NCBI GenBank assembly: GCA_021778805.1
Contig: JAJYBV010000015.1
Coordinates: 1 to 48,885 of the forward strand
DNA length: 48,885 nt
Direction of reading: 5' to 3'
Origin: Chloroflexota bacterium
Lineage (GTDB): Bacteria > Chloroflexota > Ktedonobacteria > Ktedonobacterales > JACDGC01
Shown piece after piece: positions 1 through 48,885 of this stretch. Position 1 is the stretch's first letter. Every line of letters begins with the position of its first letter. The notes under the pieces are model-generated. The model saw nothing but the letters and a program-made list of their open reading frames with translations. It did not search any database and was not told the DNA's origin. The position numbers and the translations under genes were made by a program.

Positions 1-237
1 AAGCGACTCACCTGAATCACTTTGCTCTCAAAACAAAGCTCTATCTCAAAGCTCTGCAATCCAGTTTGTCTGAACTTCGATCTCTCAAAACCTCCTGTGC
101 GATTGATTGTGCGTAAGGTGAGTTATTCATATAAAATGTCTGCTGAGTATTTTGAAAGCAACACTGAGCAAGATCTAAAATAAATATTTCACAGAGAAAT
201 CTTAATAGTACTTTATGGCTATTAAATACTGTTTACT

Positions 238-264
238 TTGTTTGAATAAAAAGTATGTTATAAT
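238..264 (+). promoter_or_regulatory. candidate extended -10 promoter of the response regulator gene
   Basis: A perfect TATAAT at 259-264 is preceded by TG at 256-257 (extended -10). The -35 is poor (TTGTTT at 238-243, spacing 15). It would give a leader of about 190 nt before the ATG at 464. The rest of 1-463 shows no convincing gene; only short open frames without start signals are present. Confidence 0.4.
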
Positions 265-463
265 CCAAGTAACCCAAATAGGCTAAGACACAAGTATCTG
301 CATTACTTCCGTTAGCAACAAAAATACTTGGCTCCAGAAAGTACCTTTTTATGTTATGAGCATGCGGAAGGTTTCAAAATAGCGGTTAAAATCCATTGTA
401 CCGGCAGAAATGCCCGCAGATAGCGTACTTTTACAGAAAGAACTTATAGCAAAGGAAATATTC

Positions 464-1165
464 ATGAGTTCAGAACCAATTAAAGTAATGATTATTGATG
501 AACACCCCTTATTTCGCCATGGCGTGCGTTGGGCGCTGGAACAATCGGGCAAATGCGCTATGATTGCAGAAACACCTAATGCAGTTGATGCGCTGGAAAT
601 GATTAAAACAATACAGCCGGATACCGTTCTTATAGACGCATTGCTGACAACCGGCAGCGCTTTAGAATTGGCACGGCAATTGCGGCATATTGCTCCACAG
701 ATTTCAGTAATTATTCTTACTGAACAAGAAGACGAAGAGGAATTATTCCAAAGCATTAAGGTCGGCGCCGCGGCTTACCTGCTCAAAGATGTAACCCCGG
801 ATGATCTGATTGAATCGATTGAACGAGTTAGCAAAGGAATGTTTCTGATTAACGACAATGTGCTTTCAAGGCCCCATGTTGCAACCCGTGTTTTGCGCAC
901 GTTCCGTGAAATGGCCGCCGAAGAAGAGCCAAACGCCGAGCCGCTCTTTACCCCGCTTTCAACTCGTGAGGTAGAGATTTTAGACTATATTTCACGCGGA
1001 AATAGTAATAAAGAAATTGCTAAATCCTTAACTATCAGCGACCAAACCGTTAAAAATCATATCACTTCAATTTTGAAGAAATTAAATGTCAACGATCGTA
1101 CTGCCGCGGTTGTTCATGCCTTACGCCATGGCTGGATTAAAATCCATCCCGAAGACACTGAATAA
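464..1165 (+). CDS. NarL/FixJ-type response regulator (receiver + LuxR HTH)
   Basis: A 233-residue two-component response regulator that should bind DNA when phosphorylated. The receiver domain (about 5-125) has the acidic pocket D12-E13, phospho-acceptor D58 and a conserved lysine in a YLLKD motif. The C-terminal LuxR-type helix-turn-helix (about 172-233) has the typical STREVEIL and NKEIAKSL segments. I chose ATG 464 because an AAAGGA ribosome site sits 7 nt upstream; an in-frame ATG at 410 has no such site. The next gene, 59 nt downstream on the same strand, encodes a kinase-like protein and is the likely partner. Target genes are unknown; the adjacent drug transporter is one candidate by position only. 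Confidence 0.9.
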   Translation: MSSEPIKVMIIDEHPLFRHGVRWALEQSGKCAMIAETPNAVDALEMIKTIQPDTVLIDALLTTGSALELARQLRHIAPQISVIILTEQEDEEELFQSIKVGAAAYLLKDVTPDDLIESIERVSKGMFLINDNVLSRPHVATRVLRTFREMAAEEEPNAEPLFTPLSTREVEILDYISRGNSNKEIAKSLTISDQTVKNHITSILKKLNVNDRTAAVVHALRHGWIKIHPEDTE

Positions 1166-1224
1166 GGCTTCTTTGCTGAATCAATCTGCTGACGGTACCA
1201 TATTTCTTAAAGGACTGTTCAGCT

Positions 1225-2424
1225 ATGACTTCACCATACCATGATCAACAGCATAGACAATTCGTAACCGAGCAAGATAACGCTGGTAGTGGGCCTTTAG
1301 GAAGTTTGGAAGGCCCATATAAAAATGCCTTCAACGAGTACTATCCTCCTGTTTCCGAGGCCATTGAAGAGATCCGCGCGCTGCGTGAAGAATTAGAAAA
1401 CCGTAATGCCGACCTCGAAGCTAATATCGCCAATACCCAGAAAATTCTGCGCGAACAAACCGACGCACGCGCAACTGTAAAAGAAGCAGTTAAACAGCTT
1501 GATGAGCATTTGCAAGAGTTGAAACGTTCAACAATTGTGGAGGTTCTAAAACAAGAATACGAAGTTGAAATTGGCTGTATCAAATACAAAGAGTATCTCG
1601 ACAGCCTTACCAACCAATTAAATTTAACACAAAAATTTCTGGATATTCTCGATAAGGTTTTACGACGCCTGAATATTATTGATGAAAATCCCCCTGAAGA
1701 ACTTACTGAAAATGAAAATTTGCAGATCTTTTCCACTCTTGGCGCTATCGAACACGAGCGCTCTTCAATTGCTGAAGAACTGAAACTTCGCATTCTCAAT
1801 CCCTTAACACAGCTTTCTGCAAAAGTTTCCCAACGGCAAGCTTCGTTATCACAAGAATACCTGCCTCAGCAAGATATTGTACATCAATCTGCACAGTCAA
1901 TTCATATGATTCTTGCCAATGTAAACGCTGTTATTATGGAGCTGGATCCACAGATTACAGAAATTGGTTTATCTGGCGCATTACAAAAGTATACTCAATT
2001 GCTAAAAACTGCTTTTGGTGAACGCATTAAAACATACTTGAGAATCCCAGTAGAGTTTGATCTGGAAATTTCTCAGATTGTTTTTAAAGTTATTTGTGAA
2101 GCGGTAAATAACGCCATTTTGTATTCTGAGGCAGATACTATTCAAATTAAGGCCGGCGAAACCAACGACAATTGCGTGTTTTTTATGGTTGAAGATAACG
2201 GTGTTGGGTTTGATGTAGACTATATTATGTCCAAAACTCATCATCTGCATGGTTTAGGCCGCTTGAAAGCCGCAATTGAACAAGTAGATCTTCAGTTGGG
2301 TGTTGCCAGCGCTCTCGATAAAGGAACCAGTATCAGTATTATCATTCCATTATCTTCCGTCGAATCTGAAGATGATGATTTTGATTTCGGCTCTTATTCC
2401 AATTCAAATTTTCTGCAAGAATAG
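1225..2424 (+). CDS. NarX-like sensor histidine kinase homologue lacking the phospho-acceptor His
   Basis: 399 residues with no membrane segment. The N-terminal half (about 40-150) is charged and heptad-like, probably coiled coil. Residues 176-190 match the HisKA_3 dimerisation motif (E-R-x-x-I-A-x-E-L-H-D), but the histidine position is Lys187 (EELKL). The GHKL ATPase domain is intact by eye: N box around 291-297 (CEAVNNA), G1 box DNGVGF 324-329, G2 region HGLGRL 342-347 and GTS 367-369. A normal family member would autophosphorylate the His and pass phosphate to its regulator; this one probably cannot. It may act as an ATP-binding scaffold, a phosphatase, or work with a second kinase. AAGGA about 10 nt upstream supports the start. 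The C-terminus is acidic. Confidence 0.85.
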   Translation: MTSPYHDQQHRQFVTEQDNAGSGPLGSLEGPYKNAFNEYYPPVSEAIEEIRALREELENRNADLEANIANTQKILREQTDARATVKEAVKQLDEHLQELKRSTIVEVLKQEYEVEIGCIKYKEYLDSLTNQLNLTQKFLDILDKVLRRLNIIDENPPEELTENENLQIFSTLGAIEHERSSIAEELKLRILNPLTQLSAKVSQRQASLSQEYLPQQDIVHQSAQSIHMILANVNAVIMELDPQITEIGLSGALQKYTQLLKTAFGERIKTYLRIPVEFDLEISQIVFKVICEAVNNAILYSEADTIQIKAGETNDNCVFFMVEDNGVGFDVDYIMSKTHHLHGLGRLKAAIEQVDLQLGVASALDKGTSISIIIPLSSVESEDDDFDFGSYSNSNFLQE

Positions 2425-2611
2425 CCGATATAGATTTATTCAATCGCTTTATGGTACGATAAACATCATACTCCTTTATTTTAAGCAGAAATCGCAGGTA
2501 GAATTTCCTTGTTTGCTGAGCAAAGCGAATTTCAGATCATTGCTGTTATTTTTCTCCGCGCAGCATTTTCCTTGACGTTGTCTTTGTTTTCTAAGCATTC
2601 TTGCGCTACTC

Positions 2612-2707
2612 TATAGACCTGAGCATACGTAACTCATAAAGTAGGAGGCAGTATATTCCCTGACTGGTCCGGGATTCCTCTTATCCCTTTTTAAGCTCAG
2701 GTCTCTA
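2612..2707. repeat. MITE-like dispersed repeat, copy A
   Basis: A 96-bp element with terminal inverted repeats: AGACCTGAGC at 2615-2624 and GCTCAGGTCT at 2695-2704, each flanked outward by TA-rich ends (TATAGA... and ...CTCTA). Shared inner blocks include AGGAGGCAG and ATTCCTCTTAT. Related copies lie at 20503, 30444, 43465 (inverted), 45190-45869 (composite) and 48199. It occupies most of the 324-bp gap between the kinase-like gene and the transporter; the rest of the gap shows no gene. Confidence 0.8.
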
Positions 2708-2748
2708 ATAAAATAAAGGTAATTTAGTATATAATCATGGAAAATATC

Positions 2749-4209
2749 ATGAAACGGTTTGAATACAAATGGGTAGCTTTATTGGTTACCACAATTGGCT
2801 CTTTAATGGTTGCCATAGATTCTACCATTGTTATCCTTGGCTTACCTAGTATGATTCAAGATCTTCATTCAAATTTAGTGAAGATGACGTGGATTATTAT
2901 CGGATATTTACTTGTCAGCACTATTCTGCAAATTACCTTTGGCCGTATGGCAGATATGTTTGGCAGAGTGCGCTTATATAATATCGGATTTATCATTTTT
3001 ACCGCAGGATCTGCGCTATGCGGATTTGCCCAAACGGATACGCAGCTTATTATATTTCGCGTAGTGCAAGGTTTAGGCGGCGCTATGCTTGGCGCCAACG
3101 CCATGGCAATTATTACCGAGGTGTTTCCCGCAAACCAACGCGGTCAGGCCATGGGTTTTAATGCTATTACATGGGGCGCCGGCAGTGTGCTTGGTCCTGT
3201 GTTAGGTGGACTTATATTAGCTGTTGCGTCTTGGCGATGGATCTTTTTAGTTAATTTACCCATTGGAATAATCGCTACCCTTGCTGCGTATTTGCTGCTG
3301 CACGATATCAAACCCAACCCCAAAGGAGAGAAATTTGATATTGCCGGAGCGATTTTCTTTTCTATCGGATTGCTGGGCTTACTGCTGGGAATTACCGGAG
3401 GAATTGGAGCAACTGCACTAACTGCAAGTATATTGGTACCAATTGGCATAGGAATTGTTGGAATGGCAGCTTTTATTTTTTGGGAGCAGCGATCCGCTTA
3501 TCCGATGCTTGATTTGCGATTATTTACCAGCCGTACCTATACCTTTTCAACATTAGCGGCAACTTTGCAATCGCTAGCGGTTTTTGCGGTAAATTTCTTG
3601 TTGATTTTTTATCTCCAAGGCGTAAAAGGATATTCTCCCATAGTATCTGCTTTGCTTATTTTACCGTTGCCGCTGGCTACATCAATTGTCGGACCGCTTA
3701 GTGGGCACTGGGCAGATCGCATTGGGGGCAAAATCCCCGCAACAATTGGCTTATTACTGCAATGCGCTGCCTTGTTGCTGCTTGTACTGCTTACACCAAC
3801 TACCCCCTATATTCTGCTGGCAGTGGCCCTATTCTTTTTGGGAATTGGCGGAGGATTATTTTGGTCGCCTAACACCAGTGTTACTATGAACGCTGCTCCG
3901 GCGAACCGGCTAGGGGTTGCTTCCGCCACACTCAATACCATGAGAAATATTGGAACCGTCTTCAGTTTTGCTATTGCGCTGGCTGTAGCAGCAGCCTCTA
4001 TGCCACCTAAATTGGTAAATGAAGTGTTTTTAGGCACAGTTGGCCACTTGCAAACCGCTATTGCGCAAGATTTTACCGCTGCCATGACGAAAGCATTTAT
4101 TGCCTCAGCAATTATCAGTGTTGCAGCAATATATTCCTCTTTTGTTCGCGATTCTAAGCCAGTTGGCGCAAAATCAAACGTTACTGCCCACGGAGGATCT
4201 CAATCGTAA
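2749..4209 (+). CDS. DHA2-family MFS multidrug exporter (EmrB/QacA type)
   Basis: 486 residues, a proton-driven efflux transporter of the 14-helix DHA2 class. It shows about 14 hydrophobic segments, the motif A region GRMADMFGRVR near the second helix, motif B-like RVVQGLGGA and motif C-like GPVLGG, all usual for the family; length is typical. An alternative ATG at 2737 adds four residues, but a TATAAT at 2730-2735 lies one base before it, so transcripts from that promoter would begin downstream of 2737; GGA 7 nt before 2749 is an acceptable ribosome site. Substrate cannot be inferred. It converges on the GGDEF/HD-GYP gene across a shared terminator. Confidence 0.88.
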   Translation: MKRFEYKWVALLVTTIGSLMVAIDSTIVILGLPSMIQDLHSNLVKMTWIIIGYLLVSTILQITFGRMADMFGRVRLYNIGFIIFTAGSALCGFAQTDTQLIIFRVVQGLGGAMLGANAMAIITEVFPANQRGQAMGFNAITWGAGSVLGPVLGGLILAVASWRWIFLVNLPIGIIATLAAYLLLHDIKPNPKGEKFDIAGAIFFSIGLLGLLLGITGGIGATALTASILVPIGIGIVGMAAFIFWEQRSAYPMLDLRLFTSRTYTFSTLAATLQSLAVFAVNFLLIFYLQGVKGYSPIVSALLILPLPLATSIVGPLSGHWADRIGGKIPATIGLLLQCAALLLLVLLTPTTPYILLAVALFFLGIGGGLFWSPNTSVTMNAAPANRLGVASATLNTMRNIGTVFSFAIALAVAAASMPPKLVNEVFLGTVGHLQTAIAQDFTAAMTKAFIASAIISVAAIYSSFVRDSKPVGAKSNVTAHGGSQS

Positions 4210-4222
4210 CATAAAGAAAATA

Positions 4223-4261
4223 GCAAGAAGCGCGCATGTATGTTTTCGATGCGCTTCTTGC
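4223..4261. terminator. bidirectional intrinsic terminator
   Basis: Perfect 11-bp stem: GCAAGAAGCGC at 4223-4233 and GCGCTTCTTGC at 4251-4261. The plus side is followed by CTGTTTGTT and the minus side by TATTTTCTTTAT. It lies between the convergent MFS and GGDEF/HD-GYP genes and probably serves both. Confidence 0.7.
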
Positions 4262-4292
4262 CTGTTTGTTACGCTACATTCGCATTAGCAGA

Positions 4293-6008
4293 TCACGCAG
4301 CGTTTTCCAATTGCTGAGTATCTGTACGCAAAATATTTCTCAAAGCTTCAACAACTTTAGGATCAAACTGACTGCCTGCGCAGCGCATAATTTCGTTTAA
4401 AGCGTATTCAGTAGTTTGCGCTTTGCGGTATGGTCTGTCGCTGGTAATAGCGTCAAATGTATCAACAACAGCAATTATTCTGGCCACAAGTGGTATAGTT
4501 TCATCTGATAATTTATCGGGATACCCGTCGCCATCCCATCTTTCATGATGCGAGCGTACCGCGCCTGCAATGGTATTGAGTGTAGGGATAGTTCTTATAA
4601 TTTGCTCGCCATATTGCGGATGCAGTTTCATAATATCCCATTCTTCTTCAGTTAATTTACCGGGTTTCAGCAAAACTGCGTCTGGTACTCCAATTTTGCC
4701 AATATCATGCAATTGCCCTGCAATAGACGCCATTCGTGATTCTGAATCATTCAGCCCCATTGCCATGGCGATTTTGTACACCAATTCACTGACTCGCGTA
4801 GTATGCCTGCCTGTATCAGTATCGCGCAGAGCAAGAAGCGCATTCAAAGCAATAATAACCCCTTGCAGAAGGGTTTCATCGCGTGATTCTGTATTATCGA
4901 TATGCATAGTATACAAGGTTACCTCCGGATCTAAACTCATTAAAACTTTATTCCTTCCTGTTTTTTTGGCGACATACATCGCTTGATCTGCTGCGTTCAA
5001 AACATCCGCTGCTGTTTCACCATTTAAGGGAAACTCAGCGACACCGATAGAGCATGTCATACAAATACTGCCAGTTTCGGTAAATGGATGCTGGGATACT
5101 TTCTCACGTATACGCTCCGCAATTACCAGCGCCGAATCTGAATCGGTTTCCGGCAATATGATAATAAATTCTTCACCACCCCACCGGCCAACGTTATCTC
5201 CCATACGAAGATTTTCTCTTAATAATGCAGCCAGCTCAATTAAAACCTGATCGCCGATAGTGTGTCCATACCCATCATTTAAGGCTTTAAAATGATCTAA
5301 ATCAAAAAAAAGAACCGAGCACGGCTGCTGAAAATACGTAGAGTCAATGCAATTTTGCTGCAATATATCGTAAATAGTTCGGTGATTATATACCTCCGTC
5401 AAAGGGTCTTTTAACGCCATTTCGGTTAACCGCTCATTAGCTTCTAAAGCCGCCTCACTCACTTCACGCATTTCCTCTTCCATGGTTTTTACTTCTTCAT
5501 AGGCATTCATTAATGCATGATGCTGCATCAAAAGTTCATTGTGCGCGGCCTCAGTTTCTTTATGTGATTTTGACAATTCTTGCCGCATCAGGCTGAATTG
5601 GCCAACTGCAAAACCATATATAAAAACGCCCGATCCACCGGCAAACCAAGATACAAGCACATCTTGCGGCCATATTAAGCCAGATTGCGTTATATTAAAA
5701 ATTGCCAAACCAACCATTACTGCCGCTGATGATATAATACTGCCTTTTCGATGTTTCAGCAGTGCAGCGATGGAAACCGGCACAGCCGAAAGCGCCGCAT
5801 ACGCGCCTAGCTCATATATGGATATGTTAGGCATAAAATATGGAATAAAAAAAAGGCCGATAAAAAAGTAAATGATTTTCCAGGCATGTTTGGTTATTAG
5901 TGGAAGCAATTTTTGTTTACTTGCATCATAAATCCGCAAATATATCGAAAATATTTTAGCCAAATAACTCACCTGCGTGTATCTATGAAATATTAGCCAA
6001 TATCTCAT
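4293..6008 (-). CDS. membrane GGDEF + HD-GYP bifunctional cyclic-di-GMP protein
   Basis: 571 residues combining synthesis and hydrolysis domains for cyclic di-GMP. Residues about 40-145 form several hydrophobic segments (membrane sensor), followed by a coiled coil (about 140-198). The GGDEF domain (about 200-360) has an active-site GGEEF at 277-281 and an inhibitory I-site RMGD at 268-271, exactly five residues before it. The HD-GYP domain (about 375-565) has HD at 434-435 and HHERWDGDGYP at 487-497. All key residues of both domains are present, so both activities are plausible; which dominates cannot be told. The start is the first Met and lacks a strong ribosome site, so a slightly later start is possible. 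Confidence 0.88.
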   Translation of the reverse strand: MRYWLIFHRYTQVSYLAKIFSIYLRIYDASKQKLLPLITKHAWKIIYFFIGLFFIPYFMPNISIYELGAYAALSAVPVSIAALLKHRKGSIISSAAVMVGLAIFNITQSGLIWPQDVLVSWFAGGSGVFIYGFAVGQFSLMRQELSKSHKETEAAHNELLMQHHALMNAYEEVKTMEEEMREVSEAALEANERLTEMALKDPLTEVYNHRTIYDILQQNCIDSTYFQQPCSVLFFDLDHFKALNDGYGHTIGDQVLIELAALLRENLRMGDNVGRWGGEEFIIILPETDSDSALVIAERIREKVSQHPFTETGSICMTCSIGVAEFPLNGETAADVLNAADQAMYVAKKTGRNKVLMSLDPEVTLYTMHIDNTESRDETLLQGVIIALNALLALRDTDTGRHTTRVSELVYKIAMAMGLNDSESRMASIAGQLHDIGKIGVPDAVLLKPGKLTEEEWDIMKLHPQYGEQIIRTIPTLNTIAGAVRSHHERWDGDGYPDKLSDETIPLVARIIAVVDTFDAITSDRPYRKAQTTEYALNEIMRCAGSQFDPKVVEALRNILRTDTQQLENAA

Positions 6009-6207
6009 TGCCTAAACGTAACACAGTCTAATAAATCTTTATCAATGTACTCAATCGGCTATTCTTTATTTTTCTTGATACACAAATTACAGGCAAAATA
6101 CTACTGGGCGTAATTGAATCAGCGCTGATAATACTTATTTTGGGGAAATTCACAACGAGCAAACTTGCAACGTCCAACGCTGCATATGGTTTGGATGAGG
6201 AACATAA
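6009..6207. other. intergenic spacer
   Basis: First part of the 323-bp gap between the divergently oriented ends of the GGDEF/HD-GYP and cystathionine genes. I see no gene or clear signal here apart from the terminator that follows at 6208-6248. Confidence 0.4.
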
Positions 6208-6248
6208 AAATACTACAGGCGCCTTCGTTTAGGCAACCTGTAGTATTT
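6208..6248 (-). terminator. intrinsic terminator after the cystathionine gene
   Basis: 12-bp perfect stem (AAATACTACAGG 6208-6219, CCTGTAGTATTT 6237-6248) with an inner GCCT/AGGC pairing. On the minus strand the stem runs into TTTTTATG. It lies 84 nt beyond the stop codon at 6332. Confidence 0.8.
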
Positions 6249-6331
6249 CAATAATAATAGTTTCTTCAAAAAAATAATATCCAAGCAAACATCATGCGCA
6301 CTGCAACAATAACGCAAGGTATCCTGTTGGA

Positions 6332-7465
6332 TTATAAGGCTTGTTCCAGATCAGCAATGAGATCTTTAACATCTTCAATGCCGACAGAAAGCCGGATAAG
6401 CGTATCAGTAACACCGCGCGCCTCGCGAATTTCGGCAGGAATAGAGGCATGGGTCATAGTAGCCGGGTGGCAGCATAACGATTCAACACCACCTAAGCTT
6501 TCTGCCAGCGCGAAAATCCGCAGTTTTCGCACAAAAGATTTAACAGCGTTCAACCCGCCTTTCATATCAAACGACACCATGGCGCCAAAACCTGCCATTT
6601 GCTGCTGCGCCAACGCATGGTCTGGATGCGAGGCAAGACCGGGATAGTACACTTTCTTCACTTTTGGGTGTTCCGCTAAAAAATTGGCGACACTTGATGC
6701 GTTTTCAGAAGCTTCTTTCATGCGCAGCGCCAAAGTTTTTATACCGCGTAGTGTCAGCCAGCAATCGAATGGCCCGGGAACACCACCGGCAGCATTTTGA
6801 TAAAAAGCATATGCGTTGCGCAATTCTTCGTCATTCAGCATTAATGCGCCGCCAACAACATCGCTATGACCGTTCAAATATTTCGTAGCGCTGTGCACGA
6901 CTACATCTGCGCCGAGATCCAATGGTTTTTGCAGATAAGGTGAAGCGAAAGTATTATCGACAACCAATTTTACATGCTGTTTTTTAGCAATTTTTGCTAA
7001 AGCAGAAATATCTGCTAATGTTAACAAGGGATTTGTCGGTGTTTCCGCCCAAATATACACCGTGCGTTTTGTCAATGCCTTGGCGTATGCTTGGGTATCT
7101 CGAGCCGGAACATATGTAATATCAACACCCATCGGGCGAGCAATTTTCTCAAACAACCGATATGTGCCGCCATATAAATCATCGCCGGCCACAATATGAT
7201 CGCCGGGGCGCAAAATTGAAAGAGCGCAGGTTTCCGCCGCTAAGCCACTGGCAAAAGCCAAACCAAATTTTGCGTTTTCCAACGCGGCATAGCAATTTTC
7301 CAAAGCTGCTCTGGTTGGGTTGCCGGAACGAGAATATTCAAAACCTTTATTGTCACCCAAACCGGCTTGAGTAAACGTTGATGTTTGATAAATAGGGGGT
7401 ATGGTAGCCCCGGTTGAAGGATCTGGCTCTGAGCCTGTATGCACCGCTTTAGTAGCAAATTCCAT
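6332..7465 (-). CDS. cystathionine gamma-synthase / gamma-lyase family PLP enzyme
   Basis: 377 residues, fold-type I PLP enzyme of the Cys/Met metabolism family, normal length. Visible motifs: YSRSGNPTR (44-52), FASGLAAET, DDLYGGTY (95-102), the PLP lysine K195 in HSATKYLNGH, and SLGGVESL near the C-terminus, the pattern of cystathionine gamma-synthases and gamma-lyases. The two activities cannot be separated by eye, so I give no symbol (metB or mccB). AAAGGA about 8 nt upstream supports the start. It follows the alpha/beta hydrolase gene by 15 nt, indicating cotranscription from that gene. Confidence 0.88.
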   Translation of the reverse strand: MEFATKAVHTGSEPDPSTGATIPPIYQTSTFTQAGLGDNKGFEYSRSGNPTRAALENCYAALENAKFGLAFASGLAAETCALSILRPGDHIVAGDDLYGGTYRLFEKIARPMGVDITYVPARDTQAYAKALTKRTVYIWAETPTNPLLTLADISALAKIAKKQHVKLVVDNTFASPYLQKPLDLGADVVVHSATKYLNGHSDVVGGALMLNDEELRNAYAFYQNAAGGVPGPFDCWLTLRGIKTLALRMKEASENASSVANFLAEHPKVKKVYYPGLASHPDHALAQQQMAGFGAMVSFDMKGGLNAVKSFVRKLRIFALAESLGGVESLCCHPATMTHASIPAEIREARGVTDTLIRLSVGIEDVKDLIADLEQAL

Positions 7466-7480
7466 AGGTCTATCCTTTTA

Positions 7481-8476
7481 TTAAGATCGAGAAGATACGC
7501 TGCTTTGCAGCCACGCAATCACTTGCTCAGCAAAATCAAGCGGTTCTTCATCATGCGGCAATCCGCAGCTGTTATCAAAAATTGCCAGTTCAGCTTGACG
7601 GTTCAAGTGTAAAAACGTTTCTGTATCGCTGAAAGGCGCAAGCCGGGAATTTTTACCCCAGCAAATAAAAATGGGTTGGCGCAAAGATTCATATGAGGCT
7701 TTAATATCGGCGTTCAGGTTTCCGCCAATAAAATTTGCAATTGCAAAGCGAGATCCGGGTTGATGGCTCATTGCAAAATACATATCAACCATATCATCTG
7801 AAACTGCAGTGGGATCCCAATATACTTGGCGTGAAAGAAAGGTCCTCAGACCGGAAGCCGAAACTATCGCGTTATAGAGAGATTGCCCAACAATTGGTGA
7901 ACTGAGGATGCGTTTCGCAAGCCTTTGTTCCATCCGTGGTTTTTGCGCCAGCGATTTAATGCCGGATGGCTCTACCAGCACCAGTTTATCAAACAAATCT
8001 GGCCGTTGCGCCGCTGCCTTTATTATAAACGCCGCCCCTAGAGAAGATGCGATAACAAAAGCTGGCTGATCTAACCCGCCAACAACTTGCAAAGTAAAAT
8101 CCAGAATAAAATCGGCATATAATTCTGGGGTAAAAGAAGCAAATTTCTTTTCCGATAGGCCAAAACCGGGTAAATCCGGAGCGAATACCCGATATTTTTG
8201 CGTCAAAGCGGTAAATACATTGCGGAATTCATATGAAGAAGCGCCAGCGTATATGCCATGCAGCAAAATAATTGACTGCCCGGCGCCGTTTACCGTGTAA
8301 GAAATTTTGCCTTTGCTCCAATCAAACATTTGCGGCGCTATTCCTAAGGGAAATTGCGGCTTTGGCGCATTATTTTCTACTATTTTGTTCAATGTCACAA
8401 TAGCCAGCGCGGTTCCCGCAATACCTGCCGCCGCTAAGCCGGTTTTATTGAGAGATTTTTTTCTGCGAATACCCAT
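7481..8476 (-). CDS. membrane-anchored alpha/beta hydrolase
   Basis: 331 residues. A single hydrophobic segment (about 12-33) after a basic N-terminus suggests membrane anchoring. The alpha/beta hydrolase core has the oxyanion HG motif (LLHGIYAG, 71-78), a nucleophile elbow ASSLG with Ser145 (first Gly replaced by Ala) and a C-terminal His in GLPHDE. The substrate is unknown; esterase, epoxide hydrolase or lactonase are all possible. GAGGG 6-7 nt upstream supports the start. It is first in a two-gene unit with the cystathionine enzyme. Confidence 0.8.
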   Translation of the reverse strand: MGIRRKKSLNKTGLAAAGIAGTALAIVTLNKIVENNAPKPQFPLGIAPQMFDWSKGKISYTVNGAGQSIILLHGIYAGASSYEFRNVFTALTQKYRVFAPDLPGFGLSEKKFASFTPELYADFILDFTLQVVGGLDQPAFVIASSLGAAFIIKAAAQRPDLFDKLVLVEPSGIKSLAQKPRMEQRLAKRILSSPIVGQSLYNAIVSASGLRTFLSRQVYWDPTAVSDDMVDMYFAMSHQPGSRFAIANFIGGNLNADIKASYESLRQPIFICWGKNSRLAPFSDTETFLHLNRQAELAIFDNSCGLPHDEEPLDFAEQVIAWLQSSVSSRS

Positions 8477-8644
8477 ACATTGCCCTCAATTCTGCAATAT
8501 TTCTTTTTTAATTGTAACACAGATAGTTTGAGGAACAAAAAGAGCAATTGTATGCGAGTAACCTAAAAACTGCGATTTAGGAATGGGTAACTTTACCGTC
8601 CAATTTTCAAAAAGTTCTGTTGTAAGCTCAGCGCCTCGCAATAT

Positions 8645-8676
8645 TTAAAACGGCGCTGCAATATACTGCAGCGCCG
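8645..8676 (-). terminator. intrinsic terminator after the DUF1684 gene
   Basis: Perfect 10-bp G+C-rich stem (CGGCGCTGCA 8651-8660, TGCAGCGCCG 8667-8676, 6-nt loop), followed on the minus strand by TTTTAAAT. It begins 9 nt past the stop codon at 8685. Confidence 0.85.
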
Positions 8677-8684
8677 CAAAATCA

Positions 8685-9254
8685 TTATTCATGAAATATT
8701 TTTTCACCGGCATAGATTGGAACCGGCAAGGTATTCTCCAAGGGAGTTAACGGGCAGCTATAATTCGCGTTATATGCGCAATAAGGATTATACGCTAAAT
8801 TAAAATCTAAAACAATAAACGGATTGCCGTCATGGTCTGTTTCCATCTCAACATCTAAATATCTGCCGGCTCCATATGTCTCTTTGCCTGATAGCGCATC
8901 ACGAAACGGAATAAATACACTGATTGCTTCGCCTTGGTGAACGTGATCATGCGCGCTTCTATAGCCATATAGCTGCACCCTTCGTTCCCCAACCTCAAAA
9001 ACAAACCGCGCAAAGCGAATAAATTCGCGACGGTCATTATCGGTAGTTTCCATAATTATTGTTTGCGGATTAGCCAAAATCTCTACTTCCGGAATAATAC
9101 GCAAGGCAAAATTAGGCGGGAAATACTGCAAACCAATGCCTGCAGCTCTTGCTTCAATTGTAAACGGTGATTCTTGCGCTATAAGGAAAAATTCATCTTT
9201 TTGCTCTCTAAATTTTTGTAATGCTGCAATATACGCTGCTTCTTGTGACCCCAT
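8685..9254 (-). CDS. DUF1684 family protein
   Basis: 189 residues matching the DUF1684 family along its length: a charged N-terminal helix, a central beta-rich region with AGRYLDVE, and the C-terminal signature DFNLAYNPYCAYNANYSCP followed by a PxxENxLPVPIxAGE-type segment. The biochemical role of the family is not established to my knowledge. AGGAG 9 nt upstream supports the start, and a strong terminator follows, so it appears monocistronic. The IS607-type element lies directly upstream. Confidence 0.85.
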   Translation of the reverse strand: MGSQEAAYIAALQKFREQKDEFFLIAQESPFTIEARAAGIGLQYFPPNFALRIIPEVEILANPQTIIMETTDNDRREFIRFARFVFEVGERRVQLYGYRSAHDHVHQGEAISVFIPFRDALSGKETYGAGRYLDVEMETDHDGNPFIVLDFNLAYNPYCAYNANYSCPLTPLENTLPVPIYAGEKIFHE

Positions 9255-9299
9255 AACTATCTGCTCCTATGTTGTGTAGTGTGCTCAATTTTACTATAC

Positions 9300-9420
9300 A
9301 GTATCCCTTAGTATAGACAAATATGACATTTGCCTTGGTCGGTCTTCGCCTTTGCGGCAGGCTGACTGCAACAGCCACGACACTTTTCTGAATGGAGTGC
9401 TACTTGCTCAGCAGTTTCTT
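9300..9420 (-). ncRNA. putative TnpB omega RNA (right end)
   Basis: TnpB elements normally make an omega RNA from the 3' end of tnpB to the element end. This segment contains a GGCTG/CAGCC hairpin (9360-9376) and a GCC/GGC hairpin (9348-9358). The boundaries and function are inferred from the family, not seen directly. Confidence 0.35.
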
Positions 9421-10680
9421 TTGAGGAATCTGCTTGGTCCGATCCTGTTTCCGGTCAGGAAGAGAGAGAAATTTGGGAGCGAGCAAAAAGGATGCTGTTC
9501 CTTGTGCGACCACAGAGGGAACGGCTTTGCGCAGGATGTTATAGCTCCCATTCACATCGGCGTTGAGGCTTCGTCCCGTTGCTGAGACAAACTTGCCTCG
9601 TTTTGGCCGTTTGCCGACATACTGGTCATGATGCCCCAGCGGTTCGAGATCCAAAAAACTACATTTGGAGGTATAACTTTCGTTCACCAAAATCGTTTGA
9701 ATGCCCACCAGCGTTGCTTTGTATTGCAGCATCGCAATGAAACGAGCATGCGGAATAAAGACAAACGATTGATTGTTCTTCTTCCCCATCTCCACTCGTT
9801 GCTTCCAAAAATCGTTTTTACCTACCACAAGTGTGCCCACTTGTTCCTGAACCAACAGATCAATAATAGCTCGGCTGGCTGCATGCAGGTAGGAATTAAT
9901 GGAGCGGGTTCGTTTATCCGCCAGATGATCCAGGTATCGGGAGTTTTCCTGTTTGCCTGGAAGATGGGCCTGTCGCTGTGCGCGAACCTTGTTGTAGTGC
10001 TGGTTGAGGCTTTTCAGGGGACGACCGTTAACAAGAAGAGGCCGGAAACCTGGCTTGTTTGTTGTTATCGCCGCAAGATTATTTACCCCAATATCCATAC
10101 TCGCTACAAGATTCGACTGTACCTCAGCCTGCTGCTCCTGCGCTTCATAAATGACTTCCACAACATAATGCGTGGACTTGGGAACGATTCGCACCATCGC
10201 GATTCGATCCCGTGGCTGCTTGGTTTGCACCACAATATCCAGACCGGAAGGAAGAATTAAACCAGCATTCTTCTTATTCCGGCTGAAGGCTTTATCTTCA
10301 TACGACAGCAGATTGCGGCCATCTTTGTCCAGATAATTGGGCAGTTTGGGATGTCCCAGAAATTTGGCTGGATTCTCTTCATAGGCTTGACAGGCAACAA
10401 AGTAGCTGCTCCAGGCGGCAAACACCTGCTGAATGACCCAATTGGAGACTTTAGCCGGAAGAGCACGGTATTCAGGAGTGTCCTTCACCGCTTGATAGAC
10501 TTCAGACAGCGAGAGCATCTTTTTCTCATGAATAAAAGCTTGCCTCTTCCTATATAAAACCACATTATAGAGATTTTTACTGGCAAATGCAGCAGGATCA
10601 ATGAATTTCCAGCGTGGATCAGTTTTGTCAATCCGATGTTGTTCCACTAATTGCATCCTGGCTGCCCTCGCTTTCTTCAC
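9400..10680 (-). CDS. tnpB: TnpB-family RNA-guided nuclease of an IS607-type element
   Basis: 426 residues. The N-terminal helical region (MQLVEQHRIDKTDPRW...) belongs to the IS607/IS605 TnpB group. RuvC motif I is MDIGVNN with D196 and motif III is NADVNGSYN with D375. The usual RuvC-II glutamate position reads VVGKND (K288), while a Glu is present at 334 in NESYTSKCS, so the catalytic Glu may be relocated; such rearranged sites have been described in TnpB. The zinc-finger region keeps only one Cys (C340) and a His pair. The first codon is GTG at 10680; an in-frame stop lies just upstream; ATG 10656 is an alternative start. The gene overlaps the end of tnpA. No frameshift or stop is seen. 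Confidence 0.85.
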   Translation of the reverse strand: MKKARAARMQLVEQHRIDKTDPRWKFIDPAAFASKNLYNVVLYRKRQAFIHEKKMLSLSEVYQAVKDTPEYRALPAKVSNWVIQQVFAAWSSYFVACQAYEENPAKFLGHPKLPNYLDKDGRNLLSYEDKAFSRNKKNAGLILPSGLDIVVQTKQPRDRIAMVRIVPKSTHYVVEVIYEAQEQQAEVQSNLVASMDIGVNNLAAITTNKPGFRPLLVNGRPLKSLNQHYNKVRAQRQAHLPGKQENSRYLDHLADKRTRSINSYLHAASRAIIDLLVQEQVGTLVVGKNDFWKQRVEMGKKNNQSFVFIPHARFIAMLQYKATLVGIQTILVNESYTSKCSFLDLEPLGHHDQYVGKRPKRGKFVSATGRSLNADVNGSYNILRKAVPSVVAQGTASFLLAPKFLSLPDRKQDRTKQIPQKKLLSK

Positions 10681-11233
10681 TGGTCAATTCTTGAATAACT
10701 TTTTCGGTTTTCCGCTTGGCTCTGCGTTGTCCATAGAGCCGTGCGCTAAAACTATAAATAATGGAGACAAAATCTGTCATCAAATCTTCTTTGCCATTTT
10801 CTGCCAAATTTACGACTTCGATCTGTCTACCTTGCTTCTCTCATAAGGTTTCGATATAGTGAAACCTAAATTGAGTGGCCCGATCTTGGTGTTCCACCAC
10901 AATCGTGGTAATCGTCGTATCTGCAAGCAACCCTAAAAACTTCAGTCGCTGATCGTCGACTCCAGATGCGACTTCTTTGACAACCTGATGAACCTGATAG
11001 CCCTTCGCTTCGCAATACTGAACCAGTCGTTCTGCTTGGGTTTCTAAAAGACCTTTCATTTCCGCAGAAGAGACCCAAGCATACACGGCTACTCTGACTA
11101 CCGGTTTAGTATGCTCCTGAACAATGACGGTCCCTGTGGGGAGTTGATATGCATCCAGCTTCCCCGCTTTCCATAAGCGATGCGCCGTGCGATAGGACGC
11201 TCCCAACTTTTTTGCATACTCACTTAATTTCAT
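10628..11233 (-). pseudogene. tnpA: IS607-type serine recombinase TnpA, interrupted by a nonsense codon
   Basis: The first 130 codons encode a MerR-like helix-turn-helix (LSEYAKKLGASYRTAHRLWKAG) and a serine-recombinase domain (VAVYAWVSS..., QAERLVQYCEAKGYQ, IVVEHQDRAT). A TGA at codon 131 follows IETL. Reading on in the same frame restores a normal C-terminus (QIEVVNLAENGKEDLMTDF, then SFSARLYGQRRAKRK) and a natural stop at 10628, giving a 201-codon gene. The active-site Arg of the YxRVS motif is Trp53, a second defect. So the element cannot transpose by its own TnpA unless the stop is suppressed. Confidence 0.88.
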
Positions 11234-11327
11234 ACTTTCATGATATCATATCCGTTGTTTCTTGCTTACACTTGCCTATATTTCTTAGAAACCTTTTTCA
11301 CACCTTAATTGTTTGCGCGGTTTTATT

Positions 11328-14300
11328 TTAAAAAGCGCAGTGAAGCACAAACGGGCAACGCTCACATTCGCGCGGCTCCGGGTTTGCTTCAAAATGGCCC
11401 GAATATATTCCTTGAATGGCGGTTTGAATTTTAATTAAATTATTATTTATTACTCTATCCGACACCGACAATGTATGACGTATCCCGGTTTGGGCATGCG
11501 CAAAATGAAGAGAATTCAACGAATCATCCCGCAGCGATCTTCTGGCGGCTAAAACCAGCATTGCTTCGCGTACTCCGGCTGAATCCGGAACTTTGCGGGA
11601 ATAATAATATTGCACAATTCGGCCAGATTCAGTGTCTGGGCCAACCTGAGCCGGTTCTTCCACACGGTAAAAATGCGCCGCTATCACCACTTCATGAAAG
11701 GGGTATAAAATATCCACATCAAAGGATATTTTTGATTGCCGGGTATTTGCTTCCAAATCTTTTAAAAGACCATTTGTAAACTCTAAACCACGCTGATAAT
11801 ATCGATTTTCAAATGGGTCTTCCGGCTGAATTTGCGGTTCGTTTGTCGTATATTGCCGCCAATGTTCTTGATATATTGCGTCAATTTCTGCTGCGTCACT
11901 TCCAATATTTTTACGCCAAGCTTCCCGAGCAGCGCTCGCACAGCAGCTTACCATGCGTATATAACTGCTATTTTTTCGTTGAAAACGGTAAATTGTTTCA
12001 TAAGCAAATTTTCGCGGACATTTAATATAATGTTCAATTTGGCGGATCGTTAGGGTATGTTCACCATCAAATGGCAAATCTTGCATATCAGCAAGCGAGT
12101 TGTCTTCGGCGTCTTCATCCAGCGCTGCATGTTCTGCGGAGGCAAGCAATCGAAGATCGAATGTAAGCGCTGTTTCGGATGACTCAATAATATCCATAAA
12201 TATGGAAGGTTTATTTTTGATTTTTTTATATCGTTCGGCAACGGTTAGAATCAGCGTTTCTCTGGCGCGCGTTGCTGCTACATAAAACAAACGCGCCTCC
12301 TCAAGTTCATGCTGTTCTTTATTCGATTTTTCTGAATCAAAATCAAGTTCTTCCGGCTGAAAAATTATATTAGCGCGACCAAAAGTAGGAAAATAACGCT
12401 GTGCTGCTTTTGGCACAAAGACAATCGGCCATTCCAATCCCTTAGAGGCATGCGCCGACATAATATGCACAGAATCTTTACTGCGGTGATCATATTCCGG
12501 AATCGATTTATCCAACATCCTCACGATACGAAAAAAGGTCATAAACTCTTTCCAGCGACGTACAGCTTGTATCTCTTGCGGTTCCTCGGTTATTTGAATA
12601 GGATATTCGCGGTCGAAACGCTGAGAAAGCTCAATAATTCTGCTTGCATGTTTTTGTCGCTCGCCTTCTTCTTGCAATATTTCCCGCAAAATTCCGGAAG
12701 TTTCAAAAAAAGCTTGCATTGCTTGATATCCGCTTTTAAGAATCAAAGGTCGCAAATAATTCAATAGTTCCAGCAATTTTTGAAATTTCAGCGCATCGGT
12801 CGCGTCTGCACTGGCTAGCGCGGCATCTTCAAAAGCTGCGCCATTTTTCATTAAATTTAAAGTTTGCAAAACTTTTTCGCGCGGAATCGCTAAAAACGAA
12901 AGCTGCGCGGCAGCCATAAACCCGCCATACTCTCCGGCTAATATACCGGGTATACCCAAATACATTTTTACTTCAGAGTTTTCAAAAAATGGCGCCGCTA
13001 TCGAGCAGGGTATTCCATAACTGCGCAGAGCGCGAGCCATTTGCTGGGATAATTTATTAACCCGGCAAAGTATAGCAATATCGCCATACTCTGCCCCATC
13101 TTGCGCCCTGCGCTGTATTTCAGAGGCTATAAAACGAGTTTCATCAAGAAACGTTTCCGTATACGCTGTTATAACCTCACCGGGTTCTTCCTGCCGCACA
13201 GCGGTTAAATCTTGAATAAATTGATTTGAATCAGCTTCACGCAGTTTTGTATGCGCAAAAATATTCGCCGCAGCTACAACATTGGGTCGCGAACGATAAT
13301 TACGGCGCAGTTGAATGATAGACGCATTTTCATACTCCTGCGCAAACCGGTTCATATTTGCCGGGGTTGCGCCGCGAAACTCATAAATACATTGATCGGG
13401 GTCACCAACCGCCCAAATGGATTGCTGCGAACCAACCAGCAAATGCAGCAAAAAGGCATTGGCGTCATTCATATCCTGAAATTCATCCACTAAAATATGC
13501 GGATATTTCTGCTGAACCGCCTCTAAAATATGTGGATATTTCTGAAACAGCTGTATCAACTCCAGCAGCAAATCGCCAAAATCAAGAGCATGAACGCTTC
13601 GCAGCCGAATTTGATATTCGGCGTAAATTTCTCCTGCCTCAACCAATTTGCGAATTTTAGAGTCATCTTCTCCTGATTTAAGCGCATCGTCTAATTTTTT
13701 TTGAGCCAATTTCTGCAATTGGTCCGGAGTTAACATACAGTCCTTAGCCGATGATATAACTGAAATTATATCCCTAAAATATTCCATTGGGTTATATTCC
13801 GGTATCAGTTCGCGGGCTTTTACCGCGGCAATCGCTTTGCGCAATACAAAATATGTTGAAATTTCGTCATAAACCTTAAAATCCGGATTTATTCCCCCAA
13901 CACTGCCATACATCCGCAATACGTCCATGCAATATTGATGAAAAGTAGTTACGGTCGGAGCTTGAGCCGGCGCAATATCTAACCGGCTTGTAATACGAGC
14001 ATACATTTCATCGGCAGCTTTCCGGCTGAAAGTAAGCGCCAATATTGTTTTTGTATCCGTACCTTGTTCCTGCATGCGCCGGATTCGCTCGACCAAAGTA
14101 GTAGTTTTGCCGGAACCCGGGCCGGCAATTATCAAAGCCGGAACCGGCGTTTCAATTGCGCGCCGCTGATCATCATCCAGTATTGGCTGCTGGTGATTCT
14201 CTTGAACGATTTCCGGCTTCTGACTTCCTGTTACCATCGATCGTCTAAGCTGATTGCGCGCCAACGCAACGGAAATTTTTAAACGTCCGGCAATTTGTTC

Positions 14301-14783
14301 AATGCTTTTAGCCGGATAATCTTTTCCTCCGGTATACGCATAGCGAATAATTTCCGGTGAGGCCAGCAATTCCGCGGCAAAAGCATTTGCTTGCCGTTCC
14401 CGCTGCGCTAGCGGGCTATACGATTCATCATTGCTTAAAACTGCCGACAAATCGAAATCTTCGGCGCCACAGCCCGAGGCAATACTAGCATCCTGATGCA
14501 GCAGCCAATGCCCTAATTCGTGCGCCAATGTAAAATTTTTACTAATTCGATTTATTGCTACGCTTACCCAAATAATGGGGTCTTGCGGTGAACTCACATC
14601 CAAATATCCCCATATACCCGGATGGTCATCTTGATGATATTCGCAAATACACAACTTGCCTAAAGAATCAATATACTCTTCAATCGGAAAATATGGTGTT
14701 AAACCACGCCCAATTTCGTTGCGGTGAAACCATTCAGCGCGAATCTTTATTGCCGCTGTTCTGGCAACTTCCAATTCAAACAT
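11328..14783 (-). CDS. ImmA/IrrE metallopeptidase - UvrD-type helicase - AddB-like domain fusion
   Basis: 1151 residues. Residues 1-180 form an ImmA/IrrE (DUF955) zinc peptidase: HELGH 88-92 and likely third ligand E138. Residues 200-850 are a UvrD/Rep superfamily-1 helicase: Walker A GPGSGKTT 221-228, DEFQD 433-437, GDPDQCIYEFRGA 460-472, SAHASKGLEW 776-785, YVAATRARETL 834-844. The C-terminus (about 905-1150) resembles the AddB/RecB nuclease domain with the four iron-sulfur cysteines C922, C1140, C1143, C1149. The nuclease residues expected between 1025 and 1065 (Asp, then Asp-x-Lys) are not recognisable, so that domain is probably structural. The likely role is DNA repair or defence with a built-in peptidase; the peptidase target is unknown. 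GGGA 8 nt upstream supports the start. The OsmC gene lies 147 nt upstream. Confidence 0.88.
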   Translation of the reverse strand: MFELEVARTAAIKIRAEWFHRNEIGRGLTPYFPIEEYIDSLGKLCICEYHQDDHPGIWGYLDVSSPQDPIIWVSVAINRISKNFTLAHELGHWLLHQDASIASGCGAEDFDLSAVLSNDESYSPLAQRERQANAFAAELLASPEIIRYAYTGGKDYPAKSIEQIAGRLKISVALARNQLRRSMVTGSQKPEIVQENHQQPILDDDQRRAIETPVPALIIAGPGSGKTTTLVERIRRMQEQGTDTKTILALTFSRKAADEMYARITSRLDIAPAQAPTVTTFHQYCMDVLRMYGSVGGINPDFKVYDEISTYFVLRKAIAAVKARELIPEYNPMEYFRDIISVISSAKDCMLTPDQLQKLAQKKLDDALKSGEDDSKIRKLVEAGEIYAEYQIRLRSVHALDFGDLLLELIQLFQKYPHILEAVQQKYPHILVDEFQDMNDANAFLLHLLVGSQQSIWAVGDPDQCIYEFRGATPANMNRFAQEYENASIIQLRRNYRSRPNVVAAANIFAHTKLREADSNQFIQDLTAVRQEEPGEVITAYTETFLDETRFIASEIQRRAQDGAEYGDIAILCRVNKLSQQMARALRSYGIPCSIAAPFFENSEVKMYLGIPGILAGEYGGFMAAAQLSFLAIPREKVLQTLNLMKNGAAFEDAALASADATDALKFQKLLELLNYLRPLILKSGYQAMQAFFETSGILREILQEEGERQKHASRIIELSQRFDREYPIQITEEPQEIQAVRRWKEFMTFFRIVRMLDKSIPEYDHRSKDSVHIMSAHASKGLEWPIVFVPKAAQRYFPTFGRANIIFQPEELDFDSEKSNKEQHELEEARLFYVAATRARETLILTVAERYKKIKNKPSIFMDIIESSETALTFDLRLLASAEHAALDEDAEDNSLADMQDLPFDGEHTLTIRQIEHYIKCPRKFAYETIYRFQRKNSSYIRMVSCCASAAREAWRKNIGSDAAEIDAIYQEHWRQYTTNEPQIQPEDPFENRYYQRGLEFTNGLLKDLEANTRQSKISFDVDILYPFHEVVIAAHFYRVEEPAQVGPDTESGRIVQYYYSRKVPDSAGVREAMLVLAARRSLRDDSLNSLHFAHAQTGIRHTLSVSDRVINNNLIKIQTAIQGIYSGHFEANPEPRECERCPFVLHCAF

Positions 14784-14930
14784 TCATCAATTCCCATCTG
14801 CCGCAAATTGCAGTATGCGGCGCATGCAAAGTATCCGTTTTCAACGCGCAACAAAGCTTCAAAGCGGCAGTGGAATAACAAAGACGAGTAAAACACCCAA
14901 GCAAAATAAGAAAAAATATCGGATGGTTTA

Positions 14931-15398
14931 CTATTCAGCAATTTGAAAAGTCGGTTCAATTGCCCATTCACAAGCAATTGAATTAGCAATAAAGCAATTT
15001 CGATGTGCGCGTTCCATCAATTCATTCGCTTTTGTAGCGTCAGAATCGGAAGTTATTGTAACAACCGGTTTTAAAGTTACGCGAATGATGCGCATTCGGC
15101 CGTCTTTTAACCCTAGTTCACCAACCGGGTTATCGGAATATGCAGTTACTTTAACTCCGGCGCGGCCTGCTTCAAACAAATACGTAAGCATATGGCAAGA
15201 TGAAACAGATGTGATAAATAATTCCTCTGGGTTTGTGCGCGCGGCGTCTCCCAAATATTCCGGAGCGGAAGAAGCTTCAAGCGGCTGCCCGCCGGGAAAT
15301 TGAATATGAATATCTCTGCTGAATGATTTTGTATCAACGGTTGGGCCATTAGCCGCGCCTGTCCACTCTAATGAACAGGTATAAAAAGTATTTGGCAT
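14931..15398 (-). CDS. OsmC/Ohr-family peroxiredoxin-like protein
   Basis: 155 residues, the usual OsmC size. Conserved features include PEELFITSVSSCHMLTYL with the first Cys, and a second Cys in HRNCFIANS; family members use these cysteines to reduce organic hydroperoxides in the cytosol. ATG 15398 is chosen because a purine-rich GGATGAGA stretch precedes it and the family motif WTG starts soon after; an in-frame start at 15440 would add 14 unconserved residues. Same strand as the unknown gene 65 nt upstream and the helicase fusion downstream. Peroxide specificity cannot be judged. Confidence 0.85.
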   Translation of the reverse strand: MPNTFYTCSLEWTGAANGPTVDTKSFSRDIHIQFPGGQPLEASSAPEYLGDAARTNPEELFITSVSSCHMLTYLFEAGRAGVKVTAYSDNPVGELGLKDGRMRIIRVTLKPVVTITSDSDATKANELMERAHRNCFIANSIACEWAIEPTFQIAE

Positions 15399-15463
15399 AG
15401 ATAAAATCTCATCCTTTACATTTATTTCGGCGAAAAACAAGTGGAAATACTGCGAAGCGCAAA

Positions 15464-16255
15464 TTATTCCGCTGGAACCGCCTCATCATATTGTACCAAA
15501 CCGGAAGGCGGCAAAAAACGATCTATAAGATCAGAAAATTCGTACACGCCGCCGAAATCTCGTTCATCATTTTGAAATTGTTCATCGGGCTGCTGCCGTT
15601 CATCAGATCCCAGCCGCTTCACCAGCCGCAAGCGTTCAAAAGATGTAAACGCCTGATAAAATGCCCGCTGATTCATTCTGGCGCGCTGCGACGCACGGCC
15701 TGCTGATCTATTGGCAGAAGCTGTTCCTGCCGCCGCGCGTTTAGCTTTCGTCTTCATCGCAGGCGAGGCAGTTTCTTCGTCGTCATTTTCTTCTTCAATA
15801 TCAGATTCAGTGGTAAGCGCATTGGCAATTACCGTTTCATCAAAGCTTAGCCAAGGCGATTGATGCGCTCCTTCATCGGCAACATAGCGATAAAGCTCTG
15901 CAAAGCGAAACATCGCTGCGTTTTCAGATCCCTCCAAAAGCCGCACGCTACGATAGGCGCGAATAAGGCACGCATAAGCAGTTTGTTTACGGGTAGTCAG
16001 TTCAAACACATCGGCAATGCATAATTCGCGATTGCGCGGAGGCGACGGCCAATATGCGCGCGCCCATTTCCCTACGCGAAGCTCTATGCGGGCGCCTAAT
16101 TCTTCTTCAAAAAAAGTCTGTTCCGAAGCAATATGGCGCGAAAGCCAATGAAACTCTTCAGGAAACTCATCCTGAAACACACAGCTTTGTTCAATCAGCA
16201 TCCGCCGAACTTTGCGAGCCGATTCGTTATCCCGTGGCGAAGTATAAAGCGCCAT
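15464..16255 (-). CDS. unknown protein with a basic linker
   Basis: 263 residues, family not recognised. The N-terminal part (1-145) looks folded and helical with regularly spaced aromatics (PEEFHWLSRHI, FFEEELGARIEL, RVGKWARAYW). A disordered segment follows: acidic (about 150-165), then Ala/Arg/Lys-rich (about 168-195), typical of nucleic-acid-binding linkers. A second short helical part and an acidic tail end the protein. The N-terminal pattern faintly recalls small winged-helix condensin-type subunits (MksE/DUF4194) or DUF2398, but no SMC-like partner is nearby, so this is only a hint. AAAGGA 8 nt upstream supports the start, 12 nt after the stop of the AccB-like gene, so the two are probably cotranscribed. 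Confidence 0.7.
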   Translation of the reverse strand: MALYTSPRDNESARKVRRMLIEQSCVFQDEFPEEFHWLSRHIASEQTFFEEELGARIELRVGKWARAYWPSPPRNRELCIADVFELTTRKQTAYACLIRAYRSVRLLEGSENAAMFRFAELYRYVADEGAHQSPWLSFDETVIANALTTESDIEEENDDEETASPAMKTKAKRAAAGTASANRSAGRASQRARMNQRAFYQAFTSFERLRLVKRLGSDERQQPDEQFQNDERDFGGVYEFSDLIDRFLPPSGLVQYDEAVPAE

Positions 16256-16267
16256 ATGCGAGATCCT

Positions 16268-16789
16268 TTATTCTTTCTCAATAATCATCAAATCCATCCC
16301 AAACTCAACTCCCTGGCCGGGCTGGACAAGAATTTCGGTTACTTTGCCCGAAACAGTAGATTCCACTTCATTCATCACACGCAATGTTTCAATTGCAGCA
16401 ATCACTTGCCCATCACGAACTTTATCACCAACGGATACCAGTGGCTTAGCGCCATGTTTCATAGCCGGATAAAAGCGTCCAACCATAGGAGATTTGACGC
16501 TGGTTTTATTTTCCGAAACCGCATTGGCGGTATCCGCAACCGGAGTGGCCTGCTGCTGCGTTGCCGAAGATGCGCCAACAGCGGCAATATCAGCCGGCGA
16601 AACTTCCGTTCTGCGCAATGTTAATTTTCGCGAAGTTCCGCCAAGTTCAACGGTAATTTCACTGAGATCAGATGAATCCATTAAAGATACAAGCTGCCTG
16701 ATTTCCGGTGTTGAAACCCAAGAAATTATTGGGAATTGCTCTGAATTTTCCATAGTATGTGAACGTTTTCCTGCTGATCGTACAGCCAT
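16268..16789 (-). CDS. AccB-like biotin carboxyl carrier homologue with Arg at the biotin site
   Basis: 173 residues. The N-terminal part contains ISWVSTPEIRQLVSLMDSSDLSEITVE and a following beta segment usual in AccB; a linker rich in Ala and Ser comes next; the C-terminal biotinyl domain (about 100-173) reads KSPMVGRFYPAMKHGAKPLVSVGDKV-type. The biotin motif E-A-M-K-M reads ETLRVMNEV: the acceptor lysine is Arg137 (codon CGT at 16379-16381). A genuine BCCP carries CO2 on biotin at this Lys in acetyl-CoA carboxylase; this protein should not be biotinylated. AGGA 7 nt upstream supports ATG 16789; an upstream ATG at 16840 lacks a ribosome site. No biotin carboxylase gene is adjacent; a carboxyltransferase is at 39.0 kb. 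Confidence 0.88.
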   Translation of the reverse strand: MAVRSAGKRSHTMENSEQFPIISWVSTPEIRQLVSLMDSSDLSEITVELGGTSRKLTLRRTEVSPADIAAVGASSATQQQATPVADTANAVSENKTSVKSPMVGRFYPAMKHGAKPLVSVGDKVRDGQVIAAIETLRVMNEVESTVSGKVTEILVQPGQGVEFGMDLMIIEKE

Positions 16790-16866
16790 ATAAATATCCT
16801 GTATTTTGCGTATTACGGCCATTATACCATATTCCGCCACATACTTCAGTTTTCCGCCTGAACATC

Positions 16867-17436
16867 CTACCGCGCCGCGCGTTCTATAAAGGGCAGAACA
16901 AATAATACAGAAAACGCGCCTAAAAGCAGCGCGCGCGAGGCCGCAATGATAACAATTGCCAACTGCTGGCTAAACAGCGCTGTTTTTAACAGCGGATCCA
17001 CACTTAACAGCGCGCCGTCAACCCCTGTTAGCGCTGCTACTGCCGCAGAAAAAATAACCCAGCATATTGTTGCCGCAATATAGCCCTGCCAAGCATATCG
17101 GCGAGCCAACGCAACACTGCCGGAGTCAATATAAATGAGTTTTGCGGCTAAAAAAGCTGCGCGAGTATTTACTACCCAGCAAAACAACGCGGAAATTACC
17201 CCAACAATACTCGGGGTAAATGCCGCAATATTTGGGGAACTGCCAGACCCAAAATCGGTTTTGCCTGAAGCAAACAATATTTCGCGCCACAATATTTGTA
17301 AATCTCCTTGATGCGCCGAGGCAGTTGAAAAAGAGATAACAATTTGCGCCGCAACCATACCAATTTGCAAAGCCATAAATGTATTGCGCCGATCTAAAAT
17401 GGCTTTGCTGCTAAAAAATTGCTGCTTCATGTACAT
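16867..17436 (-). CDS. small integral membrane protein
   Basis: 189 residues, not recognised. It has about four to five hydrophobic segments (MALQIGMVAAQIVIS, FTPSIVGVISALFCWVV, AWQGYIAATICWVIFSAAVAAL, LAIVIIAASRALLLGAFSVLFVLPF) and a basic C-terminus. The open frame extends to 17547, but its first 37 codons overlap the preceding gene in another frame; I take ATG 17436, 7 nt after that gene's stop (ATG 17430 is equally possible). Tandem arrangement with a similar-sized membrane protein suggests a two-subunit membrane complex. There are no transporter motifs, so its function is unknown. Confidence 0.65.
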   Translation of the reverse strand: MYMKQQFFSSKAILDRRNTFMALQIGMVAAQIVISFSTASAHQGDLQILWREILFASGKTDFGSGSSPNIAAFTPSIVGVISALFCWVVNTRAAFLAAKLIYIDSGSVALARRYAWQGYIAATICWVIFSAAVAALTGVDGALLSVDPLLKTALFSQQLAIVIIAASRALLLGAFSVLFVLPFIERAAR

Positions 17437-17443
17437 GTTTATA

Positions 17444-18034
17444 TTATTCTGCAGATTTGTTTCCGCCGCGTATGGACGAATAAAGGCGGTCACGCAGGGC
17501 AAATGTATCCGTTTCGGAAAGTGAAAGCCGCCATAAACCAACGCCAACTGTGCCTATAACAAGCGGAATCAGCATAAGCAGCAATAAATAAGATTGCGCG
17601 CCAAACAGCAGAAAAATAATGCCAAGCGAGGCAGCGCAAATAGCTTGAATAAGATAGGTTATAAATAAATGCCCATTCCAACCCAGGCTTTTGCCCCAGC
17701 ATACCCCTTCTTTGCGCACATCTGCCGGCAGATTGTTCAAAAAACTGATCCGCTGGGTCCATAGCCACGCCAAAGCCGCCAATAGATATAAAACAAACGC
17801 CAATTTTTGATTAGACGCGCGGGCAATATGCAGGTTATCATATGGCAAAAACAGCCAGAAAAGTGAAAATGTCCACGCTGCAGCGCGGAATCCGTGCGGC
17901 AGATTAAACCAATGCTCTTGGGATTCAAAATCGAGAAAATGTGTGATAAAGGCAAATAAATTACGCGCAATAGCTATTACACCCCAAAGAATGATGATGG
18001 ATGAAATAACGGCTCCAATAATTTGCAGCGACAT
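17444..18034 (-). CDS. small integral membrane protein
   Basis: 196 residues, not recognised. About five hydrophobic segments are visible: the N-terminus (IIGAVISSIIILWGVIAIA), FRAAAWTFSLFWLFLPY, LAFVLYLLAALAWLW, LIQAICAASLGIIFLLF and LLLLMLIPLVIGTVGVGLW; the tail is polar and charged. AAGGA upstream supports the start. It is followed after 7 nt by a second membrane protein gene of similar size, and the two are probably cotranscribed. The two share no obvious sequence similarity by eye. Confidence 0.65.
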   Translation of the reverse strand: MSLQIIGAVISSIIILWGVIAIARNLFAFITHFLDFESQEHWFNLPHGFRAAAWTFSLFWLFLPYDNLHIARASNQKLAFVLYLLAALAWLWTQRISFLNNLPADVRKEGVCWGKSLGWNGHLFITYLIQAICAASLGIIFLLFGAQSYLLLLMLIPLVIGTVGVGLWRLSLSETDTFALRDRLYSSIRGGNKSAE

Positions 18035-18344
18035 AATGCAGTCTTTTCCTTTATGTAAATATTACGAAATGATGCCAGCCAAGGGAAACAGACAAAATAT
18101 ACCTTGAGAAAGACCTGTTAGCGAACCTTGTTTGCAGCGGATTGACAGAATACAGCAATAAGTTCCGCAAAGCAATCCGCTATAAAATGGATACATAAAA
18201 CAGAACTGCGCGATTTTTATTGAGAAGCGGTATCCAAACAGCGGAACGGCATGTCTTAAAGCAGGTTCAAGGAACTTCTCTGTACTCTTATAATACGAAA
18301 TATACACATAAAATGCAAAATGTTTGCAGAGCAAACAGGCAATA
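18035..18344. other. intergenic spacer, no gene supported
   Basis: 310 bp between the membrane-protein pair and the mazF-like stop. A 102-codon minus-strand frame (18062-18370) has a Cys/Phe/Tyr-rich composition unlike the neighbours, lacks a ribosome site and runs into mazF, so I do not call it. No terminator is clear. Confidence 0.4.
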
Positions 18345-18722
18345 TTATTTTGGGGACTTAAAGCCAACACAAAGCAGCAAAGCAGAGATAATTTTCTCTA
18401 ATTCCTCATCAGTGACTCTGCCGATGCAAGCGATGAACCGCTTCGTTGAAATAGATTTAATTTGAAAAGCGTCTGCGCCGGAATCTTTTGCAAGATTATT
18501 TAAAGGCGACGCAGGGATAGAAATAAACCAAGGCAATGCGCTGTAAGAATCGCGCCAATCGGTTAAAGGCACAATGATTCGCAAAGGAAGCCGCCCTACT
18601 TCAGGAACATTAATAACAGCGGCCGGGCGAATTTTTTGAATTTCAGCGCCGATGGCGGGGTCAAATCGAACAGTCCAAATTTCACCCTTAGTCGGCGATA
18701 TCAGTGAAGTCGTCATCTCCAT
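18345..18722 (-). CDS. MazF/PemK-type toxin
   Basis: About 125 residues, type II toxin of the MazF (PemK) endoribonuclease fold. Diagnostic features are KGEIWTVRFDPAIGAEIQKIRPAAVIN near the start (the substrate loop and catalytic Arg region), LRIIVPLTDW in the middle, and the C-terminal FQIKSISTKRF segment followed by IGRVTDEELEKI. MazF toxins cut mRNA when the antitoxin is degraded. The start is uncertain: ATG 18722, ATG 18716 and TTG 18731 are in frame; all overlap the antitoxin gene (end 18688), which implies translational coupling. Confidence 0.85.
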   Translation of the reverse strand: MEMTTSLISPTKGEIWTVRFDPAIGAEIQKIRPAAVINVPEVGRLPLRIIVPLTDWRDSYSALPWFISIPASPLNNLAKDSGADAFQIKSISTKRFIACIGRVTDEELEKIISALLLCVGFKSPK

Positions 18723-19005
18723 AAGCTTCAAAACTCGTCAGTTCAGGTGTTTCGTACAGTAATTCTGCGCGAGCTGCGGCAATGGTTAGGGCAGTTTGGC
18801 GAACGTAATCTGGCGAAGAGAGAAGGATACGGGGGTCACTAGGTATTTGCGCGGATTTCAGCAATTTTTCATACAAATCGATTGGCATAACAGCTAACAC
18901 AGGCCTGCCCTGTTCAGTAAGGTATGCAGTTTCACCGCTGGTATTTTGCGCTAACTGGCGGATTTGTTCCAGTTCCTGAGCCGTATCAATAGAGACAGTA
19001 ATCAT
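18688..19005 (-). CDS. Phd/YefM-like antitoxin paired with MazF
   Basis: 105 residues. The N-terminus (ITVSIDTAQELEQIRQLAQNTSGETAYLTEQGRPVLAVMPIDLYEKLL) matches the Phd/YefM pattern in which a short beta strand and helices form a DNA-binding dimer and x-R-P-V-A-V-(I/M) follows. The C-terminal acidic tail (SFEAYGDDDFTDIAD) would wrap and neutralise the toxin. The 3' end overlaps the toxin frame by 29-44 nt, and the antitoxin is translated first. Autorepression by the pair is usual for the family; no operator is obvious upstream. Confidence 0.8.
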   Translation of the reverse strand: MITVSIDTAQELEQIRQLAQNTSGETAYLTEQGRPVLAVMPIDLYEKLLKSAQIPSDPRILLSSPDYVRQTALTIAAARAELLYETPELTSFEAYGDDDFTDIAD

Positions 19006-19508
19006 AGTGTTAACGACTCCTCATATTATGAAACACAGCAGCGTGTATAAGTGCGCTGAACGGGCTGCCAATTGCAGATATCATGATTTTTCCCTTTTCA
19101 GGTTTAAGATTTTGCTCGTATTCAATGAAATTGCTATAGTCTTTAATGTAACTATACCAAACACTAAAAATTGGCCTATACGGCTGCGGTCTTTAAAACT
19201 TTACAGATAACACATCTGCGCAATGATATTCTGCAGTGTTGAAAATGCAAAAGACATACCAGATAAACGGAATCAATGCTGTGATGTTCAATAAATCATC
19301 ACATGCGACATAGTTCGATAAATATCGTTATCGTCACCTAACCATCTTTATTGATACCATATTTAGGCTATTTTTGTCAACAAACTGTTTTTCTTTCAGG
19401 ACTTTCGCCGCCAAGCTTGGCGCCACAAAACAAAAAATACTATGAAAAACCCACTAAATTGCCGTCTTGCAGCGCCAAATCCTGTTTTTTTATGCCACTT
19501 TGGCTATT
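19006..19508. other. intergenic region, no gene supported
   Basis: 503 bp, A+T-rich. It should hold the antitoxin promoter (minus strand). A distant TTGGCGC/GCGCCAA inverted repeat (about 19418-19478) and a CCAAGCTTGG palindrome are present, but neither looks like a standard terminator. The 67-codon plus-strand frame at 19007 lacks start signals. Confidence 0.4.
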
Positions 19509-20423
19509 TTAACGATTTTTATCCTTTGAATGCGCCAATATCCATTGGACAATATCACCATCCAACTCAGTTCTATCAACCTCAAATTCGCTGTCGTGGG
19601 CATAATTGGTGTATTGCTTGAATATTTTATCCTGAGACGGAATAAGATCATGCGCCTGCTTTGTAGCAGCTGGCGAAACCGCTAAATCTTTTTCTGCTTG
19701 TATGGTATAGAGGGGTATCGTAATTTTCGACGCCATTGTCATTGTTTTCTGGCGCATAAGCGTTATTTCATAATAAAACCGCTTGGTGCGGGATGATACC
19801 CAATAGGGATCTTGCTTCAGCATTTCTGCAGCGGTTGCATTCGTCGTCATGCCGGAAGGATTGCGATCGTCCGGCAGAGTTACTATACCTTTAGAGCCAA
19901 ACAATCCGCCTAAAAAAATCGAAAGCACTGAACCCAGCGGCAGTTTTGCGGTATCCGCAATCCATGGATTCATTAAAATAACGCCGCCGAGTTTTTGTTG
20001 ATGTTCTGCTGTGTATTGAATTGCAAACACCCCACCCATGCTATGCCCTAACAGAAAAATTTCCGTTCCCGGCAGTTCATGGTGAATAAAATCCGTCATT
20101 CGATCAATATCCGTTAAATATTCCTGCGCAGAATGTACATAACCGCGCGCGCCACCTGATCTGCCAAACCCTTGATGATCCATCGCAAAAACATTAATTC
20201 CTTTCGCCGCTATTGCGTTGCCCATATCAATAAACCAGCCGCTATGCGCGCCTAAACCATGCAAGATAAACAACGTAGCCGGAGCATTTGCTATCCAATA
20301 CCTGTAAAATATATCCGGTCTTCCCGGCGCAGTCAACCTTTCAGATCCAACTTTACCGCCGGCAGGCGCTTGCATAATACCCCAATCACCGGGGGATTCG
20401 GTGCGATACAATGATGATTCCAT
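19509..20423 (-). CDS. monoacylglycerol lipase / lysophospholipase-like alpha/beta hydrolase
   Basis: 304 residues of the serine aminopeptidase S33 / Hydrolase_4 group. Features: oxyanion loop FILHGLGAHSGW, the DHQGFGRSGG turn, nucleophile motif GHSMGG (LLGHSMGGVFA), acidic residue in TIQAEKDLAVSP, and a C-terminal His in NYAHDSEF. Relatives hydrolyse monoacylglycerols or lysophospholipids at the membrane; the actual substrate is not determined. AGGAG six nt before ATG 20423 clearly fixes the start (an in-frame upstream codon at 20462 has none). It is divergent from the queuosine-salvage gene. Confidence 0.87.
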   Translation of the reverse strand: MESSLYRTESPGDWGIMQAPAGGKVGSERLTAPGRPDIFYRYWIANAPATLFILHGLGAHSGWFIDMGNAIAAKGINVFAMDHQGFGRSGGARGYVHSAQEYLTDIDRMTDFIHHELPGTEIFLLGHSMGGVFAIQYTAEHQQKLGGVILMNPWIADTAKLPLGSVLSIFLGGLFGSKGIVTLPDDRNPSGMTTNATAAEMLKQDPYWVSSRTKRFYYEITLMRQKTMTMASKITIPLYTIQAEKDLAVSPAATKQAHDLIPSQDKIFKQYTNYAHDSEFEVDRTELDGDIVQWILAHSKDKNR

Positions 20424-20502
20424 GGTTTCTCCTAAATTTTTAAATAAGAAAATGCGCCGCAAGATGAGAAATTATTAACGAACAGCCAAATAGCCGAAGC
20501 GT

Positions 20503-20593
20503 TATAGACCTGAACACAAGTAAAACAGAAGGCAGCATGCCTTTTGCCGGAGCCGGAGTGTCCCCTGTTCCTTCTTTTAGGCTCAGGTCGCTA
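20503..20593. repeat. MITE-like dispersed repeat, copy B
   Basis: Same family as copy A: TATAGACCTGAAC at the left end (20503-20515) and GGCTCAGGTCGCTA at the right (20580-20593). The inner hairpin AAGGCA/TGCCTT and the GGAGTGTCCCC block are present. It sits in the 353-bp spacer between two divergent genes. Confidence 0.8.
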
Positions 20594-20631
20594 AAAACCT
20601 TTGTACTCTCATCTAATTATTGACATAAAGA

Positions 20632-20693
20632 ATTGGTATTTTACCAATATTCGGCAAAATAGTATATAATCAAAAAACAGACACAATACCAAT
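20632..20693 (+). promoter_or_regulatory. promoter and candidate operator of the queuosine-salvage gene
   Basis: TATAAT at 20665-20670 with a 4/6 -35 (TTACCA 20641-20646, spacing 18). The -35 is covered by a 7-bp inverted repeat ATTGGTA (20632-20638) / TACCAAT (20642-20648), and a third half-site TACCAAT lies at 20687-20693 in the leader. This arrangement suggests a repressor. A TTGACA at 20620-20625 has no matching -10. Confidence 0.4.
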
Positions 20694-20776
20694 TTCGCTT
20701 GCTATTGTATCATGAGCAAGGCATACTCGCTACAAATATCAACATTTAGTTAAAGCCAAGAATTTGGACGGATCTT

Positions 20777-21799
20777 ATGTTTCAAACAACCTTGCCGATT
20801 ACCAATGCGCCTGAATTGGATGCGTTAGGTATTTTAACTTCAACGTTTCCGGTTATTCAATCATCATCCCTTGTTATTTTACATGTTGAAAAAGCGCGTC
20901 AACTGGCGCAATCGTGGGCAAACACCCGCTGGCCCGAAGATACTTGGGACACCGATCTGCATTTTACAGACGGAAGCGCACGTACCTTAAATTGGATGCT
21001 TTTGGTTGATGCGCTCAATTTTTGTTTTTGGAGCGAAAAACAACTTCCCAGATGGCGGGTAAAACATGGTGAACGCTGGGTAGATGGCTATGCGGCGCTG
21101 GCAGCGGCGTTATCTCGCGCGGCGCGAAACAACATTCCAATATGGAATGCGGCATATTTACAATCTATTTCGGAGGAAGATCTCCGTTCTATACTTCATC
21201 CCGATGATGAACCTAATATTCCGGAAATTCCGCTATTCGCCCAGCGCCTTGCCAACGCGCGGGAAGTTGGCGCAGTTTTAGAAAATTCTTTTGCCGGAGA
21301 AGCTGTAAATCTTATACACGCCGCCAACAATGACGTCGTAAAACTTGTGCAGTTAGTCGCCGAACAATTTACTTCCTTTCATGACACTGCTGTTTGGCGT
21401 GGATCAAATATTTTCTTTTATAAACGCGCTCAAATTTTTGCCGGAGACGTAATCACTGCATTTCCGGATTCGCCTTGGGGCATTCTAACTAACGCCAACA
21501 AACTTACCGCATTTGCGGACTATAAAGTGCCGCAAATACTTCACAGATTGGGCATTCTTTCCTATAAACCACAGCTAGAAAAAATTTTAAAAAGATATAC
21601 CCTTATTCCGGCCGGTTCTGAAGAGGAAATTGCCATTCGAGCCGGAACTATTTGGGCAGTGGAAATATTGCGCAGAACAATTGCAGAAACAGAGCCATCT
21701 ATCAGCGCAGTGCAAATAGATCATCGGCTGTGGAATGAAAGCCAAATACCTGTGCCAAATGATATACCCTATCATCGCACCATAACCATGTTTTATTAA
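20777..21799 (+). CDS. queuosine-5'-phosphate N-glycosidase (DUF2419 / QNG1)
   Basis: 340 residues, full length for the DUF2419 queuosine-salvage family. Signature segments: LNFCFWSEK early, ALSRAARNNIPIWNAAYLQSI, then LTAFADYKVPQILHRLGILSY, the GSEEEIAIRAGTIWAVE block with the acidic active-site region, and the C-terminal IDHRLWN...PYHRTITMFY. The enzyme releases queuine from queuosine monophosphate so that it can be reused for tRNA modification. A bacterial homologue from Sphaerobacter thermophilus (Chloroflexota) is structurally known. No other queuosine gene is in the window. A roughly 100-nt leader separates it from its promoter. Confidence 0.92.
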   Translation: MFQTTLPITNAPELDALGILTSTFPVIQSSSLVILHVEKARQLAQSWANTRWPEDTWDTDLHFTDGSARTLNWMLLVDALNFCFWSEKQLPRWRVKHGERWVDGYAALAAALSRAARNNIPIWNAAYLQSISEEDLRSILHPDDEPNIPEIPLFAQRLANAREVGAVLENSFAGEAVNLIHAANNDVVKLVQLVAEQFTSFHDTAVWRGSNIFFYKRAQIFAGDVITAFPDSPWGILTNANKLTAFADYKVPQILHRLGILSYKPQLEKILKRYTLIPAGSEEEIAIRAGTIWAVEILRRTIAETEPSISAVQIDHRLWNESQIPVPNDIPYHRTITMFY

Positions 21800-21820
21800 T
21801 GCCGCAAATGATACCGCCAT

Positions 21821-22408
21821 TTAATCATCAGTATTCGGCCGCGCAAGCCTTTCAATAAAACGCAAGGTTTCGCGCCGGCCGTCTTCATAACCTGCGCGGC
21901 GATCTGCGGCGAAAGTATCGCCACTTGTTTCGGCAAACATCGCTGTTTGCGCCCACATATACCATTCCGGCGCAAAACGCCCCAAACTTTTCTCCGTAAT
22001 TTCTCTTAAATTACGCTCTGCTTCATCAAACCATTCTGCGGCGCCTTCGATAAACACGATTTCACGATCAAGCATTATATTTTCTTGCAGATCTTTTTCC
22101 TGTTTTTCCGGCTGCATATGCAGATTGCGCAGATGCAGCAGTGTTACATTTTGTGCGTCACGGCGCTCAGCCTTGCAGTGTTCCAGCCACAAAAACGCTG
22201 CTTCGGCCAGAAGCGAAGGCGGAGAGCCTTCCGGAGGAAATAAATCTTCCTCCGAAATCACTTTATCCTCCGATTGCTGTTCCACAACATTGTTCGCATC
22301 TGCCGCAGAATCCTCAGCGTTGGTATCAGATTGCGCATACATGCGTCCGCCTTGGCGTGCCCAACCGGAAACACCAAATTTAGATTTTTGGTTATTGTTC
22401 TGATCCAT
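21821..22408 (-). CDS. unknown acidic protein, overlaps prfA
   Basis: 195 residues, family not recognised. The first 75 residues are low-complexity and acidic (Asp, Glu, Asn, Gln), likely disordered. Residues about 80-190 look helical and folded, with [33 protein letters not shown] and an aromatic [10 protein letters not shown] segment, ending in a basic helix. No membrane segment or catalytic motif is visible. The ATG lies 17 nt inside the end of prfA, so the two are translationally coupled. In many bacteria this position holds prmC; this protein is not a PrmC. Confidence 0.7.
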
Positions 22409-23480
22409 ATTCTCTTTGCAATGACTCCAAATGCTCCGCGTCTACCAGCGCCTCTATCAGGGCATCGATTTCGCCGTCTAATATTTTTGGCAAATTATGC
22501 CAAGAAAGATTAATTCGGTGATCGGTGACTCGGTCTTGCGGAAAATTATAGGTGCGGATCTTTTCAGCGCGGTCACCAAACATAACTTGCGAGCGCCGCG
22601 CAGCGCCTTCTTCATCAGCGCGTTTCTGCTGCTCTAAATCCCACAGGCGCGACCGCAGCACCGACATAGCGCTTGCTAAATTTTGGATTTTAGAGCGTTC
22701 ATCTTGGCACGTAACTACAATACCGGTTGGCATATGAGTGATGCGCACGGCAGAGTCTGTCGTATTAACACCCTGGCCGCCATGCCCGGCAGAACGAAAA
22801 ACATCTATGCGAATATCTTTATCATCAATATGTATTTCAATATCTTCTGTTTGAGGCATTACAATAACTTTAACGGTAGAGGTATGCAGCCTGCCACCAG
22901 ATTCTGTAACGGGAACCCGCTGGACGCGGTGCGAACCGCCTTCAAACTTTAGCCGCGAATAGGCGCCTTTGCCATGAATTTGCATCACAACTTCTTTGTA
23001 TCCGCCAACGCCGCTTTCGTTAAAATCAATAATATCAGTTTTCCATTGGCGCCGCTCGGCGTAGCGCAGGTACATGCGGAACAGCTCACCGGCAAAAAGC
23101 GCAGCCTCATCACCACCAACACCGGCCTGAATGGTCATAATTGCGTCGCGTTCTTCCATAATATTTTTTGGAAGCAGAGCTATTTTTATCTCTTGCTCCA
23201 GTTTATCCGACTTTTCGCGGAGTTGATCCATTTCTTCCTTGGCTAAAGCTCGTATTTCTGCGTCTTTTTCACTTAATAGCGGCTCAGTTTCTTGCAAAAG
23301 CTCTTGCGTAGCTTTCCAATCGGTATAGAGGGTCATCACATCATCTAACGCAGCGCGTTCTTTGCCATATTTTTCAAGCAGCGCAATATCCTGAAAAGTT
23401 TCCTGCATTGAAAGCAGACGCTCAAGTTCATTATAGCGTTCCTGAACAGCGCTCAATTTCTTGAGCAAGTTTGTGTCCAC
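22392..23480 (-). CDS. prfA: peptide chain release factor 1
   Basis: 362 residues, normal RF1 length. RF1 ends translation at UAA and UAG. The tripeptide anticodon PxT is PVT (190-192) and the catalytic GGQ is at 234-236 in [17 protein letters not shown]; the N-terminal coiled domain is present. The GTG at 23480 is chosen because GGGAGG lies 4 nt upstream; a TTG at 23492 would place the start inside that ribosome site. The downstream gene overlaps by 17 nt. Confidence 0.95.
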
Positions 23481-23816
23481 AGCGCCTCCCAAAACAACAA
23501 AATAAGGTAAGATAGTTTAAAAGCCTGAAAAATAAGCTTTATACAAACATGGTATCATTCATGTGCTATGCACATTGTATCACGAAATATGGGGTTTTTG
23601 CTGCCTCTTGCCAAACAAAACCTGCACAATTATTGATGTTGAGTGTACTATAGATATGACTTGCTTGGGTCATCAGTCCCAAAGTTGTAACAATCCGTAA
23701 AGTTAATACAATGGACTTGAATATAAACCATAAACATGGTAAAGTATACAGTAGAGGATTGCGAAATCCTAATTTAAATATCAGTTTATTATGTACAGGA
23801 GGCTTCAAGGCACAGT
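23481..23816. other. divergent promoter spacer between prfA and a small gene
   Basis: 336 bp. Toward the plus-strand gene there is a weak candidate promoter (TTGAAT near 23714, spacing 17, TAAAGT), overlapped by the palindrome ACCATAAACATGGT, and a small AGGATT/AATCCT hairpin in the leader. An 80-codon minus-strand frame (23566-23808) is not supported. Confidence 0.35.
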
Positions 23817-24101
23817 ATGTTTACCTATGAAAGTGTTCTACGGGCAATCGGCCAAGATATCGACCACAAAGAAGTTGTTCGGTTTACCATTCGTGAAACG
23901 GATTCAGGCATAGCCATAGATGGATTCGATCGCCACACATCGGCGCCGGTTTCAATTGACTATACTTTGAGTGACATTGCTCAGCTTGTCAGCGAAAATG
24001 AAATTGAAGTGTCTGACTCTTCAATTGATCAATCAACCATTGAAGCGCACACGCTGAAAGAATTTTTAGCAAAACATCAGGTTTTAGTAGCCCGAGCGTA
24101 A
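23817..24101 (+). CDS. small unknown protein
   Basis: 94 residues, not recognised. It is compact and acidic with alternating beta-like stretches (VVRFTIRETDSGIAIDGFD, VSIDYTLSDIAQLV) and a C-terminal helix. No signal peptide, Cys pairs or catalytic motif is seen. The gene is convincing because it has AAGG 6 nt before the ATG (plus AGGAGG further upstream), its own leader and an intrinsic terminator 30 nt past the stop, so it is a stand-alone transcript. Confidence 0.75.
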   Translation: MFTYESVLRAIGQDIDHKEVVRFTIRETDSGIAIDGFDRHTSAPVSIDYTLSDIAQLVSENEIEVSDSSIDQSTIEAHTLKEFLAKHQVLVARA

Positions 24102-24130
24102 ACAGAACACTTTTTCCAACCCATTCAAGA

Positions 24131-24160
24131 AAAGACCCATTTATGGGTCTTTCTTTTTAT
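24131..24160 (+). terminator. intrinsic terminator after the small gene
   Basis: Stem AAAGACCC (24131-24138) / GGGTCTTT (24145-24152), 6-nt loop, followed by CTTTTTAT. It also lies 26 nt past the end of the convergent recombinase gene. Confidence 0.85.
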
Positions 24161-24185
24161 TTCTGGTTATAAAAACACACTGCCG

Positions 24186-25283
24186 CTAAATTTTAACATA
24201 ATCAGTTGCATTATCATCTAAATTATCTTTGCGATGATAATAGCGTTCTGTCGTTCGTGGATCTGCGTGGCCGGCGGCATATTGCACTTTATGCAGCGGC
24301 GCACGGCCCTCCAGCGCCAATGTTATGAATGTGTGGCGCAGAGAATGCGGCGTTATATTTGCTGTTATACCTGCTGCGCGTACATGCCGCTTTACAATAT
24401 ACCAAATAGCGTCGGGAGTTAAACCGTTTTGCCCAACAGGAAAATAGCGCGCATCTTCTCCTCTGCCAATTTTCCGCACTTCCACAAACAGCGGATCATC
24501 TTTTGCAGTTTCCTCTGCGCCGCCTGACCGACGCACCACATCTGCCCGAAGTTCCAGCCATGTTTGTATCGCGCGCCAAACATCCACAGGCAATTTAACT
24601 ATACGCCGCTTGTTCCCTTTACCATACACAGTAAGAGTATGGTGGCCGCGCTCCAGTTTCATCGAATCTAATTGCAGTGTACCAATTTCAGAGCGGCGCA
24701 GCCCAGTACGCAGCAAAAGAGAAAGCAGCGCAAAATCACGTGCGCCAAGCAAGGTAGTTTGGTCAATTGCATCGAGAATAGTTCGCGCGTCAAAAGAATC
24801 CAGCGCAATAGTTGGGCTTTCATCGGCAATGCGCATTTGCTTCAGGTGAACGGATGGATCGGCAATAATCTCTTTGCGCAGCAAAGCTTCTTGAAACAAA
24901 GACCGCACCACCGAAAGCCGCCGATTAACAGTAGCCGGAGCATAACGCGAAATAAGCCAAGAGCGATACGCAATTAAATCATCACGGTTAACGCTGTTTA
25001 AATCTTCCCTCCCAATTGCGCCTAAAAACCGCTGAAACAGCAAAACATCACCTTCATAAGCGCGCCGGGTATTTTCCGAAAATTGTCCGGCAATCAGCGC
25101 ATCCTGCGCCGGCGCCAATTCATCCATACCCGGTAAAAAAGTTTGTGTTTCAAAAGGTATCATTGGAATTATTGCCATGCGCTCCGCGGCCGGTGGCCTG
25201 CCGCGAGTTTCTTTGCGTCGGCGCGCAGGTTTTAGCTGTTCAGGCGGAAACAGCGGTGTTTCAAGAAATTCATCTTCATCCAT
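24186..25283 (-). CDS. tyrosine recombinase (XerC/D-like integrase)
   Basis: 365 residues. The N-terminal 60 residues are a basic, Pro-rich extension. The SAM-like core-binding domain (about 65-150) has SENTRRAYEGDVLLFQRFL. The catalytic domain has R196 (RTGLRRSE), K222 (GKGNKRR), H313/R316 (HSLRHTF), H339 (AGHAD) and Tyr348 (TTERYYH): the full R-K-H-R-H-Y set. It could be a chromosome dimer resolvase or a stand-alone integrase; the N-terminal extension and lack of phage genes do not decide. It starts 6 nt after the methyltransferase stop and is probably cotranscribed. Confidence 0.88.
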   Translation of the reverse strand: MDEDEFLETPLFPPEQLKPARRRKETRGRPPAAERMAIIPMIPFETQTFLPGMDELAPAQDALIAGQFSENTRRAYEGDVLLFQRFLGAIGREDLNSVNRDDLIAYRSWLISRYAPATVNRRLSVVRSLFQEALLRKEIIADPSVHLKQMRIADESPTIALDSFDARTILDAIDQTTLLGARDFALLSLLLRTGLRRSEIGTLQLDSMKLERGHHTLTVYGKGNKRRIVKLPVDVWRAIQTWLELRADVVRRSGGAEETAKDDPLFVEVRKIGRGEDARYFPVGQNGLTPDAIWYIVKRHVRAAGITANITPHSLRHTFITLALEGRAPLHKVQYAAGHADPRTTERYYHRKDNLDDNATDYVKI

Positions 25284-25289
25284 GGAATT

Positions 25290-26072
25290 TTACCTATGCG
25301 TTTTCACTGCTTTAAAAAGAATTTTATCATCCATAAATGAAAGCGGCTGCCCATTTTGGTCATATTCAAACGCAAAATATTGCTGGGTCGGCGCATCGAT
25401 TTCACAGGCCAGACGAATTGTTTCCGCCTGTGCGCTAGCGTCTTTCACACCGCGGGCAAGCCAATCAGCAAAATCGTGCTTCTTGCGGAAATATGTTATT
25501 TTCTCAACAGTAAAACCGGCTCCGGCAAAAAATCTCTGCCATTCCGCCAATGTATACGAACGAATATGCGTAGGGTCGCGAACTTTTTCAATCGTATTAA
25601 TAAACGTATCCAGCTTACCATCATCCGGCGCTACGCTATCTTCAATCACACATATACCGTCAGGCTTTAATACGCGCGCCATTTCAGAAATAGCTTTTTG
25701 CGGATCTAAAAAATGATGCGGCGCTATTCTGCAGGAAACACGGTCGAATGTATCATCAGGGAAATTGAGCTGTTCGGCCGGTGTAACAACGCAAACAACG
25801 TTTGTAATATTTCGTTCAGCCGCCAGTTCCGCTGTACGATCCAACATTTCAGGGGTTATATCTGCCGCAAATACTTGCTGAACAAATGGCGCGGCCGCAA
25901 GCGCGGTATGCCCGGCTCCTGTAGCGACATCTAGCGCTTTGTGCGTTGCGTTCAGGTCCAGCAGTTCAATCAACATTGCTAAATCATTATCATGCGCATG
26001 GCCGGCGCTTACGGCATATTGCTGTGAGGCTGCTGCAAAATGTTTAATCGTTTGATCATATTGAGATGACAT
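25290..26072 (-). CDS. class I SAM-dependent methyltransferase (UbiE/Methyltransf_11 type)
   Basis: 260 residues. Motif I is LDVATGAGHTALAAAP (SAM binding), followed by the acidic end of strand 2 (VFAADITPEML), motif II region ...FDRVSCRIAPHHF and motif III MARVLKPDGICVIED. This pattern is shared by UbiE-like small-molecule methyltransferases; the substrate cannot be named. AAGGATAACACC before the ATG supports the start. The recombinase gene follows immediately; nothing links the two functionally. Confidence 0.87.
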   Translation of the reverse strand: MSSQYDQTIKHFAAASQQYAVSAGHAHDNDLAMLIELLDLNATHKALDVATGAGHTALAAAPFVQQVFAADITPEMLDRTAELAAERNITNVVCVVTPAEQLNFPDDTFDRVSCRIAPHHFLDPQKAISEMARVLKPDGICVIEDSVAPDDGKLDTFINTIEKVRDPTHIRSYTLAEWQRFFAGAGFTVEKITYFRKKHDFADWLARGVKDASAQAETIRLACEIDAPTQQYFAFEYDQNGQPLSFMDDKILFKAVKTHR

Positions 26073-26167
26073 GGTGTTATCCTTATTTTTTAGAAACGTT
26101 GTTTTAATTATACCATATGCGCATCAAAAATCTTTACAAACCAACATGCGCATGATACAATACGGAC

Positions 26168-27263
26168 ATGAGTGAAATATTACATCGAATTGAAGATCTT
26201 CGCAGCCAAATCCATTCTTTTATGGTGCGTCTTTGACCTGGATCGCAAAACACAGGAAATACAATCAATTGAACAAGCGTCTCTACATCCGGATTTTTTT
26301 GCTGAAAGAGAGCGTTCTTTAACGCTAATGCAGCGGATGGCTTCATTGCGTGATGAAGTAGATTTATGGAATAATCTGCTGGAAAAAGCTCAATCACTGT
26401 ATGAAATTCAAGAACTTTTAGATGAATCCCCCGACACCGAACTAGCCGCCGAAGTAGCAGATACCTATCGTGAATTATGCGATACGTTGGAAACTGTTAA
26501 ACTTTCTTTATTACTGCAAGGCCCATATGATTCCAGTGACGCAATATTATCGATACATGTTGGCAACGGCGGTGTAGACGCCCAAGATTGGGTTGAAATG
26601 CTTATGCGCATGTATCTGCGCTGGGCGCAAAAGCAAAATTATAAAACTGAAACGTTGGATATTTCAGAAGGTGAAGAAGCCGGCCTAAAAAGTGTTACAA
26701 TCGAAATACACGGCCGCAGCGCCTACGGCAATTTACGCAGTGAAGCCGGAGTTCACCGGTTAATTCGGCTTTCGCCGTTTAACGCTGCGCACCTGCGGCA
26801 AACTTCATTTGCTAAAGTGGAATTGCTGCCGGATATTGCGCAAAATATTGAAATCGTCGTCCGCCCGGAGGATATTGAGGTAGACACTTATCGCTCTACA
26901 GGCGCCGGCGGCCAGCATGTAAATAAAACTGATTCAGCAGTGAGAATACGCCATAAAGCAACCGGGATTGTAGTTACGTGCCAAAATGAGCGTTCGCAAA
27001 TTCAAAATCGTGAAGTTGCTATGCGCATCCTCAAAGCAAAGTTGTTTGAGCTTGAAGAACGAAAACGCGCGGAACATGAAGCAAGTTTGCGCGGCAAACA
27101 TGTTGATATTGCATTTGGCTCGCAGATCCGCACAGTTACACTGCAGCCCTACACCTTAGTCAAAGATCATCGCACCGGCGCGGAAACGGCAAACACCACC
27201 GGGTATTTGGATGGCGATTTGGATATTTTTATACGCGCATTTTTAGAGGCGCAGGTCTCGTAA
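26168..27263 (+). CDS. prfB: peptide chain release factor 2 with programmed +1 frameshift
   Basis: The coding sequence is 26168-26233 joined to 26235-27263 (364 residues). Translation starts at ATG 26168 and meets an in-frame TGA at 26234-26236 in the canonical CTT-TGA-C slippery site; a +1 shift continues as DLDRK. A GGTG stretch three nt before CTT can serve as the internal Shine-Dalgarno-like stimulator. RF2 terminates at UAA and UGA, so low RF2 favours the shift (autoregulation). The SPF stop-codon motif is at about 202-204 and GGQ at about 247-249 (TGAGGQHVNKTD). A continuous frame from ATG 26172 is a by-product of the shift. Convergent with larC1 across 35 bp. Confidence 0.95.
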
Positions 27264-27298
27264 TCTGCTTCATCTAAAGCATCGAGTCAATTTCAGCA

Positions 27299-28063
27299 TT
27301 AGTTACCGGCCCAAATGCGTAATATATTTGGCGCCGGCAAGTCTCGGGTACCAGCGCCGCAGCCAATACGCCGCACCTGCATAGTTTTCATCCCCGGATT
27401 GGCGTATTCCGCCAATATTGCAGCTCCGGTAGGGGTAACCAGCTCGATATCCGATGGAAACACGCCGGAAGTTTCTCGCACTGTTAAGCCTGCTTGCGCT
27501 ATAATTTCCAGCGTAACCGGCGCAGGAAGCGGATACATGCCATGCGACATTTTCCATGCGCCGCGCTGCGCCGGAAGCGGCCCCATATAAATATTTTTCG
27601 GCGCTATAGCCGCAAACCCCATGCAGGCGCCCAATACATCAACAACCGTATCTAATCCGCCCAGTTCATGAAAATGCACTTCATCTGCGGGGACGCCATG
27701 CGCCCTGCTTTCCCCTTGCGCAAGCATCGTAATAATATTTTGGGCGTGTGCGCGAACCTGCTCGGAAACCGCAGCAGCGGCAAAAATATTGCGCAGTTGC
27801 GGCAGTGACAAATATTCCGGCGCATCAGCATCCTCAACAGAAACGCTAAAATGCGCGGCGCGTAAATGCTGTTTTTGCGTAATTTCACATCGTGCAGATA
27901 AACTGCGGTATCCCAAGCCATCTAAAACAGTTTGCAGCGGCTTTAGGGATACACCCAAATCATATAATGCGGCATTAATCATATCACCGGCCGCGCCGGC
28001 AAAAGGATCGATATACAACGTTTGATAATCAAACGTTTCTTCAGCAGATTGCTCGGAACTCAC
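27299..28063 (-). CDS. LarC N-terminal domain protein (LarC1 only)
   Basis: 254 residues matching the N-terminal half of LarC, the CTP-dependent nickel-cyclometallase that makes the nickel-pincer cofactor of lactate racemase. Visible are DPFAGAAGDM, the His motif VHFHELGGLDTVVDVLG, GPLPAQRGAWKMSHGMYPLPAPVT, TPTGAAILAEY and the GCGAGTRDLPAPNILR block. Full LarC has about 400 or more residues; the C-terminal (LarC2) half is absent and prfB begins 35 bp beyond the stop. It starts with GTG overlapping the purL stop (GTGA), so it is translationally coupled to purL. It may be a functional LarC1, a different DUF111 enzyme, or a truncation. No larA, larB or larE is nearby. Confidence 0.85.
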   Translation of the reverse strand: MSSEQSAEETFDYQTLYIDPFAGAAGDMINAALYDLGVSLKPLQTVLDGLGYRSLSARCEITQKQHLRAAHFSVSVEDADAPEYLSLPQLRNIFAAAAVSEQVRAHAQNIITMLAQGESRAHGVPADEVHFHELGGLDTVVDVLGACMGFAAIAPKNIYMGPLPAQRGAWKMSHGMYPLPAPVTLEIIAQAGLTVRETSGVFPSDIELVTPTGAAILAEYANPGMKTMQVRRIGCGAGTRDLPAPNILRIWAGN

Positions 28064-30300
28064 TCTTTAACCGCCTCAACCAATCCGTTTTCCCAGCGTA
28101 ATTTCATTTCCGCAACGGGAAGTTCTACGCCTAAAAACTGAAAGGCAGCGCCGCCGGCCGTTCCAAGTTTTACGAACGGAATATCATACGCTGCGGCCAT
28201 GCGAAGCGCTTCCGCCTGTTTCTCTGGGCTGATTCCCACCAATATCCGTGATGGAGCTTCACCAAACAGCGCCGATATGGGCGAATCCACCTGTATTGAC
28301 TTTTCTTGTGTTACCCCGATATCAGACCAAATAGCCATTTCTGCCAGCGCACACGCTAACCCGCCGTCAGAACAATCGTGTGCGCACTGTAATAGTGCGG
28401 CGGCGTGCGCTTCCGTTATAAATTTCTGCAGCCGCGCCTCTAGCGCGAGGTCAATTTGTACCGGACGGCCAGCTACAATTTGCTTTTGCGCCGCCATATA
28501 TAAAGACCCTGCTAAAGATGCAATTTGATCATACCATGGCCCCATTAAATAGATTCCATCACCGGTCTGCAAATTAGATGATGGCAGCGGCCTGAGGTTA
28601 TGTTCCAGCAAACCCACCATACCAATGACCGGAGTGGGATATATTGCCGAGCCTTGAGACTCATTGTATAAGCTAACATTACCGCTTACTACCGGTGTTT
28701 GCAAAGCTTTCGCCGCTGCGGCCATGCCATCAATTGCCGAGGCTAATTGGTAATAGACTTCAGGTTTTTCAGGATTGCCAAAATTTAAGCAGTTGGTTAA
28801 AGCAACTGGGGTTGCTCCGGCGCAGACGCAATTACGCGCAGATTCGGCAACCGCCATGGCGCCGCCATTAAACGGATCCAAATATACCATGCGGCTAACA
28901 CAATCGGTGGATACCGCAAGCGAAACGCCGGTTGGCGCGCCTTGTTCATCCCGCATCCGCAGCACTGCCGCATCGCTGCCCGGGGCTATTACTGTATTAT
29001 TGCCCACTAGATGATCGTATGTTTGATAAACACTTTTCTTGCTGGCAATATCTGGGTGAGCCAACATAGCAAGCAATTCCGCAGAAAGACTCTCCGGCGC
29101 AGGCACAGCGCTGAAATCAAACTGCCAAAGCTGCGCAATCGCAGGATCTTGAAGGCCTTCGCGGGTATACATTGGTGTTTTTTCCGTTAAATAATCCGTT
29201 GGAATTTCAGCTAAAACCGTATCACCATCTTTAATCCGCAACGCAGGTTCTTCAATAACATACCCAATACAATCGGAATGAAGCCCCCATTTGGCAAATA
29301 TCCCTTGCACATCCGCAATATGTTCTTTGTCGACAATTGCCAGCATGCGTTCCTGAGATTCAGAGAGCATCACCTCATAAGCCGACATACCAGACTCGCG
29401 GCGCGGAGCTTTTGCAACATCAATTTCCACACCGCACCCGCCTTTATGCGCTGTTTCTACGCTGGAACTCGTTAAACCGGCCGCGCCAAGATCTTGCAAA
29501 CCGACTAACCAGCCTGTGTCTCTTAATTCTAAGCATGCTTCCAGCAATAATTTCTCTAAAAACGGGTTGCCAACCTGCACGGCAGAGCGTTGGGTAGACC
29601 CAGGATCGGTTACGGAGGCAAACGTTGCCCCATGGATACCATCTCGCCCGGTATCGGCTCCAACTAACAGTAGGGGATTACCGATCCCAGAAGCTTTCGC
29701 CGAAATCATTTTATCTTTTGGCGCAACCCCGATACACATTGCGTTAACCAGAATATTTGCGGTATACGTGTCATCAAAACTTACTTCACCGCCAACGGTC
29801 GGTACACCGATACAATTGCCATAATGGCCAATTCCGCCAACAACACCATGAAACAAATAGCGGGTGCGGTTCACATCTAAAGACCCAAAGCGTAACGAAT
29901 CCAGCAAAGCAATTGGTCGGGCGCCCATAGTAAATATATCGCGCAAAATACCGCCTACACCAGTAGCGGCTCCTTCAAAAGGTTCGACAGCGCTGGGATG
30001 GTTATGGCTTTCAATTTTAAAAACAACCGCCAAATCGTTACCGGCGTCTATAGCGCCGGCGTTTTCCGAACCCGGGCCAAATAAAATCCGCGCACCGGTT
30101 GAAGGCAAGCGTTTTAAGAGCGGTTTGCTGTTTTTATAGCCGCAATGTTCGCTCCACATCGCGCCAAAAATACCAAGCTCTACATGGTTTGGCGCACGGC
30201 CGAGGAGATCTTTTATGAGTTGAAATTCGGAGCGTGAAAGCGCTGTTTCACGTAATTGAGCGTCTGTCGGATCGGAGATAATTTGTATATCTTGGCGCAT
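28060..30300 (-). CDS. purL: phosphoribosylformylglycinamidine synthase subunit PurL
   Basis: 746 residues, the small PurL type that needs PurS and PurQ partners (not seen here). It performs the ATP-dependent conversion of FGAR to FGAM, step four of purine synthesis. Motifs include the N-terminal MWSEHCGYKNSK, KIESHNHPSAVEPFEGAATGVGG, the VGGEVSFDDTY region and the internal repeat of the AIR-synthase fold (ALTNCLNFGNPEKPE, PVVSGNVSLYNE, DCSDGGLACALAEMA). ATG 30300 has AAGGA 7 nt upstream; an in-frame start at 30336 does not. It is coupled by a 4-nt overlap to larC1. Confidence 0.95.
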   Translation of the reverse strand: MRQDIQIISDPTDAQLRETALSRSEFQLIKDLLGRAPNHVELGIFGAMWSEHCGYKNSKPLLKRLPSTGARILFGPGSENAGAIDAGNDLAVVFKIESHNHPSAVEPFEGAATGVGGILRDIFTMGARPIALLDSLRFGSLDVNRTRYLFHGVVGGIGHYGNCIGVPTVGGEVSFDDTYTANILVNAMCIGVAPKDKMISAKASGIGNPLLLVGADTGRDGIHGATFASVTDPGSTQRSAVQVGNPFLEKLLLEACLELRDTGWLVGLQDLGAAGLTSSSVETAHKGGCGVEIDVAKAPRRESGMSAYEVMLSESQERMLAIVDKEHIADVQGIFAKWGLHSDCIGYVIEEPALRIKDGDTVLAEIPTDYLTEKTPMYTREGLQDPAIAQLWQFDFSAVPAPESLSAELLAMLAHPDIASKKSVYQTYDHLVGNNTVIAPGSDAAVLRMRDEQGAPTGVSLAVSTDCVSRMVYLDPFNGGAMAVAESARNCVCAGATPVALTNCLNFGNPEKPEVYYQLASAIDGMAAAAKALQTPVVSGNVSLYNESQGSAIYPTPVIGMVGLLEHNLRPLPSSNLQTGDGIYLMGPWYDQIASLAGSLYMAAQKQIVAGRPVQIDLALEARLQKFITEAHAAALLQCAHDCSDGGLACALAEMAIWSDIGVTQEKSIQVDSPISALFGEAPSRILVGISPEKQAEALRMAAAYDIPFVKLGTAGGAAFQFLGVELPVAEMKLRWENGLVEAVKE

Positions 30301-30443
30301 GAAATAGTCCTTGAGAAATAAAAGTTGACACTTCATTGTATCACGCAGCGAAGCACAATCGGCGAACTAATAAAAAAACGCCTTTATCAGCGCGGGTGCG
30401 CAAATAAAAGCGTTTCAAAGATACATTAACAATCGGTAATAAT

Positions 30444-30550
30444 TATAGGCCAGAGCATACAAACGCATAAAGCAGGAGGCAGCATGCCTCCTGACGGGGT
30501 AGGGAATGTCCCCCGATTCCTCTTATTCGTTTTTTAGGCTCAAGTCTCTA
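30444..30550. repeat. MITE-like dispersed repeat, copy C
   Basis: The most structured copy: an inner perfect 8-bp stem AGGAGGCA/TGCCTCCT, a GGGG...CCCC pairing, then ATTCCTCTTAT and terminal GGCTCAAGTCTCTA. The last three bases (30548-30550) read TAG on the minus strand and are the stop codon of the DegT aminotransferase gene. Confidence 0.8.
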
Positions 30551-31630
30551 GCCAAGGCGCTTGGCCACTGCGATAACAGAATCAGCAACTTTTTCCAGTT
30601 CTGCATCGGTCAAAGCCGGATGTACGGGAAGCGCCAGCACCTGTTCAGCGGCAGCTTCGGATTCCGGGCAGTTGCCGGTTACGCCAATTTCTTGATAATA
30701 GGGCTGATGATAAATTGTGCGCGGATAATAAATACCAGTTCCAACACCCAATTCAGCCAAAGCAGAAATCCATTGATCACGGTTTTTCCGCGCGCGGATA
30801 GTATATTGATGGAACACATGACGATAGCCATCAGCAACAACCGGTGTTTGTACATAATTGGCTAAGCGCTCAGTTAAGTAGGCAGCGTTAGTAATCCGTT
30901 TTTGTGTAAACTGCTCTAATTTAGGGAGTTGCGCTAACCCAATTGCGGCGTGAATATCCGTCATACGCAGGTTATACCCTAAAGCAATTTGTTTGTAGCG
31001 TTCTTTCTGCCCTTGATTGCGAATGATGCGAATTTTATCGGTAAACTCTAAGTCATCCGCCGTTACAGCGCCGCCTTCCCCGGTTGTAATATTTTTAGTG
31101 GGATAAAATGAAAAGCCGCCTGCAGTAAAGCTGCCTACCGGTTGACCATTGATTGATGCTGCATGGGCTTGGCAAGCGTCTTCTACCACAACCAAATGAT
31201 GCGCTTCAGCTATTTTCATAATTGCCGGCATATCAGAGGGATAGCCAAATAAATGCACCGGCATAATCGCTTTAGTTTTTGGGGTAATTGCTTGTTCAAT
31301 TAATGCAGGGTTCATATTATAGGTTAGGGGATCAATATCTACAAATACGGGTATTGCCCCGATGATTTCAACAACATTGGCAGTAGCAGCGAAGGTAAAC
31401 GGTGTAGTAATAACCTCATCACCGGCTTTTACGCCATAGGCTAAAAGAGCTAAATGCAAAGCGGCTGTTCCGGAATTTACGGCAACTGCATCTTTAGTAT
31501 GGCAAACTGCGGCAAATTTTTTCTCAAATTCCGCAACGTTTGCCCCTTGAGCTAATTGCCCAGAAGCCAAAGCATGCGCTACAGCTTTTTGTTCATCTTC
31601 ACCGATTAACGGATGTGCGATAGGAATCAT
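30548..31630 (-). CDS. DegT/DnrJ/EryC1/StrS-family sugar aminotransferase
   Basis: 360 residues. PLP-dependent enzyme that aminates keto-sugar nucleotides for cell-surface or antibiotic sugars. Visible motifs: NSGTAALHLAL (52-62), PVHLFGYPSDM, VVEDACQAHAA (148-158), and the PLP lysine K179 in FSFYPTKNITTGEGGAV. The 3' end abuts repeat copy C, which supplies the TAG stop; the last residues (AVAKRLG) are still family-like, so little was lost. No other sugar-nucleotide gene is adjacent. AGGAG is 13 nt before the ATG, somewhat far. Confidence 0.9.
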   Translation of the reverse strand: MIPIAHPLIGEDEQKAVAHALASGQLAQGANVAEFEKKFAAVCHTKDAVAVNSGTAALHLALLAYGVKAGDEVITTPFTFAATANVVEIIGAIPVFVDIDPLTYNMNPALIEQAITPKTKAIMPVHLFGYPSDMPAIMKIAEAHHLVVVEDACQAHAASINGQPVGSFTAGGFSFYPTKNITTGEGGAVTADDLEFTDKIRIIRNQGQKERYKQIALGYNLRMTDIHAAIGLAQLPKLEQFTQKRITNAAYLTERLANYVQTPVVADGYRHVFHQYTIRARKNRDQWISALAELGVGTGIYYPRTIYHQPYYQEIGVTGNCPESEAAAEQVLALPVHPALTDAELEKVADSVIAVAKRLG

Positions 31631-31781
31631 ATGTTTTGGGTTTCTCCTAAATTTCTAAATTGACTGGAAAGCTCTGCTTCTATCATATACCAATTTTGCC
31701 AAATCTGCTATTTTGATAGATATTCCTGCCGAATAAATGGCTTTCCTGCAGTATCACAAATGAGGAACCCAAACAATAATT

Positions 31782-32468
31782 CTATGGCTTATCAATTGAA
31801 TCAGCTATGGCCGGCGCGTTTTTTTTTCTTTCTTCTTGCTGAAGGTGATAGTATAGATATATTCCTAATACCACAAACCCAAATATAAACATGAACGTCA
31901 CCCAATCCGATGTTTCATCCAAAAATCCGGTAACATGCGTTAGTGCAATCCTAACAGCTCCAACTGCCGCATTCCCTGCAAAAAAGTAGAATGAAGACCA
32001 AATTGCCGCAGCAACAAAAGTTGATGGGAAAAATACAATATAGGGAACTTCAGATACACCAGACATAACAGTAGTGGGAATGCGCAGACCTGGGATCAGC
32101 CGGCCGGCAATAATCATAATTGCGCCACGTTTGCGGAACCATTCCTCAATTTGATCTGCGCGTTTTAAATTTATATGTAAAAATTTGCCATATTTATATA
32201 AAATTGGCCTTCCGCCTTTGCGCACAATCCAATAAAGAATGGAAGAACCGGTAAAAACAGCGAGTGTTGAGATTCCAATTATGGAAAAAGGATATAAAAA
32301 CCCGGAATGATGTCTAGCGCCTGCAATTGCTACAAGCACATCACCCGGTATTGGAATTGGCAGACCAGCTTCTTCCAATGTTAGAAATATAAATAGCGCC
32401 GCTAATTGGTGCAGGCCATAAAAATCAAATATTAATTTGACAAAAGCATGCAATCGCGCATAATGCAT
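31782..32468 (-). CDS. DedA/VTT-family membrane protein
   Basis: 228 residues. DedA proteins are membrane proteins of the VTT (SNARE-associated) fold implicated in lipid flipping (undecaprenyl phosphate or phosphatidylethanolamine). Features: EEAGLPIPIPGDVLVAIAGA in the first re-entrant region, GRPILYKYGKFLHI, FRKRGAIMIIAGRLIPGLRIPTTVMSG (the conserved R-x-x-P-x-x-R region) and two C-terminal membrane spans. AAGGGA upstream supports the start. Exact substrate unknown. Confidence 0.9.
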   Translation of the reverse strand: MHYARLHAFVKLIFDFYGLHQLAALFIFLTLEEAGLPIPIPGDVLVAIAGARHHSGFLYPFSIIGISTLAVFTGSSILYWIVRKGGRPILYKYGKFLHINLKRADQIEEWFRKRGAIMIIAGRLIPGLRIPTTVMSGVSEVPYIVFFPSTFVAAAIWSSFYFFAGNAAVGAVRIALTHVTGFLDETSDWVTFMFIFGFVVLGIYLYYHLQQEERKKNAPAIADSIDKP

Positions 32469-32899
32469 GAAACTTTCCCTTCTTCAAAAACGTCCCGTTG
32501 TTCCCTTTTTCAGAGCAAAATATTTACTTACAGTATCGTGATTTATTTCTCAGCATTTTCTCAGATTTCAGTATAGCATAAGATACAAATCGGTTAAAAG
32601 CACATATTACTTAATATTTTCACTTCTTCGAGCAAACATAAAGCAGTATTTATTCTCTTATTTAAAACGATTCAGCAGGTCAAGAAGTATCTTCATTACG
32701 TTTTTGTTACATATTTCACAATTGAATGCCACAAATTTCAAAAAAATATGGAGCATTCATCCAATTGATAAACGCAGCCACCGAGTTTCAATTGGCTTTT
32801 CTCAGCAAAAATCTGCCATTTTGTGTTACAGAAAGCCCGTAAAGTCGCTGTGCCTTGAGGTATGCAAATGAAAGGGCTTGCGTTGGTGTGAGCCAGTGG
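32469..32899. other. A+T-rich spacer before the structured RNA
   Basis: 430 bp with no gene that I can support; about the first 300 bp are very A+T-rich. The segment 32788-32899 is richer in G+C and may be part of the RNA-bearing unit. Confidence 0.4.
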
Positions 32900-32928
32900 T
32901 TGTTTTCCGGCTGAATCTGTGTTATACT
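32900..32928 (+). promoter_or_regulatory. candidate promoter of the structured RNA
   Basis: TTGTTT (32900-32905), 17 nt, TATACT (32923-32928). The -10 hexamer and spacing match the two tRNA promoters in this window, and initiation would fall at the 5' base of the RNA's first stem. The TATACT could alternatively lie inside a guide segment. Confidence 0.4.
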
Positions 32929-32932
32929 TGGG

Positions 32933-33154
32933 ATGAAGTCTGGCGAAAAGAGGCGCAAGCCGAAGCCATATCGTCCTACCGGACGATGAGACTTCATTTT
33001 ATACTTTTTTCTGTACCGTAGGGCATACGGTAACAGGCCAGTCTTGCACTGGCGTAACGCTTGGGGACAGATGGGCCACTGGCAGTGCGACGTAAGCCAC
33101 ACTGATATGTCCACTGGCTGAACCAAGAATCTGCTACGGCTTTCGCCTATGCAG
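32933..33154 (+). ncRNA. stand-alone HEARO / IscB-type omega RNA (putative)
   Basis: About 220 nt of dense secondary structure. A 9-bp stem (ATGAAGTCT 32933-32941, AGACTTCAT 32989-32997) encloses a GGC-GCAA-GCC tetraloop hairpin (32952-32961) and ATCGTCC/GGACGAT (32970-32987). Then CTGTACCGTA/TACGGTAACAG (33011-33036), GCCAGT/ACTGGC (33037-33053), GGACA/TGTCC and CAGTG/CACTG pairings, and a 3' part GGCTGAACCAAGAATC followed by a hairpin (33131-33154). The last block and layout recall the HEARO RNA, now known as the guide RNA of IscB; in Ktedonobacter such RNAs often stand alone. No IscB, TnpB or HNH gene lies here. The assignment is from memory of the motif. A 126-codon minus-strand frame covering this segment is a shadow. 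Confidence 0.6.
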
Positions 33155-33200
33155 AGAGCAAGATACATTCGTTATAGCCATAAACGCCGGAGGCTGTTCT

Positions 33201-34106
33201 ATGAATGACGATATTGCCCGCGCAGATGCGCCATTTCGCTTTACTATCGGATCGCTGAATGTGTACATTCTGAACGATGGAGTTTTCCGCCTGGATGGCG
33301 GTGGTATGTTTGGCAGAGTGCCCAAAGTTTTATGGGAAAAAGTGGTGACGCCAGACCATTTGAATCGTGCGCCGCTTTCCATGAATAGTATGCTGTTTGA
33401 AGAAAACGGCAAACTTATTTTAATGGAGACCGGTTACGGAGATAAATTATCCGCCAAAGAATATGAAGCTTTTGGGTTAACTCGGCCGCAAGGGTCTTTA
33501 TTAGATCAATTGGCAAAAATCGGGGTAAAACCAGAAGATATTTCAATCGTCATCAACACCCATTTGCATGGTGACCACGCCGGATGGAATACCCGTTTTA
33601 AAGATGGCGACCCCACCGCAGGAGTAGTTCCCACGTTTCCCAACGCTATATACATCACGCAAAAGCTGGAATGGGAACATGCTGCGCATCCAACCGAGCT
33701 TACTGCGCCGGGCTATCCTTCAAACAACTTCCATGTTTTAAAGGAAACCGGAATGTTGCATTTAATTGAGGGTGAAACGCGCGTCAGTCCGACGATTTTG
33801 CTAACTCCAACACCTGGGCACACAATCGGGCACCAAAGTGTATGGGTAGAATCGGGAATGGCTGCGGCGTTGTTTACCGGCGACGCCGCAGTTATGGGAG
33901 TGCATTTAGAGCGCCTGAATTGGGTTAGCGGTGTAGATAATTTTCCGATACAAAGCGTAGAAACCAAACGCGCATTAGTTGAAGAAGCGCTGAAACGCCA
34001 AGCTTCGGTTGTTGTAACACACCACCCGTTTCCCGGCCTTGGGATACTGCACCGTGAGGAAGGTCAGCGCCGCGCAGTTTTCCAAGAAATTACAAAACAG
34101 TCATAA
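33201..34106 (+). CDS. MBL-fold metallo-hydrolase (lactonase-like)
   Basis: 301 residues. Metallo-beta-lactamase fold with the zinc motif HLHGDH at 121-126, then a His in TPGHTIGHQSV, an Asp in FTGDAAV and a C-terminal His in VVTHHPF. The domain order resembles AHL-lactonase and related hydrolases, but substrate is not determined. GGAGG 7 nt before the ATG fixes the start. The 3' end overlaps the convergent nnr gene by 17 nt. The RNA described above lies directly upstream on the same strand and ends 46 nt before the ATG. Confidence 0.88.
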   Translation: MNDDIARADAPFRFTIGSLNVYILNDGVFRLDGGGMFGRVPKVLWEKVVTPDHLNRAPLSMNSMLFEENGKLILMETGYGDKLSAKEYEAFGLTRPQGSLLDQLAKIGVKPEDISIVINTHLHGDHAGWNTRFKDGDPTAGVVPTFPNAIYITQKLEWEHAAHPTELTAPGYPSNNFHVLKETGMLHLIEGETRVSPTILLTPTPGHTIGHQSVWVESGMAAALFTGDAAVMGVHLERLNWVSGVDNFPIQSVETKRALVEEALKRQASVVVTHHPFPGLGILHREEGQRRAVFQEITKQS

Positions 34107-35640
34107 TTCGTTTCCGGGCGGCAGGTATACTGCGCACTAAATCAGTAATCAGCAAGCCGGAATCCAGCGCGTCAATAGCCTGCGCCGCATGGAATCCGGC
34201 GACGCTATGCAGCGCCACACCAGCTTTTGCTGCTTCAAACTCACCTAGGCCTTGTGCAAGCAATCCAGTGATTATACCGGCCAATGCATCACCAGATCCG
34301 GCCACAGCTATTGCCGAGTTTGGCTTCGCAAAAATAGCCGGCAGCGTATCTGCTTGCGGTGTTGCAATAATAGTTATAGCGCCCTTCAGCACGACAATAT
34401 GCCCCCATTGCTGCGCATAATCCTTTGCTGTTTGCAGCCTATCCATTTCTCCGTTTGAAATTTCAGCGCTGCCACCGATTAGCCGTTTCATTTCTCCGGG
34501 ATGCGGTGTTAATACTGTATTAGCCGGAATACACTTCGGCCAATCTTTTTCAGCGCTTAACAAATTCAAGCCATCCGCGTCAATCACCAATTTGGGGCGC
34601 TGCCCATCAGGCATTTCCTTAACGCGGCGCAAAAAATCCAGTAAAAATTGTTTTGTTGCAATGTCTTGCCCTAATCCTGGGCCAATTAATATTGCAGAAC
34701 AAGACACCGCCGCTGCTGCGGCGCTGTTTGCTCTAGGTATTGCCTCATCGGAACTTAAGCAATACACAGCTTCCGGCAATGCTGCAGTGTACACAGCAGC
34801 GCGTTCCGGAGTTGTTGCAATTTGTATTAATCCGGCGCCACAGCGCGCGGCAGCGGAAGCGGCAATCAAAGCGGCTCCGGGAAATTGATTCGAGCCTGCG
34901 ATAATCAGCGCTTTGCCAAAAGCGCCTTTATAACTGTTAAGATTTCTCTGCGGAAGCAGCTTTGCGGCCGCTGTATAATCTAATAATTCAGCAGTCCCGG
35001 TAATCGGCATTTCAACCGGTAGCCCAATAGAGCCGGTATGCAGCTCGCCTACATACGGAAATGCCGGAAAAAATAGTAGGCCGGTTTTGGGAAAAGCTAA
35101 TGTTATAGTTACATCCGCGGTAATTGCGCCTTCATCTGTTGCGCCAGTATCGCAGTGCACGCCGGTGGGATTATCTATAGCTACACACAGCGGCGCATGT
35201 TGGTGCGCGGCGCGTGTTTGTTGTACTAACCGGCATACATCTAATAAAGTTCCGCTTAAAGGGCGGGAATGCCCAATGCCCAACAATGCATCTACAACCA
35301 CATCACAAGATTGCATTTCAACGGTAAGAGCCTGTAAATCTTCCGCAAGCGCCTTTATTCCGGCAGATGATTCCAAAGTCATAGTTTTTAAATGAAACAG
35401 ACTAATTTCCGCGCCCCACTCCTGTATACGGCCAGCCATTACCTTACCATCGCCGCCATTATTGCCGGGTCCAATTAAAAACAGCCATCGCGATTGCCTC
35501 AAGGGCTTACCAAACCAATCGGCAGCAATTCTTGCCGCGCTGTCCCCGGCTGTTTGCATAAGTTTCTCACCGGTAAGGCCATACACAAGTTCAGCATTTT
35601 TTTCAATGGCCCGCATTTGTTCCACTGTCACCACAATCAT
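34090..35640 (-). CDS. nnr: bifunctional NAD(P)H-hydrate epimerase/dehydratase
   Basis: 516 residues. It repairs hydrated NADH and NADPH: the N-terminal YjeF domain (about 1-215) epimerises them (LIGPGNNGGDGKVMA phosphate loop), and the C-terminal ADP-dependent dehydratase domain (about 225-515) removes water (LTPHPGEMKRL, and SGDALAG with the catalytic Asp). ATG 35640 is preferred over 35661 because AGGA precedes it. The stop codon lies inside the end of the convergent MBL gene. Normal fused architecture. Confidence 0.93.
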   Translation of the reverse strand: MIVVTVEQMRAIEKNAELVYGLTGEKLMQTAGDSAARIAADWFGKPLRQSRWLFLIGPGNNGGDGKVMAGRIQEWGAEISLFHLKTMTLESSAGIKALAEDLQALTVEMQSCDVVVDALLGIGHSRPLSGTLLDVCRLVQQTRAAHQHAPLCVAIDNPTGVHCDTGATDEGAITADVTITLAFPKTGLLFFPAFPYVGELHTGSIGLPVEMPITGTAELLDYTAAAKLLPQRNLNSYKGAFGKALIIAGSNQFPGAALIAASAAARCGAGLIQIATTPERAAVYTAALPEAVYCLSSDEAIPRANSAAAAAVSCSAILIGPGLGQDIATKQFLLDFLRRVKEMPDGQRPKLVIDADGLNLLSAEKDWPKCIPANTVLTPHPGEMKRLIGGSAEISNGEMDRLQTAKDYAQQWGHIVVLKGAITIIATPQADTLPAIFAKPNSAIAVAGSGDALAGIITGLLAQGLGEFEAAKAGVALHSVAGFHAAQAIDALDSGLLITDLVRSIPAARKRIMTVL

Positions 35641-35692
35641 TGGAACACCATCCTTTTCCATATGAAAAGATATATTAGCCTAAACAAAATTT

Positions 35693-36772
35693 TTACTTTG
35701 AAAGCCGATCAATAGCCTCTTTAGGGTTTTGCAATGAGCGGAAAGAAGCGAGCAAATTTTTATAAAGCGCCTGAAGCTGTGAAGTTTGAAGTTTTTTATC
35801 GTTTTCAAAGTATGCTAAAGCGGCCATACCAATAGACCAAGTACCGGCAGCAGCCATTGCGCCGGAGATTAGGTCACCACCAAATGGAGCAGCTTTAGCG
35901 GTTTCCTCGGCCAAGTAGCGGATCAGCAAGCTTCCGGCTATAGCAGTAATCAATTCTTTGGCGTTTTCCGAGCTAATAGGGTCACCAAATAGCGCGGCGA
36001 TTCGCAGAACCATTCGGATTTGCGCGCTGAGGATAATAGGTATATCGACGAGAGGAATCGGCTCTAGTCCTGCAGTCAGGGTGATGAGCGCGGAATTGCG
36101 GATGATTCTTTTAGCGGCGTCGGAGCGATACACCGGAGCCGCTTTGCCAATCAGCAGCGCGGCATCGGGGCTAATCTCTATTATCGCGGGAATCAAATCA
36201 TCCAATACATGGTCACCGCGCAAAGCAGAAACAGCAATAATATGGCGCATATTCAGCGCCGCAACCGCAGATTGACGCAGTTCCTCGGAATATGCAGGCA
36301 AGTCACACTTATTTAAAGCAATAATAACAGGTTTACCAATATCTTGTAAGGCAGCAAACAATTCTATTTCAGTTTCTGTAATTGGATGAGAGCCATCCAG
36401 CACAAAAAGCGCCGCAACCGCTTGTTTCACTTCATCGAGCTGAATTTGTTTTTTATGGCCCGGAGTATCAACAAGAGTAAACATACCAAACGAAGTTACT
36501 ACAGAATCAGTTGTCGAGCCAGATTTTTCGGAAACAGGTGAACGGTATTTTCCTTGCAGAGTATTAAACAAGGTAGATTTTCCGGAATTTGGCGCGCCAA
36601 CAATAGCAATTTTCTGCCGAAGTTCATTTCGCACATCGGTTTCAGCGGCAGACCAGTTTACTGCATCCCATAAACCTCGCAAAGTACCAACTGCTGCTGG
36701 TATTTTTATCAAATTGCCGACAGTTAAATATTTGGAAAATATTGATTTTGAAGATGCTTTTTTGTCACTCAA
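35693..36772 (-). CDS. Era-like GTPase with C-terminal DUF697 domain
   Basis: 359 residues. GTPase domain (about 52-215): G1 GAPNSGKS (59-66), G2 Thr in SGSTTDS, G3 DTPGH, G4 NKCD and G5 SAL. A C-terminal hydrophobic region (about 240-330, with VDIPIILSAQIRMVLRIAALFG and AAAGTWSIGMAAL) is of the DUF697 type seen in membrane-associated GTPases. The short basic N-terminal helix may bind membrane. Role unknown; perhaps stress or envelope-related. Confidence 0.85.
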   Translation of the reverse strand: MSDKKASSKSIFSKYLTVGNLIKIPAAVGTLRGLWDAVNWSAAETDVRNELRQKIAIVGAPNSGKSTLFNTLQGKYRSPVSEKSGSTTDSVVTSFGMFTLVDTPGHKKQIQLDEVKQAVAALFVLDGSHPITETEIELFAALQDIGKPVIIALNKCDLPAYSEELRQSAVAALNMRHIIAVSALRGDHVLDDLIPAIIEISPDAALLIGKAAPVYRSDAAKRIIRNSALITLTAGLEPIPLVDIPIILSAQIRMVLRIAALFGDPISSENAKELITAIAGSLLIRYLAEETAKAAPFGGDLISGAMAAAGTWSIGMAALAYFENDKKLQTSQLQALYKNLLASFRSLQNPKEAIDRLSK

Positions 36773-36854
36773 TCGACTTCCCTCTCAATTTGGGCTTCTT
36801 TGTTTTATAGTACCACAAAGTCTGCGCTGAAATGATATCTTTACAGCAATATTC

Positions 36855-37721
36855 TTACTTGCTTTTGCACGGCCGCAGTTTCCGCACTTCCGAAACTGAA
36901 AGCCCGGTTATTTCAGCGATTTCAGCAACGGACATTCCTTTTGCCAGCAATGCTTTCGCTGTTTGTAGTGCTTGGTTACGCATTCCTTGAGCTATCCCTG
37001 CCTCCAAACCGTCTTCATGCGCTGTTTCAAGTCGCTCGCGTTCGTCTCGCAACGCTTTCTGTCGGTCTTCATATAGTTGCCGCACTTCCGGATTCTGACT
37101 GAGATATTCCAGCAGTTCTACCGCTTTTTTCGTTGTCGCATTGCGCATTTTAAACGCCTCCAATTCTTCTGACTTCAGACCTTTGATAAAACGCAGCCAC
37201 CAATACAGATCGCTTTCTTTTTGCTTCCCTTTCGCTTGCTCCAGTTTCTTCAACTCTAAAAAATGCAGTTCTAAATCCTGCATCACTTCTGCGTCAAAGT
37301 ACTCCTGCAATCGAAAATAGGCGTGATAATGCGGACTTTGCCGAATATTAAAATCCAGCGCAACTATTGATATTATCCGCTTCAGCATATGATACGAATC
37401 GCCGCTGCTCATCTGCCCAAAATAAAGTTTTGACCAATACGCCAGCGCTCGTTTGGTAATATTTCGCTGATTTGCTACCTGTATTTCTATATTAATATGG
37501 TCCCCCAATTGGGTTTTTGCGCGAATATCCAGTATTACCAATTTATCTTTCAACGCTGTTTTTTCCAGTGTTGGATTTAATATTTCAATGCTATCTAACA
37601 GATTCTGTTTTGTATCAGAAAACATCGCATTGACAAACGCCAAAAGCACATCAGTATGCTGTTCATCGCCAAAGATACGCTTAAACACAAAATCATTGGT
37701 TGGCGGTAATAATTCTTCCAT
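36855..37721 (-). CDS. Rpn-family PD-(D/E)XK nuclease
   Basis: 288 residues, recombination-promoting nuclease/putative transposase family. The nuclease core has NDFVFKRIFGDEQHTDVLLAFVN at the start and active-site residues D65 and E79-x-Q81 (LDIRAKTQLGDHINIEIQV). The middle is helical (RLQEYFDAEVMQDLELHFLEL, KTRK-like). The C-terminus repeats GLEAGIAQGMRNQAL, a coiled region, and a small helix-turn-helix-like end (MSVAEIAEITGLSVSEVRKL). Such genes spread between genomes and have been linked to recombination or to defence. The catalytic set is intact. No strong ribosome site. Confidence 0.88.
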   Translation of the reverse strand: MEELLPPTNDFVFKRIFGDEQHTDVLLAFVNAMFSDTKQNLLDSIEILNPTLEKTALKDKLVILDIRAKTQLGDHINIEIQVANQRNITKRALAYWSKLYFGQMSSGDSYHMLKRIISIVALDFNIRQSPHYHAYFRLQEYFDAEVMQDLELHFLELKKLEQAKGKQKESDLYWWLRFIKGLKSEELEAFKMRNATTKKAVELLEYLSQNPEVRQLYEDRQKALRDERERLETAHEDGLEAGIAQGMRNQALQTAKALLAKGMSVAEIAEITGLSVSEVRKLRPCKSK

Positions 37722-37875
37722 GAAATCATTTTCTATTAAGTTTCTTCAGTATTTAGTATACCATATTCAAGATTTTATGTTCAATCCCTTTGTTGGAATA
37801 TTAGAATAAGATTAGAAAAATTCAAGATGCCCAAAATTTTGAAACGGAGCAGATTTGGACAGCGTATTATTACTA

Positions 37876-37928
37876 GTTTCATAGAAAAGTGTAGATACTC
37901 CAAGTATCTTTTATGAAACCGTATTTTT
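37876..37928 (+). promoter_or_regulatory. attenuator-like hairpin in the leader of the lipoprotein operon
   Basis: Outer stem GTTTCATA (37876-37883)/TATGAAAC (37912-37919) and inner stem GATACT (37894-37899)/AGTATC (37903-37908), then T6 at 37923-37928, immediately before the AGGAGGG ribosome site of the next gene. The upstream gene is divergent, so no plus-strand gene needs a terminator here; it may regulate the operon. Confidence 0.5.
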
Positions 37929-37940
37929 TAGGAGGGAAAC

Positions 37941-38261
37941 ATGAATAAAAAAATTCCAGCGTTTATTGCTGCATTCGGCCTTATCGCTGTAATCGCTTTA
38001 AGTGGTTGCGGCAGCGCGTCTAACGGGCAGTCTCCCAGCAATACTTCCAGTTCCAGCAATTCATCACAAAGCTCTACCAGCCAAAGTTATACTGGCAGCG
38101 GTTCATCACAAAGCTCTACCGGCAGTTCTTCAAGCAGCAGTATTGATCAGCAGGTAACTACAATTGAACAGCAGTTAAATGACCAATTTAATGCGTTAAA
38201 TACTGCGCAGCAAAACGCTAACAGTAATGCATCATTTCAATCAACGGAGACCCAGCCATGA
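37941..38261 (+). CDS. Ser/Gln-rich lipoprotein
   Basis: 106 residues. The signal peptide ends in a lipobox (LSGC), with Cys23 to be lipidated and anchored to the membrane. Residues about 27-75 are Ser, Gln and Thr-rich repeats, probably an extended surface linker. The C-terminal third is a Gln/Asn-rich helix. Strong AGGAGGG ribosome site. Its stop overlaps the next start (ATGA), so the two proteins are coupled and likely act together at the cell surface. No family recognised. Confidence 0.8.
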   Translation: MNKKIPAFIAAFGLIAVIALSGCGSASNGQSPSNTSSSSNSSQSSTSQSYTGSGSSQSSTGSSSSSSIDQQVTTIEQQLNDQFNALNTAQQNANSNASFQSTETQP

Positions 38262-38968
38262 ATAAATTGAGATTTCTCGCAATCCCGTTTTTCTCAGCAA
38301 TTGTATTAGCGGCTACCATTTTTGGTCAGGGAACAACAGCGTATGCTGCCAGTGGGTGCGGCCAAAATTTGCAATGTGTTATTACATTTGGCAATACACA
38401 AATTGCCGATCGGCTTACTAAGTTAGGCGCACTTCTCACCAAATTAGAAGCAGATACAAAGATTACACCAACTCAGGTTCAGGCAATTGAACATGATATA
38501 AATCAGAATATCGATGGTTTAAAACAACTGCAAGTGAAATTGGATAATGAAACAACTGTTACAGCAGCAAGAGCTGATGTTAAAAATATTTATGAGCAAT
38601 ATCGCATTTATGCAGTAGTTTTACCATTAGCTTACCATGAAGTTTGGATGGATCATTTAATAAATTTGAACTCAAAATTGGTTACAACTGAACCAGTTTT
38701 GCAAACATTAATCCAAAATGAAGCAAATAAAGGGATTAATGTTTCGCAGGAACAAGCTGAGTTGGCAGATTTTACAAGTAAAGTTACCGACATGGGCAAC
38801 CAATTGAATAGCGCTGAAGGTTTAGTTCCGCAAATTACACCTGCTGGTTTCCCCGGCACAACCACATTATTAAAAAATTTCCGCGCAGATCTGCAACAAG
38901 CGCATCAAGACGCAGTTGGAGCATATGCCGACTTTAAAGCAATTCTTACCGGTTTTGGTTTGAAATAG
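38258..38968 (+). CDS. secreted helical protein
   Basis: 236 residues. A classical signal peptide (MNKLRFLAIPFFSAIVLAATIFG...AYA) ends near residue 30, so the protein is exported. The mature part has a Cys pair (CGQNLQC) near its start and then long helices with heptad-like Leu/Ala spacing. No catalytic motif is visible and the family is not recognised. It is coupled to the lipoprotein by a 4-nt overlap and followed by a strong terminator, so the pair is one complete operon. Confidence 0.8.
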   Translation: MNKLRFLAIPFFSAIVLAATIFGQGTTAYAASGCGQNLQCVITFGNTQIADRLTKLGALLTKLEADTKITPTQVQAIEHDINQNIDGLKQLQVKLDNETTVTAARADVKNIYEQYRIYAVVLPLAYHEVWMDHLINLNSKLVTTEPVLQTLIQNEANKGINVSQEQAELADFTSKVTDMGNQLNSAEGLVPQITPAGFPGTTTLLKNFRADLQQAHQDAVGAYADFKAILTGFGLK

Positions 38969-38988
38969 CGTTTCGTTCTTCCAAATGT

Positions 38989-39021
38989 AGAGCGGAGAAA
39001 TAATTTTCCCGCTCTTTTTTT
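38989..39021 (+). terminator. intrinsic terminator after the secreted-protein gene
   Basis: Stem AGAGCGG (38989-38995)/CCGCTCT (39009-39015) with a 13-nt loop, followed by seven T and then A. It ends the plus-strand operon; the convergent carboxyltransferase gene ends 19 nt further on. Confidence 0.9.
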
Positions 39022-39039
39022 ATTATTCCGCGCCAAAGG

Positions 39040-40590
39040 TTAAAGCGGAATATTTCCATGTTTGCGCGGCGGATTATTTTCACGTTTATTTGCAAGCATT
39101 TCCAAAGCGGCAATCAGTCTTTGCCGTGTTTCACGCGGTTCAATCACTTCATCGATATACCCATATTCCGAAGCAATATAGGGATTGGCAAATTTCTCGG
39201 TATATTCTGCAACTAACTCTTTGCGCCGAATATCCGGATTTTCTGCAGAATCAATTTCATCCTTAAAAATAATATTTACAGCGCCTTCAACGCCCATTAC
39301 CGCAATTTCCGCAGTTGGCCATGCATAGTTAATATCTCCGCGTACATGTTTGCTGGACATAACGTCATATGCGCCGCCATAGGCTTTGCGTGTGATAACT
39401 GTAATTTTCGGAACAGTTGCCTCACAATAGGCATACAACAATTTGGCGCCGTGGCGAATAATGCCGCCATGTTCTTGGTTTACACCTGGCAGAAATCCTG
39501 GCACATCCTCAAAAGTTATGATAGGAATATTAAAGCAATCACAAAATCGGACAAATCTGGCGCCTTTATCAGAGGAATTTATATCAAGTACTCCAGCCAA
39601 TACGGCAGGCTGCTGCGCTACAATACCTACCGATTTTCCATTTAGCCGCGCAAAGCCAACAACAATATTCCGCGCATATTCTGCTTGCACTTCATAAAAC
39701 ACACCAGCGTCAACAATATGGCGGATAACTTCTTTCATATCATACGGTTGGGTGGCTGAATCCGGTATCATTTCATTTAAAATATCATCAGCGCGATCTG
39801 CGGGATCAGTATTTTTAAGTATCGGAGGATCTTCCATATTATTAGAAGGGATATAGCTCATCAGATCACGGATTCTTAGCAGGCAATCTGCCTCACTTTG
39901 ACATGAAAAATGCGCTACACCACTTGTACCGGAGTGGATAGCAGCGCCACCTAATTCCTCAAAACTCACGTCTTCATGAGTCACTGTTTTCAGCACACTC
40001 GGGCCGGTTACAAACATATAACTGGTATTTTCCACCATAAAAATAAAGTCGGTAATAGCGGGAGAATACACTGCGCCGCCAGCGCATGGCCCCATTATCG
40101 CTGATATCTGCGGAACTACTCCGGAAGCCAATGTGTTGCGCAAAAATATATCAGCATATCCGCCAAGACTTAAAACGCCTTCTTGGATACGTGCGCCGCC
40201 TGAATCATTTAAACCAATTACCGGCGCTCCGCTGCGAATTGCCAAATCCATTATTTTACAGATTTTTCCGGCGTGAGCCAGGGAAAGTGAGCCGCCAAAT
40301 ACCGTAAAATCTTGAGAGAATACATATACCAGCCGGCCATCAATTTTTCCGTATCCCGTAACAACACCATCACCCGGATATTTTTGTTGATCCAGCCCAA
40401 AGTCATTAGAGTGATGCGTTACAAACATATCCAGTTCGGTAAATGAACCTGGATCAAGCAGCAGATCTATTCGTTCTCTTGCGTTTAATTTGCCTTTTTT
40501 ATGCTGTGCCTCAATACGTTTTTCACCGCCGCCCAGCACTGCTGCGGCGCGTTTTTTCCGTAACGCCTCAATTCGATCTTTTGTTGTCAT
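39040..40590 (-). CDS. acyl-CoA carboxylase carboxyltransferase subunit (PccB/MmdA type)
   Basis: 516 residues. It transfers CO2 from biotin to an acyl-CoA (propionyl- or acetyl-CoA, depending on the complex), or acts with a decarboxylase. Typical features: [94 protein letters not shown], and [15 protein letters not shown]. The two-half crotonase-like fold is complete. ATG 40590 is preferred because GAGGTG lies just upstream. The biotin carrier-like gene at 16.3 kb is not adjacent. The upstream 316-bp spacer holds an extended -10 candidate (TATGAT, 40713-40718 on the minus strand). Confidence 0.92.
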
Positions 40591-40906
40591 TTCACACCTC
40601 ATTGGTTTTCTGCGGTAAAATTACTGGAGTATTGCGCCATAGTTACGCATGTTTTATCCTTTTTCATGAGCAAAATATGTCAACAATGCTCACAGATTCA
40701 GGCCTCTTTTACATCATAACACAGATTACAGGGAAACCTTGCTTTCAAAAAGCATACTTGGTGGTTGTTTAAAAAGGTAATCTACTCAAGTAAAACCCAA
40801 ATAACCGAAACTATACGGCAAGAATAAACAAAGATAGCGCGAGGGAAGAAGCGTTCATAGATGACAAAAAAGAGGAGTTAATTTTTACGTTCAGTTCAAT
40901 GAAAAA
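40591..40906. other. spacer between the carboxyltransferase and tRNA-Ser
   Basis: 316 bp. Apart from a weak extended -10 promoter for the minus-strand gene (TATGAT on the minus strand, 40713-40718, with TG upstream), I see nothing. Confidence 0.35.
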
Positions 40907-40997
40907 TGGCGGAGAGAGAGGGATTCGAACCCCCGGTCGGCTCATCACCGACAACCGTTTTCAAGACGGTCACGATAAACCACTCTGTCATCTCTCC
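40907..40997 (-). tRNA. tRNA-Ser (anticodon UGA)
   Basis: On the minus strand, acceptor GGAGAGA pairs with TCTCTCC; the anticodon TGA corresponds to 40961-40963; the long variable arm and TTCGAATC of the T-arm are present, as in serine tRNAs. The CCA end appears encoded (40907-40909). Confidence 0.93.
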
Positions 40998-41009
40998 AAA
41001 GTATACTCT

Positions 41010-41038
41010 AGTATATCATATAAAATCAGCAAACGCAA
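41010..41038 (-). promoter_or_regulatory. tRNA-Ser promoter
   Basis: On the minus strand TTGCGT (41033-41038), a 17-nt spacer, TATACT (41010-41015), then 12 nt to the tRNA 5' end. The layout is the same as for tRNA-Val. Confidence 0.65.
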
Positions 41039-41141
41039 TATTTTACGAGAAAAATAGAAAATGGCGCTTTCAAAAGCTGTTTGCTGCGCCAAACAGTCCT
41101 ATATTCAGAGATATTATAGATACTAACTTTGTTTTTAAAGA

Positions 41142-41209
41142 ATACTTGCTTTGATTAAGCAAATACGTTTACAAAGCAAGTATACATTTTGTGATAAATA
41201 AGTTATAAT
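41142..41209 (+). promoter_or_regulatory. palindrome and promoter upstream of the NACHT gene
   Basis: Perfect 12-bp inverted repeat ATACTTGCTTTG (41142-41153) / CAAAGCAAGTAT (41172-41183). A TATAAT at 41204-41209 with a 4/6 -35 (TATACA, 41181-41186, spacing 17) overlaps its right arm. The repeat could be an operator or a stem upstream of transcription start. Confidence 0.4.
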
Positions 41210-41273
41210 GGAGCTATTGTAATTATAATTTTTTGTTTCGGGTCTTTTTTGAAATTTAGGTTAGATAAAACAC

Positions 41274-43475
41274 ATGAATAAATCCAATACATTTTTTGGA
41301 CAACTCTTCAAGACGCTCCTATTGTTTATTTTCGCTATACTCATCGTAAATGTTAGCGTCAACATAGTTTTAGTTACGTTGCAAAATGCTCAAAATAAAT
41401 TGAATATATTTAAAGGCTACGTAACAGCCCCCCACAATTGGCTGATACAAATGGAACAACAACCTATTAGTTATGTATCCATCTTGATTTTATCTGTTTT
41501 GGGTCTGCTATTTTTATTTTTAAGTACATCGGTAAATTACTATGAATTTGTTCAGCCGCTCCATTCGGAAAACAAATATACTCGGGCAAGAGAAGCGCTA
41601 TTGCAAGGAGCGCGCTTTCACATACTGCAATATCTCCCATTTTATGAGTACATGTATAGTCAAGAAAATCAAACCAATGTATCAAATATGCTGCAACCAA
41701 AATTGCGCGTAGATTCTGCGCTATCAAACACAGAATATTGTGACACAAATATTGTTACAATATTCTGTAAGGAAAATAATCAGATTGCTCTAATCGGCGC
41801 GCCATGTTCAGGAAAAACAACATTGATGATTGTACTAGCTGCAACATTATTAGAAACAATTACCTCAGATTCATCTGAACCAATACCCGTTTTGATTCCT
41901 CTAAAAAATTGGGAACAAAATCAACTTCCCTTTCAAGATTGGCTCATAAAACAATTACAAGAAATATTTAATATTACAAAAATATCAGCGCAAATGTTAA
42001 CGGCAGAAGGCGGCCTTACATTGCTGCTTGATGATTTCGACGCAATTGAGGAAAAAGTTCAGTTAGATTGTATAACCGCGATGACGCAGTATATTAATCA
42101 ATCGGGAGCAAATATTGCAATCACTATGCGACCGGAAACATTCAATCGCTTTAGTGGCAGCTTAAGTAGTTTATCAAGCGTTCATGCTCTTCCTTTAACA
42201 GAAAAACAAATCATTCAATTTTGTGAAACAAAACAAAATAAACTTCATAATTTGTGCGCGGCAATACAAATAGATCCCCTATTAATGCAATTAGCATCGG
42301 AGCCAGGAATGCTATATATCATGTCTCAAATATATAGCGGCGCAAACTCAAAGGATATACCAAGAGCCTTTAATATAGAATCATTACAGCGTACTATCTG
42401 GGAACAATATGCCCTTCAAAAGCTAAAACCAGAAATAGCTGATCATAAAACCGGCAAAATTCGGAATATTTTTTCCGAAAACCAAACACGCAAATCGCTC
42501 AACTGGTTGGCGTTTCAAATGAAACAGAATAAGGTTTCGCGGTTTTATGTAGATAATCTGCAATTTAATTTCATTCAATCCCGATTTAATGCTTCAGCAG
42601 CAGCAATACTTGCGAACATACCCCGAGCCATATTAATTTTGGTGTTTTTATATGTTATTATTTTTACTAACAATACATTCAACAAATATTTCTTGTATTT
42701 ATTAGACGCGGCATTAATAATTTCATTGATGCTTTTTATTTTTGAAACGATAAGAAGTTTACGATATATTAATAACAATAAAATCACTTTGCCCAGAATA
42801 ACATTTAATAAGGGAAATCAAGTTTCGATAAATTATTATTTAGGACGGATATTTTATTTTATTGCATTTGGATTGTTTGCTACGCCAATTGCAGTTTCGT
42901 TTTATTTCTTTGTTATAACGTGGATATTCAATAACATATCAGAAAATCCGTTTAGTTTAAATCTGTTCAATTTGGATACTATAGTAAATTTTAGCGTTAT
43001 TTGGGTTCCATCTGCGATAATTGGCATAATATTTTTTATAGCTTCAATTACAATTGCAAGCAATACTAGCAAGTCCTCAAAAGGTGATTTTGTACATGTT
43101 TGTTTTACGGATCCAAATCAACGGATATACCAAAAAATATTTGTAACATTTGCAGATATAACATTAACATTGTTATTTCTGTATAGCAATATTATTTATA
43201 ATTTTTCGTTTTTAGAAATAACTATTATTATTTTCTACGCAATTATTGCTTTAACACTTGATTCTTTTTTAGATCATTTTTTAACTCGGATTTTTTTAGC
43301 ACAAGAAGGTGTTATCCCTTTGAATTTTGGAACGTTTTTGCAATTTGCGACACAACGCATGATTTTAAGGCAAATAGGAATTGGCTTTGAATTTATTCAT
43401 CCTTCATTGCAAGAATATTTTCTAAGGCAATATGATCATTCAAATCAAAAATCTGATTTTCATATAGATATTTGA
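41274..43475 (+). CDS. membrane-embedded NACHT-type NTPase (STAND family)
   Basis: 733 residues. Two N-terminal membrane spans (about 12-35 and 66-86) precede a NACHT-like NTPase: Walker A GAPCSGKTT (175-183) and Walker B LTLLLDDFD (248-256), with an Arg-finger-like region ITMRPETF after it. A winged-helix/linker region (about 350-430) and six or so further membrane spans (about 440-680) follow, then the family's terminal FEFIHPSLQEYF (705-716). STAND NTPases sense signals and oligomerise; bacterial NACHT proteins often defend against phages. Base composition is clearly A+T-richer than neighbours, a sign of transfer. The last codons and stop are in repeat copy E. No effector domain is visible besides the membrane part. 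Confidence 0.82.
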   Translation: MNKSNTFFGQLFKTLLLFIFAILIVNVSVNIVLVTLQNAQNKLNIFKGYVTAPHNWLIQMEQQPISYVSILILSVLGLLFLFLSTSVNYYEFVQPLHSENKYTRAREALLQGARFHILQYLPFYEYMYSQENQTNVSNMLQPKLRVDSALSNTEYCDTNIVTIFCKENNQIALIGAPCSGKTTLMIVLAATLLETITSDSSEPIPVLIPLKNWEQNQLPFQDWLIKQLQEIFNITKISAQMLTAEGGLTLLLDDFDAIEEKVQLDCITAMTQYINQSGANIAITMRPETFNRFSGSLSSLSSVHALPLTEKQIIQFCETKQNKLHNLCAAIQIDPLLMQLASEPGMLYIMSQIYSGANSKDIPRAFNIESLQRTIWEQYALQKLKPEIADHKTGKIRNIFSENQTRKSLNWLAFQMKQNKVSRFYVDNLQFNFIQSRFNASAAAILANIPRAILILVFLYVIIFTNNTFNKYFLYLLDAALIISLMLFIFETIRSLRYINNNKITLPRITFNKGNQVSINYYLGRIFYFIAFGLFATPIAVSFYFFVITWIFNNISENPFSLNLFNLDTIVNFSVIWVPSAIIGIIFFIASITIASNTSKSSKGDFVHVCFTDPNQRIYQKIFVTFADITLTLLFLYSNIIYNFSFLEITIIIFYAIIALTLDSFLDHFLTRIFLAQEGVIPLNFGTFLQFATQRMILRQIGIGFEFIHPSLQEYFLRQYDHSNQKSDFHIDI

Positions 43476-43565
43476 GCCTAAAAAGAGGAATAAGAGGAAT
43501 CGCAGGGACACATCCGGCATCGTCAAAATGCATGTTTTCTCCCGCTGTATGCGTCAAGTATTTAC
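43465..43565. repeat. MITE-like dispersed repeat, copy E (inverted)
   Basis: Reverse orientation: TAGATATTTGAGCC at 43465-43478, AAGAGGAATAAGAGGAAT (rc of ATTCCTCTTAT) and a degenerate far end (GTATGCGTCAAGTA). The TGA stop of the NACHT gene (43473-43475) lies in its first 11 bp. The far end is approximate. Confidence 0.7.
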
Positions 43566-43885
43566 ACCTCATTAAAATAAACAATGGATTATTTGATGCA
43601 ATCCGACAAAATATATTGTAAAACCTTGGTGTTTATGATATCATTGCTTTTAAGTTTCTTAAACTTCTTTTCGCAATCCAAATGTAAACAAATCTCCTGT
43701 TCAGCAGAATATACCGGGTTTACAGACAACACCTCGATTTTTATGTGATGATAGGAATGTGCGGAGCAGAATAGTGCGCAGCGCAGAGCAATAAAACTCC
43801 GCTACAATTGGATTGCGCAAACTCAAATTTATTTATTCGGCCCTTTGCAACAACTGAAGTTGCGCTGGCACATTGGAGGAATGGC
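43566..43885. other. upstream region of the FLVCR-like transporter
   Basis: 320 bp after repeat copy E. I see no gene or clear promoter; the first 78 bases of an open frame (43808) precede the preferred start but lack a ribosome site. Confidence 0.35.
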
Positions 43886-45175
43886 ATGACAGACATCAGC
43901 GTCGATGCATCGGCAAAAAAACAAAATCCGGCAAGCTCAAAACAGTATAAAGTGTACAGCTATCGCTGGGTGGTTCTAGTAGCGTTTATGCTCATCAATC
44001 TCACCATCCAAACACTGTGGATTGCGTATGCGCCCATTACAAATCCTGCAGCAAGTTATTATCATGTATCTGAATTATATATTGGCGCGCTTTCCATGTC
44101 ATTTATGGTTGTTTTTATTCCGCTTTCCATCCCGGTATCTTGGATCATCGATACCTTTGGCTTCAGGTATGCCGCCAGCATTGGCGCCATACTCATGGGA
44201 GTATTTGCATTGGCGCGTGGATTTTCCGGAGCAAATTTCACCTTTGTTTTTCTAAGCACAATAGGAATAGGTGTTGCGCAGCCATTTCTGCTAAACACAT
44301 GGACGACGCTTGCCGCCAAATGGTTTGCTATTGAAGAACGCGCTACAGCAGTAGGTTTAATTACCGTAGCCAATCTTATTGGAGCAGCAATTGGTATGGT
44401 GGTAACACCGATTCTTATTCAAAGCATGTCAATTGCCCAAATACAGCTCATCTATGGCGCTATTTCCGCCGCAGCTTCTGTCATTTTTCTGGTTGTTGCC
44501 CGCGAAAAACCCGCAACACCTCCTTGCCCGCCGGGGCATGAAGTGCGCGCTTTAATGTGGGATGGCTTGAAACACGCATTAAGCATAAAACCATTTTTGC
44601 TTTTTACGATTGTAGCGTTCATTGCATTGGGGCTTTTTAACGGCCTGAGCACGTGGATACAAGTTATCATTCAACCTAGGGGTTTTACGCCTGAAGACGC
44701 CGGAATAGTTGGCGCAGTCTTTCTTATAAGCGGCATTCTTGGCGCAGGCATAATGCCGATTTTCTCTGATAAGCAGCGCAAACGGCAGCGATACCTATTC
44801 ATCAGCATTATTGGCTCTACACCGGGTTTAATAGGATTAACATTTGCGACAACACTTCCTGCATTATTAATTTCCGCTTTTGTGCTGGGATTTTTCCTAA
44901 TCAGCACCTTCCCAATCGGCATGCAATACGCCGCTGAAATTACCTATCCTACTCCGGAAGGCACTTCAAATGGATTAATTCAGCTGTTTGGTCAGGCGTC
45001 TGTTGTCTTTGTATTAATCATGCAGCTTGTCAGCGCAAATGGCTCATTTACCCCGGCAATGTATTTGTCCATTGGGCTTTTGGTGATTTGTATTGGAGTG
45101 ATTTCGCAATTAAAAGACGCCAATCCAACGGAAATGCAGTCGACAGTTGTTTCAGTAGCTTCTGAAGAACTTTAA
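43886..45175 (+). CDS. MFS transporter
   Basis: 429 residues with about 12 hydrophobic segments. The region YYHVSELYIGALSMSFMVVFIPLSIPVSWIIDTFGFRYA resembles the FLVCR/DIRC2-like MFS subgroup, which moves heme, choline or similar, but this is a weak hint and the substrate is open. GGAGG six nt before ATG 43886 fixes the start; the open frame extends back to 43808. It is followed by a terminator-like hairpin at 45247. It converges on purA across the repeat region. Confidence 0.85.
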   Translation: MTDISVDASAKKQNPASSKQYKVYSYRWVVLVAFMLINLTIQTLWIAYAPITNPAASYYHVSELYIGALSMSFMVVFIPLSIPVSWIIDTFGFRYAASIGAILMGVFALARGFSGANFTFVFLSTIGIGVAQPFLLNTWTTLAAKWFAIEERATAVGLITVANLIGAAIGMVVTPILIQSMSIAQIQLIYGAISAAASVIFLVVAREKPATPPCPPGHEVRALMWDGLKHALSIKPFLLFTIVAFIALGLFNGLSTWIQVIIQPRGFTPEDAGIVGAVFLISGILGAGIMPIFSDKQRKRQRYLFISIIGSTPGLIGLTFATTLPALLISAFVLGFFLISTFPIGMQYAAEITYPTPEGTSNGLIQLFGQASVVFVLIMQLVSANGSFTPAMYLSIGLLVICIGVISQLKDANPTEMQSTVVSVASEEL

Positions 45176-45246
45176 CAATTAAAGAGGGATAAGATATACC
45201 TGCGTAACCAGGGATACGTAAGGGGCGGTAGCCCCTTACGCGGGGC

Positions 45247-45283
45247 TTGGGGTGTCCCCAAAATCTCTTTTTATTTTATTTTC
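45247..45283 (+). terminator. candidate terminator after the MFS gene
   Basis: TTGGGG (45247-45252), a 3-nt loop TGT, CCCCAA (45256-45261), then a T-rich run TCTCTTTTTATTTTATTT. It belongs to the repeat region and shares the GTGTCCCC block with the other copies. Confidence 0.55.
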
Positions 45284-45462
45284 CGATGGGAAATATTGGT
45301 AGCCGGGCAGCAAGGGCAACCGCAAGGGTCGCCCCTACCGGATTGCATTGCCTCAGGTGTGACCGCGCAGCGTATGCTCTAAAACAAACGCTATGGGGGC
45401 GGCGCTTGTGCTTCGGAGCGGTGTAGGTGGTTGGGCGGCCACAAAACGAACACCACACGATG

Positions 45463-45722
45463 AATCGTGTGGCTTGTTTCCCCACCTCCACCCGTGTATA
45501 GCCGGTCAGTGTTTGTTCAACAACAGGCGCTATGGGGTACTCAATGTACTCCGCTCTGTTGGTTTTCATCCTGTAAAATAGTAAAGTTCATAATCGTGTG
45601 GCTTGTTTCCCCACCTCCACCCGAGATGCCGTGCAGTGTTTGTTCAACAACAGGCGCTATGGGGTACTCAATGTACTCCGCTCTGTTGGTCTTCATCCTG
45701 ATTAAAATAGTAAAGTTCATAA
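45463..45722. repeat. direct tandem repeat, two units of about 129 bp
   Basis: Unit 1 at 45463-45591, unit 2 at 45592-45722. They agree over GGCTTGTTTCCCCACC, CAGTGTTTGTTCAACAACAG, GGGGTACTCAATGTACTCC and the AGTAAAGTTCATAA end; they differ in a short middle block (GTGTATAGCCGGT versus AGATGCCGTG). The open frames across it are an artefact of the repeat. Confidence 0.85.
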
Positions 45723-45913
45723 GAAGCTGTTTAATATTTCAATTCGGTCTCGGCGTGGCCAAACAGTGCGCCGCCTGGCCACAATAGCCCAAGCTTCGCA
45801 AGGGGCGTTAGCCCCTTGCTTCCTGCTGTATTTTTGGCGTTATGTGGATTTTTAAGGCTCAGGTCGCTAAAGCAGTTAGCCATTATCCGGTTCTTTTGCG
45901 TCTGAAGCAACAG

Positions 45914-47197
45914 TTATTTCATCTGTATAGTTTGGCCGCGCTTGGGGCCAACGGAAACAGCGGATATCGGCGTTTCAATAATTTCTTCCAATCGCTTAAT
46001 ATAGGTTTTTGCCGCGGCCGGAAGTTCATCGGCGTTAGTAATTTTTGTTGTATCACAGCGCCAACCGGGCAACTCTTCATATATTGGTTCACATAATTGC
46101 TGCGCCTCTACTGTTGGTGGCGGAGTTGTCAGCCGAGCGCCTTTATAAGAATATTCGGTGCAGATTTTAATGGTTGGCAGTCTATCCAAAACATCTAATT
46201 TCATCAAAATTGCAGAATCCAAACCGTTTAAACGCGCCGCGTATTTACCGGCAACCCCATCAAACCATCCCGTGCGCCGCTGCCGGCCCGTAGTTCTGCC
46301 AACCTCGTATCCGCGAATGCGCAGATGCTCACCAATTTCGTCGGTTAATTCTGTAGGCATTGGTCCGGATCCAACACGAGTTATATATGTTTTAAAAACA
46401 CCAGTTACATGGTTGATGCTGCGCGGCGGTAAACCCGAACCGGAGTACGAATTGCCTGCAACGGTTGAAGACGACGTTACATATGGATAGGTTCCAAAGT
46501 CTACATCCAACAAAGAGCCTTGGGCGCCTTCCAATAAAATATTTTTGCCTTCGCGCAGCTGGTCTTGCAGATAGGTCTGTGAATCTATTACATATTTGCG
46601 TAATTCCAACCCATAGGCAAAATATTCACCGTGAATTTTCTCTAATGAAAGTGGCTCGGAATGATATATCTGTGTTAGCATTTTATTTTTCTGAGAAAGC
46701 ACAATCGCTAAGCGCGACCTAAATTGATCAACATCCAGTAAGTCGGCGACGCGAATGCCAATACGTGCGTATTTATCGACATAAGCCGGCCCAATTCCGC
46801 GAGTAGTTGTGCCTAAATTTCCGGTTCCGCTGGCGTCGCGCTCACGTTCCTCCAGTTTATCCAGCAGTTTGTGATATGGCATAATAACATGTGCGCGATC
46901 GCTGATATGAACCCGCGACAACTCAACGCCGCGATCTTGCAATTCGCGCAGCTCTGTCAGCAAATCGGCAGGGTCAATAACGACACCATTACCAATAACA
47001 CAATGCGCTTTAGGTGATAAGATACCTGCAGGAACTTGGTGGAATGTAAACTGAGTGTCGCCTACCCACACGTGATGGCCGGCGTTGCCGCCGCCTTGAA
47101 ACCGGACAACTACATCAGACTCGATTGCTAATTCATCAACAATGCGGCCTTTTCCTTCATCGCCCCATTGAGCGCCGATAACCGCGGTAACTGTCAT
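45914..47197 (-). CDS. purA: adenylosuccinate synthase
   Basis: 427 residues, full length. It links IMP to aspartate using GTP, the first step from IMP to AMP. Motifs: WGDEGKGRIVDELA with the catalytic Asp at the N-terminus, GNAGHHV (His), GTTTRGIGPAYVDKYARIG, LLEGAQGSLLDVDFGTYPYVTSSS, and the C-terminal GRQRRTGWFDGVAGKYAARLNGLD. The 5' region has AAGG about 10 nt before the ATG. Downstream is the composite repeat region; purL is also in this window but not close. Confidence 0.95.
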   Translation of the reverse strand: MTVTAVIGAQWGDEGKGRIVDELAIESDVVVRFQGGGNAGHHVWVGDTQFTFHQVPAGILSPKAHCVIGNGVVIDPADLLTELRELQDRGVELSRVHISDRAHVIMPYHKLLDKLEERERDASGTGNLGTTTRGIGPAYVDKYARIGIRVADLLDVDQFRSRLAIVLSQKNKMLTQIYHSEPLSLEKIHGEYFAYGLELRKYVIDSQTYLQDQLREGKNILLEGAQGSLLDVDFGTYPYVTSSSTVAGNSYSGSGLPPRSINHVTGVFKTYITRVGSGPMPTELTDEIGEHLRIRGYEVGRTTGRQRRTGWFDGVAGKYAARLNGLDSAILMKLDVLDRLPTIKICTEYSYKGARLTTPPPTVEAQQLCEPIYEELPGWRCDTTKITNADELPAAAKTYIKRLEEIIETPISAVSVGPKRGQTIQMK

Positions 47198-47346
47198 AAT
47201 TTATCTGCCTTCTTTTCAAATTGCTCATTCTAAAATATGCCCATATGCGCATGATACTGCGCCGCGCACGCAAAAGGAGTGCAGCAAAATATGCTGCGCA
47301 CTGCGCCTTAACTAGTATATATTGGAAATAGATCAAATTGCAAATA

Positions 47347-48108
47347 TCAAAACTGTTCTACGCGGCCGTGTAAAATAAGCATCCGTTGCTCAAACTCATG
47401 GGAAACACTTTCGCCAAAAGCGTTCATTTGTTCTCTGCCGGCCTTAGCTGCGGCAGCAAATTTTTTAAGATTTTTTTCAAACGTTGCACCGCTGTCTTTT
47501 GCGGATGTTTCCAATTGTTTCAGCTGTTCCCCTAACATATTGCGCGCGCGAAATAACTGTACTTTAACGTTAGAGATAGATGTTGTTAAGGTGTGCGCCA
47601 TTTCTTCATAAGAAAGGTCCTGAAAATGCCGCAAATTCAAAACTTCACGGTATTTTTGCGGCAATTTGTTTATTTGGTCTTGAATTGCGCTTTGCCACTG
47701 CTGTTCCGCCATATGGGCCTGCATACCCTCCCAAGCGCTGCTAATCCGTTCAAGATTTTCGCTGGCAAATTGCGCCAATGCGTTCGATTGCCGATTTGTA
47801 TTTTCAATAGATCGCAAAGAACGATGATAGGTTATTGAATAGAGCCACGTAGAAAATTTTGAGGAGCCTCGGAAATTTTTTATCGTATTCCAAACAGATA
47901 CAAAAACATCCTGAACAATATCATCCGCTTCATCAGGATCATGGACAATTTTTAAGGCAAACCGATGTATTTGCATGCGATATTTTTCAATTAACTGAGC
48001 ATAAGCGTCATCACTGCCAAGCTGCGCCTTCTGAACTAATTCGCGATCAGTGTCTTCACTTTCCGGATACTCTGTTGAGAGCGCTTCAGTTTCTTGGTGT
48101 CCGTGCAT
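47347..48108 (-). CDS. ECF-type RNA polymerase sigma factor
   Basis: 253 residues. Region 2 (about 35-100) has AYAQLIEKYRMQIHRFALKIVHDPDEADDIVQDVFVSVWNTI, and region 4 (about 140-195) has LPQKYREVLNLRHFQDLSYEEMAHTLTTSISNVKVQLFRAR, the standard ECF pattern. A C-terminal extension of about 60 residues is helical and charged and may bind a regulator. No anti-sigma gene is adjacent, which is less common for ECF factors. AAGG before the ATG supports the start. An imperfect GCAGCA/TGCTGC hairpin lies in the gap to purA. Confidence 0.9.
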   Translation of the reverse strand: MHGHQETEALSTEYPESEDTDRELVQKAQLGSDDAYAQLIEKYRMQIHRFALKIVHDPDEADDIVQDVFVSVWNTIKNFRGSSKFSTWLYSITYHRSLRSIENTNRQSNALAQFASENLERISSAWEGMQAHMAEQQWQSAIQDQINKLPQKYREVLNLRHFQDLSYEEMAHTLTTSISNVKVQLFRARNMLGEQLKQLETSAKDSGATFEKNLKKFAAAAKAGREQMNAFGESVSHEFEQRMLILHGRVEQF

Positions 48109-48198
48109 ACATTTACGCCTTATTTTATTTGGATTTTAGCTATTTATTGCATTGATTTGCGGCTTTGGGTGCTGCCGCAAGAAAAACCCTAAAGTACA

Positions 48199-48299
48199 TA
48201 TAGACCCGAGCATACATATAAAGCAGGAGAAACTGGCCACCTGAAGAGGCCGGGAGTGTCCCCAAAATCCTCGTATGCTTTTTTAGGCTCAGGTATCTA
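48199..48299. repeat. MITE-like dispersed repeat, copy D
   Basis: TATAGACCCGAGC (48199-48211) and GGCTCAGGTATCTA (48286-48299) form the ends; the GGGAGTGTCCCC block is present. It lies in the 410-bp gap between the sigma factor and tRNA-Val. The remaining sequence to 48478 shows only a small ATTTTC/GAAAAT hairpin. Confidence 0.8.
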
Positions 48300-48478
48300 T
48301 TAAGTATAGTAACGGATAAGGAATAAAAAAGCAGCAAAATATTTCTTTTATCCTACTATATCAAATAAAAGGTACTTAACACTAGTAGTCTGATGACACT
48401 TGTCGCAACTCAACAGCGCTTGCAAATAATCCGATGAATGTACCGGCACTATTTTCACATGAAAATGGTCAATGTAAC

Positions 48479-48507
48479 TTGCATATTGCCGCTATATATG
48501 TTATACT
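48479..48507 (+). promoter_or_regulatory. tRNA-Val promoter
   Basis: TTGCAT (48479-48484), 17 nt, TATACT (48502-48507), and 11 nt to the tRNA start at 48519. It is the same design as for tRNA-Ser. Confidence 0.7.
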
Positions 48508-48518
48508 TATGCAGGTGA

Positions 48519-48593
<75 letters not shown>

Positions 48594-48690
48594 CTTTTAT
48601 ATCATTTTTCCTCAAGATAATTCTCTCTCTCACTTCCAGTGAGCGTGGCATGTACGAAACGCAATGCAAACTATAATCGTGTATACAAAC

Positions 48691-48722
48691 ATCCGGATAT
48701 GGATAATTCACCATATCCGGAT
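48691..48722 (-). terminator. hairpin after the gene entering from the right
   Basis: Perfect 12-bp stem ATCCGGATATGG (48691-48702)/CCATATCCGGAT (48711-48722) with an 8-nt loop; the minus strand continues GTTTGTATA. It lies 21 nt past the stop of the partial gene. Confidence 0.65.
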
Positions 48723-48743
48723 ACTGTTGCCGATTTATGCCGG

Positions 48744-48885
48744 TTATGGCATAAACGTTAAGGTGACATAATTAAAATGACCGGTGGTCCCATCGGCTGC
48801 TCGAAAACTAATGACTGCCCCGGATATGCCGGTGGTGGTGATTCCACCATGCAACCCCGGCTCCAGCGCTTCAGCAGTTGGTATC
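48744..48885 (-). CDS. 3' end of an unknown gene (partial)
   Basis: An open frame enters from beyond the right edge and ends at TAA (48744-48746), leaving 46 codons: ...IPTAEALEPGLHGGITTTG, then SGAVISFRAADGTTGHFNY and a VTLTFMP end. The composition (Gly, Thr and small residues, beta-like alternation) suggests a secreted or surface beta-rich protein. A terminator follows, which supports it being a real gene. Function cannot be named from this fragment. Confidence 0.6.
   Translation of the reverse strand, partial: IPTAEALEPGLHGGITTTGISGAVISFRAADGTTGHFNYVTLTFMP

Follow-up and report, generated by a model that had tools for sequence, protein, structure and literature searches.

What is the structured RNA that sits upstream of an MBL-fold hydrolase gene, with no nuclease gene beside it, at 32900–33200 of the window analysed here, a 48,885 nt stretch of a Ktedonobacterales (Chloroflexota) contig? 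The initial annotation took it for a stand-alone HEARO/IscB-type omega RNA that is guided by the bases preceding its first stem, and that is either used in trans by an IscB encoded elsewhere or has been co-opted, possibly to regulate the hydrolase. Nuclease-less IscB omega RNAs have already been reported, and TnpB reRNAs are normally cut out of the tnpB mRNA.

The RNA is not of the HEARO type

The segment contains stems over approximately 220 nt, GGCTGAACCAAGAATC and a terminal hairpin, and the RNA from 32933 to 33165 folds better than shuffled sequences (z = -3.24; 1 of 200 shuffles as good). No tandem repeat was found there. As had been noted, no nuclease gene adjoins it; within the window, the closest TnpB is a TnpB-like gene of another family at approximately 9.5 kb (9535–9750, minus strand, with a 427 aa open frame).

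HEARO RNAs (RF02033) resemble this RNA in being OMEGA guide RNAs that can occur as separate ncRNAs, but their guide is at the 5′ end, where the guide predicted here is at the 3′ end. When the segment was used to query Rfam, no family was matched at gathering thresholds and none plausibly at E ≤ 10, and related solo and parent loci also had no Rfam match. As the RF02033 model found five HEARO loci elsewhere in the same genome, three of them above the curated cut-off, and none at the segment, we take the segment to be rejected by the model. True HEARO RNAs, some apparently without an adjoining IscB, are therefore present in this genome, but the resemblance of the segment to them is superficial and, given that it is homologous to the 3′ ends of TnpB and to the ends of IS608, as described below, the stand-alone HEARO/IscB reading, with its guide at the 5′ end, has next to no chance of being correct. 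The five HEARO loci (L101–L105) are at G000:C28, C142:11802–12041, C57:41–280, C42:360–599 and C18:19053–19292. A full IscB-like ORF follows the one in C28, and an IscB-like start is found at the contig end in C42. No IscB-like ORF was found within the flanks examined at C142, C57 and C18, so the idea of a nuclease-less HEARO RNA may apply there.

A mobile element with IS608-type ends

A search for further copies, as the initial annotation had proposed, found six in the 3.25 Mb assembly of the organism's own genome. The six-copy alignment, the coordinates of the copies and an empty site in G001, a genome of the same genus, revealed a 332 nt element of the IS200/IS605 (IS608-like) type at 32830–33161, which is more extensive than the segment first reported. 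This element, its parts and the flanking features that are given window coordinates below are on the plus strand. The copies are 332–336 nt, too short for a transposase, and contain no protein gene.

IS608, from Helicobacter pylori, has the cleavage sites TTAC and TCAA and the guide tetranucleotides AAAG and GAAT (PMC5934647). By the IS608 rule, the TTAC at 32826–32829 is the target tetranucleotide and left cleavage site (C_L), equivalent to the transposon-adjacent motif (TAM) of TnpB. Five of the six copies have TTAC immediately upstream, and the C142 copy has TCATC. Alignment of these MITEs with parent elements placed the left end, made up of the AAAG guide tetranucleotide and a subterminal imperfect palindrome, at 32832–32876. 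AAAG and a hairpin are found near the left end of the aligned copies, with AACAG instead in the C66 copy. The right end (33127–33161) includes GAAT, a hairpin and a decayed cleavage site; the aligned copies finish with GAATC-hairpin-GAGTGTCAA, beyond which their flanks are unique. The hairpins of the left and right ends resemble one another. Sister copies have AAAG as G_L, GAAT as G_R and TCAA as C_R. The window copy, which is approximately 16% diverged from them, departs from this set at C_R, where decay has left GCAA in place of GTGTCAA.

Comparison of genomes shows that the element has moved. The orthologous MBL gene in G001 is 96% identical to the one in the window and has no insertion upstream. 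The empty site reads ...TTTTGTGCTAC|GATACAATCGTT... in G001 and ...TTTTGTGTTAC[332 nt]GATACATTCGTT... in the window, and G001 has CTAC where the window has TTAC, beside GATACA. The empty-site comparison covered the window copy and those in C49, C66 and C29, with C142 and C73 left out, and as the flanks of the latter three copies also adjoin in G001 without the element, there are four empty orthologous sites including that of the window. No target duplication was found at the insertions in this comparison, and none is expected for elements moved by Y1 transposases. The C66 copy (L003, G000:C66:18025–18360) interrupts the last codons of an ORF that is uninterrupted in its G001 orthologue.

The hydrolase gene (33201–34106 in the ORF list) is outside the element. 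It is close downstream, as had been recognized, with its ATG at 33201, 39 nt past the true element end at 33161. The proximity raises the suggestion that the element was co-opted in cis to drive or regulate this gene; the promoter-like sequence of the element points at the hydrolase, and a search for a terminator-like site beyond the right-end hairpin found none. However, the remaining copies of the element sit elsewhere, and as the insertion is absent from the orthologous locus of the congener, we reject regulation of the hydrolase as very improbable.

On sequence criteria, the segment is an IS608-like (IS200/IS605) non-autonomous, PATE-like element. It has the same cleavage sites and guide tetranucleotides as IS608, and likewise makes no target duplication (PMC5934647), but it lacks tnpA and a complete tnpB. 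In common with the PATEs, or palindrome-associated transposable elements, of Haloquadratum (PMC3119063) and Halanaerobium (PMC7290912), which are internal deletion derivatives, it has IS605-type ends with subterminal palindromes, lacks a transposase gene and makes no target duplication.

Origin from a TnpB-encoding element

Elements of the parent type were found in other genomes. One of them, L122 (G004:C91), is complete, encodes both TnpA and TnpB and has related ends, and in L062 (G010:C197) the same left and right ends surround a 398 aa TnpB. G005 and G003, which belong to the same family as the window organism, have TnpB copies whose right end (L094) or left end (L093) matches. In the window element, the 3′ half can be aligned to the tnpB 3′ end and right end, and comparison with L122 and L062 revealed a remnant of the last 27 codons and stop of tnpB at 33012–33095, in frame with the C-terminus of the L122 TnpB. 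These codons read CTVGHTVTGQSCTGVTLGDRWATGSAT and a stop; the L122 counterpart is RTLRHRETATATVVETLGDRGASGSQA and a stop. We conclude that the element is an internal-deletion (PATE-like) derivative that has kept the right-end RNA of TnpB.

When the own genome was searched for a TnpB of this family, none was found at E ≤ 1e-40 in the 93%-complete assembly, and the one complete TnpA that was detected shares only 37% identity with its L122 counterpart. Repeats tend to drop out of MAGs. A second set of TnpB 3′-end pieces, with frames of 75–103 aa and a different right end, is present in the same genome (L030–L033; G000:C7, C121, C61 and C97). The pieces in C61 and C97 have approximately 90 nt of new upstream sequence in common, which suggests another family of nuclease-less guide-RNA elements.

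The retained scaffold and its predicted guide

The TnpB-type reRNA scaffold, which includes the right end, was placed at 33011–33161 by a match to covariance model R2 and by covariation, and is homologous to the tnpB 3′ end and right end. In an alignment of 13 TnpB-less copies from four genomes, 61 base pairs are supported, in 22 of which both partners change. For percentage paired, number of double-change pairs, number of such cells and covariation score, 0 of 500 shuffles attained the value observed; for the number of pair types, 18 of 500 did. Slid controls collapsed. Together with the folding result, this bears out the structured RNA of the initial annotation and the covariation that it expected among homologues. 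In 48 sequences that include TnpB parents, double changes are seen in 36 of 44 scaffold pairs. The window copy retains 59 of the 61 pairs, and its differences are rarer in paired columns (10/122) than in the remainder (27/130; Fisher p = 0.007). Comparative sequence evidence thus shows that the RNA structure is conserved. In a tree of scaffolds, the stand-alone scaffolds group with TnpB scaffolds of the same family and, because they cluster with local TnpB copies, some of the covariation may come from the parents via recombination.

A reRNA takes its guide from the DNA that flanks the element on the 3′ side, over approximately 16 nt (PMC8612924). With the segment identified as the right-end RNA of a TnpB, within an IS608-like element, its predicted guide is found in the 3′ flank and not in the bases before the first stem, where it had been placed. 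Applied to this copy, the rule that Karvelis et al. gave for reRNAs (PMC8612924) predicts the 16 nt guide GATACATTCGTTATAG (33162–33177). The predicted TAM and guide are preserved, at the sequence level only, at the G001 empty site. The RNA is like the ISDra2-type reRNA in comprising the tnpB 3′ end and right end and in having its predicted guide in the 3′ flank, beside a TAM-like target (PMC8612924), but differs in having no tnpB in cis and an extra 5′ domain. The TAM of ISDra2 is TTGAT, and that predicted here is TTAC. Assignment of this segment to the nuclease-less guide RNAs of the OMEGA/reRNA class is therefore upheld, with TnpB replacing HEARO/IscB as the type.

An added 5′ domain and a promoter-like sequence

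A 63 nt covarying RNA domain precedes the scaffold at 32935–32997 (models R1 and R3, and covariation), and consists of an outer stem, a GA/GA-flanked, kink-turn-like hairpin and a second hairpin. It is seen in TnpB-less elements of two Ktedonobacterales families. Covariance-model matches in the family of the window organism number 6 in its own genome, 1 in G001, 12 in G003, 11 in G004 and 3 in G005; a further family of the order has 11 in G006, 1 in G043 and 2 in G045, and there is one marginal match in G036. In G006, G043 and G045, the domain lies approximately 20 nt upstream of a scaffold match. No TnpB beyond a short C-terminal remnant was found at any 5′-domain locus examined, in flanks that reached 1.5 kb if the contig was long enough. 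The named matches are in Ktedonobacteria MAGs and in one labelled Proteobacteria; the latter, Proteobacteria bacterium Centralia_MAG_675 (L127, L130 and L131, in JAJPKG01 contigs), is probably mislabelled.

The outer stem occurs as GAAGUC/GACUUC, GAAGCC/GGCUUC, GAAACC/GGUUUC and GAAGCU/AGCUUC. A long-range pairing of the first stem was proposed by RNAalifold, but only the local GAAGYC/GRCUUC stem covaries across families, and we therefore dropped the former. A kink-turn is made up of a C-stem, a 3 nt loop, tandem G.A pairs and an NC-stem. In most copies, GA flanks the hairpin on both sides, and the likeness to a kink-turn is tentatively drawn for these; departures from it are seen in the length of the loop and in a U.U pair of some lineages. 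A source for the 5′ domain in the TnpB/TnpA parents was considered and rejected, as its sequence has no match in those examined.

Upstream of the domain, the TTGTTT-17-TATACT sequence previously pointed out is indeed present at 32900–32928, with its -10 box ending 6 nt before the domain. On its own, the window sequence is unremarkable, with 8/12 matches and 15% of shuffles as good; the case for a promoter is one of comparison across relatives, in which the spacing and position are conserved. Most copies in family f1 have a 17 nt spacer and a -10 box ending 6–7 nt before the domain, even where the upstream DNA is unrelated. Among the f1 boxes are TTGTTT-17-TATACT (own genome), TTGACA-17-TATACT (G005), TTGATT-17-TAGAAT (G004) and TTGCAA-17-TATAAT (G001). 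The promoter match is weak in G043, G045 and some f1 copies. G006 has TTGACA-17-TATACT or TAGACT 14 nt upstream of the domain, and this is found in most of ten near-identical copies, which indicate recent spread. A relic in G001 (L204 441–503, in C51) has TTGCAA-17-TATAAT and the 5′ domain but no recognizable reRNA scaffold.

These features bear on whether the RNA has any function. PATEs are a published class (PMC3119063, PMC7290912), and this one could be an inert internal-deletion derivative that moves by its ends alone, with a functionless scaffold retained as a consequence of the need for a right end. The scaffold does overlap the right end, the Halanaerobium PATE has likewise retained a piece of tnpB, its last 58 nt, along with the whole right end (PMC7290912), and the own genome has no cognate TnpB at the threshold given above. 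However, the last hairpin alone suffices for right-end function. An inert element also leaves unexplained the promoter, the compensatory changes in the 5′ domain, and the presence in two families of a domain that is missing from the parents examined. The promoter-like sequence and the covarying domain before the retained reRNA, in two families, are what set these elements apart from known PATEs. We regard an inert PATE as unlikely, though it is to be taken seriously.

A probable guide-RNA gene that may act in trans

We instead favour, as the probable reading, a promoter-driven guide-RNA gene within a PATE-like element that would rely on the TnpA and TnpB of other elements, with the window copy an orphaned relic. 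Transcription, use by TnpB and the role of the 5′ domain are what we infer from the features described above. A sigma-70-type promoter would transcribe a self-contained RNA made up of the 5′ domain, the reRNA scaffold and approximately 16–20 nt of the 3′ flank as guide. Excision of the protein-less element would be performed by the TnpA of a resident IS608-like element, and the presence or absence of the element in congeners and its amplification in G006 bear on such mobilization in trans only indirectly. A TnpB of the same resident lineage would load the stand-alone RNA in trans and cut the sealed donor joint (TTAC plus guide), whereupon repair off the sister copy would restore the element. 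Stand-alone elements lack a tnpB mRNA, for which the promoter and structured 5′ domain could substitute; the domain probably takes over from that mRNA by providing a stable and defined 5′ end for the RNA, or binds a protein. The use in trans put forward by the initial annotation would thus be the most plausible function, with TnpB and not IscB as the partner enzyme. As neither cognate enzyme was found in the genome and the right cleavage site has decayed, the window copy is probably an orphaned relic.

The 5′ domain might conversely allow the RNA to bind TnpB without cutting, as a decoy or antagonist that protects the host or competes with the parent. It is confined to TnpB-less elements, in most of which the scaffold and guide position are otherwise intact, but the recent amplification in G006 suits a selfish element at least equally well, and we consider a decoy improbable.

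Beyond this copy, there is close to an even chance that a mobile lineage in at least two Ktedonobacterales families has given the TnpB guide an RNA gene of its own, with a promoter and a new conserved 5′ domain, and ensures its inheritance by borrowing TnpB in trans from other elements. PATEs and TnpB reRNAs are both known, and one published PATE-like sequence retains the tnpB 3′ end and right end (PMC7290912). A stand-alone TnpB guide RNA that is driven by a promoter and carries an additional conserved domain did not turn up in the open-access literature searched. For biochemistry, the 5′ domain offers a new RNA target of compact size, and it might be of use in stabilizing reRNAs. If the reading that we favour is correct, TnpB guides would act in trans, parted from their nuclease, which would bear on the origin of separate Cas12 guide-RNA loci, and protein-less elements would have a route by which to escape loss at excision.
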